NCBI GenBank assembly: GCA_949289445.1
Contig: CASEOD010000078.1
Span: forward strand, 1-52,725
Length of the DNA stretch: 52,725 nucleotides
Origin: an uncultured Eubacteriales bacterium
GTDB lineage: Bacteria; Bacillota; Clostridia; Peptostreptococcales; Anaerovoracaceae
Direction of reading: 5' to 3'
Part shown: positions 1-52,725 of the stretch, one piece after another
How the letters are laid out: the number at the start of each line of letters is the position of its first letter
Position numbering within the stretch: position 1 is the first letter of the stretch
Notes under the pieces: model-generated
What the model saw: the letters and a program-made list of their open reading frames with translations, nothing else
Database searches by the model: none
What the model was told of the DNA's origin: nothing
Position numbers and translations under genes: made by a program

Positions 1-261
1 ACCGATATTGGCTGCATTGATGGCCTTTTCAATTTCTCCTACGGATTTTGGATCGAAAGGTGTGATCAGCAGTGTTCTCGGATCAGGCACTGAAATATTG
101 GAAAGGTTTTTCAGCGGAGTCGGTGTTCCGTAATAATCTACAGACACCTTGTCAAGCAAAGCAGGATTTGCTCTGCCCGCTCTGACCGTATTCAGATCTT
201 CTTTTAAAAGCTCAATGCTCCTTGCAATTCTCTCCTCTAAACTCTTACGTGAATGACTCAT
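1..261 (-). CDS. frr: Ribosome recycling factor, N-terminal part
   Basis: This is the first 87 codons of ribosome recycling factor, which with EF-G splits post-termination ribosomes in the cytoplasm. The visible N-terminus has the family pattern: a basic amphipathic helix, then the TVRAGRANPALLD segment, a YYGTPTPL motif and the DPR...PFDP stretch. The ATG is preceded by AGGAGG with a 6-base spacer. It lies 10 bases downstream of pyrH, the usual pyrH-frr pair. The rest of the gene lies beyond position 1. Confidence 0.95.
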   Translation of the reverse strand, partial: MSHSRKSLEERIARSIELLKEDLNTVRAGRANPALLDKVSVDYYGTPTPLKNLSNISVPDPRTLLITPFDPKSVGEIEKAINAANIG

Positions 262-271
262 ATTCTTCCTC

Positions 272-1042
<771 letters not shown>

Positions 1043-1066
1043 TCAGTGATTCCTATTATTGGCCTT

Positions 1067-1095
1067 ATTATAACATATCTTTCCTCTATCGTGAA
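1067..1095 (-). promoter_or_regulatory. Promoter of pyrH-frr
   Basis: On the minus strand a perfect TATAAT (1072-1067) is preceded by a TGn extension and, 17 bases further up, by TTCACG (1095-1090). It sits about 95 bases before pyrH. The match is read directly; activity is inferred. Confidence 0.7.
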
Positions 1096-1204
1096 CTGTT
1101 TTTTAATCAGAAGTCTGAACGGAATAAACAGGCTTTCCCTCAACTCACGGAAAATCCTGTCCTGCGTTTTGAAATTTTCTGTAAAACAACGCTTTCTTGC
1201 ATAA

Positions 1205-2113
1205 TTACAGCCCGTTGATGTAATCCACCGCAGCCAGAGCGGCAACGGCGCCGTCTGCCGCTGCAGTAGTCAGCTGTCTGACTTTTTTGGTTCTGCAGTC
1301 ACCTGCCGTAAACAGACCCGGTGTTTTTGTGAGGCAGTCCTCTCCTGCCGCAATATACCCTGTTTCGTCCAGTTCCGCCACATCTGCAAAATCCACATTG
1401 TCAGGCATCTGTCCGATTGCCACAAAGATGCCCTGCACGTCCAGAATTCTCTCTGCTTCTGTCTTCACGTCCCGGACCTTCAGTCCGCTGACAGTCATTT
1501 CTCCCAGAATTTCGACCGGCACGCTGTCAAGGACAAACTCCACATTATCCTTTGTGAGAAGCCGTTTCACACCTGCCTGCTCGCCGCGGAACCTGTCTCT
1601 TCTGTGTACCAGATAAACCTTTTCGGCAAGACCCGACAAAACTTCTGCATCCTCCAGTGCTGTATTTCCGCCGCCGATAACTGCCACAGTCCTGCCTCTG
1701 AAAAAGGCTCCGTCACAGGTTGCACAGTAAGATACTCCGGCACCCGCAAACTTTTCTTCGGTGGGAATACCCAGAGGACGGTTCTTTGCTCCGGTAGCAA
1801 GAATCACTGCTCTTGCTTCATAGCTTCCCGTTTCGGTTCTGACAACCATAGGGTTTCCGGCCTCTATTCCAACAGCTTTTTCATAGACAATTTCCGCCCC
1901 CTGTCCGCTGGCCTGTTCGTAAAGACCGGAGGCAAATTCAAAACCTGAGACTTTTTTTATGCCCGGATAGTTTTCCACTTCGGGAGTATTGAGAATCTGA
2001 CCCCCAAATCCTCTGACATCAATGAGCAGTGTTTTTTTACCGGCTCTCTGACCATAGACAGCCGCCGACAGACCGGCCGGTCCCGCTCCGATAATCACAA
2101 TATCATAAATCAT
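1205..2113 (-). CDS. trxB: Thioredoxin reductase (NADPH, FAD)
   Basis: This flavoprotein transfers electrons from NADPH through FAD and a redox disulfide to thioredoxin. The FAD motif GAGPAG is at residues 9-14, the active-site CATC at 130-133 (followed by DGAFF), the NADPH motif GGGNTA at 147-152 and the C-terminal FAD contact GLFTAGDC near residue 270. At 302 residues it is the usual low-molecular-weight type. Its ATG overlaps the nudC stop by four bases, so it is translated from the nudC-trxB message. No thioredoxin gene is in the window. Confidence 0.95.
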   Translation of the reverse strand: MIYDIVIIGAGPAGLSAAVYGQRAGKKTLLIDVRGFGGQILNTPEVENYPGIKKVSGFEFASGLYEQASGQGAEIVYEKAVGIEAGNPMVVRTETGSYEARAVILATGAKNRPLGIPTEEKFAGAGVSYCATCDGAFFRGRTVAVIGGGNTALEDAEVLSGLAEKVYLVHRRDRFRGEQAGVKRLLTKDNVEFVLDSVPVEILGEMTVSGLKVRDVKTEAERILDVQGIFVAIGQMPDNVDFADVAELDETGYIAAGEDCLTKTPGLFTAGDCRTKKVRQLTTAAADGAVAALAAVDYINGL

Positions 2114-2946
2114 ATAATTTCTCCTTCCTGAAAGACCCGCATCATCTCCCTGGTCAGGCTGATACCGTCATCTCTCACATCCATCTCTTCCCGGGACACC
2201 CATTCCGCCGTGGAAAGTTCTTCCTCATCCATGGTAATGGTGTCATCACCATCCAGCCTGCAGAAAAAACCAAGAAGCAGGTTGCAGTCGGTACCCCAGG
2301 GCTGACTCTTGTAATAAGTGATATCCTTCACCCGCAGTCCTGCTTCCTCCATAACCTCACGGGCAACAGTCTCTTCCGCGGTTTCACCGATTTCCGTAAA
2401 ACCCGCAATTAAAGCATATTTCTTATATACCCTGCCGTTGTACTTTGTAAGCAGAATTTTATCTCCATTGATCACCCCGACGATGACAGCCGGAGCAATC
2501 TTCGGATAAACAGTGTTTCCACAGGCATCGCAGCGCATCATGCGCTCTTTATGATCGTGTTTCAGCGGTTTTCCGCAGCGGCCGCAGAAACGGCTGTCAC
2601 GATACCACTGATAGAGATGATGGGCGGTGGAAGCCGCAAATGCCAGTTCCTTGAAAGCAAGATTACGCAGATTTCTGGTACTTTCCCAGAAAAAGTCTTT
2701 CTTAAGCAGTGCTCCCTCCTCTTCAACGGCTTCTTCTGAAAGCAGATAATAGGCATCCTCTTCAATGCGAAAGAGGTACCGGAGCTTTTTCCCCTGAAAT
2801 GCCGCGGCCTCAGGTACTTCCAGCCCTTTTTCCGTCTTTTTTACCAGTATGCTGTTATCACAAAATGCGAAGACTTTTGCGTCTGCCTCCGCTTCTCTGT
2901 TTTCAAACTGATTATACAATTTCCGTTCTCCTAAATCCTGAATCAT
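2110..2946 (-). CDS. nudC: NudC-type NAD(+)/NADH diphosphatase (Nudix hydrolase)
   Basis: This Nudix hydrolase is predicted to cleave NADH/NAD to NMN(H) and AMP; family members can also remove NAD caps from RNA. A zinc ribbon is formed by C121, C124, C139 and C142. A complete Nudix box (Gx5Ex7REUxEExGU) runs from G182 to L204, and SQPW (214-217) follows, the start of the NudC SQPWPFPxS signature; the rest of that signature is replaced, so substrate preference could differ. I chose the ATG at 2946, which has GAGGTG before it, over one 13 codons upstream that has no ribosome site. First gene of a pair with trxB. Confidence 0.88.
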   Translation of the reverse strand: MIQDLGERKLYNQFENREAEADAKVFAFCDNSILVKKTEKGLEVPEAAAFQGKKLRYLFRIEEDAYYLLSEEAVEEEGALLKKDFFWESTRNLRNLAFKELAFAASTAHHLYQWYRDSRFCGRCGKPLKHDHKERMMRCDACGNTVYPKIAPAVIVGVINGDKILLTKYNGRVYKKYALIAGFTEIGETAEETVAREVMEEAGLRVKDITYYKSQPWGTDCNLLLGFFCRLDGDDTITMDEEELSTAEWVSREEMDVRDDGISLTREMMRVFQEGEII

Positions 2947-2986
2947 TGTCACACCTCTGACCGTAATAGTATTCACTCTGACCATT

Positions 2987-3015
2987 ATTTTATCATAAGA
3001 AGAAGAGAAATTGAA
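2987..3015 (-). promoter_or_regulatory. Candidate promoter of nudC-trxB
   Basis: Minus strand: TAAAAT (2992-2987) with a TG extension, 17 bases from TTCAAT (3015-3010). The -35 is weak, so this is a tentative call. Confidence 0.4.
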
Positions 3016-3208
3016 AAATTTTTAGCAGAACAAGGAAATGACATGATAATCTGCGCCGCCGTTATTGTGCCAGAGCGACAGAACCTCCTTTTCACATACT
3101 TCACCTCCGAAAAAGAACAACCATCGGTTGAAGCGCTGAAAAGAACAGGAAAGACGACTTCACTCCTGTCGGCGCTCTCATAAAAAACTGTAAATACAGA
3201 AAAAAACG
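3016..3208. other. Intergenic stretch with no recognised gene
   Basis: This is the middle of the 341-base gap between nudC and the efflux ATPase. On the minus strand a GGAGGTG is followed by a short GTG-initiated frame of about 37 codons, and another frame stays open for about 45 codons ending near 3020. Neither resembles a protein I know, so no gene is called. Confidence 0.4.
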
Positions 3209-3237
3209 TTGACAATCTCTCTTATGCATGTTTAAAT
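3209..3237 (+). promoter_or_regulatory. Promoter of the zinc-efflux operon
   Basis: A perfect TTGACA (3209-3214) is followed after 17 bases by TTAAAT (3232-3237). It lies just upstream of the operator dyad, so a bound repressor would cover the start of transcription. Confidence 0.65.
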
Positions 3238-3265
3238 AAACACATGAACAATAATTCATATGTTT
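3238..3265 (+). promoter_or_regulatory. ArsR/SmtB-type operator
   Basis: An imperfect inverted repeat with core ATGAA-N6-TTCAT (3244-3259), extended outward by AAACAC and ATGTTT. This matches the family-wide SmtB/CzrA/CadC operator pattern of ATGAACA-type half-sites. It lies 23-50 bases before the ATPase start, and the matching repressor gene is third-party evidence: it follows the ATPase in the same operon. Confidence 0.8.
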
Positions 3266-3287
3266 GTTTTATTACAGGAGGTTTATC

Positions 3288-5822
3288 ATGAAATCTGTTA
3301 TTAAAAACTCCGGACTCGCACCAATGTTTCACCATCATGACGAGCACTGCGGCTGCGGTCACGTTCATCACGATCATCACAAAGAAGGCGTGCACTGTGA
3401 TTGCGGTCACGATCATGAACAGCATTATGAACACCACGAAGACTGCGACTGCGGCTGCAGTCATGAGCATCAGGAACACCGCGTTCATCAGGATGACGAC
3501 GACAGCGGAGGAGACAGCGACGACGAAGAGCATCATAACCATCATCATGAGCACTGCAGCTGTAACAACCCGCATCACAGTCACCGGCATCATCATGAGC
3601 ATTGTAACTGCAATCATGAACATCGTGACCACACCCATGATCCGTGGGACGATCAGCTTCAGCACGAAAAAACATTTGAAACCGGCTCCCTTTCTGCAAA
3701 GGAGAAAAAAATCTATCTGCTGGAAAACCTGAGCTGCGCCCACTGCGCCGCTAAAATGGAAGAACAGATCGGAAAGCTTAACGGTGTAAAAGCGGTTACC
3801 ATTACCTATACAACCGGTCAGCTGCGCGTTGCCGCAGATCACTGCGATGATCTGCTCCCTCAAATCCGGCGGATCTGCTCCTCTATCGAGTCTCAGGTAC
3901 GAGTGATAGATCCCGCCGCACAGAAAAAGGAGACAGAAAGAACCGAAACCTCCGGTCCTCTGAAGCAAAAAAAGATCTCAAAAGATAAACTGGAACTTAT
4001 CTATATCATTGCAGGAGCTGTCCTGTTTGCGGCAGCCGCGGTTCTGCACCACACAGGCTCCGGTACGTCAGCTGTGATCGTTCTGTCCGCTCTTTCCTAT
4101 GTGATTCTGGGCGGCAAAGTTATTGCAGAAGCCCTGCGTAACATTTCAAAAGGTCAGATATTCGATGAGAACTTTCTCATGGGTATCGCCACCATCGGCG
4201 CCTTTATCATCTCAGAGTATCTGGAAGCTGTGGGCGTTATGCTCTTTTACCGCATCGGAGAATACTTTGAAGAAAAAGCAGTGGAAAAGAGCCGAAACCA
4301 GATTATGAACGCCATTGACATGCGCCCTGAAACGGTCAATCTGATCAGCGGTGACACTACGGAAATGGTTGCCGCAGAAAAAGCTGCGGTCGGCGATATT
4401 CTACTCATACGCCCCGGTGACAGAATCCCTCTTGACGGTATCATCACAGAGGGGGAAAGCAGAATAGACACCTCTCCTATTACGGGAGAGCCTGTGCCTG
4501 TCAGTGTTTCTCCGGGAGACGAAATCATCTCTGGCTGTGTAAATACTTCAGGACAGCTGAAAATGAGAGTTGAAAAAACACTGTCAGAATCCATGGTATC
4601 CAGAATTCTGGATTCAGTGGAAAACGCCGCAGCAAACAAACCGAAAATGGAACGTTTCATCACTCGGTTTTCCAGGATCTATACGCCTTGCGTAGTCGGC
4701 GCCGCCCTGCTTCTTGCCGTAGGTCCTTCTCTCGTCACCGGCGACTGGAACTACTGGATCTATACTGCGCTGACTTTCCTGGTTATGAGCTGTCCCTGCG
4801 CTCTGGTACTCAGCGTACCCCTTGCTTTCTTCTCCGGTATCGGCGCCGGTTCAAGAAAGGGTATCCTGTTCAAAGGCGGACTTTCCATAGAAGCTCTGGG
4901 CAGGCTGAAAGCTGTCGTCATGGATAAAACAGGGACTATCACAGAAGGGAATTTCTGTCTGCAGAAAATTGTTCCGGCAGAAGGATTCACTGAAGAAACA
5001 CTGCTGTCTCTGGCTGCCGGCAGTGAACAGAACTCCACTCACCCCATAGCTGCCAGCATCCTCAGCGCCGCAAGAAAGAAAAAGCTGGATGTCCCGACAC
5101 CGTCTTCACTGGAAGAAATTGCAGGCTGCGGTATCTCGGCGCAGATGAGGGAAAACCGCATTCTTTGCGGAAATAAAAGGCTGATGGACCGGTTCGGCAT
5201 TTCCGTTCCGCCTCTTGCCGAAGATAATTACGGCGCCGAAGTTTACATTGCAGTGGATGATCGATTTGCAGGATACATGATTATCTCCGATACGCTGAAG
5301 GCTGATGCGATTTCCGCCATAAACAGGCTGAAAGCCATGGGACTGCATACCGTTATGCTGACCGGTGATGCAGAGGAAAGTGCGGATGCAGTAGCTGCAC
5401 AGACCGGCATTGACGAAGTCTATGCAAAGCTTCTGCCGCAGGATAAGCTGACCATGCTTTCGAAAGTTCGTCAGGAAAGGGGCAGCGTCATGTTTGTCGG
5501 CGACGGTATCAATGATGCGCCGGTTCTTGCGGGGGCAGATGTAGGGGCTGCCATGGGAAGCGGAGCCGATGCGGCCATCGAAGCCGCTGACGCGGTATTT
5601 ATGAATACTGCGGCAGAATCAATTCCGGATGCAGTTTCTATCGCAAAAAATACAGGCAGAATTGCGAAGCAGAACGTAATCTTTGCACTGACTGTCAAAG
5701 CCCTCGTCATGATTCTGGGAATCATCGGCTTTGCCAACATGTGGCTTGCCGTTTTTGCGGACAGTGGTGTGGCTATGCTCTGCGTACTCAACTCTGTGAG
5801 AATCCTGTATAAAAGGAACTAA
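3288..5822 (+). CDS. Zn/Cd/Pb-type P1B ATPase with His/Cys-rich N-terminus
   Basis: This 844-residue ATPase should export divalent soft metals (Zn, Cd, Pb) across the cytoplasmic membrane. After a short leader, residues 15-117 form an extraordinary metal-binding tail with about 36 His and 11 Cys, including five separated CxC-type units. A heavy-metal-associated domain follows, with C150-AH-C153. Then come the transmembrane core with the CPC motif (502-504), the phosphorylated D546 in DKTGT, a THPIA segment and GDGIND (738-743). The start at 3288 has AGGAGG seven bases upstream. The CPC motif and the zinc-type ArsR partner favour a ZntA/CadA role over copper. It is the first gene of an operon with arsR. 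Confidence 0.93.
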   Translation: MKSVIKNSGLAPMFHHHDEHCGCGHVHHDHHKEGVHCDCGHDHEQHYEHHEDCDCGCSHEHQEHRVHQDDDDSGGDSDDEEHHNHHHEHCSCNNPHHSHRHHHEHCNCNHEHRDHTHDPWDDQLQHEKTFETGSLSAKEKKIYLLENLSCAHCAAKMEEQIGKLNGVKAVTITYTTGQLRVAADHCDDLLPQIRRICSSIESQVRVIDPAAQKKETERTETSGPLKQKKISKDKLELIYIIAGAVLFAAAAVLHHTGSGTSAVIVLSALSYVILGGKVIAEALRNISKGQIFDENFLMGIATIGAFIISEYLEAVGVMLFYRIGEYFEEKAVEKSRNQIMNAIDMRPETVNLISGDTTEMVAAEKAAVGDILLIRPGDRIPLDGIITEGESRIDTSPITGEPVPVSVSPGDEIISGCVNTSGQLKMRVEKTLSESMVSRILDSVENAAANKPKMERFITRFSRIYTPCVVGAALLLAVGPSLVTGDWNYWIYTALTFLVMSCPCALVLSVPLAFFSGIGAGSRKGILFKGGLSIEALGRLKAVVMDKTGTITEGNFCLQKIVPAEGFTEETLLSLAAGSEQNSTHPIAASILSAARKKKLDVPTPSSLEEIAGCGISAQMRENRILCGNKRLMDRFGISVPPLAEDNYGAEVYIAVDDRFAGYMIISDTLKADAISAINRLKAMGLHTVMLTGDAEESADAVAAQTGIDEVYAKLLPQDKLTMLSKVRQERGSVMFVGDGINDAPVLAGADVGAAMGSGADAAIEAADAVFMNTAAESIPDAVSIAKNTGRIAKQNVIFALTVKALVMILGIIGFANMWLAVFADSGVAMLCVLNSVRILYKRN

Positions 5823-5845
5823 TGATCATTATGGAGGAATGAGAA

Positions 5846-6151
5846 ATGGATTTTGAAAAACACAATCAGATGGAGCCTCAAACGCTGCATGCTCTGGCCG
5901 AACTTTTTAAGGTCTTTGGAGATCCCACCAGAATACGCATCCTGTACACTCTTCTGCAGAGTGAACTGTGCGTACAGGAAATCGCAGACAGACTTTCCAT
6001 GACGCAAAGTGCCATTTCTCATCAGCTCCGTATTCTGAAACAGATGGCGCTGGTCAAATTCCGCCGCGACGGAAAGACCATATATTATTCCCTGGCCGAC
6101 GATCACGTGGTCACCATTATGGCTCAGGGACTGGAACATGTGCTTGAATGA
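5846..6151 (+). CDS. Zinc-sensing ArsR/SmtB-family repressor
   Basis: This 101-residue winged-helix repressor should release DNA when it binds metal. Residues 15-75 form the HTH (FKVFGDPTRIRILYTLL, then ELCVQEIADRLSMTQSAISHQLRIL). The C-terminal helix carries D-x-H-x10-H-x2-E exactly (DDH...H..E near the end), the alpha-5 zinc site of SmtB/CzrA. The ELCV motif lacks the second cysteine of the CadC-type alpha-3 site, so zinc rather than cadmium/lead sensing is favoured. GGAGG precedes the ATG, 23 bases after the ATPase stop. It very likely represses its own operon through the dyad at 3238-3265. Confidence 0.92.
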   Translation: MDFEKHNQMEPQTLHALAELFKVFGDPTRIRILYTLLQSELCVQEIADRLSMTQSAISHQLRILKQMALVKFRRDGKTIYYSLADDHVVTIMAQGLEHVLE

Positions 6152-6174
6152 ATTTTCTCAAAGGAGACAGTCAG

Positions 6175-6810
6175 ATGATAACTATAAGAAATGAAAGAGA
6201 ATCCGACAGAGCTCTGGTGGAACACATTACCAGAGAAGCCTTTTACAATCAGTACATTCCCGGATGTACAGAGCACTATCTGGTCCACATTATGCGTGAA
6301 CATCCCGACTTTATTCCTGAACTGGACTTTGTCATTGAGGCAGACGGCAGGATTATCGGTAACATCATGTACACAAAGGCCTGTCTGACAGGAGAAAACG
6401 GTAAAGAAAAGACTGTTCTTACCTTCGGCCCCATCAGTATACTCCCCCGATATCAGAGAAAAGGTTATGGAAAACTTCTGATGGAACATTCCTTTCAGCA
6501 GGCTGTTGCTCTCGGGTATGATACCGTGGTCATTTTCGGAAGTCCGGCAAACTATGTGAGCAGCGGCTTTAAAAGCTGCAAAAAATACGGCGTTTCAGTG
6601 GAAAACGGAACTTTCCCCACGGCTATGCTGGTAAAAGAGCTGATTCCGGGAGCTCTTTCCGCAGCAGAATGGATCTATCATGACAGCCCGGTCATGCATA
6701 TCGACGAAGAAGAGGCTCTGCGATTCGACGATACTTTTCCCAGAAAAGAACGCAAACGTCTCCCCAGCCAGGAAGAATTCTTTATCTATGCAAATTCAAC
6801 GATAAAATAG
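6175..6810 (+). CDS. GNAT-family N-acetyltransferase
   Basis: This 211-residue protein has the GNAT fold: an N-terminal ITIRNERESD strand-helix, a central beta region, the acetyl-CoA loop with YQRKGYGKLLMEHSF (about residues 94-108) and the GFKSC segment. It matches the YhbS-like group of putative acetyltransferases, and its substrate is unknown. I chose ATG 6175, which has AAAGGAG upstream, over an in-frame ATG at 6148 that overlaps the arsR stop and has no ribosome site. It ends in UAG and is followed at once by a terminator, so it closes the metal operon. Confidence 0.85.
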   Translation: MITIRNERESDRALVEHITREAFYNQYIPGCTEHYLVHIMREHPDFIPELDFVIEADGRIIGNIMYTKACLTGENGKEKTVLTFGPISILPRYQRKGYGKLLMEHSFQQAVALGYDTVVIFGSPANYVSSGFKSCKKYGVSVENGTFPTAMLVKELIPGALSAAEWIYHDSPVMHIDEEEALRFDDTFPRKERKRLPSQEEFFIYANSTIK

Positions 6811-6812
6811 AC

Positions 6813-6841
6813 AGAACCGCCCTCAACGGAGAGCGGTTCTT
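6813..6841 (+). terminator. Intrinsic terminator of the zinc operon
   Basis: Perfect 8-bp stem AGAACCGC/GCGGTTCT (6813-6820 with 6833-6840) with a 12-base loop directly after the acetyltransferase stop. The T-run is short, so efficiency may be modest. Confidence 0.7.
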
Positions 6842-6989
6842 CTGCTTTACCGGGTGAAATCTTTATCAGAGAGAAGGCAAAAATTGCATTTTGCTCTGTT
6901 CTGTGTTCCGTCCCCTGTCACTGTTGAAAATGCCCGATTTCTTATCTGTCCACTGCCTTTATTTCCGCCGCTCTCCTTTGAAATTTCAG
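6842..6989. other. Intergenic, nothing recognised
   Basis: The first part of a 449-base gap. Short frames are present, but they lack ribosome sites and resemble no known protein. Confidence 0.4.
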
Positions 6990-7018
6990 TTGATAGTCCG
7001 GGATATTCAGTGTATACT
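6990..7018 (+). promoter_or_regulatory. Sigma-A promoter of the sigma-54 activator gene
   Basis: TTGATA (6990-6995), a 17-base spacer and TATACT (7013-7018). It gives an untranslated leader of about 235 bases before the activator gene. Confidence 0.65.
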
Positions 7019-7206
7019 TTTTGTTGTGAAAGTCATGTGTTTTATCGTGATGATATTCCGAGGAAAATCTGAACGCCATCTCAGATGCGAATCTTTTATA
7101 CTCTTGTTTTTTTATTTTACAATATCTGCCGGTTTACGGCCCGGGCAATCGCAGCCGAAGCCGCCGCAGCAGTTTATACACTGATTTTACAACAGTCAAT
7201 AAGTAC

Positions 7207-7262
7207 AGGAAGGGGGAAACCGGATCAGTTCTCATCTGCAAATCCGGTATGATTCTATAATG
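7207..7262 (+). promoter_or_regulatory. Displaced ribosome site and hairpin before the activator start
   Basis: No ribosome site lies next to the ATG at 7260. A purine block (AGGAAGGGGG, 7207-7216) lies more than 40 bases upstream. Between them ACCGGAT (7219-7225) and ATCCGGT (7242-7248) form a perfect 7-bp stem. Folding would bring the purine block to about 12-13 bases from the ATG. The half-sites CGGAT/ATCCG also resemble the dyad at 11624-11651, so the site could instead be a DNA operator. Confidence 0.5.
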
Positions 7263-9209
7263 AAAAAAGTCATGATGATATTCAACACCAACGAGAATAT
7301 CGATGCAATCAATTATCTGAACCGGCATCTCAAGTCGATTTTCGAGGAGTATATCGATATCGAAAATGTTTATCTGGATCATATCGGATGCGGAGAAAAG
7401 CTGGAAGCCGACGCATATCTTCTAATCTCTGAGGATAAGCTCCAGCTTCTCAAGGACAACATCGCAGACTATTCAAAGATACTGATCATGAACAGATCCC
7501 TCAACAAAGGCTCTCTGGACAAGATTACGGAAATTCCCGACGGAGAAAAAGTCCTCGTACTGAACGACTCCCTGACCTCTTCCCTTCAGGCCACCTACAA
7601 TCTCTATGAACTGGGGTTTGTCAACCTTAGCCTTGTTCCCTTTGATGAAAATGAACCGCTCTCCGTTTACGCAGACATAAAAACCGCCATTACCCCCAAC
7701 GAGGCCCATCTTGCACCGCCAACCATAGAAAAGATATATAATATCGGCTACAGAGATTTTTCTTTCGATACTCTGCTGCGGCTGATGCAGCTTCTGGATC
7801 TGGAAAACAACAGGATCTACAAGAATCTCCTGCTGCGCATCAACACTGTTTCTGAGGCCAATTCCTCTTTTTATGCAAAATACCTACAGGAATTCCTCAA
7901 AAATCAGGCCCTCAGCATGACATCCGGCAGTTCAGACTCCGCCCTCATCCTTTCCGATATCGACGGTCTGGTTATCTACGCTGACGAAAAGGCAAAAAAA
8001 CTTTTTGACATCAGGGCCATTGGCGACAGTATCGACAATGTCATCTCTCTTTCGAATCTGAAGGAAGGCGATTATATTCAGACAGAAATCAGCATCGGCG
8101 ATCGGCTGTATTCTGTAGATAAGTTTCCCATAAAACTGCTGGGAGAAAGCGTGGGCTACTCTTTTGCTTTTCAGCCTACGGACAACGGGCTGCAGTCCTC
8201 CCGCAGCGGTCTTTACGCAAAATACAGCTTTAATGATATTATCCATCGCTCTTCCCGGATGAAAAGCCTCATCGATATGGCAAAGGATATTTCAAAGACA
8301 GACTTTACCATTTCCATTACCGGTGAAAGCGGTACCGGAAAAGAAATGTTTGCGCAGTCCATTCACAACTATTCACTCCGAAAGGACGGTCCTTTTGTGG
8401 CGATCAACTGCGCCGCTCTCTCCGACTCACTTCTTGACAGCGAACTGTTCGGATACGAGAAAGGATCTTTTACAGGCGCGGACAGCAAAGGGAAAAGCGG
8501 CCTGTTTGAACAGGCCCACGGCGGCACCATTTTTCTCGATGAAATAGGTGATATTTCTCCCAACATGCAGCTGAGACTGCTTCGGACGCTTCAGGAAAAA
8601 CAGATCATAAAAGTCGGCGGCACAAAACCCATCGATGTGGATGTGAGGATTATCTCAGCCACCAACAAAAACCTGGAAGAAGAGGTCAAAAAGGGAAATT
8701 TCAGAAACGACCTGTTTTACCGGCTGAATGTGATACCGCTGGAAATTCCGCCTCTCAGAGAAAGACGAGAGGATATTCTTCCTCTTTTCAGGCATTTTGT
8801 GGAGCAGAAATACTCCGATCTCACAGAAGGTGAAAAGAAACAGCTGACGGCATATCAGTGGCCGGGAAACATTCGTCAGCTTGAAAACGTGGCCACTTAT
8901 TACAAGGCTCTGTCAGTACTTCCCAACCTCAGCACAGAAACGGCAGTGAGAAGAGATGCTGCTCCGTCAGGTGAATCGCTGAAGATCACCGTTCTCAGGA
9001 TTATCGGCGCGAACACCTTTCCTTACCACGGAATCGGACGCACAGCCATCACCGGACGGCTCAGAGAAAGATCAGTCTATATCAGTGAAGGAAAACTCAG
9101 AGATATCCTGAATGAACTGAAAGAAGAAAATCTGATCGTCATTCAGCGAGGCAGATCCGGCTGCCTGATCACTGAAGAAGGATTGAAAATTCTAAAAGAA
9201 CATGCATAA
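7260..9209 (+). CDS. Sigma-54 enhancer-binding activator with PAS-like and winged-helix domains
   Basis: This 649-residue activator remodels sigma-54 RNA polymerase by ATP hydrolysis. Residues 1 to about 200 form an alpha/beta sensor region I do not recognise. A PAS-like segment follows (about 220-310). The AAA+ domain has Walker A GESGTGKE (355-362), the sigma-54 contact loop GSFTGA (402-407, a Gram-positive variant of GAFTGA) and Walker B LDE (426-428). The C-terminus (about 563-649) looks like a winged helix rather than the usual Fis-type HTH. It faces the dppA-yfcC operon, which has a sigma-54 promoter, so that operon is the likely target. The ATG lacks an adjacent ribosome site (see the entry at 7207). 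Confidence 0.9.
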   Translation: MKKVMMIFNTNENIDAINYLNRHLKSIFEEYIDIENVYLDHIGCGEKLEADAYLLISEDKLQLLKDNIADYSKILIMNRSLNKGSLDKITEIPDGEKVLVLNDSLTSSLQATYNLYELGFVNLSLVPFDENEPLSVYADIKTAITPNEAHLAPPTIEKIYNIGYRDFSFDTLLRLMQLLDLENNRIYKNLLLRINTVSEANSSFYAKYLQEFLKNQALSMTSGSSDSALILSDIDGLVIYADEKAKKLFDIRAIGDSIDNVISLSNLKEGDYIQTEISIGDRLYSVDKFPIKLLGESVGYSFAFQPTDNGLQSSRSGLYAKYSFNDIIHRSSRMKSLIDMAKDISKTDFTISITGESGTGKEMFAQSIHNYSLRKDGPFVAINCAALSDSLLDSELFGYEKGSFTGADSKGKSGLFEQAHGGTIFLDEIGDISPNMQLRLLRTLQEKQIIKVGGTKPIDVDVRIISATNKNLEEEVKKGNFRNDLFYRLNVIPLEIPPLRERREDILPLFRHFVEQKYSDLTEGEKKQLTAYQWPGNIRQLENVATYYKALSVLPNLSTETAVRRDAAPSGESLKITVLRIIGANTFPYHGIGRTAITGRLRERSVYISEGKLRDILNELKEENLIVIQRGRSGCLITEEGLKILKEHA

Positions 9210-9212
9210 TGG

Positions 9213-9259
9213 AGCAGGCTGTCCCTTCAGCTTATCTGAAGTGGCAGCCTGCTTTCTTT
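9213..9259. terminator. Bidirectional terminator between converging genes
   Basis: AGCAGGCTG (9213-9221) pairs with CAGCCTGCT (9245-9253), and the arms continue inward as CTTCAG/CTGAAG. TTCTTT follows on the plus strand. It separates the activator gene from dppA. Confidence 0.8.
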
Positions 9260-10052
9260 ACCCTATAAAGAACCTGCACCTGGAAAGTTCAAAAGGTGTC
9301 TTCGCCGTGTATGAAACGGTATAGTCGTCTATGACTTTCACGCCCGGAAACCAGGAGGCTGAACGGGCTTTCTGAAATTCCTTGTAACAGAGTGTCATGG
9401 TGTAAGTTTCCTCCAGCGGCCTTGCCTTCGGCAGAGGCCCTGCAAGTACCTCTTTTACTGCAGCTTCTATTTCCCTTTCCACCATCAGAGGATGTCTGTT
9501 CCATGTGGCGTCGCCGATCCCCTTCTTTGTGACTACAGTCTTAATACCGTCATACTCACCGGCTGCCGAAAGACATATTCCCTCATCCCCGGAAATCAGA
9601 AGAGACGGAACGCCCATCTGATCCGCCACCTGCGAATTTATGGTAAATTCGGAGGCATCGTGACCATTGATGCTGAACCGGTTGTAGACGTGGTCCTCAC
9701 AGGTATGTTTCAGCGGGCTGGTATCTGTCCATGCACCGGAATGATATCCTATGTATATAATCCCGTCAAAGGTTTCATCCAGACCTCCCAGCATAGAAAG
9801 GGGGCTGTTCATCCATCCCCTGATAAGCTCCGCCTTCTCAGGCAGAAGACTGTGATCAATATTCATGGCGTCCTCATGACCATCCTTTACAACAACAGCA
9901 TACCCCATATCGAGAACAGCCCTGCAGGCAGCCGCCACTTCTGCTGACATCTGCCTGCACGCTTCTTCATAGCCTTTTCCTCCATATCTGGTTGCTTCCC
10001 AGCTTGTAATTCCGCTTACTCCCTCGATATCCGCACTGATAAAAATTTTCAT
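9258..10052 (-). CDS. dppA: M55-family D-aminopeptidase (DppA-like)
   Basis: DppA-type zinc peptidases release N-terminal D-amino acids, for example from D-Ala-D-Ala or D-Ala-Gly-Gly. The 264-residue protein begins with the family signature ISADIEG, giving D8 and E10. Further likely zinc ligands are H59 in KDGHED, H104 in GYHSGAW and E135 in the ASEF segment, with H116 (LKH) as the probable catalytic histidine. Length fits the family. It lies 24 bases downstream of the transporter gene in a sigma-54-controlled pair, which suggests use of small peptides or D-amino acids as nutrients. Substrate is inferred from the family only. Confidence 0.9.
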   Translation of the reverse strand: MKIFISADIEGVSGITSWEATRYGGKGYEEACRQMSAEVAAACRAVLDMGYAVVVKDGHEDAMNIDHSLLPEKAELIRGWMNSPLSMLGGLDETFDGIIYIGYHSGAWTDTSPLKHTCEDHVYNRFSINGHDASEFTINSQVADQMGVPSLLISGDEGICLSAAGEYDGIKTVVTKKGIGDATWNRHPLMVEREIEAAVKEVLAGPLPKARPLEETYTMTLCYKEFQKARSASWFPGVKVIDDYTVSYTAKTPFELSRCRFFIG

Positions 10053-10076
10053 ATAAACTTGCTCCTCAATTTTCGA

Positions 10077-11489
10077 TTAAAATGGTCCCAGATTGATGTA
10101 ATGGGCGATGAGCACCATCACATAACCTGCGATTAACTGTATCCCCATGGCTTTCCAGGCGAACTTCATCCAGATGTTATACTTCAGTCCGCACAGCTGA
10201 CATGGAACCAGAGCGCCTGCCGGCCAGAGATAATCGGTAAATCCGTCTCCGAACTGGTAGGTCAGTACCATTACCTGCTGATTGATACCCAGAATCTTCC
10301 CCAGAGGACTCATGATGGGCATCATCATCACTGCTTTACCTGAACCGGAGTCCACAAAGAAGTTCAGTATGGTGACAAAGATAAACAGCATGAGCAGTGT
10401 GAATGCAGGGCCCTTTCCTTCCAGCACCTGAGAAATCGCATATACGAAAGTATCCACAATCTCCCCCTGCTCCAGTACAATCATAATCGCTCTGGCAAAT
10501 CCGATGACGAAACCTGCCGTCAGCACATTGGCGGCACCTCTCATGATGCTGGTACAGGCATCACTGGGTCTCACTCTGAATATCACAGCAAGGATGACAG
10601 CGTACATGATATTGAGAGCAGCCACTTCACCAAGGCCCCAGCCTCTTGTTGCACAGCAGTAAGCCTGCAGGATCAGAAGACATACATAGATGCCCAAAGC
10701 AAGACCGTGTCTCTTTGTCATCTCAATCTTATTCTTGATTCCCTCTATCTCAATGTCTCCCTTAAGCTGCCGTTCGTATTCTTCATGAATGTAGCTTCTG
10801 GAAGGATCCTTCGTGATTCTCCGGCAGTAAACGAGCACACTGATCAGCGCCAGCACAAAGAACACGCCAAAACAAATCACTCTGTACCAGAGTCCGGAGA
10901 ACATGGGAAGTCCCACCAGATTCTGAGAAATGCCTGTAGTGTACATGTTAAGCATTCCGCTTGCCCAGCCGGAACAGGATGCCATCATAATGGTCGCCAT
11001 GGCAGCAACACGATCGTAACCTATAGCCAGAATAATTGAAGTGGTAATTCCGTAGAACGGATAAGAAGCTTCTCCAAAGCCTAAAACTCCGGTCCATGCA
11101 AAAAGAGCGAAAAAAACAAGGATTACGCCCAGTCTGAAAGAATGATTCTTCTCTACTGCGCCCATGATTTTAGTGAGCCCGGCTCCAAAAGCTCCTGTCT
11201 CCTCCAGAAAATTGATGACACCGCAGGTAATCAGAAGGCCCGCAATAATATCCGCACCCTGAACAAAACCGTCATAGATTGCCTTAAAAAAGCTGAAGAC
11301 CGTAACAGGGTTTTCCGCTTCCACATAGTGGAACTTGTCAGGCAGTACAACATCTCTGCCTATCGTCTCATCATACACTCTTTCAAACTGTCCGCTGGGA
11401 ACAATGTATGACAGAACCGCCACACATGTCATGATGATCAAAAGAACAACGATAACATGAGGCATTTCAAATCTTCTTTTCTTTTCCAT
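10077..11489 (-). CDS. YfcC/DcuC-superfamily transporter
   Basis: This 470-residue polytopic membrane protein belongs to the C4-dicarboxylate anaerobic carrier superfamily, in the YfcC-type branch often linked to amino acid or dipeptide transport. Features seen are the N-terminal helix ending in SYIVPSGQF, the GFGEASYPFYGI segment, NMYTTGISQ and the later VDSGSGKAVMMMPIMSPLG loop, typical of this branch. The second of two tandem ATGs (11489) has the better spacing from AGGAGG. Being first in a sigma-54 operon with a D-aminopeptidase, it probably imports the peptide or amino acid that the peptidase handles. That is inference. Confidence 0.85.
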   Translation of the reverse strand: MEKKRRFEMPHVIVVLLIIMTCVAVLSYIVPSGQFERVYDETIGRDVVLPDKFHYVEAENPVTVFSFFKAIYDGFVQGADIIAGLLITCGVINFLEETGAFGAGLTKIMGAVEKNHSFRLGVILVFFALFAWTGVLGFGEASYPFYGITTSIILAIGYDRVAAMATIMMASCSGWASGMLNMYTTGISQNLVGLPMFSGLWYRVICFGVFFVLALISVLVYCRRITKDPSRSYIHEEYERQLKGDIEIEGIKNKIEMTKRHGLALGIYVCLLILQAYCCATRGWGLGEVAALNIMYAVILAVIFRVRPSDACTSIMRGAANVLTAGFVIGFARAIMIVLEQGEIVDTFVYAISQVLEGKGPAFTLLMLFIFVTILNFFVDSGSGKAVMMMPIMSPLGKILGINQQVMVLTYQFGDGFTDYLWPAGALVPCQLCGLKYNIWMKFAWKAMGIQLIAGYVMVLIAHYINLGPF

Positions 11490-11548
11490 CATTTCCTCCT
11501 TAATCAGACTGAATATCACATTGAAAAGAATCTTTGCCCAATATTACT

Positions 11549-11563
11549 GCAAATACTGTGCCA
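11549..11563 (-). promoter_or_regulatory. Sigma-54 (-24/-12) promoter of yfcC-dppA
   Basis: The minus strand reads TGGCAC-AGTAT-TTGC: TGGCAC at 11563-11558, a 5-base spacer and TTGC at 11552-11549. This is an exact match to the sigma-54 consensus, with GG and GC in the required 10-base spacing. It lies about 60 bases before the transporter start, and an enhancer-binding activator gene is the next locus. Confidence 0.92.
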
Positions 11564-11623
11564 CTGAAAAACAAGGAACATCGGCAGTATTCCTTTGAAA
11601 ATTACCAAAATTCGCAAAACAAC

Positions 11624-11651
11624 AAACGGATTTTATAAATTATATCCGTTT
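11624..11651 (-). promoter_or_regulatory. Candidate upstream activator sequence (dyad)
   Basis: AAACGGAT (11624-11631) and ATCCGTTT (11644-11651) are a perfect 8-bp inverted repeat around an AT-rich 12-base centre. It lies about 85-112 bases upstream of transcription, the usual distance for an enhancer of a sigma-54 activator. The rest of the 308-base gap is AT-rich with no gene. Confidence 0.7.
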
Positions 11652-11725
11652 ATATCCTATTATTTCTTGTATTTTTCATATCCTTCGGCGGCAGAATTCC
11701 GTTTCTTCCTTTAGCCAATAAAATA

Positions 11726-11746
11726 AGTGCACCGTTACGGTGCACT
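11726..11746 (-). terminator. Terminator of the DUF3842 gene
   Basis: Perfect 9-bp stem AGTGCACCG/CGGTGCACT with a three-base loop. On the minus strand TATTTTATT follows. Confidence 0.8.
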
Positions 11747-11797
11747 CTCCGTTTCGTCTGTATACTGTCTTTCTTTATCCGGGAAACCGGTTCTGCA

Positions 11798-12229
11798 TTA
11801 CAGCCTCTCTCCCCAACTCTGCTGTCCGCATACTTCTTTCATCTTTTTTACGGCATCCTGTGCCAGTTCTCCGATGGACTGGCTGCCCACGCCGGCCACC
11901 AGATTGTCACAGCGATTCATGGGAACCAGTACACGCACGGCAGCGCTCTGCGCCACTGCCGCCGCCATTTTGGGAGTAACCTCCCCAAGAAGAGAATCCG
12001 CTATAACGATACCGATAGGCCCGGCAATAATATCTGCTCTGCGGCTGGCGACCACGACAGGATTCTCGCCTGTGGCTGCCTCATCAGCTCCCGCCTTGAG
12101 CATTGTGGCCGTAGCTGCGGCATTGGTGCCCACTGCTGCGATCTCCGCTTCCGGAAATTCCCTTCTGATACCTTCTATTAAAAGTTTACCAAGTCTTCCG
12201 CCTTGTCCGTCTATCACTAAATAACGCAT
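11798..12229 (-). CDS. DUF3842 family protein
   Basis: A 143-residue soluble protein of the DUF3842 family, whose function is not known. It has a Rossmann-like start (VIDGQGGRLGKLLIEGI), a VGTNAAATATMLKAGA segment, a central glycine-rich PVVVASRRADIIAGPIGIV stretch and a C-terminal VGSQSIGELAQDAV segment. These recall small nucleotide-binding proteins, but no catalytic residue can be named. It is a single-gene unit with its own terminator and a GGGAGGA ribosome site. It stands between the transporter and acetyltransferase genes with no clear functional link. Confidence 0.85.
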   Translation of the reverse strand: MRYLVIDGQGGRLGKLLIEGIRREFPEAEIAAVGTNAAATATMLKAGADEAATGENPVVVASRRADIIAGPIGIVIADSLLGEVTPKMAAAVAQSAAVRVLVPMNRCDNLVAGVGSQSIGELAQDAVKKMKEVCGQQSWGERL

Positions 12230-12326
12230 ATTGTCCTCCCTGTCGGTGATCGATTTTCTGTTTTTCTATTTTATCACGGGAGTTTTCCCTTTTCCATGTT
12301 TTTATGCCTCTTTTCTGAAAAAAAAG

Positions 12327-12354
12327 TTCCAAAACACGGGCTATGTGTTACAAT
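12327..12354 (+). promoter_or_regulatory. Promoter of the second acetyltransferase
   Basis: TTCCAA (12327-12332), a 16-base spacer and TACAAT (12349-12354), 23 bases before the start codon. Confidence 0.5.
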
Positions 12355-12377
12355 AAACCTGAACAGGGAGGAATCTT

Positions 12378-12953
12378 ATGATAATATTTTCAACTGACAG
12401 GCTCTGTATGACGCCTCTTACCACCGGACATTTCGACTCAACCCACGCCTATGCCTCCGATCCGGAAAATACCCGTTATATGATCTTTATGCCCCGTCTT
12501 ACTCCGGAAGAAACCGGAAAATATCTGATGATGGCAGAGAGAGAATGGAAAAAAGCTGAACCCCGGTGTTTCGAATTTGCCGTTCTTCTGAAAAGTAAAA
12601 CAGGAACCGATGAGAATGATACACATATCGGTTCCCTGAGCGTTTTTTTAAATGATGACAGAACCTGCGGCGAAGTAGGCTGGATCCTGGCAAAGAAATA
12701 CTGGAAAAAAGGTTACGGAGCAGAAGCCGCCTCAGGCCTCGTCGGCTGGTGCAGAGAAAGCCTCGGCCTCAGCCGTCTGACTGCCCACTGTGATAAAGAC
12801 AACCTGCCTTCACAGAAGATCATGGAAAAACTGGGATTTGTCCTGACTGACAGCAGCGGCAGACGAAAAAACCGCGGAAGTGAAACAGAAAGCTGCGAAT
12901 ACACCTATATCCTGGATTTTACCGTTTCCCCAAATCAACAATCCGATCACTGA
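12378..12953 (+). CDS. RimJ/RimL-type GNAT acetyltransferase
   Basis: This 191-residue GNAT enzyme has the order of elements of the RimJ/RimL group: FSTDRLCMTPLT at the start, EVGWILAKKYWKKGYGAEAAS as the acetyl-CoA loop (about 99-119) and the NLPSQKIMEKLGF motif near residues 142-154. Such enzymes acetylate N-termini, small amines or antibiotics; the substrate here is unknown. GGGAGGA precedes the ATG. Its last 35 bases overlap, antisense, the 3' end of the ABC ATPase gene, an unusual convergent arrangement with no separate terminator. Confidence 0.85.
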   Translation: MIIFSTDRLCMTPLTTGHFDSTHAYASDPENTRYMIFMPRLTPEETGKYLMMAEREWKKAEPRCFEFAVLLKSKTGTDENDTHIGSLSVFLNDDRTCGEVGWILAKKYWKKGYGAEAASGLVGWCRESLGLSRLTAHCDKDNLPSQKIMEKLGFVLTDSSGRRKNRGSETESCEYTYILDFTVSPNQQSDH

Positions 12954-14409
12954 TATGTTCCACCATGGGCAGATCGTGAGAGATCAGGATCAGGGTCAGA
13001 TTCCGCTGATCATGCAGTTTTTTCAGAAGATGTATGATCTGTGACTGGGTGGATACATCAAGAGATGACACTGGTTCATCTGCAATGATAAAATCCGGTT
13101 CTGTCATCAGGGCTCTGGCAATGGCAGCCCTCTGTCTCTGCCCTCCTGAAACGTCATAGGGATAGCGTTCCCCAAGCGCCGGTTCCAGTTCCACCTGCTC
13201 CATCATTTCATACACTTTTTTCTTCAGCTCTTCCTTTGAGATGAGCTGTTTTTTCTTTTTGCACTGCAGAAGAAGAGACTCTCCGATGATCTGCCACAGT
13301 TTCATGCGCGGATTAAATGCAGAAGCCGAATCCTGAAAAATCATCTGTCTGCCGCAGTCCTCCGCAAACTCAATCCTGCCGGCATCCGGAGGATAAATCC
13401 CCATCAGACATCTTGCCAGCGTAGACTTTCCGCACCCGGACGGCCCCACAAGGCCGACAATTTCACCGGCGGCGACAGTCATGGAAAAATCATCCAGCAC
13501 CTTCTGCACTTTTCCCCTTCTCAGTGAAAAACTCTTTGATAATCCCCTTACCGCAAGCATCGGAGGTTGTAAAACGCTTTCATTCTTCACTTCCCTTACC
13601 GATCCGTGATAATGACTCTCTGCCGTTCCGTAAAGAGCATACCGGATCAGTTTTTTCGTATAATCATGGCGGGGAAAACTGAAGATTTCTTCCGCGGTTC
13701 CCGTTTCCACTATGACTCCGTCTTTCATGACAGCAATTCTGTCCGCAATGGTTCGGGCAAGAGCCAGATCATGGGTGACGAAAAGCACACCTCGCTTTCC
13801 GTCGGAGCATAGATTTCTGAGAAGCTCCACAATCTGTTTCCGGTTTTGGGAATCCAGAGCGGTAGTCGGTTCGTCGGCAATGAACAGCCTCGGATTACAG
13901 GCAAGGGCAATGGCAATGGCAACCCTCTGCCGCATCCCTCCTGAAAAATGATGAGGATATTGAGAGAATCTGATCTCCGGTTCAGAGATCCCCACCTTCC
14001 GGAGCAGTTCCAAAGCCCGCTTTTTTGCCTCCTGTCTGCTCACCTTCTCGTGAATCAGCATAGGTTCCATAATCTGTCTGCCCACAGAAAAAACAGGATT
14101 CAGAGAAGTCATGGGGTCCTGAAACACCATAGCCGCATCCACGCCCCGCACCTTCTCCATCTCTTTCTCAGAAAGACAGGTCACGTCACGGCCGCAGAGA
14201 AAAATATTTCCTGAATCGATCCGGGCATGTTCTGCATGAAGCCGCAGAATACTGCGGCACAGTGCTGTCTTCCCGCATCCGGACTCACCCACCAGCGCCA
14301 CCGTTTCTCCTGCCGCAACCTGCAGATCCACTCCTTTTACAGCCTCCACCTTTCCGAGAGGGCCGTGAAAGGACAATCTCAGATTCTCAATCTTTACTGC
14401 CGCTTCCAT
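12919..14409 (-). CDS. Double ABC ATPase of a nickel/peptide-type importer (NikD-NikE-like fusion)
   Basis: One 496-residue chain carries two complete ATPase domains of the Nik/Opp/Dpp importers, normally two proteins. Domain 1 has Walker A GESGCGKT (about 41-48), signature FSGGMRQR and Walker B LFIADEP. Domain 2 starts near residue 280, with GPSGCGKS, VSGGQRQR and FIIADEP. It begins one base after the binding-protein stop and is last in the larEBC-importer operon, so nickel is the likely substrate. Nickel versus peptide is inferred from context only. The 3' end overlaps the convergent acetyltransferase gene by 35 bases. Confidence 0.9.
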   Translation of the reverse strand: MEAAVKIENLRLSFHGPLGKVEAVKGVDLQVAAGETVALVGESGCGKTALCRSILRLHAEHARIDSGNIFLCGRDVTCLSEKEMEKVRGVDAAMVFQDPMTSLNPVFSVGRQIMEPMLIHEKVSRQEAKKRALELLRKVGISEPEIRFSQYPHHFSGGMRQRVAIAIALACNPRLFIADEPTTALDSQNRKQIVELLRNLCSDGKRGVLFVTHDLALARTIADRIAVMKDGVIVETGTAEEIFSFPRHDYTKKLIRYALYGTAESHYHGSVREVKNESVLQPPMLAVRGLSKSFSLRRGKVQKVLDDFSMTVAAGEIVGLVGPSGCGKSTLARCLMGIYPPDAGRIEFAEDCGRQMIFQDSASAFNPRMKLWQIIGESLLLQCKKKKQLISKEELKKKVYEMMEQVELEPALGERYPYDVSGGQRQRAAIARALMTEPDFIIADEPVSSLDVSTQSQIIHLLKKLHDQRNLTLILISHDLPMVEHISDRIVDLGKR

Positions 14410-14410
14410 C

Positions 14411-15946
14411 TTACTCTTCTATCTCCCATTCCGCAATATTCCAGAATACACCTACACCGTGGTGACCCAGCACCGTATCTTCTGTGATTCCTGAAATGTT
14501 GTCTTTCATTCCGTAGCAGGCGTCTACATAAGCCAGGAACGTATAAGGCATTGCGCCGGTCATCTCCTCCTGGAACTGATTATAGAGCTCCCTGCGCTTT
14601 TCGTCGTCTGAGGTATGCCTTGCATCGGCCAGAATCCCGTCAATCTTTTCGTTGGAATAGCCGGTATAATTGTCTCCCGCCCCTGTGGTAAAGACTTTAT
14701 AGGTATGATCGTCGGGATCAAAGGGACTTCCCCAGCCGATGATACAGCTGTCCTGATTTTCCCAGTCCAGAGAAGCTCTGCTTTCCGCAGTAGCATTTAC
14801 GCCCACCTGCTGCAGCTGAGACGCGCACATCTTTGCCATATCCACCCGGGTCTGATCGTCTGACATGGCAGAAATGACGAAGGCAAGCTCTTCCCCGTTC
14901 TTCTCATAATAGCCGTCACTGTTCTTCACCCATCCTGCTTCCTGCAGAAGCTCTTCACATTTTTCCGGATCATAGGAAAAAGTTTCTATATCGTCATTTG
15001 CATAAGGGCCTTTCTGCAGCGGGGAGTAGGCGGCTTCCCCCTGTCCCAGCAGAACGCCTTCCACAATGGCGTCTCTGTCGATGGCGTAACTGAGGATATT
15101 GGCCAGTTCCGGATTCTCTTTAAAAAGATGTGAATTGAAATTGTATGCCAGAGCTCTGTAATCTGCCGTATCCATCCGGCAGAGACTGTAGCCTTCCTCT
15201 GATTCAACCGATTCAGCTGACTTTGCCGTAATCTGCGCCATGTCAATTTCCCCTGCCAGAAGCTGCATCACTTTGGCATCACTGTCCGGCACAATTTTGA
15301 AAATCACAGTTTCGATATTGGCTGCGCCTGCATAATAATTGTCAAACCGCTTCATGGTGATAGACTGTCCCTGATCCCACTCTGTAATCATGTAAGGCCC
15401 CGCACCCACAGGGTTCTGATTAAAGTCACAGGTTGCCAGATCTTCTCCCTTCAGCAGGTGTTCGGGCAGAATCCCTATGGTCATATAGTCCGGAAAAGCA
15501 ACGTTGATCTGGCTCAGTCTGATCTTCACCGTCAGTTCATCCGGACATTCTATACTTTCAATATCGGTATAGTTTGAGATAATCTCCGACTGATTTTTTT
15601 CATCCAGAATGGCTTCCAGCGTAAATTTTACATCTTCTGAAGTCAGAGCCTCACCGTCGTGGAACGTAAGTCCCTCCCGAAGTCTGAATGTGTAAGTCAG
15701 ATTCTCTTCGTCAAAATCCCAGTCCTCCGCAAGTCCCGGAACCACCCGGTTATTTTCATCATGAGCGGTCAGTCCCGCAAAGATCAGGCTGTTGATTTCC
15801 CCGTGCTCGTAAAGAGCCGGATTGATTGCCGTATAGTCCTGACTTCCGTAGATCAGAGTATTTTCAGCGGTCTGATTCTCATCTCCACAGGATGCAAAAA
15901 CGAAAAGCAGGCAAAGTATCAAAATCGCACATAATATTTTTTTCAT
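14411..15946 (-). CDS. Extracellular solute-binding lipoprotein (SBP family 5)
   Basis: A 511-residue lipoprotein of the Dpp/Opp/Nik binding-protein family (SBP_bac_5). The first 20 residues form a signal peptide ending at a lipobox-like FASC, so the mature protein should be anchored outside the membrane. The conserved GLTFHDGEALTSEDV segment is near residue 95, and GAGPYMITEW lies near 185. The ATG at 15946 has GGAGG before it. It lies between the permease genes and the fused ATPase. The context with larBCE suggests it binds nickel, perhaps chelated; the family alone would equally allow peptides. Confidence 0.88.
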   Translation of the reverse strand: MKKILCAILILCLLFVFASCGDENQTAENTLIYGSQDYTAINPALYEHGEINSLIFAGLTAHDENNRVVPGLAEDWDFDEENLTYTFRLREGLTFHDGEALTSEDVKFTLEAILDEKNQSEIISNYTDIESIECPDELTVKIRLSQINVAFPDYMTIGILPEHLLKGEDLATCDFNQNPVGAGPYMITEWDQGQSITMKRFDNYYAGAANIETVIFKIVPDSDAKVMQLLAGEIDMAQITAKSAESVESEEGYSLCRMDTADYRALAYNFNSHLFKENPELANILSYAIDRDAIVEGVLLGQGEAAYSPLQKGPYANDDIETFSYDPEKCEELLQEAGWVKNSDGYYEKNGEELAFVISAMSDDQTRVDMAKMCASQLQQVGVNATAESRASLDWENQDSCIIGWGSPFDPDDHTYKVFTTGAGDNYTGYSNEKIDGILADARHTSDDEKRRELYNQFQEEMTGAMPYTFLAYVDACYGMKDNISGITEDTVLGHHGVGVFWNIAEWEIEE

Positions 15947-15957
15947 AAATTCCTCCG

Positions 15958-16779
15958 TCATAAATTACTGTAAAGCCGATTATTCCGTCTGCGGACAGAT
16001 TCGCCCAGATCGGTCACACACGCCAGCGTCGTCACCAGCACAAAGCCGGGAATGACGATAATCCACCAGTATCCCGAAAGCAGCGCCTCCTGAGACAGAG
16101 ACATGAGGCTTCCCCAGGAAACCGTAGTCAGAGGCAGACCCAGCCCCAGAAAACTCAGGGTGGATTCTGTGATCATGGCCTGTCCGATATTGGTTACCAC
16201 CATAAACATGATGGAAGACACAAAGTTAGGCAGCAGATGCCGCCTGAGAATATACCAGAAGCCGCCCTCCATGATTCCTGCTGCCAGAACATAGTCACTC
16301 TGTCTGATCTGCCTGACCTCGCTTCTGACGATCTTGGAGATATTCATCCAGCTCACACAGCCAATGATCACCGACAGGGAAAAAACCGTCGCCTTCCCCC
16401 AGATCGCCTGAAAAAAAATAATCAAAAGGATCGATGGTATACTCATAACAAATTCAGCAAACCTCATCATCAGATCGCTGATTTTTTCCCCCGCAAGGCC
16501 GCTGACCGCTCCGTAAACCACCGCTATCACCGTAGACAGCAGTCCGCTGAACAGACCGATAGCCACAGATGCTCTGCCGCCGTACAGAATCAGGCAGAAC
16601 AGATCACGCCCCAGCGTGTCCGTACCCAGAATATGCTCCTTTGAAGGAGGCATTCCGATTGCGCCGCTGTCCATCTGAGACGGGTCATAAGTTGTCAGCA
16701 GATCCGCAAAGACACAGCACAGAATAATCAGAAGCAGAATACTCAGTGACAGCCGCGGCAGTTTTTTCTGTCTGCTCAT
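15958..16779 (-). CDS. ABC importer permease, NikC/DppC-like
   Basis: A 273-residue inner-membrane permease of the Opp/Dpp/Nik type. After a short basic N-terminus there is a first membrane helix, then the HILGTDTLGRDLF motif (about 57-69) typical of the second permease of these systems. The EAA loop (VRSEVRQIRQSDYVLAAGIMEG...) lies in the middle, and several more helices follow. The ATG (16779, AGGAGG upstream) overlaps the stop of the other permease by four bases, showing coupled translation. It should form a heterodimer with the NikB-like permease. Confidence 0.88.
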   Translation of the reverse strand: MSRQKKLPRLSLSILLLIILCCVFADLLTTYDPSQMDSGAIGMPPSKEHILGTDTLGRDLFCLILYGGRASVAIGLFSGLLSTVIAVVYGAVSGLAGEKISDLMMRFAEFVMSIPSILLIIFFQAIWGKATVFSLSVIIGCVSWMNISKIVRSEVRQIRQSDYVLAAGIMEGGFWYILRRHLLPNFVSSIMFMVVTNIGQAMITESTLSFLGLGLPLTTVSWGSLMSLSQEALLSGYWWIIVIPGFVLVTTLACVTDLGESVRRRNNRLYSNL

Positions 16780-17825
16780 ACAGCCTCCTCCTTTTCTGTC
16801 CTCACATCCGATCGGGCTAAAATCTCTGTCTTTCCCGCAAAACCTCTTTCGTATTCCATTCTCGGGTCTATCCACTGTCCCAGGGCCTGAGCCGCCATAT
16901 TAAAGAACAGTACCACAGCACCTGTCAGGAGAGTCAGTGCCATCAGCATATTGTAGTCCCGGTACATGGCCGATTCAAAACTCAGAGTTCCCAGTCCCGG
17001 GTAGCTGAACACCATTTCCACCACGTAGGTTCCGCCCAGAATATGCGGAACAGAAATAGCCATAATTACCAGAAGAGACGGCAGAATATTCCTGAAACAG
17101 TGCCTTTTCATGATGAGTTTTCTCGGAATTCCCTCTGCCTTGCAGAGCAGCACATAATCCTTTCTCGTCTCTTCAACCAGCTTGTTTCTCACCAGATAGG
17201 CATAGTACCAGAGGTGCTGCAGAACCATAACTGTGGCAGGCAGAATCAGATGAACTGCCCTGTCCCACAAATTGTACTTCTCACCCAGAGAATAGGCGCC
17301 TCCCGCCGGCAGCAGGCGAAGATTCACAGCAAAGATCAGAATCAGCAGAAGAGCCAGGAAAAAAGAAGGGATATTGGCAGAAATCACACCGATTCTGCAG
17401 ATAATCCGGTCTGCCGTTCTGTCTTCCCGCAAGGCGCAGAACATGCCCAGCGCAATGGCGAGACCAAAAGTCAAAACATAAGATGTAAGTCCCAAAATCA
17501 GCGTATTGACCCAGACTCCGCCGATGACAGAAAGGACGGGCTGCTTGTACTGATAAGACAGCCCCAGATCGCTCCTGACCAGATCACCCGCCCAGCGGAT
17601 ATACTGCTGCAGCACAGGATCGTCAAGACCCAGTCTCTGTCTGGCCGCCAGCTTCTCTGCCGAACTCATATGCTCCACGCCGTCACCGTAATATGCCACC
17701 AGAGGATCACCCGGGCAGGCTCTTGCAATGACAAAAACCGCCGCCGACAGAAGAATCAGCGCCGCCGCCATCTGAGCCAGTTTTATCAGAATGCCCCTGC
17801 TTTTTTCTTTCCAGATATTATCCAT
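16776..17825 (-). CDS. ABC importer permease, NikB/DppB-like
   Basis: A 349-residue permease of the Opp/Dpp/Nik type. It has the N-terminal membrane helix followed by the long external loop (ACPGDPLVAYYG...RLGLDDPVLQQYIRW...LGLSYQYKQPV) typical of the first permease. The EAA loop for ATPase contact (VRNKLVEETRKDYVLLCKAEGIP) is near residue 215, and VEMVFSYPGLG follows near 270. It starts three bases after the larC stop, which ties metal uptake directly to NPN cofactor synthesis. A soluble C-terminal tail of about 30 residues extends past the last helix. Confidence 0.88.
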   Translation of the reverse strand: MDNIWKEKSRGILIKLAQMAAALILLSAAVFVIARACPGDPLVAYYGDGVEHMSSAEKLAARQRLGLDDPVLQQYIRWAGDLVRSDLGLSYQYKQPVLSVIGGVWVNTLILGLTSYVLTFGLAIALGMFCALREDRTADRIICRIGVISANIPSFFLALLLILIFAVNLRLLPAGGAYSLGEKYNLWDRAVHLILPATVMVLQHLWYYAYLVRNKLVEETRKDYVLLCKAEGIPRKLIMKRHCFRNILPSLLVIMAISVPHILGGTYVVEMVFSYPGLGTLSFESAMYRDYNMLMALTLLTGAVVLFFNMAAQALGQWIDPRMEYERGFAGKTEILARSDVRTEKEEAV

Positions 17826-17828
17826 AAA

Positions 17829-19115
17829 CTATTTATATACTTCCTTTTTTATTTCTTTCAGAGACAGACCGGTTCTGCGGGCAATTTCGCAAAGCTGATC
17901 GGATTCTGCTTTTTCCCGGCGGATTCCGCCGCCTTCACAGATTTTTACATCTACGCTGCCCCAGGGTGTTTCCCGTTTCTCAGAACTCCGCTGCATGATG
18001 ACTCTCCTGCAGCCGTATTCCCGTACACCGATGGTTGAAGTATGCTTCAGCATCAGTTGGGCAAAGATATCTTTATGTTCCGGCCTGCACATACATACCA
18101 GCTTGACGGCAGGACGTGACTTTTTCATAGTGATATGTTCACAGTAAACATCCAGCGCCCCGGCTTCCAGAAGCACATCCATGGCAAAACCGATTTCCTC
18201 TCCGGTCATGTCGTCAATGTTGGCGGCAAGTTCTGTCACCTCATCCTGCAGCAGGCGAGAGTCATCGTTTTTCCGTATTCCGGTGTTCTCTGCGCCGGCA
18301 TTTCCGAGGAAAACTCTCACACAGTTTGGCTTTTCCGCAAAGTCTCTGTTTCCCATACCGCATCCGATTTTTTTGACTGTCATTGCAGGCATGGTTCCGA
18401 AAGAATCAGCAAAATATTTCAGCAGCGCAGCTCCTGTAGGTGTACACAGCTCTCCCTGCACCCGGCCGCCGTAAATCGGAATATCCCTCAGAATCAGCGC
18501 AGTTGCCGGCGCCGGAACCGGCAGCAGTCCGTGCGCGCATCTTACACTGCCGCTGCCAACGTGAACAGGAGAAACAACAATCTGCTCCGCTCCCAGCTGC
18601 TCCATAAGCAGACAGTTTCCCACCACATCTGTCACGGCATCAAGGGTCCCTACTTCGTGAAAATGAATCTGATCCATGGTTTTTCCGTGAACCCGGGATT
18701 CAGCTTCCGCAATAATCCTGTAGACGGCTCTGGCATCCTGTTTCACCTTGTCAGAAACGTCCATACCGTCTATCATGGCGTAAATTTCCTGAAGACCGCT
18801 GTGAGAATGATCATGGTGGTGATGGTGATGTCCGTCTTCATGGTCGTGATGTTCATGTCCGTGTCCATCGTGACCATGGTCATGATGTTCAGATGTCTGC
18901 GCGCATTCTTCCTCTTCCCCGTGTATCTTCACACGGATATGGGTACCCGTTACACCGCACTTCTCTGCAGGCTCCGCACTGACAGAGACTGTATCAGGAA
19001 TCAGGGAATTCATTTTCTCAAGAAAGGCCTGTCTGTCCTCGATCAGCTCCGATAAAGCCGCCATAAGCATATCTCCTGCGGCGCCCATCTTACATTCAAT
19101 ATATAAAGTTTTCAT
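17829..19115 (-). CDS. larC: Pyridinium-3,5-bisthiocarboxylic acid mononucleotide nickel insertase
   Basis: LarC inserts nickel into the dithio-pyridinium nucleotide, with CTP, to finish the nickel-pincer nucleotide cofactor. The 428-residue protein opens with the family start YIECKMGAAGDMLMAAL and has the FHEVGTLDAVTDVVGNCLL motif and the C-terminal VTELAANIDDMTGEEIGFAMDVL segment. Residues 77-105 are a His/Asp-rich linker (about 17 His), likely nickel storage or capture. In Lactiplantibacillus the gene is split by a programmed frameshift; here it is one uninterrupted frame. TAATG links it to larB. It ends in UAG. Confidence 0.93.
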   Translation of the reverse strand: MKTLYIECKMGAAGDMLMAALSELIEDRQAFLEKMNSLIPDTVSVSAEPAEKCGVTGTHIRVKIHGEEEECAQTSEHHDHGHDGHGHEHHDHEDGHHHHHHDHSHSGLQEIYAMIDGMDVSDKVKQDARAVYRIIAEAESRVHGKTMDQIHFHEVGTLDAVTDVVGNCLLMEQLGAEQIVVSPVHVGSGSVRCAHGLLPVPAPATALILRDIPIYGGRVQGELCTPTGAALLKYFADSFGTMPAMTVKKIGCGMGNRDFAEKPNCVRVFLGNAGAENTGIRKNDDSRLLQDEVTELAANIDDMTGEEIGFAMDVLLEAGALDVYCEHITMKKSRPAVKLVCMCRPEHKDIFAQLMLKHTSTIGVREYGCRRVIMQRSSEKRETPWGSVDVKICEGGGIRREKAESDQLCEIARRTGLSLKEIKKEVYK

Positions 19116-19873
19116 TATTTTCCACCCTCCATATGATTGATCAGACTTGCCTGGTAAGCCGCGCCAAAACCGTTGTCAATGTTCACCACACTGACTCCGC
19201 TGGCACAGGAATTCAGCATGGACAGAAGCGCAGTCACACCGCCCAGAGCCGTCCCATAGCCCACACTGGTAGGCACTGCGATAACCGGACAGTCGGCAAG
19301 GCCTCCGATGACCGAAGCAAGCGCTCCCTCCATGCCCGCAATGGCGATGATCACCCTGGCACCCATGATTTTATCCAGATGAGCAAGAAGTCTGTGAATT
19401 CCCGCAACGCCCACATCATAAAGCCTCTCCACCCTGTTTCCCAGGATTTCCGCAGTCAGAGCAGCTTCTTCTGCCACAGGCATATCGCTGGTGCCTCCTG
19501 TAGCCACAAGAATATAGCCTTCATGTCTTGGCTTCAGCTTTTCTCCAACCAGTCCGATCCGTCCCGTTTTATCGTATTGAAAAGGAATGTCTTTTCTGAT
19601 ACAGTCTGCCGCCTCCTGACTCATTCTTGTAATGAGAATGGTCTTCTGACCGCTGTTCCAGAGGGAATGGGCTATGGTATCTATCTGCTCCGGAGTTTTT
19701 CCGGCTCCGTAGATAATCTCAGAAGCTCCCTGACGAATTCCCCGATGATGATCCAGAGAAGCAATATCAATTTCCTCAAAAGGCGCCAGTTTCAGCTTCA
19801 TCAGCGCCTCCTCCACTCCGGTGCTTCCCTCTGCCACTGCATTCAGCAGATCCCTTACCTGATACTGTTCCAT
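19115..19873 (-). CDS. larB: Pyridinium-3,5-biscarboxylic acid mononucleotide synthase
   Basis: LarB starts nickel-pincer nucleotide synthesis by carboxylating the pyridinium ring of nicotinic acid adenine dinucleotide and releasing AMP. The 252-residue protein has an N-terminal helical part and a PurE-like C-terminal domain with TGGTSDMPVAEEA (about 125-137), VGVAGIHRLL and the GGLADCPVIAVPTSVGYG stretch. These are hallmark LarB/PurE-like sequences. Its ATG directly abuts the larE UAG stop, and its stop overlaps the larC start, so larE-larB-larC are coupled. Confidence 0.93.
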   Translation of the reverse strand: MEQYQVRDLLNAVAEGSTGVEEALMKLKLAPFEEIDIASLDHHRGIRQGASEIIYGAGKTPEQIDTIAHSLWNSGQKTILITRMSQEAADCIRKDIPFQYDKTGRIGLVGEKLKPRHEGYILVATGGTSDMPVAEEAALTAEILGNRVERLYDVGVAGIHRLLAHLDKIMGARVIIAIAGMEGALASVIGGLADCPVIAVPTSVGYGTALGGVTALLSMLNSCASGVSVVNIDNGFGAAYQASLINHMEGGK

Positions 19874-20626
19874 CTATCTTTCCTCCAAATCCAAAAAAAT
19901 CTTCTCAAAATACGGTTTCAGCTTTTCTCTGATCTCCCTTCGCAAAACCGCTGCACGCTCCAGCTGTTCTCCCGGCAGCTGCAGTCCTGCAGCACCGTGA
20001 CAGAGTCTGACACGAAGATCTGAAAAACCCATATTGTACAGAATCTGTTCTGCACTGCTGACCTTCTCCAGCTTTTCCTCTGTGATAACTTCTCCCGTCG
20101 GTACTCTGGTCGCCAGACAGGCATAAGCCGCTTTGTTCCAGGTAAAAAGTCCTGCCTCTTTTGAACGGGCGCGTACTTCCTCCTTGGTAATCCCGCAGAT
20201 ACGCAGCGGTGACAGGACCTTCATCTCTGACAGTGCCCGCATTCCCGGTCTGTCGTCAGCATCGTCCGAGGCGTTGGTTCCGTCGATGACAGTATCAAAG
20301 CCGTCTGCGGCGGCAGCTTCCAGAATCTTTGAAAAGATTCTGGTTTTACAGTAATAGCAGCGATCCTTCGGGTTTTTCACCACTTCTTTCTCTGCCAGAA
20401 TATCACAGGGAATCACGGTGAGTTCCGCCGAAAGCTCATCTGCAAGCCTTCTTGCATCCCCCAGTTCAAAGTCCGGCTGAAACCGGCTTTTCACAAAGTA
20501 GGCTTTTATCTGTGCGCCGGAAGTTTTTGCCGCGTAGAGCAGATATGCCGAATCCACGCCACCGGAAAAGGCAAGGGCAACTCTGCGGTGTATCGCAAAA
20601 AAGTCTTTCAGTTTCTCATCCTTCAT
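19874..20626 (-). CDS. larE: ATP-dependent sulfur transferase for NPN cofactor synthesis
   Basis: LarE adenylates the carboxylates of the pyridinium intermediate and adds sulfur. The 250-residue protein has the PP-loop SGGVDS at residues 21-26, an RCYYCKTRIF segment (C90, C93) and a KAAYACLATRVPTG segment with C170, which corresponds to the sulfur-donating cysteine region. The presence of three cysteines at these places leaves open whether this enzyme sacrifices its own sulfur or uses an iron-sulfur cluster as some LarE do. It is the first gene of the operon and has a long structured leader. No larA-type racemase gene is in the window. Confidence 0.92.
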   Translation of the reverse strand: MKDEKLKDFFAIHRRVALAFSGGVDSAYLLYAAKTSGAQIKAYFVKSRFQPDFELGDARRLADELSAELTVIPCDILAEKEVVKNPKDRCYYCKTRIFSKILEAAAADGFDTVIDGTNASDDADDRPGMRALSEMKVLSPLRICGITKEEVRARSKEAGLFTWNKAAYACLATRVPTGEVITEEKLEKVSSAEQILYNMGFSDLRVRLCHGAAGLQLPGEQLERAAVLRREIREKLKPYFEKIFLDLEER

Positions 20627-20706
20627 GTTCTCTCCTCATCTTTCGTTTCATCGTCTTATCATGCCTGTCCGGTCAGACGCTCTGACGACTGAAGGCAGAA
20701 GGGACG

Positions 20707-20764
20707 AAAAAAAAATACCACGAAACAAGCCGAACTCCTTCTGGAGCTCAGTCTGCCTTCGTGG
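20707..20764 (-). terminator. Strong intrinsic terminator in the larE leader
   Basis: On the minus strand CCACGAA (20764-20758) pairs with TTCGTGG (20724-20718). An inner arm pairs around an AGAA loop (CTCC-AGAA-GGAG). Nine Ts follow (20715-20707). It lies about 80 bases before larE and downstream of a candidate promoter, so it may act as an attenuator. It could also simply end readthrough from citX, about 255 bases upstream. Confidence 0.85.
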
Positions 20765-20836
20765 CATCCATTCCTAAATCAGATAAAGTATACTGCCGCC
20801 TTCTGGCGGATAGAATTTCTTCTGAAATTCACAATT
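20765..20836 (-). ncRNA. Structured 5' leader of the lar operon (unassigned)
   Basis: Reading from the likely transcription start, two hairpins precede the terminator: GAATTTC-AGAA-GAAATTC (20830-20813) and CCGCC-AGAA-GGCGG (20809-20796). Together with the terminator's inner stem there are three stems capped by the same AGAA loop. After the T-run, CTGCCTTC (near 20698-20691) can also pair with GAAGGCAG in the terminator's 5' arm. The sequence does not match a NiCo, T-box or cobalamin riboswitch as I know them. Identity as a riboswitch or protein-bound leader is inference. Confidence 0.45.
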
Positions 20837-20842
20837 ATTGAT

Positions 20843-20871
20843 ATATTACCTTATTTCATCAAAAAAATCAA
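20843..20871 (-). promoter_or_regulatory. Candidate promoter of the lar-nickel importer operon
   Basis: Minus strand: TTGATT (20871-20866), a 17-base spacer and TAATAT (20848-20843). Upstream of it, up to citX at 21019, I see no gene and no clear terminator. Confidence 0.5.
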
Positions 20872-21018
20872 GATGTTCACATAAAATATTCCCCCTGAAT
20901 TCCCCGAATCTCTCCCGGTTCTAATAGCCCTTTGTCTATCTACACCCCAAAAGATCGGAAATATTGCGGAAGAATAGAAAAATATCATCAGTCAATCTGT
21001 AAATTTCCCGGTGAAAAC

Positions 21019-21564
21019 TCACTCCTGAATTCCCGCATCCGAGAGAATCCGACGGATTTCCGCCAGAAGATCACTCATTTCATGTTTTCTGCTTCTGGCG
21101 CAGACCTTTGCATCATCACCGCATAAAAGACACTTTCTCGGCCTGCCTCCCAGACTTCGTCTGCTGACACTTTCCGGACGGCCTTCCGACATCGTCAGCA
21201 CATCCATGTCAAAAAGCCTTCCCAGCGAGGTTTCTTCCTCAGTTTCCATGGTCATTCTTTTCATTTGCTCTGCAGTGATATGATCTCCTGCAGCCAGGTA
21301 ACCTTCCGGCCCTGTAACAGGATATCTGATTTCACTGTACAGAATGTACCGGGACATATTCGCCTCTGCCAGTTTTTCACAAAGGCGTTTCATCCCGATC
21401 TTCATGGCATTGCGGTAGATCTCCCGATCCTTTACGGGGCCGGGAATATTCAGTGTCACTGAAACGAGAACGCCTCCATACTGTTCCAGCAGTTTCTGCT
21501 GATAACTGACACGGGCTTCTCTGGAATCCAACAGCTCTCTGAGAGTCACTTCCCGTTCCTTCAC
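21019..21564 (-). CDS. citX: Apo-citrate/citramalate lyase phosphoribosyl-dephospho-CoA transferase
   Basis: CitX transfers the phosphoribosyl-dephospho-CoA group made by CitG onto the serine of the lyase acyl carrier CitD. The 181-residue protein has the N-terminal SREARVSYQQKLLEQYGGVLVSVTLNIPGP segment and the C-terminal RKCLLCGDDAKVCARSRKH signature (about 143-161) of the family. It overlaps citC by four bases and is the last gene of the glutamate-fermentation operon. Confidence 0.93.
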   Translation of the reverse strand: MKEREVTLRELLDSREARVSYQQKLLEQYGGVLVSVTLNIPGPVKDREIYRNAMKIGMKRLCEKLAEANMSRYILYSEIRYPVTGPEGYLAAGDHITAEQMKRMTMETEEETSLGRLFDMDVLTMSEGRPESVSRRSLGGRPRKCLLCGDDAKVCARSRKHEMSDLLAEIRRILSDAGIQE

Positions 21565-22679
21565 AGCCTCTCCTCCTCTTTCACAGGGTCTTTCAAACCA
21601 TTTTGCGCAAATCTGTTTTCCAGCCTCCGACGAACTTCACTCAGCTGCAAATAACTCAATGTCGACTCCGGAAGCAGCCTCTTCAGCTCCGACAGCCGGC
21701 AGGAGGCAGTTCTTCTTTCAAAAACTTCCAGAGTTCCTTCCTGCTCCCAAAGCTCCCTCAGAATTTTCCTGACTCTGGAAGCACTGATAACCTGTCCTTC
21801 CTCCTCCAGTCTTGGAATTTCAGTCACAGCAATGCCGTGTCCCGGCAGGCGTTTTTTCAGAGTTTCATTATATACGGCCGTCACTTCTGAAACCGGTTCT
21901 GTTCCCAGAAAACGTTCATTCACAGAAAGCGGCGGTGCAGCACATGTGGCAAACAGTTCGCAGTCCATGGCAGCGTGTGCCCCGGCCAGATTTTCCTCCC
22001 GGGTAAAATAGCTTGGAAAAGTCAGGGTCGACACGGTGTAGCGTCCTCCGGGGATTACCGTGACATTTTTCAGATCCGCTGTGCCCCTCCGCAGCATGTT
22101 AAACCGGTCTTCAAAGGAAAACAGAGACAGATCCTCTTCTACTGCCAGAATATACACATGTTTTTTCCTCGACGCAGCATATTCAATAAGATACCGGTGT
22201 CCGAGGGTAAATGGGTTACAGTTCATCACCAGCGCGCCGAAACCTTCCCCGGCCTCAGCTGCCGTCCTTTCCCGAATCTCTTTCAGATTCTTCATATAAC
22301 CGGCTACGCTTTCGTTCCCCCATTCCAGCAGAGCGGCATAGGGTCTTGCCTTTGCCACAAGGCGAAATCCCAGTCCGGTAAACTGCGGAGCCTTTTCTGC
22401 CTTGGTAAAGAGGTAAAGACTGTCATATCCCTTCTGTCTCCCCTTTTCAATCAGGTGGGTCATCAGTTTTCCGGTCAGATCTTCACCCTGAAATTCCGGA
22501 TCTACGGCAACTCCCTGAATCATATCTCCCTTCAGGCTGCCGCATGCTGCCAGACGCTCCTTTCCGGCCGACTCAGAGAATAATCCTGCAGTATAATCCA
22601 CACCCTGTGGTACACTGAGGCCGCAGGTGGAAAGCAGTCCTGCGGCATCGTCTGTTTTTATCTCTTCTATATAAAACAT
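21561..22679 (-). CDS. citC: Citrate/citramalate lyase ligase (acetate:SH-lyase ligase)
   Basis: CitC acetylates the thiol of the lyase acyl carrier with ATP and acetate, activating the lyase. The 372-residue protein has an N-terminal GNAT-like half (VAVDPEFQGEDLTGKLMTHLIEKG) and a C-terminal nucleotidyltransferase half with NPFTLGHRYLI (about 154-164), whose TLGH is the HxGH-type motif, plus ISASRVRKIL. It follows citF by four bases and overlaps citX. The ribosome site is weak, so translation probably depends on coupling with citF. Confidence 0.92.
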   Translation of the reverse strand: MFYIEEIKTDDAAGLLSTCGLSVPQGVDYTAGLFSESAGKERLAACGSLKGDMIQGVAVDPEFQGEDLTGKLMTHLIEKGRQKGYDSLYLFTKAEKAPQFTGLGFRLVAKARPYAALLEWGNESVAGYMKNLKEIRERTAAEAGEGFGALVMNCNPFTLGHRYLIEYAASRKKHVYILAVEEDLSLFSFEDRFNMLRRGTADLKNVTVIPGGRYTVSTLTFPSYFTREENLAGAHAAMDCELFATCAAPPLSVNERFLGTEPVSEVTAVYNETLKKRLPGHGIAVTEIPRLEEEGQVISASRVRKILRELWEQEGTLEVFERRTASCRLSELKRLLPESTLSYLQLSEVRRRLENRFAQNGLKDPVKEEERL

Positions 22680-22683
22680 ATCT

Positions 22684-24096
22684 CTATTTTACAGGCACGT
22701 TATAAATTGTGTCAAGCAGTGTTCCGTCGCGGTAAAGCACCTTCGCAACCTCACGATCGCCCAGCTGCGGTTTTCTCGCTTTTCCGTTGAGTTTCTCCGC
22801 AGCGTCACGAAGTTCGAAAATATCCACAACCGGAAGACCTGCCTGGCGGAAACGTTCTGAAAGTTCAGGACGAAGCGGATTGACCGCGATACCTCTCTGG
22901 GTAACCAGCACGTCTATCGTATTCCCCGGCGTGGATTTGCACAGAACCTTGTCAACCACAATCGGCAGACGGGCTCTGGAAAGAGGGGCCACGATCATGG
23001 ACATCCTGGCTCCGGCAGCTGTATCACTGTGACCGCCGCTTCCACCCATAATATATCCGTTGGAATCGGTATGCACATTGACATTGAAATCTGTATCAAT
23101 TTCCGTAGCGCCCAGAATCACCACATCCAGATTGTCCACAGCGCTGCTCTTTGCAGTCGGGCTCGCATAATGAGCAGCCGTAACTTCCATATGATTCGGA
23201 TTGGTTCTGATGGACTCCACTGCTCCCAGATCAAAGCACTGCACATCATAAAGCGCTTTAAAACATCCTGTATTCAGCATATCCACCATGTAACCGGTAA
23301 TGCCTCCTAAACCGTAACTGCCTTTGATATTTTTCCGCAGCATAATATCCTGCAGATATTTGGCGGCCGCAAGAGAAGCACCGCCTGCTCCTGTCTGGAA
23401 AGAAAAGCCGTCTTTCAGAAGTCCGGAAGCATCGATGGCTCTGGCTGCATAATCAGCAATCACAAGTCCCACCGGATCTTTGGTAATTTTTGTAGTGCCG
23501 GAGACAATGCCGGACGGCTCTCCTATCTTGTCAACAGCCACCACGTAGTCGATATAGTCCTCAGAAATGGAAAAGTCCACCAGAGGATAGTCAACAAGAT
23601 TATCAGTGATTACTACAGATTTCTTTGCATACATGGCATCTGCAAAAGCATAGCCTAAGGAACCGCAGGCGGATTTTCCGAATTTACCGGTACAGTTGCC
23701 CATCGGATCTGCTGTCGGAGCGGCGATAAACGCCACGTCAATAGGAGATGCGCCACTGATAATATCGCTTGGACGGCCGCCGTGAGTTCTGAAAATCACC
23801 GGTTTTTCCAGAATTCCCTCACTGACCGCACGTCCCACGCTGCCACCCATATAATCTGTTTCAATCCCGGTAATCACACCGTCTCTGATATACTCAATAA
23901 AAGGCTCGTGGGTTTCAAATATGGAACTGATGTTGACATTCAAATTCCTGATTCCCAGTTCACTGACTGCATCCATAACCATGACAGCCACCATATCTCC
24001 GTTGCGGAGGTGATGATGAAAAGAAACGGTCATGCCGTCAGAAAGACCCGAAAGACGGATCGCTTCTTTGATATCCTTTACCAGTTTACTCTGCAT
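22684..24096 (-). CDS. citF: Citramalate/citrate lyase alpha subunit (CoA-transferase)
   Basis: The alpha subunit exchanges the acetyl group on the acyl carrier for citramalyl or citryl. The 470-residue protein has GMTVSFHHHLRNGDMV near residue 21, GGRPSDIISGASPIDVAFIAAP and the C-terminal half with FSFQTGAGGASLAAAKYL and GGSGGHSDTAAGA. Compared with citrate lyase CitF (about 510 residues) it lacks roughly 40 N-terminal residues. This is not a wrong start, because the ATG sits one base after the citE stop with GGAGGAAG upstream. Position in an operon with glutamate mutase points to citramalate, not citrate. It ends in UAG. Confidence 0.92.
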   Translation of the reverse strand: MQSKLVKDIKEAIRLSGLSDGMTVSFHHHLRNGDMVAVMVMDAVSELGIRNLNVNISSIFETHEPFIEYIRDGVITGIETDYMGGSVGRAVSEGILEKPVIFRTHGGRPSDIISGASPIDVAFIAAPTADPMGNCTGKFGKSACGSLGYAFADAMYAKKSVVITDNLVDYPLVDFSISEDYIDYVVAVDKIGEPSGIVSGTTKITKDPVGLVIADYAARAIDASGLLKDGFSFQTGAGGASLAAAKYLQDIMLRKNIKGSYGLGGITGYMVDMLNTGCFKALYDVQCFDLGAVESIRTNPNHMEVTAAHYASPTAKSSAVDNLDVVILGATEIDTDFNVNVHTDSNGYIMGGSGGHSDTAAGARMSMIVAPLSRARLPIVVDKVLCKSTPGNTIDVLVTQRGIAVNPLRPELSERFRQAGLPVVDIFELRDAAEKLNGKARKPQLGDREVAKVLYRDGTLLDTIYNVPVK

Positions 24097-24097
24097 C

Positions 24098-24964
24098 TTA
24101 TCTTCCTCCCTTCATAGCCTGTGCCGCCTCCAGCACCTGCTTTGCCCTTGCCACAATCGGCGCATCGATCATCTTTCCGCGCAGAGAAACCACTCCTTTT
24201 CCCTCTGCCTTTGCCTTTTCTATGGTATCGAACACATCTCTGGCATACTGAATTTCTTCCTCAGTCGGACTGAAAACTTCATTGATAAAGCGGACATGAC
24301 GAGGGGAAATCGAGGATTTTCCGGAAAACCCAAGGCTCTTTGCAAACTTTGCATCTTCGATAAGTCCCTCATAATCTTCCACATCTGTCCACGGAGTGTC
24401 ATAAACATCGATGCCGGCAGCGCGCGCAGCCATAACCATGCGGGTTCTGGCATAGAAAATCTCTTTTCCTTCCTTTGTACGCTTACACTGAAGATCAGCA
24501 GTCAGATCTTCTCCTCCCAGGAAAATTGCCGCAACCCGTTCATCAGCAGAAGCGATTTGGAACGCATTTTCCACACCGAGAGCGGTCTCGATGAGAGGAA
24601 TCAGTCTGATGGTTCCTTTCTCTATTCCGCACTTTTCTTCCTCTCTGGCGATGGCTTCAGAAAAAGTCAGTACATCCTGCGCACTGCCCACTTTGGTAGG
24701 CATAATCATATCCGGCTTAACAGGGACAATGTATTCCAGATCCTTTTTCCAGTAAGGACTGTCCAGAGGGTTGACTCTGACAATGATTTCACGGTGAAAT
24801 TCCAGTGAGGAAATGGCATTTCTGACCAGAATTCTGGCCGAATCTTTTTCCGTAGGCGCCACAGCGTCCTCCAGATCAAAAATCACACTGTCTGAACCCA
24901 GATAATCGGCGTTAAGCACCATATTGGCACTGTTTCCCGGGAAAAACAACATACTTCTTCTCAT
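24098..24964 (-). CDS. citE: Citramalyl/citryl-ACP lyase beta subunit
   Basis: The beta subunit cleaves the acyl-carrier-bound citramalyl or citryl group, giving pyruvate (or oxaloacetate) and the acetyl carrier. The protein (288 residues from the ATG at 24964) begins RRSMLFFPGNSANMVLNA and has the FDLEDAVAPTEKDSAR metal-binding segment, RVNPLDSPYW, PLIETALGVENA and LGGEDLTADL typical of the HpcH/HpaI-like lyases. An in-frame start nine codons earlier would overlap citD and lacks a better ribosome site. Confidence 0.93.
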   Translation of the reverse strand: MRRSMLFFPGNSANMVLNADYLGSDSVIFDLEDAVAPTEKDSARILVRNAISSLEFHREIIVRVNPLDSPYWKKDLEYIVPVKPDMIMPTKVGSAQDVLTFSEAIAREEEKCGIEKGTIRLIPLIETALGVENAFQIASADERVAAIFLGGEDLTADLQCKRTKEGKEIFYARTRMVMAARAAGIDVYDTPWTDVEDYEGLIEDAKFAKSLGFSGKSSISPRHVRFINEVFSPTEEEIQYARDVFDTIEKAKAEGKGVVSLRGKMIDAPIVARAKQVLEAAQAMKGGR

Positions 24965-24966
24965 AA

Positions 24967-25242
24967 TCAGTTTTCTCCTTTCCCGCGGCATACCGCAGTC
25001 TCAATTCTGGCGCGAATGGTGCAGTCTACAGCGCCTCTGTCGCTTGCCGTCACTTTCACATCTGTCACTTCGAGATCTTTCAGCGTCTGTCTGATAACAG
25101 CCTCAATTTCAGGTCCGAACTGCTCATAGACCACAGAAGTCAGAACCAGTTCCACGCCGCTGCCTTGCGGAAGCGGTTCTATTTCCACATAGATATCGCT
25201 GGATTCCATGGTTCCAGCAAATGCTTTCTTCTCAATCATCAT
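24967..25242 (-). CDS. citD: Citramalate/citrate lyase acyl carrier protein (gamma subunit)
   Basis: CitD carries the phosphoribosyl-dephospho-CoA prosthetic group. The 91-residue protein has the attachment motif AGTMESSD (about residues 9-16), with the modified serine at 14 when counted from the first of two tandem ATGs, followed by the beta-rich EIEPLPQGSGVELVL segment. AAAGGAAG precedes the ATG pair, and the start overlaps the citG stop. A C-terminal GAVDCTIRARIETAV matches the family end. Confidence 0.92.
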   Translation of the reverse strand: MMIEKKAFAGTMESSDIYVEIEPLPQGSGVELVLTSVVYEQFGPEIEAVIRQTLKDLEVTDVKVTASDRGAVDCTIRARIETAVCRGKGEN

Positions 25243-26117
25243 ATCTTCCTTTCCGGTGTTTCTAAAACCATATAAAGCATAACGGAAAACGACAGAAGAT
25301 CCGCGCTGCCTCCGGGACTGAGATTGCAACAGATACACTGTCTGTCAAATTCTCTCACCAAATCGAGACTTTCCTCTGTTCTGAAATCCGTCTGAACAAG
25401 AATCTCCGCCGCACGTTCTCTGATACAGGACAATCCCTTTATCCCTCCCCGATGGACAACATTGCTGTCAAAGACTTTCGTCATCAGTACCAGGAGAGTC
25501 TTGACCAGAGCATTGTTCAGACTCATATCCTCCGAAAGGGCCTCTTTCAGTGCGGGAAGTCCGTAACTGAACGCGCTGTCAAAACCTGAAAGCGCCTCCT
25601 GTCTGATGCCTCCGCATCCAAAATTCCTATACACCGCCGCGCCGTTGGTATCGTCAGGATCACTCCTGTTCAGGAGCGCTGATGCAAGTTTTTCGCATCG
25701 TTTCTGCAAAACAGCCTGTTCCGTTTCTTTCAGCGGGAATCCTGTTTCGACGGCTGTCTGTCCCAGACAGCTGCACAGAATTCCCAGTGAAAAAACAGCG
25801 CCCTTATGGGTATTGACGCCGCCTGTGGCATAATACATGGCTGCTTCCGCCTCAAGCCCTGCCTGTCTGAGTACATCGGCATATGCAGACGAAACTGTTC
25901 CCGGATTCTCCTTCTCCGAATTTATCCCCAGTGCGGCGCACCGGCAGAAATAATCTTTCAGCGCCTCTATACTTGCCAAAAACAGCGGATAGTCCATATC
26001 TTTATGGGCTCCGCTGTTTTCCCGATCTACAAGACCGGGCTTTGGCGTAGCGAAAACCTCCATCCACAGGGCCTTCGCCGCTTTCTCTCCAATTGCCTCG
26101 GCAATGTTTTTATGCAT
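25239..26117 (-). CDS. citG: Triphosphoribosyl-dephospho-CoA synthase
   Basis: CitG condenses ATP and dephospho-CoA to make the precursor of the lyase prosthetic group. The 292-residue protein shows ALWMEVFATPKPGLVDRENSGAHKDMDY near its start, the ATGGVNTHKGAVFSLGI motif (about 107-123), DTNGAAVYRNFG and the SPGGSADLLSFSVML end of the family. The ATG at 26117 overlaps the last codons of mal by eight bases. A start 13 codons upstream would overlap mal further. Confidence 0.92.
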   Translation of the reverse strand: MHKNIAEAIGEKAAKALWMEVFATPKPGLVDRENSGAHKDMDYPLFLASIEALKDYFCRCAALGINSEKENPGTVSSAYADVLRQAGLEAEAAMYYATGGVNTHKGAVFSLGILCSCLGQTAVETGFPLKETEQAVLQKRCEKLASALLNRSDPDDTNGAAVYRNFGCGGIRQEALSGFDSAFSYGLPALKEALSEDMSLNNALVKTLLVLMTKVFDSNVVHRGGIKGLSCIRERAAEILVQTDFRTEESLDLVREFDRQCICCNLSPGGSADLLSFSVMLYMVLETPERKI

Positions 26118-27357
26118 TTTTCGCTTCCATGCAGGCAAGAATTCTCTGCATTTCATTGTACACGATCATATAACCTTCATCGACGCCCATTCCCGGTTTT
26201 GCCAGAATCTGATCCGGCTGAGTCGCCATAGCCACATTGACACAGACCTGTGCGGAACGATCGGTTTCGTTGCAGGTACCGCCCTGATATGCGCCGATAC
26301 CTTTTTCTTTGCAGTAAAGCACTGCTTCTGCAATATTGTTGATTCCTCCAAGATCAGGAGTCTTGATCTGCACCATGTGACCTGCCTTGTTGTCGGCAAA
26401 ATACTTGATATCCTCCAGTGTATTGCACCATTCGTCAGCTACCAGCTCAACCCCGATGCCTCTTCTGTCGATTTCTGCAGTCAACTCTTTCAGGGCAATC
26501 ATCTGTGCTTCTCTCTCCTCAGCATCCATCGGTCCTTCAATTCTCAGCTTAAACGGTTTTGCCGCCTTTTCCAGTTCTGCAATATAATCTGCCATGGCAG
26601 TGTAGTTATTCACACCAAAGGCCATGCCGATGGTACCGTAAACGTCAATGTGCAGAACAGGGGTATAGTCTTCACTGTGGCGCAGAGCGATGATTCTGTC
26701 TCTCAGCCATTTTACATACTCAAGGAGCAGACCGCCGTCCTTTCCCAGCTTGGTATCCACATTGTTGATCAGGGCGTGCGGCAGTACGTCGGCGCCTTTC
26801 ATGATCATTTTATCGGAATTGTCATAGCGGTTATCTCCAGACTGGGTAAAAATCGGAATCTGGCGGTACTGCGGATTCAGCCCGTATTCTTCTGCGATAA
26901 CTTCGCACATCAGCACTTTCTTCGCCTTTGCTACAGCATCCAGGATTGACTGTGTCACGCCGTAACGAATTGCGGTGTGCAGTCTCCTGCCGTCCACCTG
27001 CACAGCTTCCACTTCGGCCGCCAGCCGGCGGAAGGAGTCGAGCTCTTTGCCTACAAGAACAGGTGCCACATACTTTTCAATCACAGGGATAAAGTCTTCT
27101 GCAAGAAACAGGGGATCTCTGCCGCCTGCTCCGCTGTACTGTACTGCCGCACAGTCACCGTAAGCAATCTGTCCGTCTTCCAGTATCAGCATAACAGAAA
27201 TGGACTCGCCTGCCTGTCTTACAGCCTTAAATCCCGCTGTTACCGGCTCGCCGATATAGGCAGAACCGTCTGCCTTGGCTCCTTTCTTGATAGCTCTCTG
27301 ATCGTCGAAGAAGAATCCGGTTCTTCCTTTTGCGCATATTACCTTTTTAATTTTCAC
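26110..27357 (-). CDS. mal: Methylaspartate ammonia-lyase
   Basis: This enolase-superfamily enzyme removes ammonia from threo-3-methylaspartate to give mesaconate. The 415-residue protein has TGFFFDDQRAIKKGA at its start, H194 in VLPHALINN, the metal ligand region HIDVYGTIG, EGPMD and VADEWCN, and the catalytic lysine K332 in MVQIKTPDLGG. Positions agree closely with the Clostridium tetanomorphum enzyme. Translation most likely begins at a GTG (27357), which has GGAGG upstream; the only longer frame starts inside that ribosome site. A 100-base gap with a hairpin separates it from glmE. Confidence 0.96.
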   Translation of the reverse strand: MKIKKVICAKGRTGFFFDDQRAIKKGAKADGSAYIGEPVTAGFKAVRQAGESISVMLILEDGQIAYGDCAAVQYSGAGGRDPLFLAEDFIPVIEKYVAPVLVGKELDSFRRLAAEVEAVQVDGRRLHTAIRYGVTQSILDAVAKAKKVLMCEVIAEEYGLNPQYRQIPIFTQSGDNRYDNSDKMIMKGADVLPHALINNVDTKLGKDGGLLLEYVKWLRDRIIALRHSEDYTPVLHIDVYGTIGMAFGVNNYTAMADYIAELEKAAKPFKLRIEGPMDAEEREAQMIALKELTAEIDRRGIGVELVADEWCNTLEDIKYFADNKAGHMVQIKTPDLGGINNIAEAVLYCKEKGIGAYQGGTCNETDRSAQVCVNVAMATQPDQILAKPGMGVDEGYMIVYNEMQRILACMEAKNA

Positions 27358-27410
27358 CTTAACCGCCTCCAATTATCTGTTTTCAAATCTCTGTATATCT
27401 CTGTAACCAG

Positions 27411-27450
27411 GGCCGCCGAAATGCCTCCGGGGAATGGATTTCCTGCGGCC
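27411..27450 (-). other. Intercistronic hairpin between glmE and mal
   Basis: GGCCGC (27411-27416) pairs with GCGGCC (27445-27450), and inside it GAAAT pairs with ATTTC. No T-run follows, so it is not a typical terminator. It sits in the only sizable gap of an otherwise tightly packed operon. Confidence 0.6.
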
Positions 27451-27465
27451 TCTGTCAAAACCTTC

Positions 27466-28920
27466 TTATTTCCAAGGTCTTCCTACCAGTTTACCTTTAC
27501 TGATGGAATAAACGTCATCAATCACCATCTGGAAAGATGCTTCTCTCTTTTCATACTGAGCTCTCTCCTGAATCTTTTCCTTGTTGAAGTCGATCAGTTC
27601 CTTGCTCAGAGGTACGTTGGCCGCATTGAGAATTCTGATTGCGCCGTTGTTGTCTCTTGCCGGAAGCATTTTCCCTGCGTTCAGCTTGCTCGGTGCGAAC
27701 GGAATATCCAGAACCCCTGCCTGGAAAGCTCTGACAGTACCAACTGCCAAGTCTCCGTTGCCCAGTTCAAAGCATTTGTCAACGATGCAGCGGGTTTCTG
27801 CGGAAATGATCATCATTTCATTTACAACATGGCTTGTATTGGACAGCTGCTGGTCGCAGAGCATATTGATCATCTGCTTTGTGCAGCGCAGACCCTGTGC
27901 GTTGGCTTCCTTTGTCGGCACGCCGATGGCTTCGTGCGGTGTTTTTACGATAACCTTGGTTGCTTTGGAAAGCGCCGCAATGGAGCTGCCCCAGGAAATT
28001 ACGGAGAAAGCCTGTGCCTCGTCCTGTGGGAATCCACCCATCCACTGATGCAGTACGGTGGTTACCACCACATCATCATATCCGTATTTCTTCAGATATT
28101 CTTCCGTCAGATTGCCCAGCGCTCTGATTGCAGCAACATCCTGAACCAGATTGCCGCACTGGCCGTATCCTACAGTAATATTCTTTACACCCTGCTCAGC
28201 AGCCAGAAGACTTTCAATAATAGCTACCGCATGAGAGATACAAGGCGGAACCAGTGTTCCTGTCAGAGGACCGTAAGGCTCTCTGTTGATGCTGACTCCG
28301 GCTTCTTCATAAATACCGGTCAGTCTGTCCACGTACTGCCAGTCTTTGATAGTCTTTTCCAGACTTACATTTTTTGCATAAGGAATATTATAGGAAATGC
28401 CGCCGCCTTCATAGCTGGTAAATCCGCCTGCATAGGAGATTTCGGTGAGAAGACGGGCATCCGGTGTACCGTGTCTTACCTGTACCGGTGTATTCAGCTC
28501 TGTAATAATGGAACGGCATGCATCTACACCGTGATTTACAATCGGCAGACCGTTGAGCATGGACTTGCATTCTCTGACGGATTCCTGAATACCAACCTCT
28601 GCTTCTTTGTAGCGGTTCTGTCTGGTATAGCTGTCTACTGTGGTCGGCAGCAGGTCAGCGCCACCTTCATCCTGCAGATAAGTCAGCAGGTTGATATGAT
28701 CCTGCACAAGAGCAACGCCCGCTCTCGGCTGTACCAGCGTTCTTCCTTCTTCCTTGGCCTTCAGCAGCTTTTTACTGAAGCTCTTCTCATCGGAAAGATT
28801 TTTGTGAAAGTCCACTGCGTCCTGAAAATTAACGTCTGCGCCTGTCGGCCACTGAGTCAGTATTTCTTTCTGAATTCCGTAGAACTCGTCATTTGTCAGT
28901 TTCTTATTTTGAATTTCCAT
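27466..28920 (-). CDS. glmE: Glutamate mutase epsilon subunit
   Basis: GlmE is the catalytic barrel subunit of adenosylcobalamin-dependent glutamate mutase, which interconverts glutamate and threo-3-methylaspartate. The 484-residue protein is the normal length. Recognisable parts are [17 protein letters not shown] (about 57-73), [27 protein letters not shown] and [20 protein letters not shown]. Its ATG lies 17 bases inside the end of glmL, with AAGGAG upstream. It works with GlmS, which carries the corrinoid. Confidence 0.96.
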
Positions 28921-30298
28921 AGGATAACAACTCCTTCTTCATGATTTTTATCGCAGTATCGGGCTCATGCTGGCTCAGCAGACCCATAGCTGACAGAATA
29001 TATTCTTTGTCTAACAGGATTTCCGCTTTCAACGGTTTCAGCGATGAAGGCTCCGCCATATCAAAGAGAGCGTTTTCAGCGATTTCTCCCGGTCTCTCGG
29101 CATGTATCAGAGAACCGCCGGTTACAATGACTCTGCCTACACGGCTCAGATCCTTTCCTTCCTGTAAATATGCCTCGCCCATCGGTGTATAGACTTTTTC
29201 AATATGACCTGCATGTCTGGTCACTCCAATCTTTACCGCAAAGGACGCAAGCGCATAGTCCAGCGCTTTCAGTTCCTCATTGTCAGGCAGAGTATCGGTA
29301 TTTTCGGAAATCATCTGCAGAAGTTCCTCTGTCTTTTCTTCGGAAAGTTCAGCTTTCCGCGCCAGTGCGGGAATTCCCGCCGCCTCGGCAATTCCTTTTG
29401 CGCTGTACCGCATACCGATATCACCCTCGACAGTTCTTTTCGCATAGGGCTCGGGAAGACCTTTCAGAACTGTGTTGACACGGGTCGGTTCCCCCGTGCA
29501 CATGGAATAAACGTCGGTCGTTGCACCGCCTACATCCACCGCTGCCAGATCCCCGAGACCGGTTTCCTTCTCCGTACCCTTTGCCAGAAGTTCCATGGCC
29601 GCAAGAACGGCTGCCGGTGTCGGCATCATAATGCCTGAAATCAGCTGGCTGGCTTCGGAAAGTCCCTTTGCTTTGATAATCCGATCCAGAAAAATTCTGC
29701 GAATTTCTTTCTGCGCCGGTCCGATGTTCAGTTCGTTGAATCTGGGCATGACGTTCTCGCAAACCACAACCTGTTTTCCCGCCTCTTCCAGAATCCTCCT
29801 GCACTCTCCCGCAGCTGAACGATTTCCTGCAATAACAATGGGAAAATCTTCAGAGATGGAAGCCAGAACACGGGCATTGTCAATGATGTTGTTTTTATTG
29901 CCGCCGTCGGTTCCCCCTGTCAGCAGAAAGATGTCCGGTCTGAGCCGGGCGATTTCTTCTCCGTCTTCTTCTGTCAGCTGATAGGAATAGGTTTTCATCA
30001 CCTTGGCTCCCGCGCCCAGTGATGCCATCCTTGCCGCCTCAGCCGTCAGCTCCGGAACCAGACCGCAGCTGATCATTTTCAGACCGCCTGCAGCACTGGA
30101 GCAGGCATATCTCGCATCAAAGGAAATCCCTCCGGTCTTCTTTTCCAGCAGCTTCAGCGCATTGTTCAGGCCGTCGTTAATATCTGTCTGCACTGTGGTA
30201 TAACTTGCCGCCGTTCCCAGAAGTTTCTCTTCTTCCAGATCCACCGCAGTCACCTTGGTGTAGGTGCTGCCGAAGTCTATGAGTAAAATATTCTTCAT
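28904..30298 (-). CDS. glmL: Glutamate mutase-associated MutL-type protein (reactivase/chaperone)
   Basis: GlmL (MutL) is an ASKHA-fold ATPase encoded between the mutase subunits and thought to reactivate or assemble the enzyme. The 464-residue protein opens with [16 protein letters not shown], a phosphate-binding loop. It has [11 protein letters not shown] (about 104-114), [18 protein letters not shown] as the second phosphate loop and [12 protein letters not shown] near the end. It starts 14 bases after glmS with GGGAGG upstream. The biochemical role is known mainly by analogy. Confidence 0.93.
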
Positions 30299-30312
30299 CG
30301 CTGCCTCCCGGA

Positions 30313-30726
30313 TTACAGTCCGAAGTCCTCTTTTAATGCCGCAATGGTTTCTTCCGGCGCGGTTCCCGGTCCGAATACACGGTTAAAGCCCATCTTCTTG
30401 AATCTGGCTTCCACCTCGTCGAATGGCTGTTTGCCGACTACGATATTTCCGCCCACATAAAGCAGAATATCAGTAAGACCTGCTTCGTTGCACTTTTCTC
30501 TGAGACCGCGGCAGTCCAGTTCGCCATGACCGTACAGAGAAGATACCATGATAGCGTCAGCATCTGTTTCCACTGCTGCTGCGATGTATTCTTCCTGTGA
30601 AACCATGACGCCCAGATTGGTTACCTCAAAACCTGCTGCGGTAAACGCATGATCCAGAATCTGAATTCCAACCGCATGGACGTCGGCACCGATTACGCCG
30701 ATTACTAATTTCTTTTTGTTTTCCAT
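30313..30726 (-). CDS. glmS: Glutamate mutase sigma (cobalamin-binding) subunit
   Basis: The small subunit of glutamate mutase binds adenosylcobalamin base-off. The 137-residue protein has D15-x-H17-xx-G20 (ADVHAVG), whose histidine replaces the dimethylbenzimidazole ligand of cobalt, plus the VSSLYGHGE and [12 protein letters not shown] segments of B12-binding domains. It is the first gene of the ten-gene operon. GAGGTG precedes the ATG. No cobalamin riboswitch is present, as the promoter lies only about 35 bases upstream. Confidence 0.96.
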
Positions 30727-30755
30727 AACGCACCTCGCAATTGTATTACACTTTT

Positions 30756-30791
30756 ATAGTACATTGTACTATTTCATTTGTCCATAGGCAA
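30756..30791 (-). promoter_or_regulatory. Promoter and operator of the glutamate fermentation operon
   Basis: Minus strand: TTGCCT (30791-30786), a 17-base spacer and TACAAT (30768-30763). A 17-base perfect palindrome, ATAGTACA-T-TGTACTAT (30756-30772), covers the -10, which strongly suggests repressor control. The regulator is not identified; the XRE (31603) and GntR (32440) genes nearby are candidates. Confidence 0.7.
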
Positions 30792-30901
30792 ATTGTTCTT
30801 TTTTGGCATTTCACATTCAAAGAGCTTTTTGAAGAAAAAAAAGCGAAAAGACAAAGTCTTTACTGCATTTTTACCGGAATATGAAACAGAATTCAATCAT
30901 C
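30792..30901. other. Intergenic, AT-rich
   Basis: The remaining part of the 320-base gap upstream of glmS. Apart from a 15-base palindrome, AAAGACAAAGTCTTT at 30847-30861, I see nothing. Confidence 0.4.
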
Positions 30902-30927
30902 AAAAAGGAGGCTGAATTTCAGCCTCC
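30902..30927 (-). terminator. Terminator after the symporter remnant
   Basis: A 10-bp perfect stem, GGAGGCTGAA/TTCAGCCTCC (30907-30927), with five Ts following on the minus strand (30906-30902). Confidence 0.8.
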
Positions 30928-31046
30928 CCGATTTTTCCGGCAAATTCCTTCTCTGCCTGATCAGTTTATTTACAAATATGTACCATATCAACTTTTGTTT
31001 ATTTCTGTAGAACCGAAACTTCTAAGTATCATACCCGCACTGAAAA

Positions 31047-31503
31047 TCAATCTGTCTGCCCCACATCTTTTTTCTGAAACAGGACGAAGAGACACAACAC
31101 TGCACCACTTACAGCCAGTCCTGCCACATTTGACGGAAGCTGCTGCAGCACCGGTACTTTTTTGATAAGATCATATTCCCAGAGCAGGCTTGCCGCTACC
31201 GCCGCAATCATACTCAGAAGCGCAGCTCCCGCCGTAATTCTTCTGCTTGCCAGCCCAAGAACCAGCGGAAGAAATACCGCCACTCCATAAAACAGTCCGG
31301 CAACATAGATTACATTGATAATATTGCTGCTGAGCAGCGAAATTACCGTACTTGCAAGAGCAATTGCAAGAAGTGTGATCCTTGATACGGTTACAAGCTT
31401 TTTCTCGTCTTCTGTCTTCGTCAAAGGTTTCCACAGGTCATTGATAATCAGAGTCGTCGTGGCATGGAGTATGGATGTGCCTGTCGATATGGTCGCCTCT
31501 TTA
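31047..31503 (-). pseudogene. C-terminal remnant of a sodium:solute symporter
   Basis: The frame encodes only the end of an SSS-family transporter. It begins abruptly near 31503 with EATISTGTSILHATTTLIIND, the region usually preceding helix 8-9, then about four membrane helices, and stops at 31047. The full family has around 480-500 residues, so some two-thirds is missing, and no start codon with a ribosome site is present. An open frame continues a little upstream but no longer looks like the family. The break abuts the promoter region of the divergent XRE gene, suggesting a deletion during rearrangement. A good terminator still follows it. Confidence 0.8.
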
Positions 31504-31602
31504 AATCTGAAAATGAATTTAAGATTTGTCTCTGTAAACGGAAAAAATCACTTCAGATTCTCCAATTTGTGGAATCAAACAGTATACCCAAAGGAACACG
31601 CA

Positions 31603-32328
31603 ATGAAAGAATCCAAAAACATCAACAAGAACGTCGGTGAACGAATTCGCTATTACAGAAAAGCCAGAGGCATGACCATCGTTGAACTTGCAGATTACAT
31701 GCATATTAGCAAATCGGCTATTTCAAAATACGAAAACGGACAGGTATCCATTACACTTGAACAGATTGAAGAAATCGCTGCAGCCCTGAAAATCAATTCA
31801 TTTCTGCTTTTGGACAGTGAACGCCTGCCTTCTGATGCAGATATCATTCATCTGACAGATGACATCGAGGACAATACTTTTGTAAAATATTATATGTATG
31901 GATACAGCAATCACGGGAAGGCTTATTTAAGCAGACACATGCTTTTTCTCGGAGAACAAAACTGTCGTCTGTACTGCGAAATAGAATCGGAAGAGGATTA
32001 TCACAACTGCAAATACTACTACATCGGAAAACTGATAAACGATGCCGCCTTTCAGCGGGTTTTCTTTATAAATCCGCTGAACAGAAACGACTTAATCGTC
32101 TTTGAAAAATCCAATCCCCTGGGGAAAAAAGATCTTCAGTTCGCCTTCGGAGCAAGTTTTTCACTCGGTACCAATTATCCTCTGGCTTTTAAATGGCTCC
32201 TGTCACATAAAAAGCTTTCCAATCCGCAAAAAATCAAAGAACTGCTTACTCTTTCCCCGGAGGATATCAGGCGAATCCGTATCGATAACGCTTTTTCTGT
32301 GGATTTTAAGGATGCCAGACTGGACTGA
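31603..32328 (+). CDS. XRE-family transcriptional regulator
   Basis: The 241-residue protein has an N-terminal XRE helix-turn-helix (about residues 10-67: VGERIRYYRKARGMTIVELADYM...SKSAISKYENGQVSI). The C-terminal domain of about 170 residues has no motif I recognise. It may sense a ligand or bind a partner. The ATG at 31603 has AAGGA upstream; longer frames would run into the symporter remnant on the other strand. Its position beside the glutamate operon makes it a candidate regulator of that operon. GATTC-N11-GAATC at 31556-31576 could be its own operator. Confidence 0.88.
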   Translation: MKESKNINKNVGERIRYYRKARGMTIVELADYMHISKSAISKYENGQVSITLEQIEEIAAALKINSFLLLDSERLPSDADIIHLTDDIEDNTFVKYYMYGYSNHGKAYLSRHMLFLGEQNCRLYCEIESEEDYHNCKYYYIGKLINDAAFQRVFFINPLNRNDLIVFEKSNPLGKKDLQFAFGASFSLGTNYPLAFKWLLSHKKLSNPQKIKELLTLSPEDIRRIRIDNAFSVDFKDARLD

Positions 32329-32360
32329 CTCCACAGAATTCTTTTCTCGACACCAAAACA

Positions 32361-32397
32361 GGGAGTGAACCTGAAAACACAATCTCACTCCCTTTTT
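32361..32397 (+). terminator. Terminator of the XRE gene
   Basis: GGGAGTGA (32361-32368) pairs with TCACTCCC (32385-32392), followed by TTTTT. It separates the converging XRE and GntR genes. Confidence 0.85.
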
Positions 32398-32439
32398 CAT
32401 CAATATGCTCTTTGGTCTGCAGAACTGCAGCTTCTGAAA

Positions 32440-33426
32440 TTACATACTTCTCTTTTTATTCATCACCTTTTTAATCTGCTCCTCCACATACAGGAAAGAG
32501 CCTCTGTCTATCCGGTAATTATAGGCAATTATCGTTCCTCCCGACTCCCGGAAACTCCGAAGCAGTTCTTTTTCTGCAGGGGTAATGAAAGTTTCATAAC
32601 CCTCCGGCACAATCAGCACATCTTTCTCAGACAAAAACTGCTCTGTCTTTTTCCCTATTCCCATCAGCTGCGTGGTCATAGACTCGCTCCAGTCACCCAT
32701 ACCCTGACAGTTAGCCCTTACCACAGCCGCAAAAGCATCGCTGGCACAGAAAATTCCAACACGCTTTTCGTCAGAGATCTTTGCAAGACTGACAATCGTC
32801 CTGACGGACGGCGCCATGGATACCATGGCAAGAGGTCTGCTGCTGATATAGGGTTCTGTCTGAGCAAAATGCGTAGACGTGGTCAGAATGAGATCATAAT
32901 CATGATTCAGCTTTTCCGCCACTTCTTCAACACGGCTCAGATCAAATGCCGCAGTTTCCGCATAGCCGATTTGGGAAAGCTGTTTTTCGATCAGCTGCAG
33001 AGTCTCAGGGTTGCAGTCCACTACGGCTACCTTGACCACATCATACTTTTCTTCCAGGCCCCGAAGCTTCAGATTGAGATATATCTCCATCTCTCTGGGC
33101 GTAAAGCCCAGCTTTTCAAGCTGCAGAAACAACTGATCGATGGCCTGCATGGCTTTTTCTTTGCGGCTTGCCGCATCTTCTGCACGATCCACCACAAAGG
33201 AGCCTCTTCCCTGCACCATTTCCACAAATCCCTGCTCTTCCAGCAGTTCATAGGCATGTTTGATGGTACCGCAGGCTGCCCCTGTTTCAGCTGACAATTC
33301 TCTCACAGTAGGAAGTTTGTACCCCGGTTCCAGTCTGCCGTCCCTGATGGCCTTCTCTATATTCTCGGCAATCTGTTTATAGATAGGGCCATGATAATCC
33401 GGATCAAGCTTATAGTCTGCAAACAT
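32440..33426 (-). CDS. GntR-family regulator with long effector domain
   Basis: The 328-residue protein has a GntR winged helix at residues 1-80 (GPIYKQIAENIEKAIRDGRLEPGYKLPTVRELS...CGTIKHAYELLEEQGFVEMVQGRGSFV), of the YtrA-like type. It is followed by about 230 residues of alpha/beta sequence with a receiver-like start (VAVVDCNPETLQLIEKQL). Classic YtrA proteins are only about 125 residues, so the effector part is an addition. It is the last gene of the mesaconase operon, one base after the beta-subunit stop, and probably controls that operon, perhaps also glm-cit. Confidence 0.85.
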   Translation of the reverse strand: MFADYKLDPDYHGPIYKQIAENIEKAIRDGRLEPGYKLPTVRELSAETGAACGTIKHAYELLEEQGFVEMVQGRGSFVVDRAEDAASRKEKAMQAIDQLFLQLEKLGFTPREMEIYLNLKLRGLEEKYDVVKVAVVDCNPETLQLIEKQLSQIGYAETAAFDLSRVEEVAEKLNHDYDLILTTSTHFAQTEPYISSRPLAMVSMAPSVRTIVSLAKISDEKRVGIFCASDAFAAVVRANCQGMGDWSESMTTQLMGIGKKTEQFLSEKDVLIVPEGYETFITPAEKELLRSFRESGGTIIAYNYRIDRGSFLYVEEQIKKVMNKKRSM

Positions 33427-33427
33427 C

Positions 33428-33985
33428 TTACTTGTCCATGGCCAGATATCCGGCTCTTCCTTCCTCATAAAGATTATTGCCCCTGCTGTCAATGATGACC
33501 ACTGCCGGCAGATCTTCCACCTCAAGTCTGCGGATGGCTTCCGCACCCAGATCTTCATAAGCCACCACTTCAGCTTTTTTGATACATTTTGCCAGAAGTG
33601 CTCCGGCGCCGCCGATTGCGCCAAAATATACCGCACCGTTCTTCTTCATGGAAGCCACAACCTCCTCAGAACGTTTTCCCTTTCCAATCATGCCTTTCAG
33701 ACCCAGATCCAAAAGCGCAGGTGCATAAGCATCCATGCGATAACTGGTTGTCGGTCCGGCAGAGCCGATAACCTGTCCCGGTTTTGCAGGAGCCGGACCC
33801 ACATAGTAAATCACACTGTCCCTCACATCCACGGGCAGTTCTTTTCCCTGCTGCAGAAGTTCCACAAGCCGCTTATGCGCCGCATCTCTTCCTGTATAGA
33901 TCACCCCGCTGATCAAAACATTGTCGCCGCAGCAGAGTTCTCTTGCTTTCTCCTCTGTCAGAGGCATGGTAATTCTCTTTTCCAT
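33428..33985 (-). CDS. Class I fumarase-type hydratase beta subunit, probable mesaconase
   Basis: This 185-residue protein is the beta (C-terminal) part of two-subunit class I fumarases, tartrate dehydratases and mesaconases. Family elements seen are GDNVLISGVIYTGRDAAHKRL, the GPAPAKPGQVIGSAGPTTSYRMD stretch (about 63-85), MIGKGKRSEEV and GGAGALLAKCIKKAEVVAYEDLG. With the alpha subunit it should add water to a trans-dicarboxylate. Context makes mesaconate to (S)-citramalate the likely reaction, although fumarase activity is also possible; the sequence does not separate the two. Confidence 0.9.
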   Translation of the reverse strand: MEKRITMPLTEEKARELCCGDNVLISGVIYTGRDAAHKRLVELLQQGKELPVDVRDSVIYYVGPAPAKPGQVIGSAGPTTSYRMDAYAPALLDLGLKGMIGKGKRSEEVVASMKKNGAVYFGAIGGAGALLAKCIKKAEVVAYEDLGAEAIRRLEVEDLPAVVIIDSRGNNLYEEGRAGYLAMDK

Positions 33986-34003
33986 AATCTTTGCACCTCG
34001 TCT

Positions 34004-34843
34004 CTATAGTACTGCTGTTTTATGTCTGGTTACATGGCAGTTAATGTTGACTGCACACGGAAGTCCCGCAATATGAGTGGGAAGAGTCTCAATGTTGACT
34101 GCAAGCGCCGTGGTTTTTCCGCCGAAACCCTGCGGTCCGATGCCAAGGGCATTGATTTTTTCCAGCATTTCCTGTTCCAGCTCTGCATAAAAAGGCTTGT
34201 CGCTCCTCCGATCAACAGGCCGCATCAGTGCTTTTTTTGCAAGGAGTGCGGCTTTGTCAAAGGTTCCTCCGATGCCGACTCCCACAACAATGGGAGGACA
34301 TGGATTGGGACCGGCATCCTCCACTACTTTCAGGATAAAGTTCTTTACTCCTTCCAGTCCGTCTGACGGTTTCAGCATCTTGATCTGGCTCATGTTCTCA
34401 CTGCCGAAGCCCTTGGGAGCCACTGTAATTTTCAGCGTTTCTCCCGGTACAATATCATAATAGATCACTGCCGGCGTATTATCCCCCGTATTGACTCTGT
34501 CAATAGGATCTTTTACGCAGGATTTTCTCAAGTACCCTTCCGTATAACCTCTGCGGACACCTTCATCCACCGCATCCTTCAGATTGCCTTCAATGTGTAC
34601 ATCCTGACCTATCTCAAGAAAGACGCAGGCAAGACCTGTATCCTGACAAATTGGCACGTCATCCTCATCGGCAATCCGGTAATTTTCTTCAATCTTGTCC
34701 AGAATATTTTTTGCAATATCAAAAGGCTCATCCCGGTGGGCGCCTTCAATGGCATCTCTGATGTCCTGCGGCAAGTGACAATTGGCATCAATACAGAGCT
34801 GCGCCACAGTCTTTGTAATCTCTTCGCTGTTTATGGTTCTCAT
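34004..34843 (-). CDS. Class I fumarase-type hydratase alpha subunit, probable mesaconase
   Basis: The 279-residue alpha subunit carries the [4Fe-4S] cluster. Likely cluster cysteines are C66 in PICQDTG, C182 in PNPCPP and C269 in INCHVTRH. NTGDNTPAVIYYDIVPG and KGFGSENMSQIKML are further family motifs. I chose ATG 34843, which has AAAGGAAAC upstream, over an in-frame codon 16 residues earlier that overlaps the previous gene. It probably supplies the one step of the methylaspartate pathway missing from the main operon, mesaconate hydration. It ends in UAG. Confidence 0.9.
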   Translation of the reverse strand: MRTINSEEITKTVAQLCIDANCHLPQDIRDAIEGAHRDEPFDIAKNILDKIEENYRIADEDDVPICQDTGLACVFLEIGQDVHIEGNLKDAVDEGVRRGYTEGYLRKSCVKDPIDRVNTGDNTPAVIYYDIVPGETLKITVAPKGFGSENMSQIKMLKPSDGLEGVKNFILKVVEDAGPNPCPPIVVGVGIGGTFDKAALLAKKALMRPVDRRSDKPFYAELEQEMLEKINALGIGPQGFGGKTTALAVNIETLPTHIAGLPCAVNINCHVTRHKTAVL

Positions 34844-34880
34844 GTTCCTGTTTCCTTTCTTTACCTGTGCTGTACTTTTC

Positions 34881-35813
34881 TTATACTTCAATTCGGTTCA
34901 GATCTCTCGTTTCTAAATCCCAGCGTTCTCCAACCAGGCCGATAAGCAGATACATATCGTGAATGGAATCGTAGAATATCTCTGAAAGCAGACGGAAGTT
35001 TTCGATCTCTCCTGTGGATCGCACATGAATTCTCGGACCTGTGCAGGGATGCACCATCTCTCCTATTTTTACATGATCTTCGTCATAAAAGCTCACCGGC
35101 AAATCCTGACTGATATATTCTCTGACCTTTTTTTTCAGATCACTGATATCGATATCCGGTTTTTCTTTAAATCCCAGCGAAAAACCTCTTCTGATATCTC
35201 CGTGATAACATTTATTGAAAAGTTCCGGCGGCATACAGTGTTCCACCAGATCTTCCGCAGTATGCGCCATTTTACGGTAACGAACCGATTTATAGACGGT
35301 CTCGGCAAGGTCATCAGGCAGCGGACCGAATATTGTCGGTCGGGTAATGATGATTTCTTCTCCCACACCGATTAAAAGCTGGGCATTGGTCTTAAGAAAC
35401 GGATACAGAAGTTCAAAGTGTTCAATTATCACTCTGCGCCCCTTCTTAATGGCCTTCTCTGTAGCTTCAGCAAGCACATGCATCTGTGTAAAAGCAGATT
35501 CAAACCGCACATCCATATGATAGGTATGCGGCGCATAGAATCCCTCATCCTCATCCACATCCAGAATGGGCAGAGGTCTTACATTAACACCGCTGTCATC
35601 GTTACAGAGATCCAGACCCGGAAACATCCCTTTAATCAGCATACTTTTTCCGGCGCCGGCTTCGCCGATAATTCCAATCAGTTTATCCTCCGGATTCAGA
35701 TACTGCTGTGCGATCTGCATTCCCAGTTCCAGCATACGTCCGTTTCCTCTGGGAGCGAAGAACACACTGTACAGATGCGGTGAATTGAGCATATAATTTC
35801 TTTGTTTCGGCAT
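34881..35813 (-). CDS. P-loop protein with a tRNA_SAD-like C-terminus, function unknown
   Basis: The 310-residue protein has Walker A GEAGAGKS at residues 50-57, preceded by DKLIGIIG, and otherwise unusual sequence: a GVNVRPLPILDVDEDEG segment, HTYHMDVRFESAFTQM and a C-terminal HPCTGPRIHVRSTGEI region. I recall relatives labelled as having an alanyl-tRNA-synthetase second additional domain. It has no synthetase core and is not an obvious kinase. It is first in the operon with the probable mesaconase subunits and the GntR regulator, so a role in hydratase activation, metabolite sensing or editing is conceivable but unproven. Confidence 0.7.
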   Translation of the reverse strand: MPKQRNYMLNSPHLYSVFFAPRGNGRMLELGMQIAQQYLNPEDKLIGIIGEAGAGKSMLIKGMFPGLDLCNDDSGVNVRPLPILDVDEDEGFYAPHTYHMDVRFESAFTQMHVLAEATEKAIKKGRRVIIEHFELLYPFLKTNAQLLIGVGEEIIITRPTIFGPLPDDLAETVYKSVRYRKMAHTAEDLVEHCMPPELFNKCYHGDIRRGFSLGFKEKPDIDISDLKKKVREYISQDLPVSFYDEDHVKIGEMVHPCTGPRIHVRSTGEIENFRLLSEIFYDSIHDMYLLIGLVGERWDLETRDLNRIEV

Positions 35814-35855
35814 TTTAGGAAGCCTCCTCTATCTAAATTGAAATATCTTCCTACA

Positions 35856-35982
35856 TTGTATCATACTTTTTATGATAAATCTCCATTTTTGTATCAGATA
35901 CATTTTTGATACAATTCCTGATTCAGAGTTTCCTTCCAAGTCAGATACGCAGCACAGAAGATATTATACGTCTGTCAGATAC
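35856..35982 (-). promoter_or_regulatory. Cluster of GTATC/GATAC half-sites before the mesaconase operon
   Basis: TTGTATCA (35856-35863), the palindrome TGTATC-A-GATACA (35890-35902) and TTGATACAA (35906-35914) lie close upstream of the operon. TCAGATAC occurs at 35894, 35941 and 35975. A TACAAT-like -10 lies within the first. The repeats look like a regulator's binding array, with the operon's own GntR protein the first suspect. Otherwise the 303-base gap holds only the rplT terminator. Confidence 0.55.
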
Positions 35983-36054
35983 ATCTCCACTTCTCCTCAG
36001 CCGGTGCATACGAAAACACAGTTATTACAAAGCGATTCCTGATCATTTCACAAA

Positions 36055-36093
36055 CAAAAAACCGCTTCTCCGATTCTTTCATCGGAAAAGCGG
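36055..36093 (-). terminator. Terminator of infC-rpmI-rplT
   Basis: CCGCTT...AAGCGG (36062-36093) with an inner TCCGAT/ATCGGA stem. On the minus strand six Ts and TTTG follow. Confidence 0.88.
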
Positions 36094-36116
36094 CTGATTT
36101 CCTTCATAAACCCGGT

Positions 36117-36476
36117 TTATTTCCCGCAGTTTTTCTTTGCAGTTTCACAAAGCTGAGCAAATCCGGCTGCATCATAGATAGCCATTTCAGAGAGCATCTT
36201 TCTGTTGATTTCGATACCGCTCTTCTTCAGACCGTCCATCAGTCTGCTGTAAGACATGCCGTTCATTCTTGCAGCTGCATTGATTCTGGCAATCCACATC
36301 TGTCTGTACTGTCTTTTCTTCAGCTTTCTGCCTACATAAGCAGATCTCAGAGCTCTCATCACTGCAGGGTTTGCAGCTCTGAACACTTTGCTCTTCTGTC
36401 CGTAATATCCCTTAGCTAATTTTAAGATTTTTTTATGTCTCTTGTGGGCATTTACGCCTTTTTTAACTCTTGCCAT
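36117..36476 (-). CDS. rplT: 50S ribosomal protein L20
   Basis: L20 binds 23S rRNA early in large-subunit assembly and represses its own operon through the infC leader. The 119-residue protein has the basic N-terminal part ([18 protein letters not shown]), [14 protein letters not shown] and LWIARIN-like [18 protein letters not shown]. Length is normal. AGGAGG precedes the ATG. Confidence 0.97.
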
Positions 36477-36494
36477 AATTCTTTACCTCCTGTA

Positions 36495-36695
36495 CTATTT
36501 CGCCATTGATCTTAACATTCTCTTCGTGTCAGCGCCGGTTAAAATTGTAGATTTTCTCAGACCCATCTTTCTCTTCGGAGTCTTCTTAGTAAGAATATGG
36601 CTCTTATATGCCTTATGTCTCTTAATTTTGCCTGAACCCGTGATTTTCAGTCTTTTGCATGCGCCTCTGTGGGACTTCATCTTATTCTTTGCCAT
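36495..36695 (-). CDS. rpmI: 50S ribosomal protein L35
   Basis: L35 is a 66-residue basic protein of the large subunit. It has the family start [20 protein letters not shown] and the [17 protein letters not shown] segment. It lies between infC and rplT in the conserved order. It ends in UAG. Confidence 0.97.
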
Positions 36696-36846
36696 GATGA
36701 TCTTTTCCTCCTATGTTAATACAATTTTTTATGATGTCGGAAATCGATAAATCGATTTTAACGAAACTTCGGAAAAAGTCTTTGATTCCCGCGCTGCAGG
36801 CGGGCATGCAGAGACAGAAATCTCCGGTTCCGTCATCTCTTTTCTT

Positions 36847-37362
36847 TTACTTATCAGCTTTCGGTGCCAGAAACATTGTCAGGCTCCTGCCTTCAAATGT
36901 CGGTTTCTTATCAACGGTGCCGACTTCACTGCAGGCTTCGGCAAACTTGTTCATCACATCGCGGCCTTTTGCAGTATAGTCACGCTCTCTTCCTCTGAAT
37001 CTCAGGCTGACTTTTACCTTATCTCCGTCCTGAAGGAATTTGCAGGCGGTCTTCGCCTTTACCTGGATATCATGATCCTCAATAAAGGTGCTCAGTCTGA
37101 TCTCCTTCACCTGAATGGTCTTCTGCTTTTTCTTTGCTTCCTTTTCTCTCTTCTGCAGCTCATATCTGTACTTGCCGTAGTCGAGAATCTTGCAAACAGG
37201 CGGATTGGCATTTGGAGAAATATTGACCAGGTCAAGTTTCTTTTCTTCTGCCAGATTCAGTGCCTCATCTCTGCTCATGATTCCAAGCATCTGACCGTTT
37301 TCGTCGATAACACGCAATTCTTTGTCACGAATTTCTTCGTTGATTTTGTTTTCCTTGCTAAT
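36847..37362 (-). CDS. infC: Translation initiation factor IF-3 (ATT start)
   Basis: IF-3 binds the 30S subunit and checks start codons. The 171-residue protein has INEEIRDKELRVIDENG at the N-terminus, the LVNISPNANPPVCKILDYGKYRYE linker region and the C-terminal RFRGRE...EG segments. The start is almost certainly ATT at 37362: AGGAGG lies eight bases upstream. A GTG three codons earlier overlaps that ribosome site and cannot be used. A rare start codon is the well-known basis of IF-3 autoregulation. A 150-base gap separates it from rpmI. Confidence 0.93.
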   Translation of the reverse strand: MSKENKINEEIRDKELRVIDENGQMLGIMSRDEALNLAEEKKLDLVNISPNANPPVCKILDYGKYRYELQKREKEAKKKQKTIQVKEIRLSTFIEDHDIQVKAKTACKFLQDGDKVKVSLRFRGRERDYTAKGRDVMNKFAEACSEVGTVDKKPTFEGRSLTMFLAPKADK

Positions 37363-37509
37363 TGGTAGCACCTCCTGTGATTTTTACACAACATAAAAGC
37401 GGGCATGAATGTACCCGCTTCAAAACACGCTGACTGCGTATGTTCCAGACTATTAACCCGACAAACCTGCGTCTGAAAGGTGAGAAGCGGATAACTTCTT
37501 CTTCATTAC
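37363..37509 (-). ncRNA. L20-type leader with attenuator before infC
   Basis: About 147 bases lie between the promoter and infC. They end in a hairpin, AAGCGGG/CCCGCTT (37397-37403 with 37414-37420), followed by TTTTATGTT on the minus strand, an intrinsic terminator. Upstream are ACGC-rich pairing segments. Position and layout match the L20 leaders of Bacillota, where L20 mimics rRNA binding to favour termination. Confidence 0.75.
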
Positions 37510-37515
37510 CAAAAT

Positions 37516-37544
37516 ACTATATCATATCCGACTTTCTCTGTCAA
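37516..37544 (-). promoter_or_regulatory. Promoter of infC-rpmI-rplT
   Basis: Minus strand: perfect TTGACA (37544-37539), a 17-base spacer and TATAGT (37521-37516). Confidence 0.85.
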
Positions 37545-37596
37545 TACCAAAAATCTCTGTTTTTCAAAGGTTTTCTGCTTCAGTTTCATAGATTTT

Positions 37597-38514
37597 TCAG
37601 CTCAGAACCGTCAGCAGAACAGGAATGACCGGCAGAGACAAAAGCGTTGTCAGAATCACTCCCGCTGAAGCCAGTTCTTCCTGATAATTCTGTTCGATGC
37701 ACCCCATGGACACCATGGATGCAACCGGCATTCCAAGAGAAATCACAGCCACACCGCGAAGGAGTCCGTCAAACCCCAGAGCCGTCATCAACATATAGGC
37801 AATAACCGGAAAAACCAGCAGTCTCACTACTGCCACCGGATAGATTTTATAATCATAAGTCAGCACATTCCTGATAGAATAAGTACCGATTGTCGAGCCG
37901 ATCACCACCATGGAGAGCGGAGAAGAGAGTTCGCCCAGAAACGAAAAAACATCAGAAACCCCGGCAGGAAGATGGAGCCCGGTAAAAAACATGATGATAG
38001 CGCACAGCGATGCCACCGTTCCCGTGTTCAGAAGAGTTCTGAAGGAAAATTTTGCACCGTTTCCTCCTTTTGCCCGGCATATGCTTCCGATACCGTAGGT
38101 AAAATACAGGAGATTGAATCCCAGATTAAAAACGCTGAGCTGGAAAATGCAGCCGCTTCCGTAAACAGAGGCCGAAATGGGATAGCCCATAAACAAATTA
38201 TTGGAAAAGATATAGAACTGTTCATAGACAATGCGGTCTTCTTTTCTGATCCGGAATACCAGATTCAGCAGTCTGCCGATAAATGGCAGTGCAGCATAGA
38301 CTGCCGCACCGGTCAGAATAAATTTAATCAGAAGCGTCTTGCTTACAGACCCGTCAGCCTGCTCCAGAGAAGTCAGGATTACCAGCGGCATACAGATATT
38401 GATGACGAACCAGGAGATCTTCTGATTCACTTCTGCCGTAAAAATTCCTCTCTTATTCAGATAATAGCCTGCCCCAAGGGCAAGAATCAGCTTGCAGACC
38501 GTTGCAAGTATCAT
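37597..38514 (-). CDS. AEC-family transporter (auxin efflux carrier type)
   Basis: A 305-residue membrane protein of the AEC/PIN-like family, with about ten helices in two inverted halves. Family marks are ALGAGYYLNKRGIF near the start, the NICMPLVILTSL helix (helix 2, proline/asparagine rich), the NNLFMGYPI segment near residue 110 and LGMPVASM near the end. Members move organic acids, often malate or malonate, by proton or sodium coupling. I chose ATG 38514 (GGAGG, 5-base spacing) over two earlier ATGs without a ribosome site. Its substrate is unknown. Confidence 0.88.
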   Translation of the reverse strand: MILATVCKLILALGAGYYLNKRGIFTAEVNQKISWFVINICMPLVILTSLEQADGSVSKTLLIKFILTGAAVYAALPFIGRLLNLVFRIRKEDRIVYEQFYIFSNNLFMGYPISASVYGSGCIFQLSVFNLGFNLLYFTYGIGSICRAKGGNGAKFSFRTLLNTGTVASLCAIIMFFTGLHLPAGVSDVFSFLGELSSPLSMVVIGSTIGTYSIRNVLTYDYKIYPVAVVRLLVFPVIAYMLMTALGFDGLLRGVAVISLGMPVASMVSMGCIEQNYQEELASAGVILTTLLSLPVIPVLLTVLS

Positions 38515-38537
38515 AGACACCTCCGAAATCATCACAT

Positions 38538-38562
38538 AAAAACCGACAGCAGATGCTGCCGG
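38538..38562 (-). terminator. Terminator of the Mrp operon
   Basis: CCGACAG (38543-38549) with CTGCCGG (38556-38562) forms the stem, and five Ts follow on the minus strand (38542-38538). Confidence 0.78.
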
Positions 38563-38677
38563 ATTCCTATTTTAACATCAAACAGAACAAATTACAAGTT
38601 CCTGTCCAAAACTTTCCCTGACACAGTTCAAAGCCGTCAGACCAAAACAGCCTGCCGGCCCCTTTTCCCCGGTACTG

Positions 38678-40435
38678 TCACTCGAGCCTTTCCAGCGCCA
38701 TGATAAGAAGAAAAGCAACGACACAGAAAATAACGAATACCTGCATAAAAGCTCCCACGGGCATATCACCTTCAAAAGCTCCCGTATCTCCTTCCGCCTC
38801 ATCATCACTTTCTGCTACAGGCAGAACGGTTCCCCGCTCAAACAGTCTGGCGGGCTGCTTGATAATCTGCCCTGTCATATAGGTGAACCGGTTCCAATGC
38901 TGTTCAAAAAAGCCGAATAGTCCGTTGACAGACAACGACAGTTTCGTAAGCCCTTCTGCAAGCCACCTTCTGTAAAACCAGTCGAAATCCAGAGTAATCC
39001 TGTCATGAGGAGCCATTTTGGGAAGAAACAGTACAAAAGGCACCGTGGCACCGACAAACAGTCCCACATACTCCAGAATGTGTGCTGAAGTAAACGGATG
39101 TCCTATGGTTCCATTCGGTGTAAATCCGTAACTGAAATCGGCAAAAATTCCCGTTGCCACGCACAGAAGCGCAGCTGCCGCCATTGCCACGTTCATGGAC
39201 AGGGGTACACCTTCACAGACAGTACTGTTTCCGGCATACTTTTTCCCCCAGAATACAAAATAATTGATTTTCATCGTAATGGAAAGCCAGGTTCCCACAC
39301 CCGCCAGCATCACCAGCCAGTAAGCCGCCTGATAATGATGCAGGGATTCCATAATCAGCGCTTTGCTGACAAATCCGTTTAAGAACGGGACTCCGGCAAT
39401 GGAAAGAGATGCGATGAGAAAACAGATTGCAGTCACCGGCATCTTTTTTCCAAGACCTCCCAGTTCGGTAATCTTTCTCTTTCCGGTGGCCCGAATCACT
39501 GCCCCCGCTGCCATCAGCAGCACCCCTTTATAAAGGATGTTGAATGCGCTGTGAAGCGCCGCCCCGTCCATGCCGACTGCGCTTCCCGTTCCCAGTGCCG
39601 CAACCATCATGCCGATCTGGCTGACAATATGATAAGACAGCAGTCTTCTCAGATCATTTTCAATCAGAGCCATACATGCGCCGAAAACAGCCATGACGGC
39701 TCCCAGCATAACAAGTTCCTCAGTCCCTGCAAAGAGACGAATCAGTATATAAACCGCAGTTTTGGTTGTATAAGACCCCAGAAAAACCGTACCGGAAACC
39801 GTACTCTCAGGATAGGCATCGGGAATCCACGTATGAAGCGGAGGAACACCCGCATTGATGCACACTCCTGCCAGAATCAGCCAGAAGGCCGCACCGCCGC
39901 TTCCTGTCAGAAGTTCAAGCTGAATTCCCCTGTGAATGCACAGCAGCGCACCTCCTGCAAGCAGAAGATTTCCTCCCGCGAGATGCATCACCAGGTATCG
40001 GTAGGAAGCGCGTACTGCGCTGCGAGTTTTCCCGGACCAGACCACAATCCAGGAAGAAACAGCCATGGCCTCCCAGAAACAGATGAGTGAAATCCAGTCT
40101 CCGGCGAAGATCACCCCAAGACTGCTTCCCGCGTAGATCAGAGAGGCTCCTTTTTCCCATCTGCTTTCCTCTCCCCGGGAATAGATCGCCGCAATCACTG
40201 CGATCACACAAAAAATCAGGCCAAACAGAAAAGATAGTCTGTCTGCGTGCAGCAGCTGCAGCGTCAGCCCCTGCGTCACTTCATAAGTCAGCGAGGGATC
40301 ATCTCCGAGAAGGAGTACAGCCGCAAGCGCCGCCGCCGATCCTGCGGCAGCCGTCACGCTTCTGACCCGCTCGGGAAGAACAAAGCAGAGCAGTCCCGTC
40401 AGAATCAGAATCATTCCCGGATGAAGATTATGCAT
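38678..40435 (-). CDS. Antiporter-like (NuoL/M/N-type) subunit, third in the Mrp operon
   Basis: A 585-residue polytopic protein of the proton-translocating quinone-oxidoreductase/antiporter family. The helix-5 glutamate is in CFWEAMAVSSW and the helix-7/8 loop is AGVPPLHTWIPDAYPEST; HSAFNILYKG and the broken-helix SIAGVPFLNGFVSK are also present. After the core there is a long C-terminal extension with helices and an acidic stretch (ESDDEAEGD) before a last helix. ATG 40435 has GGGAGGTGA upstream. It overlaps the 49-residue protein gene by eight bases. It may replace the missing antiporter half of MrpA. Confidence 0.88.
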   Translation of the reverse strand: MHNLHPGMILILTGLLCFVLPERVRSVTAAAGSAAALAAVLLLGDDPSLTYEVTQGLTLQLLHADRLSFLFGLIFCVIAVIAAIYSRGEESRWEKGASLIYAGSSLGVIFAGDWISLICFWEAMAVSSWIVVWSGKTRSAVRASYRYLVMHLAGGNLLLAGGALLCIHRGIQLELLTGSGGAAFWLILAGVCINAGVPPLHTWIPDAYPESTVSGTVFLGSYTTKTAVYILIRLFAGTEELVMLGAVMAVFGACMALIENDLRRLLSYHIVSQIGMMVAALGTGSAVGMDGAALHSAFNILYKGVLLMAAGAVIRATGKRKITELGGLGKKMPVTAICFLIASLSIAGVPFLNGFVSKALIMESLHHYQAAYWLVMLAGVGTWLSITMKINYFVFWGKKYAGNSTVCEGVPLSMNVAMAAAALLCVATGIFADFSYGFTPNGTIGHPFTSAHILEYVGLFVGATVPFVLFLPKMAPHDRITLDFDWFYRRWLAEGLTKLSLSVNGLFGFFEQHWNRFTYMTGQIIKQPARLFERGTVLPVAESDDEAEGDTGAFEGDMPVGAFMQVFVIFCVVAFLLIMALERLE

Positions 40436-40577
40436 TCTCTTCACCTCCCTCATCATCGAGGCTATCACTGTAATAACCGCAGTCTCTCTGCAAAAGACCG
40501 GCCATGGTCACCTTCGCAAGAAAGATGAGGATCACACTTCCTACAAGGCCCACAAGTATGTACTTCAATAAAATCAT
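40428..40577 (-). CDS. Small single-span membrane protein in the Mrp operon
   Basis: A 49-residue protein with one hydrophobic helix (YILVGLVGSVILIFLAKVTMAGLL, about residues 6-29, with a central lysine) and an acidic tail (DSLDDEGGEE). GGAGG lies eight bases before the ATG. It begins one base after the previous antiporter subunit and overlaps the next, so it is part of the operon. I know no family for it. It could be an accessory or assembly subunit of the complex. Confidence 0.72.
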   Translation of the reverse strand: MILLKYILVGLVGSVILIFLAKVTMAGLLQRDCGYYSDSLDDEGGEENA

Positions 40578-40578
40578 C

Positions 40579-42099
40579 TTACAGACCTCCTTCAAAAATC
40601 TCCCGGGCAGCCTCTCCCGCAAAAGAGAGCAGTCCCGCTCCCAGATCCGGAGCAACCCCCAGAAGTACTGAAACCGCCGCAGTCACCATCAGGGGAATCA
40701 GCATAAGCTTTCCTGCCTCTCCCCGAAGACTCTTTCCGTCGTAAGAGAGATATGCCGGATTCACGTTTTTCCCCGAAAAAGCAAGATACACCACAGGCAC
40801 CAGATAAGTCAGGCTGAGCAGAGCGCTGGCAATGAGCACTGCAATATAAATAGGCCGGCCTGCTGCAGCTGCGCCTGCTATGATCCCTGTTTTGCTGACA
40901 AAACCGGCTGCAAAAGGCAGTCCCGCAATGCCGAGAGAAGCCACTCCGAAGCAGCACATGGTTACAGGCATTCGTCTTCCGATCCCTCTCATGGCGCTGA
41001 CTTCTGACTGATGAGCCGTGACAAAGATGGCTCCCGCACACATAAACAACGTAATTTTCATCACCGCATGGGCTACGATATGATATATGGCGCCGGTCAC
41101 AGACAGCGGGGACATAATTCCCACTCCAAGAACAATATAAGAAAGCTGTCCCACTGTGGAATATGCCAGCCTTGCTTTCAGATTATCCTTCTGCATGGCA
41201 ATCAGAGATGCAACAATAATCGTCACCGCTGCAAACCAGCAGAGAACATGATCCAGTTCCAGCTTCTGACAAAGATCCGGACCATATGTATAGCATACAA
41301 TTCTGATGACGCAGAAAGCTCCCGCTTTGACCACTGCAACGGCATGAAGCAGAGCACTGACAGGAGTCGGCGCCACCATGGCTCCGGGAAGCCAGCTGTG
41401 AAGCGGCATAACACCGGCTTTGACAGCCCCGCCCACAATCAGCAGGAAGAAAATGACGACAGCCTTTCCGCCGTCCAGATGCGGAAAGACAAATCCCCCC
41501 GGTACAAAATCCGTTGTGCCGCACCAGAAATAGATACAGAGAATTCCTGCAAAAAACAGCTGACCGCTGGTCAATGTATAGATCAGATATCTCCGCCCCG
41601 CTCTTTTTCCTTTGTCATCCCTGTAATGCACCACCAGCGGATAAGTCGCCACCGTAAGAATCTCATAAAACACAAAGAACGTCAGCAGATTTGCCGCAAA
41701 GCAGATTCCGATCGCTCCGCACAGACACATGGCAAATGCAGCAAAATAACCCGTCTGATTCTTTTCTTGGTGACCTCTCATATAACCCACCGAATATACC
41801 GAAGTAACGATCCACAGTCCGGAAGCCACGCAGGCAAAGAGAATTCCCAGACTGTCAGCCTGCAGAGCAAAATCAATTCCGTCGGTAAGTGAAAACAGGG
41901 TGATCCGAAAGCTTTCTCCCGATGCCACAGCCGGAACCATGGAAAAGACACAAAGCGCCTTAAGTCCCGCTGCACCGAAAGTCAGAGACTCACGAATGTC
42001 AGGTCTTACCTTATCTCCCAGAATCATGATCAGTGCAGCTGCAGTCATTGAAATGCAGACCGCCCAGAGAGGTCTCATCGATAAAATCCATTCCATCAT
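40579..42099 (-). CDS. Antiporter-like (MrpD/NuoM-type) subunit, second copy
   Basis: A 506-residue polytopic antiporter-like protein. The helix-5 glutamate is in FFVFYEILTVATYPLV (about 148-163), the helix-7 lysine and loop are VGGAVKAGVMPLHSWLPGAM, and helix 8 is TPVSALLHAVAVVKAG. It also has YSTVGQLSY and LGIAGLPFAAGFVSK. These are the proton-path residues of the family. GGAGG precedes the first of two ATGs, and its start overlaps the stop of the upstream mrpD by four bases. Confidence 0.9.
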   Translation of the reverse strand: MMEWILSMRPLWAVCISMTAAALIMILGDKVRPDIRESLTFGAAGLKALCVFSMVPAVASGESFRITLFSLTDGIDFALQADSLGILFACVASGLWIVTSVYSVGYMRGHQEKNQTGYFAAFAMCLCGAIGICFAANLLTFFVFYEILTVATYPLVVHYRDDKGKRAGRRYLIYTLTSGQLFFAGILCIYFWCGTTDFVPGGFVFPHLDGGKAVVIFFLLIVGGAVKAGVMPLHSWLPGAMVAPTPVSALLHAVAVVKAGAFCVIRIVCYTYGPDLCQKLELDHVLCWFAAVTIIVASLIAMQKDNLKARLAYSTVGQLSYIVLGVGIMSPLSVTGAIYHIVAHAVMKITLFMCAGAIFVTAHQSEVSAMRGIGRRMPVTMCCFGVASLGIAGLPFAAGFVSKTGIIAGAAAAGRPIYIAVLIASALLSLTYLVPVVYLAFSGKNVNPAYLSYDGKSLRGEAGKLMLIPLMVTAAVSVLLGVAPDLGAGLLSFAGEAAREIFEGGL

Positions 42100-43574
42100 G
42101 CCGACGCCTCCATTATCACAGCGGATAAAATATCCACGAAATATGTATTTCCAAGACCCAGCAGAATGACAAGAAGGCCGCAGACGATGAGCGGCATCAG
42201 CATCTGCCAGGGCAGTTCTCCTCTCGTCACAACATGCTTTTCTTTCTTCTCTGCCGACTCTCTCATAAACACTTTTTCAAAGAAACGGAAAAAGTAGATG
42301 GCGTTTAACAGACTGCTGACAACCAGCAGCGCAACACAGACATACCAGCCTTTTTCCAGAGCGCCCAGAGCCAGATACCATTTGCTGAAAAATCCGGCTG
42401 TCGGTGGTATTCCTATCATAGACAGAGAGCACAGGACCATGACCGCCATGGTTTTGGGAAGTTTCCTGTAAATCTGTCCCAGTTTGGAAAGATCCACCAG
42501 GCCATACCGGTACTTTAAGGCTCCCGATCCGAAAAACAGAGCGCTTTTCATGATAGAATGGTTGATAATATGAAGAACTGCTCCGATCAGTCCATAATAA
42601 TTGCCCATGGCAATTCCAAGCCCGATATAACTCATCATACCCAGACTGGAATATGCCAGCATCCGCCTGATGTCCTTCTGTGCAACCGCTTTGAGAGATC
42701 CGTAGATAATACCTGCGCCGGCCATAATGGCAACCAGTATCGCCATACTCTCCACATGCAGCGTATTGGCATTGAATACATAATAGAAAAATCGAATCAG
42801 CACATAGGCAGGAATCTTTACCATGAGACCGGCGATGATGGGATCTGCCCCGGGATGCGCGTTGGTGTGAGCCTCCGGCTGCCACCCGTGAAGAGGAAAC
42901 AGGGCCATTTTCATGCCGAAACCAAGCAGAATAAACAACATGGCAATCATGGTGGTGCCCGAACTGAGAACAGGACCGACCAGCCCCGCCATATCAAGCA
43001 TGTTCAGAGTTCCGGTTTCTCCGTAAATAAAAGCCACTCCCAAAAGATAAAAAGATGCGCCTATGGTTCCGATGAGCAGATACCGGAACGCTGAGATTAC
43101 CCCTCTGCTTCCTCCCATGGCGATAAGCACATAGCCTGCCAGAGATGTAATTTCCAGAAATACATAGAGATTGAACACGTCATTGGTTGCCGTATTTCCC
43201 AGCAGGCCGCAGACAAGAAGAGACAGCACGGCATAATAACCGGCATTGGTCTGCCTGCTTTCATCCTTCATAAAAGGAATTCCGTAGATCATGGTCAGAA
43301 ATCCGATTACACAGATGAGTACAATTACCACTGCACTGAGAGAATCCACCGCAAATTCAATGCCGTAAGGAGGCTTCCATCCGCCGAACCAGTAGGAAAT
43401 CTCTCCGGTCCGGCTGATATATATGAGCTGCACGATACTCAGAACCAGAGATACCGCCGAAAAAGCGGCAACAACCCACCTTCCCGCCGATTTTGAAAAC
43501 ATGGAAACAAAGGGGCAGACAAGGGCGGCAAGGAAAGGAGAAAATACGATGATTGCCGGCAGATGCTGTATCAT
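42096..43574 (-). CDS. mrpD: Mrp antiporter subunit D
   Basis: A 492-residue MrpD-type subunit, one of the two proton/sodium-path modules of Mrp antiporters. It has FNLYVFLEITSLAGYVLIAMG (helix-5 glutamate, about 135-155), the MKMALFPLHGWQPEAHTNAH loop with its lysine, ADPIIAGLMVKI, YSSLGMMSYIGLG and IGIPPTAGFFSKWYL. It overlaps mrpC by four bases. It uses the electrochemical gradient to exchange Na+ or K+ for protons. Confidence 0.93.
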   Translation of the reverse strand: MIQHLPAIIVFSPFLAALVCPFVSMFSKSAGRWVVAAFSAVSLVLSIVQLIYISRTGEISYWFGGWKPPYGIEFAVDSLSAVVIVLICVIGFLTMIYGIPFMKDESRQTNAGYYAVLSLLVCGLLGNTATNDVFNLYVFLEITSLAGYVLIAMGGSRGVISAFRYLLIGTIGASFYLLGVAFIYGETGTLNMLDMAGLVGPVLSSGTTMIAMLFILLGFGMKMALFPLHGWQPEAHTNAHPGADPIIAGLMVKIPAYVLIRFFYYVFNANTLHVESMAILVAIMAGAGIIYGSLKAVAQKDIRRMLAYSSLGMMSYIGLGIAMGNYYGLIGAVLHIINHSIMKSALFFGSGALKYRYGLVDLSKLGQIYRKLPKTMAVMVLCSLSMIGIPPTAGFFSKWYLALGALEKGWYVCVALLVVSSLLNAIYFFRFFEKVFMRESAEKKEKHVVTRGELPWQMLMPLIVCGLLVILLGLGNTYFVDILSAVIMEASA

Positions 43575-43954
43575 AACTCATCCTCCTCTTCCTTCATGAT
43601 GATTTCTTCTTCCTCAAGAGTTCCGTACTTGTCCTTGATCCGCATCAGCAGTGCAAGTCCCATCCCGGTGGTTCCCAGACTGACCACGATGGCTGTCAGC
43701 ATCAGCGCATGAGGAAGCGGGTTGATATAATCATCAGGGTTTAAGATTCCGTCCAGCACTACCGGAATGGTACCTCCGGTTTTCTGACCGAGGCAGAGGA
43801 AAAAGAAGATTACAGCTACCTGCATTACATTCATGCACATAAGTTTTTTCATATAGTTTCCACAGGAAATCATGCCGAAAAAACCCAGAAAAAACAGGAT
43901 AATTGTCAGCATGAAAATTCCGTTTTCCGCCAGAAAAGCGTTAAGCTCTGTCAT
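43571..43954 (-). CDS. mrpC: Mrp antiporter subunit C (NuoK-like)
   Basis: A 127-residue, three-helix subunit related to NuoK. It has FFLGFFGMISCGNYMKKLMCMNVMQVAVIFFF in the first two helices and PLPHALMLTAIVVSLGTTGMGLALLMRI in the third, plus an acidic C-terminal tail. It overlaps both neighbours. Confidence 0.93.
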   Translation of the reverse strand: MTELNAFLAENGIFMLTIILFFLGFFGMISCGNYMKKLMCMNVMQVAVIFFFLCLGQKTGGTIPVVLDGILNPDDYINPLPHALMLTAIVVSLGTTGMGLALLMRIKDKYGTLEEEEIIMKEEEDEL

Positions 43955-44705
43955 CGATGGTTTTCCTTTCCAAAATTGCCTCCAGAATCATAATGATACT
44001 GGCGGCTACGGTGAGAGTTACTCCGATTTCAATGGACAAAATTCCGATGGAGTGGCGTTCCGCCTCATGAACAAACGGAATCGGAAGTTTTCCGTATTCC
44101 AGAAAATTTCCTCCGAAAAGAACCGGAATCAGTCCCGTCATAAAATAGATGAGAAGACCCGCTGCGCCCATAGAGATAAATCCGTAATGAGAGATACGAA
44201 GGCATTCTTTTCCCTCTTCCTCAGTCAGCGAATAGAGAATATAGGCCAGAGCCAGCAGGGCGCCTGCCTGAAATCCTCCTCCCAGACTGACTTCTCCGTG
44301 AACCAGTACATAGAGTGCATACAGAAGGAGTACCGGCACGATAACCGGCATAATCACCTTGATCTCGGTAAGTCCAAACTCCCGAATCCTCTCAAAGGAG
44401 GTACGCTCTCTGGACGACTCCTTATCTCTTGTCATAATCAGAGTTACAGTAATGCTTGCCAGATACAGCACCGTAGTTTCCAGCATGGTGTCAAGTCCCC
44501 TGTAATCAGCCAGCACTCCCGTCACCAGATTGGGAGAATTGGTCTGACTGGGGCCCTGCTCAATAAATACGCGGGAAATATGCGTATTGGGTGCAGAGTC
44601 CGGATCTCCGATAACCGGAAGCAGATCGATAAAACTCCACAGAAGTACTGTGGCTGCCACAACCAGAAAGATTCCGACAGATTTCCAGAAATTTCCTTTC
44701 ATCAT
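43941..44705 (-). CDS. mrpB: Fused MbhE-like (MrpA C-terminal) and MrpB subunit
   Basis: The 254-residue protein joins two parts. Residues 1-95 match the end of MrpA (MbhE): GDPDSAPNTHISRVFIEQGPSQTNSPN..., TGVLADYRGLDTMLE. Residues 110-245 are MrpB: VIMPVIVPVLLLYALYVLVHGEVSLGGGFQAGALLA. In Mrp systems the first part belongs to MrpA, and in Mbh systems it is a separate subunit; the fusion is unusual. Tandem ATGs overlap the preceding stop. Confidence 0.88.
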   Translation of the reverse strand: MMKGNFWKSVGIFLVVAATVLLWSFIDLLPVIGDPDSAPNTHISRVFIEQGPSQTNSPNLVTGVLADYRGLDTMLETTVLYLASITVTLIMTRDKESSRERTSFERIREFGLTEIKVIMPVIVPVLLLYALYVLVHGEVSLGGGFQAGALLALAYILYSLTEEEGKECLRISHYGFISMGAAGLLIYFMTGLIPVLFGGNFLEYGKLPIPFVHEAERHSIGILSIEIGVTLTVAASIIMILEAILERKTIDDRA

Positions 44706-44944
44706 TTACACCACCTGTCAGTCGTTCTGATGGCGATTACAAAGTAAGTAGTGGAAATAACGCCGATAACTGCCTCCGTAAAAGCCACGTCTGCCGCACC
44801 CATCATAATGTAAAGCAGCATGGAACAAAAACTGAAGGCACAGAAAATAATAGATGAGGACAGCAGGTCCTTGTCCAGAATGATAACGATAGTCGCCGCA
44901 ATCAGAAACAGCAGCAGCAGCGCCTCAATGAGAAATATCTGCAT
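44702..44944 (-). CDS. MbhD-like subunit (DUF4040, MrpA fragment)
   Basis: An 80-residue protein of three helices that corresponds to the MbhD segment of MrpA: LIAATIVIILDKDLLSSSIIFCAFSFCSMLLYIMMGAADVAFTEAVIGVI. The GAADVAFTEA motif carries conserved acidic residues. The ATG at 44944 has GGAGGAG upstream and overlaps mrpG by 20 bases. Together with the next gene it reconstitutes the MrpA C-terminus, so MrpA is split here. Confidence 0.88.
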   Translation of the reverse strand: MQIFLIEALLLLFLIAATIVIILDKDLLSSSIIFCAFSFCSMLLYIMMGAADVAFTEAVIGVISTTYFVIAIRTTDRWCK

Positions 44945-45248
44945 CTTTCTCCTCCTTCCACGGCTGATAACCCGCTTTAATCGCAGCTTTTGCAATCAGA
45001 TGAGTTCCAACCGGATTTACCAGGAAAACAGCAATTACAATCAGAAGAATTTTAGCCGTAGTAAGATTGAAGCCTTCATAAAAGGCAAATCCGACGCCGG
45101 CAAGAATAATACCCAGAGTCTCGCCAATGCTGGAAGCATGGAGCCTTGAAAAAAAATCAGGCAACCTGAGCACACCCACGGCAGAAACCACCATTAAAAA
45201 GAATCCGCAAAGTAGCAGACCGGCCGCAATCCATTCGTTCCAACTCAT
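44925..45248 (-). CDS. mrpG: Mrp antiporter subunit G
   Basis: A 107-residue, three-helix subunit with GVLRLPDFFSRLHASSIGETLGIIL near residues 25-49, the family hallmark, and LVNPVGTHLIAKAA at the end of the core. It overlaps mrpF by four bases. Confidence 0.93.
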   Translation of the reverse strand: MSWNEWIAAGLLLCGFFLMVVSAVGVLRLPDFFSRLHASSIGETLGIILAGVGFAFYEGFNLTTAKILLIVIAVFLVNPVGTHLIAKAAIKAGYQPWKEEKDADISH

Positions 45249-45511
45249 TTTTTGTGATTCCCTCCCAGAAACATGGCAATAATCATGGTGCTGACAAACC
45301 CCAGCACACCATAGGTAATGGCAATATCCACGAACATATCCTGTCTGCCGCTGGAAAACCCTGCGAGAAGCAGTACAAAGATCACGTCGATACCGATAAC
45401 AAAAATTCCGTTAAGACTGTCATAGACTGACGGCCCTTTCAGCACTCTGATCAGCATCAGGCCCATTACCACAACCGTGCCGAAGATCAGCAGATCGAAT
45501 AAAATTTCCAT
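45245..45511 (-). CDS. mrpF: Mrp antiporter subunit F
   Basis: An 88-residue subunit with three helices and the RVLKGPSVYDSLNGIFVIG and DMFVDIAITYGVLGFVSTM motifs. I chose ATG 45511 with AAAGG upstream; a TTG-initiated start 14 codons earlier would overlap mrpE and add an acidic extension. Confidence 0.9.
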   Translation of the reverse strand: MEILFDLLIFGTVVVMGLMLIRVLKGPSVYDSLNGIFVIGIDVIFVLLLAGFSSGRQDMFVDIAITYGVLGFVSTMIIAMFLGGNHKK

Positions 45512-45542
45512 GAAAAAACCTTTCTCTTCGTCTACATCAGAG

Positions 45543-46040
45543 TCATCTTTCAAAAACTCTGCTGATCCTACGCTGCATTTCTCCGTCCATCAGCCCCAGG
45601 GCTGCCGTATCTGTCAGCGCATGAACATAAAAATACCTTTCGTCTTTCACATCGATGGTCACCGTTCCCGGTGTCAGAATGATAGAATTCACAAAGACCG
45701 TAACTGCTGCAGGATTATTAAAAATATAATCAATTTCAATGATGACCGGATTGATTTTCATCTTTGGACTTAAGATCGCCGCTGACACGCTGAGACTTGA
45801 CTTGATAATCTCTTTTAACAGCCAGAGCCAGTATCCGCAGAAGGCAGGGATACTGATATCCAGTAAATGAAAGTCCCTCTGTCCGATACTGCTGGTAATG
45901 GTCAGCGCCGGCAGGCAGAAATACCCTATCAGTGCCGAACCCAGCAGTCCGAGGGTCAGATATTTCGCCTCAAAATGACCGGACAGAATCAGCCATAGGA
46001 TATAAAGCAGACAAGTCAGTTTAAACCATTGCTTAAGCAT
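45543..46040 (-). CDS. mrpE: Mrp antiporter subunit E
   Basis: A 165-residue MrpE subunit, first gene of the operon. Two or three N-terminal helices are followed by the cytoplasmic part with VFVNSIILTPGTVTIDVKDERYFYVHAL (about 117-144), the family signature. It has its own strong promoter divergent from lexA. Confidence 0.92.
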   Translation of the reverse strand: MLKQWFKLTCLLYILWLILSGHFEAKYLTLGLLGSALIGYFCLPALTITSSIGQRDFHLLDISIPAFCGYWLWLLKEIIKSSLSVSAAILSPKMKINPVIIEIDYIFNNPAAVTVFVNSIILTPGTVTIDVKDERYFYVHALTDTAALGLMDGEMQRRISRVFER

Positions 46041-46099
46041 AAATCATCATTCTCCAAAGTGTGTTTTCGCTGTTCCGAAAAATGTATACAACTGTTATT

Positions 46100-46128
46100 A
46101 TTATACGGGATTCTGTAAGTCAAGTCAA
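46100..46128 (-). promoter_or_regulatory. Promoter of the Mrp operon
   Basis: Minus strand: TTGACT (46128-46123), a 17-base spacer and perfect TATAAT (46105-46100), about 60 bases before mrpE. Confidence 0.82.
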
Positions 46129-46200
46129 TTTTTTCTCGGCGCCACACCGGCTTTTCCTTTGAAAAATTCTGTCTTTTCCCGAATCTTCCGAGAAAACAAA

Positions 46201-46239
46201 GGAACAAACGTTTACTTTTTGTTCGGATTATGGTATACT
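46201..46239 (+). promoter_or_regulatory. lexA promoter with SOS box
   Basis: TTTACT (46211-46216), a 17-base spacer and TATACT (46234-46239) with a TGn extension. GGAACAAACGTTTA (46201-46214) overlaps the -35 and matches the Gram-positive LexA box GAAC-N4-GTTY, so lexA should be autoregulated. Confidence 0.75.
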
Positions 46240-46280
46240 GTCAGAAAAGAAACCGATGCTCAGCAAGACAGGAGAATCCT

Positions 46281-46922
46281 ATGAATAAACCTAAAGAACG
46301 TGAACAGAGAATACTGGAGTTTATGAAACACGAGATCCGTACCAGAGGCTATCCTCCCACTGTCAGAGAGATCTGCGCGGCTCTGAACATCAAATCGACT
46401 TCCACCGCCCACAAGGACATTGCCAATCTGGTCAAACAGGGATTTCTGAAAAAAGATCCTTCCAAGCCGAGAGCTCTGATGGTAGTGGAAGATGACTGCA
46501 CGGAACCTGCCTCCATATACGGCTGTACCGAACGTCAGGACATCATCGATGTGCCTGTTGTCGGCCGTGTTGCTGCAGGTACGCCCATTCTTGCGGAGCA
46601 GAATATAGAAGATACCTTTCCTGTTCCTGCCCGGTACGCAGGCCGCTCCAACTTTATGCTGAAAGTCCGCGGTGAAAGCATGATCAATGCCGGAATAATG
46701 GATGGAGATCTGATTCTGGTGGAAGAACAGAACACTGCCCGCAACGGAGAAATTGTCGTAGCCATGATTGACGGCTTTGAAAGCGAGGCCACCGTCAAGA
46801 CTTTCTACCGCGAAAACGGTCATATCAGGCTTCAGCCGGAAAACGATACCATGAGCCCCATCATCGTCAAGGATGTTAAGGTATTGGGCAAGGTAAGAGG
46901 CGTTTTCAGATACTTTAATTAA
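46281..46922 (+). CDS. lexA: SOS repressor LexA
   Basis: LexA represses DNA-damage genes and cleaves itself when activated by RecA. The 213-residue protein has the N-terminal winged helix (GYPPTVREICAALNIKSTSTAHKDI), the cleavage site A99-G100 in VAAGTP, catalytic S133 in RGESM and K173 in TVKTF. The ATG at 46281 has AGGAG upstream. It stands alone and is followed by a terminator that overlaps the end of the convergent VWA gene. Confidence 0.96.
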   Translation: MNKPKEREQRILEFMKHEIRTRGYPPTVREICAALNIKSTSTAHKDIANLVKQGFLKKDPSKPRALMVVEDDCTEPASIYGCTERQDIIDVPVVGRVAAGTPILAEQNIEDTFPVPARYAGRSNFMLKVRGESMINAGIMDGDLILVEEQNTARNGEIVVAMIDGFESEATVKTFYRENGHIRLQPENDTMSPIIVKDVKVLGKVRGVFRYFN

Positions 46923-46986
46923 CATGCCTCTCCACTATCCCGCCCTGCTCGCCAGTATTCGGCCGGACAAAACTCAACGGAAACCG

Positions 46987-47022
46987 AAAAGCTGCCGGCG
47001 CTAACGCGTCAGCAGCTTTTTT
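46987..47022. terminator. Terminator between lexA and the VWA gene
   Basis: AAAAGCTGC (46987-46995) pairs with GCAGCTTTT (47012-47020), and TT follows on the plus strand. TTTT also follows on the minus strand. The stem includes the last codons of the VWA gene. Confidence 0.8.
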
Positions 47023-48191
47023 ATGCCACGATCCAGTCCGTCCAGAGTCAGCCCGTACATAGGAAATACGCCGCGAACCATCTGAATGGTTCGGGAACCG
47101 TAAGTCCACTCCCATCGGTCTTCTCTTACAGGATTCAGCCAGATACATTTTTTATACTTCTGTCTGAACTTCTGCAGCCACAGAATGCCCGGCTCTTCAT
47201 TATACACACTCCAGTCCTGACACCCTCCGCGGGCCATCAGCTCGTAAGGGGACATTGCGGCATCTCCCACAAAGATCACCTTATAATCACTGTCCAGGTT
47301 ATGAAATACCCACTCCGTCTCCAGCCACTGTCCGTGTCTGCAGGAAGGCGAAGTGTACAGATAGTCATAAATGCAGTTGTGAAAATAATAGGTTTTCAGA
47401 TCCTTCAGATGGGTCGATTGATGAACAGCCTGAAACAGCTGATTACAAAGTCTTGTATAAGGAGCCATAGACCCGTCGGAATCTATCAGAAGCAGCAGTT
47501 TGACTGTATTCTTTCTCGGTTTCTCATACACCAGTTTTAGAAGCCCTCCATTGCTGCAAGTCGCGTCTATGGTACCATCCACATCCAGTTCTGTTCTTTC
47601 TGCATCCACTCTGGTGGAAAACTGGCGCAGTTTGCGAAATGCCATCTGAAACTGGCGGAAATCCAATGCCTGATCCTGCCTGAAATCACGAAAATGCCTG
47701 TCTCCTGCCACCTGGACCGCAGATTTGTGACGGCCGTATCCTCCAACTCTGATACCGGCAGGGTTATATCCTCCGTGTCCCATGGCAGAGGTGCCTCCTG
47801 TCCCAATCCAGTAATTGCCCCCATCGTGTTTTTCAGTCTGTTCTGCCAGACGTTCTCTGAACATTTCCAGCAGCGTATCAAAATCATATTCCTTTGCCCA
47901 TTCCGGCCGATCCGAAAGATCACGCTCAATCTCCCCCTGACTCAACCAGGAAAGAAGTTCTGAAGGTAATTCTTCGACAGTTCTGATTCCCTGAAAATAC
48001 TCTGCAAAGATTAGATCAAACTTGTCATAGTCCGCTTCGCTTTTCACCAGAATATTGCGGCACAGATAGTAAAACTCCATGAGAGAATTCCGCGCCAGAC
48101 CCTGATTCAGCGCTTCTGTAAGGCAAAGCCACTCATTCATGGAAACCTTCAGTCCCCGTGCACGAAGCAGATAAAAAAATTCAATAAACAT
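47001..48191 (-). CDS. CoxE-type VWA-domain protein
   Basis: A 396-residue soluble protein with a helical N-terminal part, a Gly-rich linker (GGTSAMGHGGYNPAGIRVGG, about 132-151) and a C-terminal von Willebrand A domain with MIDAS motif LLIDSDGSM (237-241). The third MIDAS position is D rather than the usual S. This is the CoxE-like partner of MoxR ATPases, which together usually insert metals or remodel enzyme complexes. It overlaps the MoxR gene by 11 bases. Its client is unknown. It ends in UAG. Confidence 0.87.
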   Translation of the reverse strand: MFIEFFYLLRARGLKVSMNEWLCLTEALNQGLARNSLMEFYYLCRNILVKSEADYDKFDLIFAEYFQGIRTVEELPSELLSWLSQGEIERDLSDRPEWAKEYDFDTLLEMFRERLAEQTEKHDGGNYWIGTGGTSAMGHGGYNPAGIRVGGYGRHKSAVQVAGDRHFRDFRQDQALDFRQFQMAFRKLRQFSTRVDAERTELDVDGTIDATCSNGGLLKLVYEKPRKNTVKLLLLIDSDGSMAPYTRLCNQLFQAVHQSTHLKDLKTYYFHNCIYDYLYTSPSCRHGQWLETEWVFHNLDSDYKVIFVGDAAMSPYELMARGGCQDWSVYNEEPGILWLQKFRQKYKKCIWLNPVREDRWEWTYGSRTIQMVRGVFPMYGLTLDGLDRGIKKLLTR

Positions 48192-49005
48192 TTCTTCGTC
48201 CTTTTGCGATATCGATGTCCTGATCTTTCTTCAGCAGAACACCGATATACGGGATACGGGCGGTGATCTCATCCACTGAGGCGCCTGAAATCTCAAGGGC
48301 CTGTACCCAGTCCAGAAGTTCAGAAGTGCTGGGCTTTTTTCGCAGCTGATCGATGCCGCGGAGAGCGTAAAATGCTTCCAAGGCAGCATGTACCAGTTTT
48401 TTGTCTATATCCGGATAATGGACTCTGATAATATCTTTCATTTTTTCCCTGTCAGGAAACTCAATATAATGAAAGATACAGCGTCGAAGAAAAGCATCGG
48501 GCAGTTCTTTTTCCGCATTGGAAGTGATAATCACGATGGGGCGATGTTTTGTTCTAACGGTTTCTTTCGTTTCGTTAATATAGAATTCCATCTTATCCAG
48601 TTCCCACAAAAGATCGTTGGGGAATTCCAGATCAGCCTTATCAATTTCGTCGATAAGCAGCACCACCTGTTCCTCGGAGGTAAAAGCCTCTCCCAGTCTT
48701 CCAAGTTTGATGTACCGTTTAATATCAGATACATCTCCCTCTCCGAACTGGCTGTCATAAAGACGCTGAACCGTATCATACACATACAGTCCCTCCTGAG
48801 CTTTGGTTGTGGATTTAATGCCCCAGATAATCAGTTTCATGTCAAGGGCTTCCGCAATCGCCTCCGCCAGCATTGTCTTGCCGGTTCCCGGCTCTCCTTT
48901 GATCAGAAGCGGTTTCTCCAGCGCAATTGCCACGTTAACCGCATTCATAAGTTCTTTGGAAGCCACGTATCCTCTGCTTCCGGTAAATCTCTTTTTATCT
49001 TTCAT
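48181..49005 (-). CDS. MoxR-family AAA+ ATPase
   Basis: A 274-residue AAA+ chaperone of the MoxR/CoxD type. Walker A is GEPGTGKT (37-44), Walker B VVLLIDEIDKAD (about 114-125), with sensor segment IITSNAEKELPDAFLRRC and a C-terminal helical lid with STSELLDWVQAL. ATG 49005 follows an AGGAGC; an earlier ATG is possible. With the VWA protein it should form a metal-center or complex maturation pair. It lies 58 bases downstream of the LysO-like gene and may share its transcript. Confidence 0.88.
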   Translation of the reverse strand: MKDKKRFTGSRGYVASKELMNAVNVAIALEKPLLIKGEPGTGKTMLAEAIAEALDMKLIIWGIKSTTKAQEGLYVYDTVQRLYDSQFGEGDVSDIKRYIKLGRLGEAFTSEEQVVLLIDEIDKADLEFPNDLLWELDKMEFYINETKETVRTKHRPIVIITSNAEKELPDAFLRRCIFHYIEFPDREKMKDIIRVHYPDIDKKLVHAALEAFYALRGIDQLRKKPSTSELLDWVQALEISGASVDEITARIPYIGVLLKKDQDIDIAKGRRNVY

Positions 49006-49063
49006 CTGTTCTGCTCCTGTAGTCATAATTCCTGTTTCTGCCTGCAGATTTGAAATATAAGCC

Positions 49064-50077
49064 TTATACACCGATCGAAACGGTCACCAGAAATGGTATC
49101 AGCAGGCTTTCCGAAACCCCTATTGCAAAAGAATAAATGATAATATCCGCTCTGGTGGATTTTTCTACCAGAGTCACTCCGATGTCTGCCGCAGCCACTC
49201 CCGGAAGACTGCAGACCTCAATGTACCCGATTCTTTTTGCCAGAATCGGAATCAGGATAATTCCGCAGGTTTCCCGAATCACATTATACATAAAAGAAAC
49301 TGCACCTGCCATCACATGACCGGCCCCGGAAATGGCAACCGGTGCAAAAGTGTACCAGCCGAATCCGAAACCGATGGCAAGACATTCCCTCAAAGTCAAA
49401 TCTGTCAGAAAAAAGCTGAGCGCGGCGGAGGAAAGTCCCGTACCCAAAATGACGGCAAAAGGAAAAATCAGTACCCTAAGACCTATCTGCCTGATCTGAG
49501 CGGCCACCGTCCCGGTTCTTCCCATGTCAAAGCCGATGCTTGCCATCAGGATACAGAGTCCTGCTGTCATGACATAGGATGCATCTGAATTAAACCCTTC
49601 TACATCTGCGATATAAACCCGAATAAAAAAGTATCCGGACAGAATTCCCAAAACGACAAACAGAATGATGAGAAAGGTCATCGTCCCCACAGAATTGCCT
49701 TCTTTCTGCTTCTCCGTGTCTTTCTCTCCATTCTCCTCCTCTGTCTTCAGAGGCTCTGAATCATCCGGACATATCTGCTGTTTCAGCCGGCCGAACTTAT
49801 CGATTCCGAGCAGAGTTCTGGCTGCTGTTACCGACAGAACGCCTCCTGTTACCACCACCAGAGTAAACAGAAGAGACTGCAGTCCGATGGTTCCAAGATT
49901 TCGGATGATTTCTTCATTCGATCCCATGCGAATGCCCATGAGAAACACCAGAACCGATACACTGACCAGCATAATCCCGTTGGCGATTCCGGTCAGACAT
50001 GCAAATCTTTCTCTCGTCCTGCTTCCCAAAAAATAGCCGAGAGCCATACAGCTTAAATAAAGCGCCACAAATGCCAT
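49064..50077 (-). CDS. LysO-family exporter (lysine exporter type)
   Basis: A 337-residue membrane protein of the LysO/YbjE (DUF340) family, whose known member exports lysine. The N-terminal half has GYFLGSRTRE and IGLQSLLFTL. The C-terminal half has MTAGLCILMASIGFDMG and the CLAIGFGFGWYTFAPVAISGAG segment, conserved in the family. A charged, hydrophilic linker of about 35 residues (SEPLKTEEENGEKDTEKQKEG) joins them, which explains why it is longer than the usual ~300. GGAGGAG precedes the ATG. Confidence 0.88.
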   Translation of the reverse strand: MAFVALYLSCMALGYFLGSRTRERFACLTGIANGIMLVSVSVLVFLMGIRMGSNEEIIRNLGTIGLQSLLFTLVVVTGGVLSVTAARTLLGIDKFGRLKQQICPDDSEPLKTEEENGEKDTEKQKEGNSVGTMTFLIILFVVLGILSGYFFIRVYIADVEGFNSDASYVMTAGLCILMASIGFDMGRTGTVAAQIRQIGLRVLIFPFAVILGTGLSSAALSFFLTDLTLRECLAIGFGFGWYTFAPVAISGAGHVMAGAVSFMYNVIRETCGIILIPILAKRIGYIEVCSLPGVAAADIGVTLVEKSTRADIIIYSFAIGVSESLLIPFLVTVSIGV

Positions 50078-50112
50078 ACTGTCTCCTCCTGCGGGTCCAA
50101 AGCCCTACATGC

Positions 50113-50144
50113 AAATAAAACGGACACTGAATCGCATCCGTTTT
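50113..50144 (-). terminator. Terminator after padR
   Basis: AAAACGGA (50117-50124) pairs with TCCGTTTT (50137-50144). On the minus strand TTTTATTTG follows. It ends the pyl-linked transcript. Confidence 0.78.
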
Positions 50145-50188
50145 CTCAAGCTAAAGAAAAAGCTTCCTGCTGTCCCACCGGTTCATTT

Positions 50189-50563
50189 CTACACAACCTC
50201 GTTAATCATACCGATGAGCTGATGTATATATTTCTCATAGTCAGTCAGCGCCATGGACCAGTTGGCAAGACATCCCTTCCCCTCCGGAGTGATGCTGAAA
50301 ACTCTCTTGGGCTTACCTGCCTCGTCAGACTCATCGATTTCCCATCTGGATGTCAAAAGACCGGAGTTTTCCATTTTTTTCAAATAACGGTACACTCCTG
50401 TTGCATCCGGAACCTTTCCCTCAAATCTGGAGATTTTTCCTATCTCCTTCAGAATCGCAAAGCCGTGCAAATCCTGTCCTTTCGCTAAAATACACAGGAT
50501 CAAAGGCTGCAGCAGTTTATCCAGGTTCTTGCCCTGACAAGGGCAGTCCATTTCAATGTACAT
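50189..50563 (-). CDS. PadR-family regulator with N-terminal CxC motif
   Basis: The 124-residue protein has a PadR winged helix (LDKLLQPLILCILAKGQDLHGFAILKEI... TGVYRYLKKMENSGLL... PKRVFSITPEGKGCLANW). It is unusual in opening with a DCPCQGKN segment, two cysteines at positions 7 and 9 that could bind metal or cofactor. The ATG (50563) lies 14 bases after the pylSn stop, with GGAGAG upstream. As the last gene of the pyl segment it is a candidate regulator of pyrrolysine or methylamine use. It ends in UAG. Confidence 0.85.
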   Translation of the reverse strand: MYIEMDCPCQGKNLDKLLQPLILCILAKGQDLHGFAILKEIGKISRFEGKVPDATGVYRYLKKMENSGLLTSRWEIDESDEAGKPKRVFSITPEGKGCLANWSMALTDYEKYIHQLIGMINEVV

Positions 50564-50576
50564 AAACTTATCTCTC

Positions 50577-50903
50577 CTATTCCTTGTGGATGAGATCACT
50601 GCCGTAATGAGAGGCAAACATGGTTTTAGAATACTTTTCCAGCTTCCATTCCGGAACCTTGCATTTTTTGCACGGTTCTGCCGCCCATTTGTTCCGCAGC
50701 CATCTCGCGGCTCTCGAGTTCCGTGAATTATACAGTCTTAAAGTCTGGCCGCAATGAGTAGTAACGGTAATGTATTTTCCATTCAGATCGATTTCTCTGA
50801 TTCCGTGCAGAACACCGCTTCTGGCAGGCCAGAGTTTCATTTTGTTGAGAAGAACAAAGAGTTCCACATTTTTTCTGTAATATCTTTTTTTACTGTCAGC
50901 CAT
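50577..50903 (-). CDS. pylSn: Pyrrolysyl-tRNA synthetase N-terminal protein
   Basis: PylSn is the separate tRNA-binding protein of bacterial pyrrolysyl-tRNA synthetase; it grips tRNA-Pyl while PylSc charges it. The 108-residue protein has LWPARSGVLHGI (about 24-35), CGQTLRL, the hallmark NSRNSRAARWLRNKW (59-73) and CKKC (78-81). H33, C51, C78 and C81 line up with the zinc ligands of the archaeal domain. It begins in a TAATG overlap with the CobW-type gene. Its stop is UAG, followed two codons later by UAA, so amber readthrough would add only a pyrrolysine and two residues. Confidence 0.93.
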   Translation of the reverse strand: MADSKKRYYRKNVELFVLLNKMKLWPARSGVLHGIREIDLNGKYITVTTHCGQTLRLYNSRNSRAARWLRNKWAAEPCKKCKVPEWKLEKYSKTMFASHYGSDLIHKE

Positions 50904-51820
50904 TAAAGATAGAACCTTCCTTCCAGAATTTCCTTAGAGCTCTCTGTAATCATACTCAGCATTCTGATGCCGACAGAAGAGATTACCACGATTTCTGTCT
51001 TCTCCTCTGAAGGCCACGGAGTAAGGACCAGATTGTTCACCACGCCGCTGACTTCCAGAGTTCCCTCTTCCACAGTCCGGCAAAAGCCCTTGATTCTGTA
51101 GCTGCTTCCTGCAATGGATCTGATAAACCGAACCAGTTTATCTTTTTCCACCGGTTCATCTGCTCTGACAATAAAGGACTGCGGACGGCTTTCATAAGTA
51201 TTGGTGGTTTCTTCACTTCCTGCAAGGCATGCTGCGAAATGATCCACAATATCTTTGATATCCACATCACAGTGAGTCGCCGCATAAATCTGCACCGCCT
51301 CGTTTATTTCACTTATCTTTTCCGATATTTCCTTAAATGTATTTTCATCAATGAGATCCATCTTGTTGACAATTACAGCATTGGCATGTTTCACCTGACG
51401 TTCCAGTGCAGGCAGCACTTCTGCCAGCTCCAGAAAACTGCATCCGTCAACCACACAGATGCTGCCTCTCAACAGGTAGTTATCATTGGTGTCCTTCTTG
51501 ATTCCTGCCACAATATCATCCATGTTGGAAGGATCTGCAAGACCGGACGCTTCAATAAAGAGATACTCAATATCCGTCTTTGACATTTCGATAAGTCCAT
51601 CAACAAACTTGTCTTTTATGCAGGCACAGAAAATGGAGCCGTTGGACAGTTCCGCAATATCAATTCCGTCTCTGCTGACCAGTTTTGCATCAATGTTGAT
51701 CTCTCCAAACTCATTGATGATAACACCGATTTTATGTTCTTTATAGGTATCCAGCAGTCTCTGCATCAGGGTTGTCTTTCCTGCTCCCAGAAAACCGCTG
51801 AGAAGTACAATCTGAATCAT
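50903..51820 (-). CDS. CobW/COG0523-type GTPase
   Basis: A 305-residue G3E-family GTPase. Walker A is GFLGAGKT (9-16), a switch-like INEFGEINID follows, then a GSIFCACIK segment (60-68) in place of the usual GCICC metal motif, EASGLADP (90-97) and NKMD (152-155). A C-terminal domain follows that differs from standard CobW. Such proteins deliver metals or help corrinoid enzymes. It sits between tRNA-Pyl and pylSn, so a role with corrinoid-dependent methyltransferases is a fair inference. ATG 51820 has GGAGG upstream. Confidence 0.88.
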   Translation of the reverse strand: MIQIVLLSGFLGAGKTTLMQRLLDTYKEHKIGVIINEFGEINIDAKLVSRDGIDIAELSNGSIFCACIKDKFVDGLIEMSKTDIEYLFIEASGLADPSNMDDIVAGIKKDTNDNYLLRGSICVVDGCSFLELAEVLPALERQVKHANAVIVNKMDLIDENTFKEISEKISEINEAVQIYAATHCDVDIKDIVDHFAACLAGSEETTNTYESRPQSFIVRADEPVEKDKLVRFIRSIAGSSYRIKGFCRTVEEGTLEVSGVVNNLVLTPWPSEEKTEIVVISSVGIRMLSMITESSKEILEGRFYL

Positions 51821-51912
51821 AGCTCTTTCCTCCAAAGCCGGTCTGACAGATTTACGTCAGTTCCTGTTTTCGTATCCCGGTAGCTTTTCCATCGGAAACA
51901 CGAAAAATAAAA

Positions 51913-51984
51913 TGGCGAGGTGCCCGGGAGTCTCACCCGGCTGCATGGATTTAGAGTCCATGTGATCCATACGATCCGCACCCC
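51913..51984 (-). tRNA. pylT: tRNA-Pyl (anticodon CUA)
   Basis: The 72-base sequence folds as pyrrolysine tRNA. Acceptor stem GGGGTGC/GCACCTC (one G-U pair), a single base, D stem GATC/GATC with a 5-base loop lacking GG, a single base, a 6-bp anticodon stem CATGGA/TCCATG with loop CTCTAAA (anticodon CTA), a 3-base variable loop, T stem CCGGG/CCCGG with a loop lacking TTC, discriminator G and an encoded CCA. The 6-bp anticodon stem, tiny D-loop and short variable loop are diagnostic. It starts six bases after the pylD stop and so is probably cotranscribed with it. Confidence 0.96.
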
Positions 51985-51990
51985 ATGTAA

Positions 51991-52725
51991 TCATGATTTT
52001 CCCCAGAGACTCTGTCCCAGCATCACAGCTGTTCCGATCTCCAGATTGTCGTGAACAGACGACTTCTCAAAAAAGTCAGCTGCATCTTCATCCATTGAGT
52101 AAGGCACGCCGGGACTGGCATAAAGCACTCCTTCCCGCAGATCCTCTCTGCGCAGCCATCCTCCCTCATTGGTAAAATCCAGAATAAAAGAATAATCCTT
52201 TATCCCGTTCCTGTCCCTGAGAAGGGTACCGTCAAATTTCTCCACTGCGGCAGGATCTTTATCATAAAGCACAAACCTGATCCCCAGTCGATCAAGAATC
52301 CTCGCAGCCTCTTTACCAACAATTCCGTATCCTATCTGCAGAATCTCTTCACTGTAAGGATCTTTTCCCGCCTTTTTCATCATGGCGCAAAGTACTCTGA
52401 TAAAGCCAAGCGCAGTTGCATAATTATTGTCTGAGCATCTATTCTCACGGATATTCAGAGCGAGATATCTGATATCATCAGCAAAGAACAGAAGTGAAAA
52501 ACCTCCGCAAACGGCCTCATAAATTCCGTCCACATCCGTATGCTCCATGACTTCAGCAGTAAAACCCATGGATCTGACAATCGCCGCCACAGATTCACTG
52601 AAACTGCCGATGATGCCTTCCCCCTGTGTAATGGGAATCACAGCAACTCTGCAGTTTTCCTGCGCCTCTCTCACGGTTTCCTCAGATGCGTCAAAGAGAT
52701 CTGCGGCAAGCATACAGAGATCCAT
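51991..52725 (-). CDS. pylD: Pyrrolysine biosynthesis protein PylD (5' truncated by window)
   Basis: PylD oxidises the lysine-ornithine dipeptide intermediate with NAD, giving pyrrolysine after ring closure. The visible 244 residues have VAVIPITQGEGIIGSFSESVAAIVRSMGF near the N-terminus, FFADDIRYLALNIRENRCSDNNYATALGF, the dinucleotide-binding IGYGIVGKEAA, LYDKDP and the SPGVPYSM end region. By comparison with Methanosarcina PylD about 10-30 N-terminal residues lie past the window edge, so the ATG at 52725 is probably internal. pylB, pylC and pylSc would be expected upstream. Confidence 0.93.
   Translation of the reverse strand: MDLCMLAADLFDASEETVREAQENCRVAVIPITQGEGIIGSFSESVAAIVRSMGFTAEVMEHTDVDGIYEAVCGGFSLLFFADDIRYLALNIRENRCSDNNYATALGFIRVLCAMMKKAGKDPYSEEILQIGYGIVGKEAARILDRLGIRFVLYDKDPAAVEKFDGTLLRDRNGIKDYSFILDFTNEGGWLRREDLREGVLYASPGVPYSMDEDAADFFEKSSVHDNLEIGTAVMLGQSLWGKS

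Follow-up and report, generated by a model that had tools for sequence, protein, structure and literature searches.

The COG0523-type GTPase encoded between pylT and pylSn in the window, which is the whole stretch of 52,725 nucleotides analysed here, is unlikely to be a pyrrolysine factor and probably accompanies a B12-linked methyltransferase that is little known and acts in the same methylamine pathway as the pyl genes. Specifically, the window likely holds the 3' portion of a bacterial operon for methylamine use, which has its own pyrrolysine cassette and is presumably read as one transcript, and the GTPase likely serves there as a maturation factor for corrinoid methyl transfer, most specifically for a URO-D/MtaA-like protein that ends in a thioredoxin domain (URO-D-Trx). 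The argument is drawn from gene content, linkage, co-occurrence and motif conservation, all read directly from the genomes, and it is from these that the partner is proposed as a second methyltransferase and that the GTPase is assigned its cargo and a physical contact with the partner. What is new is the place of the GTPase in the pyl operon, together with the URO-D/Trx/GTPase module as a candidate for the methyl-acceptor step.

The pyrrolysine cassette and its surroundings

The first-pass annotation had read a pyl cassette on the minus strand, with the GTPase inserted between tRNA-Pyl and pylSn; domain scores and ARAGORN confirm every gene, and the coordinates confirm the insertion (Table 1).

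Table 1. Features of the cassette in the window, with the evidence for each
Feature	Coordinates	Strand	Evidence
LysO-type lysine exporter gene, neighbour downstream of padR	49064..50077	-	PF03956, 158 bits
padR, PadR-type regulator	50189..50563	-	PF03551, 44.5 bits (cut-off 27)
pylSn, 108 aa	50577..50903	-	TIGR03912, 126 bits (cut-off 51.15)
COG0523-type GTPase, xIFCxC subclade, 305 aa	50903..51820	-	PF02492, 137.7 bits; PF07683 (CobW_C), 31.5 bits
pylT, tRNA-Pyl, anticodon CTA	51913..51984	-	ARAGORN
pylD, 5' end lost at the contig end	51991..52725	-	PylD_N PF21455, 103.5 bits (cut-off 27)

The genes are spaced by 6 bp (pylD-pylT), 92 bp (pylT-GTPase) and 13 bp (pylSn-padR), and the GTPase stop overlaps the pylSn start by one base (TAATG); the GTPase start is taken as the ATG at 51820, while the ORF list gives a TTG at 51835. 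The truncated PylD scores 149.1 bits against TIGR03911, whose cut-off is 150.05. An Rfam scan returned no match at the gathering score over the pylT position; read by hand, the tRNA shows the compact form and the other marks of tRNA-Pyl: its anticodon stem has 6 bp, one base separates the acceptor stem from the D stem, the D loop has 5 nt and the variable loop 3 nt, and CCA is encoded. PylSn had been said to keep all four putative zinc ligands, and the residues H, C, C and C, presumed here to be these ligands, are indeed invariant in 23/23 aligned sequences, the window included (the alignment covers 23 of the 28 pyl loci of the window's family, the remaining five having no ORF in that cluster). 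The order pylT-GTPase-pylSn recurs in 6/28 pyl loci of the family, the window counted, and is therefore not a matter of chance. A PadR gene lies at the equivalent position in L039, L041 and L051, and the PadR-type regulator probably belongs to the pyl operon. A LysO-like match is present in 7/28 pyl loci of the family, again counting the window.

The functional context of the cassette extends past the contig end. The presence of an amber-containing methyltransferase had been set in advance as a test, and the metagenome-assembled genome (MAG) of the window does encode, on contig C69, an MttB with an in-frame TAG (VGGT-TAG-ADSK). The search for pylSc, pylB and pylC upstream gave a divided answer: in the window's MAG neither pylB nor pylSc has a match over the cut-off, because the contig breaks off inside pylD, while the congeners G165 and G193 carry pylB-pylC-pylSc upstream. 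The congener order is corrinoid protein, URO-D protein, RACo-type activase and pylB-pylC-pylSc-pylD-pylT-GTPase-pylSn-padR. URO-D-Trx was not seen in the window's own MAG, which speaks against the pairing; in L039, L041, L042 and L051, which belong to the window's clade, it is encoded 6.5-6.8 kb upstream in the same orientation, close to where the gene run begins.

The described bacterial clusters, pylTScBCDSn and pylSnScBCD (Borrel et al. 2014, PMC3941956), share with the window and its congeners the split PylS, pylBCD, tRNA-Pyl and nearby amber methyltransferases, but differ from them in that here pylT-GTPase-pylSn closes a run of corrinoid genes. Interrupted pyl clusters are noted in that paper, whose main text does not use the word 'GTPase'.

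Co-occurrence and linkage of the GTPase

Across 197 genomes of the family (protein searches at E <= 1e-40; raw genome counts, uncorrected for shared ancestry, as for all co-occurrence figures here), the GTPase is present in 23/24 genomes with URO-D-Trx vs 5/173 without (phi 0.87). The first-pass annotation had proposed a survey of the GTPase clade against pyl genes, and this association does exist, with the GTPase in 19/28 genomes with PylSn vs 9/169 without (phi 0.63), but URO-D-Trx tracks the GTPase better. MttB was considered as the better correlate and was discarded, its association (19/35 genomes with MTTB vs 9/162 without; phi 0.53) being weaker than that of URO-D-Trx. PylSn and URO-D-Trx are themselves associated (17/24 vs 11/173). 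Both this link and the association of PylSn with the GTPase count against the URO-D-Trx reading. In a class-level draw of 391 genomes, the GTPase occurs in 21/39 genomes with URO-D-Trx vs 9/352 without; the 18/39 URO-D-Trx genomes without it at E <= 1e-50, which count against the pairing, include 8 with >= 55% identity.

Linkage was counted at 67 GTPase loci, which among the named loci (the best 80 among the matches listed) comprise only L108-L128 and L165, L092 being left out as a copy of L108, and which leave out the class copies fetched without flanks. At 28 of these loci, spread over several phyla, URO-D-Trx is encoded in the same orientation no more than 300 bp away, and at 46 it lies anywhere in the fetched stretch; the other 21, which speak against the pairing, have no URO-D in the fetched stretch, several of these stretches stopping at contig edges. 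PylSn is found in 16/67 stretches; in 7 it is no more than 300 bp from the GTPase, and these 7 are all from the window's family.

The phylogeny comprises 84 sequences, i.e., one from L220 and 83 drawn from the 138 that had a tblastn match (every family and class copy, 29 of each, L108-L123, L127, L128, L165 and six CxCC outgroups), labelled as pyl when PylSn is in the fetched stretch, so that L079, separated from PylSn by about 11 kb of its contig, is labelled 'other'. The six pylT-GTPase-pylSn loci group in a single clade (SH-aLRT 99), and sequences labelled pyl cluster on the tree (8 changes; 0/500 shuffles as low). Such clustering, together with the pylSn start overlapping the GTPase stop, the recurrent gene order, the family-wide association with PylSn and the occurrence of PylSn in the stretch also outside the family (L109, L110 and L220), speaks for a pyl-specific factor, e.g., a zinc chaperone for PylSn; the first-pass annotation had suggested a pyl-specific factor as one option. 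This option is nevertheless improbable and is not supported by the genome counts, since in the family the GTPase has no match at E <= 1e-40 in 9/28 pyl genomes and PylSn is missing from 9/28 GTPase genomes, while at the class level PylSn is under the cut-off or missing in 27/30 GTPase genomes. Moreover, once URO-D-Trx is given, pyl adds nothing (among the URO-D-Trx genomes of the family, the GTPase is in 17/17 with pyl vs 6/7 without), the xIFCxC motif is identical in GTPases with and without pyl, and pyl linkage has been gained or lost more than once on the tree, the starred branches forcing at least 5 changes. The position of the GTPase between pylT and pylSn would be explained by the need for all these products in one co-regulated operon rather than by an action on pyrrolysine.

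Sequence and fold of the GTPase

Both the cobW and CobW_C domains are found in the window GTPase. Its motif is GSIFCAC, and the CXCC motif, ascribed to all COG0523 members in PMC2770081, is absent from it, as the window's subclade has xIFCxC. The earlier description of CAC replacing CICC holds in that the motif differs, but the comparison is finer: GSIFCAC has only the last Cys in common with the GCICC of YjiA, and an additional Cys lies two residues further. Among 138 sequences, 79 have xIFCxC, 58 GCxCC and one another motif. This distinct motif and the linkage to URO-D-Trx across several phyla make it very improbable that the protein is a general zinc-limitation COG0523 paralogue placed here by chance, a reading to which its COG0523 domain membership would conform. 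Three named families were tried and rejected, namely CobW proper (TIGR02475, 86.1 bits, cut-off 332.1), ZigA (NF038288, 89.2 bits, cut-off 600) and the PRK11537 GTPase (NF008578, 101.1 bits, cut-off 361).

The solved sequence relatives of the GTPase (phmmer E <= 0.001) are the YjiA entries 1nij (E 6.6e-26), 4ixm and 4ixn, which are also the best fold hits, at 23-24% identity (Foldseek). The AF2 model (pLDDT 84.9) has 4ixm as its top match (E 5e-17), with a TM of just 0.48 across both domains. Of the three residues changed in the YjiA triple mutant 4ixn, E37 and C66 correspond to I35 and F64 in the GTPase and only C67 is kept, which leaves metal binding there uncertain. These altered metal-site residues also suit a MeaB-like GTPase that would gate how the corrinoid protein receives its cofactor or partner a RamA-type activase. 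The fold search returned, among G3E relatives, the MMAA and MeaB-like entries 2www, 3nxs and 4gt1, and a RamA-cluster ORF adjoins the GTPase in L048, L049, L050, L053, L059 and L061, and also in L092. Conversely, none of the seven NCBIfam matches of the GTPase is the MeaB model, and the co-occurrence with URO-D-Trx is strong (the scoring of 197 genomes covered URO-D-Trx, PylSn and MTTB), which leaves the MeaB-like role a rather unlikely, though the most serious, competitor. The RamA-cluster neighbours fit an action of the GTPase on the activase as well, and to that extent count against a role at URO-D-Trx.

The URO-D-Trx partner and the proposed pathway

The partner is a 450-aa protein matching MtaA (4ay7, E 4.3e-22) and thioredoxin (1fo5, E 5.5e-5), with 4ay8 as fold match (TMt 0.84) and CAAC or CAPC as the motif of its C-terminal thioredoxin domain. 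It shares the URO-D fold and two Cys with the methylcobalamin:CoM methyltransferases MtaA/MtbA (4ay7) and differs from them in the thioredoxin domain and in a Phe at the position of the MtaA zinc His, found in 44/44 partners (near-full-length matches). An unchanged MtaA-like zinc site is thereby ruled out, and zinc at the partner site is not assured.

In four deltaproteobacterial loci, one partner Cys is perhaps a selenocysteine, placed as APG[U]DMPY. A search for a SECIS-like hairpin by folding energy gave z values of -0.50, 0.19, -1.01 and -2.75 at these loci, with only L165 standing out, and no covariation could be counted because the four stretches are nearly identical. SelB exceeds the cut-off in the genome of L165 (368 bits), the best scores of the other three (190, 140 and 107 bits) being under it; these prove little, since all 14 control genomes also give matches, below the cut-off or, in two, above. 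The papers found to name pyrrolysine together with CobW or COG0523 are selenoprotein reviews; they list a CobW-like selenoprotein with UxxC, and their main texts contain no mention of uroporphyrinogen decarboxylase (UroD/URO-D).

In the proposed mechanism, amber-decoded MttB, MtbB and MtmB would pass the methyl from methylamines to the corrinoid protein, a RACo/RamA-type activase would hold the corrinoid in the reduced state, and URO-D-Trx would accept the methyl as the second methyltransferase. The GTPase would spend GTP on loading or repairing a metal, with zinc as the first guess, at the two-Cys site of URO-D-Trx, while the Trx domain may keep the metal-site cysteines reduced. A precedent is COG0523 subfamily 13, reported to co-localise with corrinoid-dependent methyltransferases, clostridia included (Haas et al. 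2009, PMC2770081), as the window GTPase does. In that description, its members are neighbours of mtaA/mtaB/mtaC/ramM and of a MeTr homologue, with no mention of a pyl operon; the likeness to the window GTPase is one of context, and the Methanosarcina members are set beside it by description only. Because subfamily 13 was tied to corrinoid methyltransferases already in 2009, the earlier option of a helper for corrinoid methyltransferases gains support, also from the tracking of URO-D-Trx, and the pyl-specific option does not. Among characterised enzymes, CdmB is a first methyltransferase that has the URO-D fold and no zinc, and quaternary amine use in E. limosum has MtqA as its second methyltransferase, as described in PMC13222342; both count against URO-D-Trx as a second methyltransferase.

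More tentatively, and with rather less than even confidence, the URO-D protein, a thioredoxin with CAAC, either fused or encoded separately, and the xIFCxC GTPase might constitute an undescribed conserved module that performs and services the bacterial corrinoid methyl-acceptor step, with a catalytic or metal-ligand Cys replaced by Sec in some deltaproteobacteria and with more than one recruitment into pyl operons as second methyltransferase. A literature search returned no paper joining uroporphyrinogen decarboxylase, CobW and corrinoid among its results. URO-D-Trx is put forward as a concrete candidate for the methyl-acceptor step and the GTPase as its candidate maturase, which guards against misnaming the latter a pyrrolysine factor. 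Both candidates are testable in laboratory acetogens, and in Acetobacterium fimetarium (L110) pyl genes, URO-D-Trx and the GTPase lie together in one stretch.

The pyl cassette and its missing part

The cassette proposed in the first-pass annotation, in which a GTPase lies between tRNA-Pyl and pylSn, is present in the window in the order shown in the table, and is followed by a gene for a LysO-type lysine exporter. The contig (C78), which belongs to a 2.14-Mb MAG that is 84.8% complete, terminates within pylD, and PylSc and PylB had no match over the cut-off in this MAG; the upstream pylSc, pylB and pylC anticipated from the cassette are found in the congeners G193 and G165 (loci L039 and L041). 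There, the run consists of a corrinoid protein, a URO-D/MtaA-like protein, two RamA-cluster ORFs, pylB, pylC, pylSc, pylD, pylT, the GTPase, pylSn, padR, and LysO. In L039, one RamA-cluster ORF codes for a RACo-type activase, while the other, of 233 aa and located between URO-D-Trx (see below) and the activase, has no Pfam match at 1e-5.

The expected amber-containing methyltransferase was also found: one of four MTTB matches in the window's genome carries an in-frame TAG within the motif VGGT-O-ADSK, which recurs in the pyl locus L041 (VGGT-O-GDSK in L049 and L050). Methyltransferase genes with in-frame TAG occur in the same stretch in 8 of 11 loci scanned (L041, L042, L048, L049, L050, L053, L110, L220). 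PylSn is present in 28 of the 197 genomes drawn from the family Anaerovoracaceae, including the window's; one family genome without a PylSn match (G008, 97% complete) has an MttB match with in-frame TAG. Seven of the 28 pyl loci, the window's among them, show a LysO-like match, and, lysine being the precursor of pyrrolysine, a regulatory link between exporter and pyl genes is conceivable. The window also contains an ordinary ribosomal protein L20 leader (Rfam RF00558, 59.1 bits).

Coordinates of the features discussed
Feature	Sequence	Position	Strand
pylD (5' cut by contig end), tRNA-Pyl, COG0523-type GTPase, pylSn, padR, in that order	window	50189-52725	minus
COG0523-type GTPase	window	50903-51820	minus
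LysO-type lysine exporter, next after padR	window	49064-50077	
Ribosomal protein L20 leader	window	37385-37509	
233-aa ORF	L039	2117-2818	
Second PylB-like gene	L092	7551-8594	
MttB match with in-frame TAG	G008, contig C21	1315241-1316677	
In-frame TGA of the URO-D partner	L117	1281	
In-frame TGA of the URO-D partner	L118	2873	
In-frame TGA of the URO-D partner	L121	5787	
In-frame TGA of the URO-D partner (partial)	L165	707	

The GTPase and the pyl genes

Counting the window, 28 pyl loci were compared, several of them truncated by contig ends. Of these, 13 contain the GTPase, at no fewer than three positions: between pylT and pylSn (6 loci), immediately before pylSn (L040, where tRNA-Pyl was undetected in that stretch), or at a distance of 3-7 kb from pylSn, with a RamA-cluster ORF, an antiporter or MtbB close by. 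Counted by whole genomes of the family, the GTPase is present in 19/28 with pyl versus 9/169 others; at class level, 3 of the 30 GTPase genomes, among 391, have PylSn over the cut-off. The GTPase tree, a quick reconstruction supported by SH-aLRT alone, implies 8 changes of the pyl label, of which starred branches account for 5 or more; since the label is more clustered than in any of 500 shuffles, pyl linkage is partly inherited within clades, and the window's GTPase sits in a six-member clade, all pyl-linked (SH-aLRT 99).

The protein is of the COG0523 type, as initially annotated, but it lacks the CXCC motif. Its subclade motif, xIFCxC, is independent of nearby pyl and is found in 79 of 138 sequences (GCxCC in 58, other in 1), with GSIFCAC in 27/29 family copies. 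In the alignment to YjiA, S62-I-F64-C65 stands opposite C64-I-C66-C67 and I35 opposite E37, so that, of the three residues mutated in PDB 4ixn (by its title, a Zn-bound YjiA carrying E37A/C66A/C67A), two have been replaced. A 12-row alignment (A2) shows C65 and C67 of the GTPase to be fully conserved and C122 almost so. The GTPase is probably a member of COG0523 subfamily 13. According to Haas 2009 (PMC2770081), this subfamily lies beside corrinoid-dependent methyltransferases, so the association is already known in kind; the literature searched, partly available as excerpts, yielded no report of such a GTPase in pyl operons or of its pairing with URO-D-Trx.

Association with URO-D-Trx

At GTPase loci without pyl, a 450-aa URO-D protein (URO-D-Trx) is the repeated neighbour. 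By sequence search it falls into two parts, one MtaA-like (4ay7, E 4.3e-22), the other a tail with CAAC that resembles thioredoxin (1fo5, E 5.5e-5); in the predicted model of the L108 homologue (pLDDT 82.3), the barrel matches 4ay8 (TM 0.84 by target) and the tail is beta-alpha-beta-alpha-beta-beta-alpha. Within the family, the GTPase occurs in 23 of 24 genomes with URO-D-Trx versus 5 of 173 without, and in two of these five (G000 and G111, both fragmentary, with MAG completeness of 84.8% and 78%) the pyl contigs stop short of the position that URO-D-Trx occupies in relatives. Once URO-D-Trx is present, pyl adds nothing to GTPase presence (17/17 pyl-positive versus 6/7 pyl-negative genomes), which argues against the earlier suggestion of a pyl-specific factor.

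In 28 of 67 loci (family 8/29; outside 20/38), the two genes share a strand and are no more than 300 bp apart, among them loci labelled KSB1, Verrucomicrobia, Lentisphaerae, and Zipacnadia; PylSn is in the fetched stretch of two of the 28 (L109, L220). Counter-evidence comes from the class level, where 18/39 URO-D-Trx genomes lack the GTPase at the threshold used (E <= 1e-50) and 9/30 GTPase genomes lack URO-D-Trx, and from 21 of the 67 loci, in whose fetched stretches URO-D-Trx was not seen. Anaerovorax sp. IOR16 falls in the family, its L091 (G140) and L108 being identical in the GTPase tree; in L092, the same as L108, URO-D-Trx and the GTPase are separated by an additional PylB-like gene, with 69% identity to its best match among the pyl-locus PylB proteins. 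In Desulfosporosinus sp. SRJS8 (L109), the pair is flanked on both sides by pyl genes, seemingly of two clusters.

Proposed role and a possible selenocysteine

The most probable reading is that the GTPase matures URO-D-Trx and that together they provide the methyl-acceptor step in methylamine use. The co-occurrence, linkage, and motif change are observed; the cargo, the contact, and the enzyme role are inferred. A weak point is that both proteins diverge from canonical zinc sites; in the URO-D partner, the position of the zinc-site His of MtaA is Phe in 44/44 sequences. These departures may reflect another metal, selenium or sulfur chemistry, or a corrinoid protein or activase as the target instead of URO-D-Trx. 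The acceptor role, suggested by MtaA homology and gene place, is a guess: according to PMC13222342, CdmB, a URO-D-fold enzyme, acts as a zinc-free first methyltransferase, and MtqA is a known second methyltransferase in quaternary amine use.

In the URO-D partner, the first Cys and both thioredoxin cysteines are kept in 44/44 sequences; at the position of the second Cys, 41 have Cys and the other 3 an in-frame stop. This stop is TGA in L117, L118, and L121, and also in the partial L165, all deltaproteobacterial loci, and always in the context APG-TGA-DMPYDVP. In L117, L118, and L121, a separate ORF directly downstream codes for the CAAC thioredoxin. In all four loci, the same 7-bp stem closed by a GGU loop lies 3' of the TGA. 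Selenocysteine at the second conserved Cys is thus suggested, and these proteins would be a possible selenoprotein family, but the hairpin energies are ordinary in three of the four loci and one of the four genomes has a SelB match over the cut-off.
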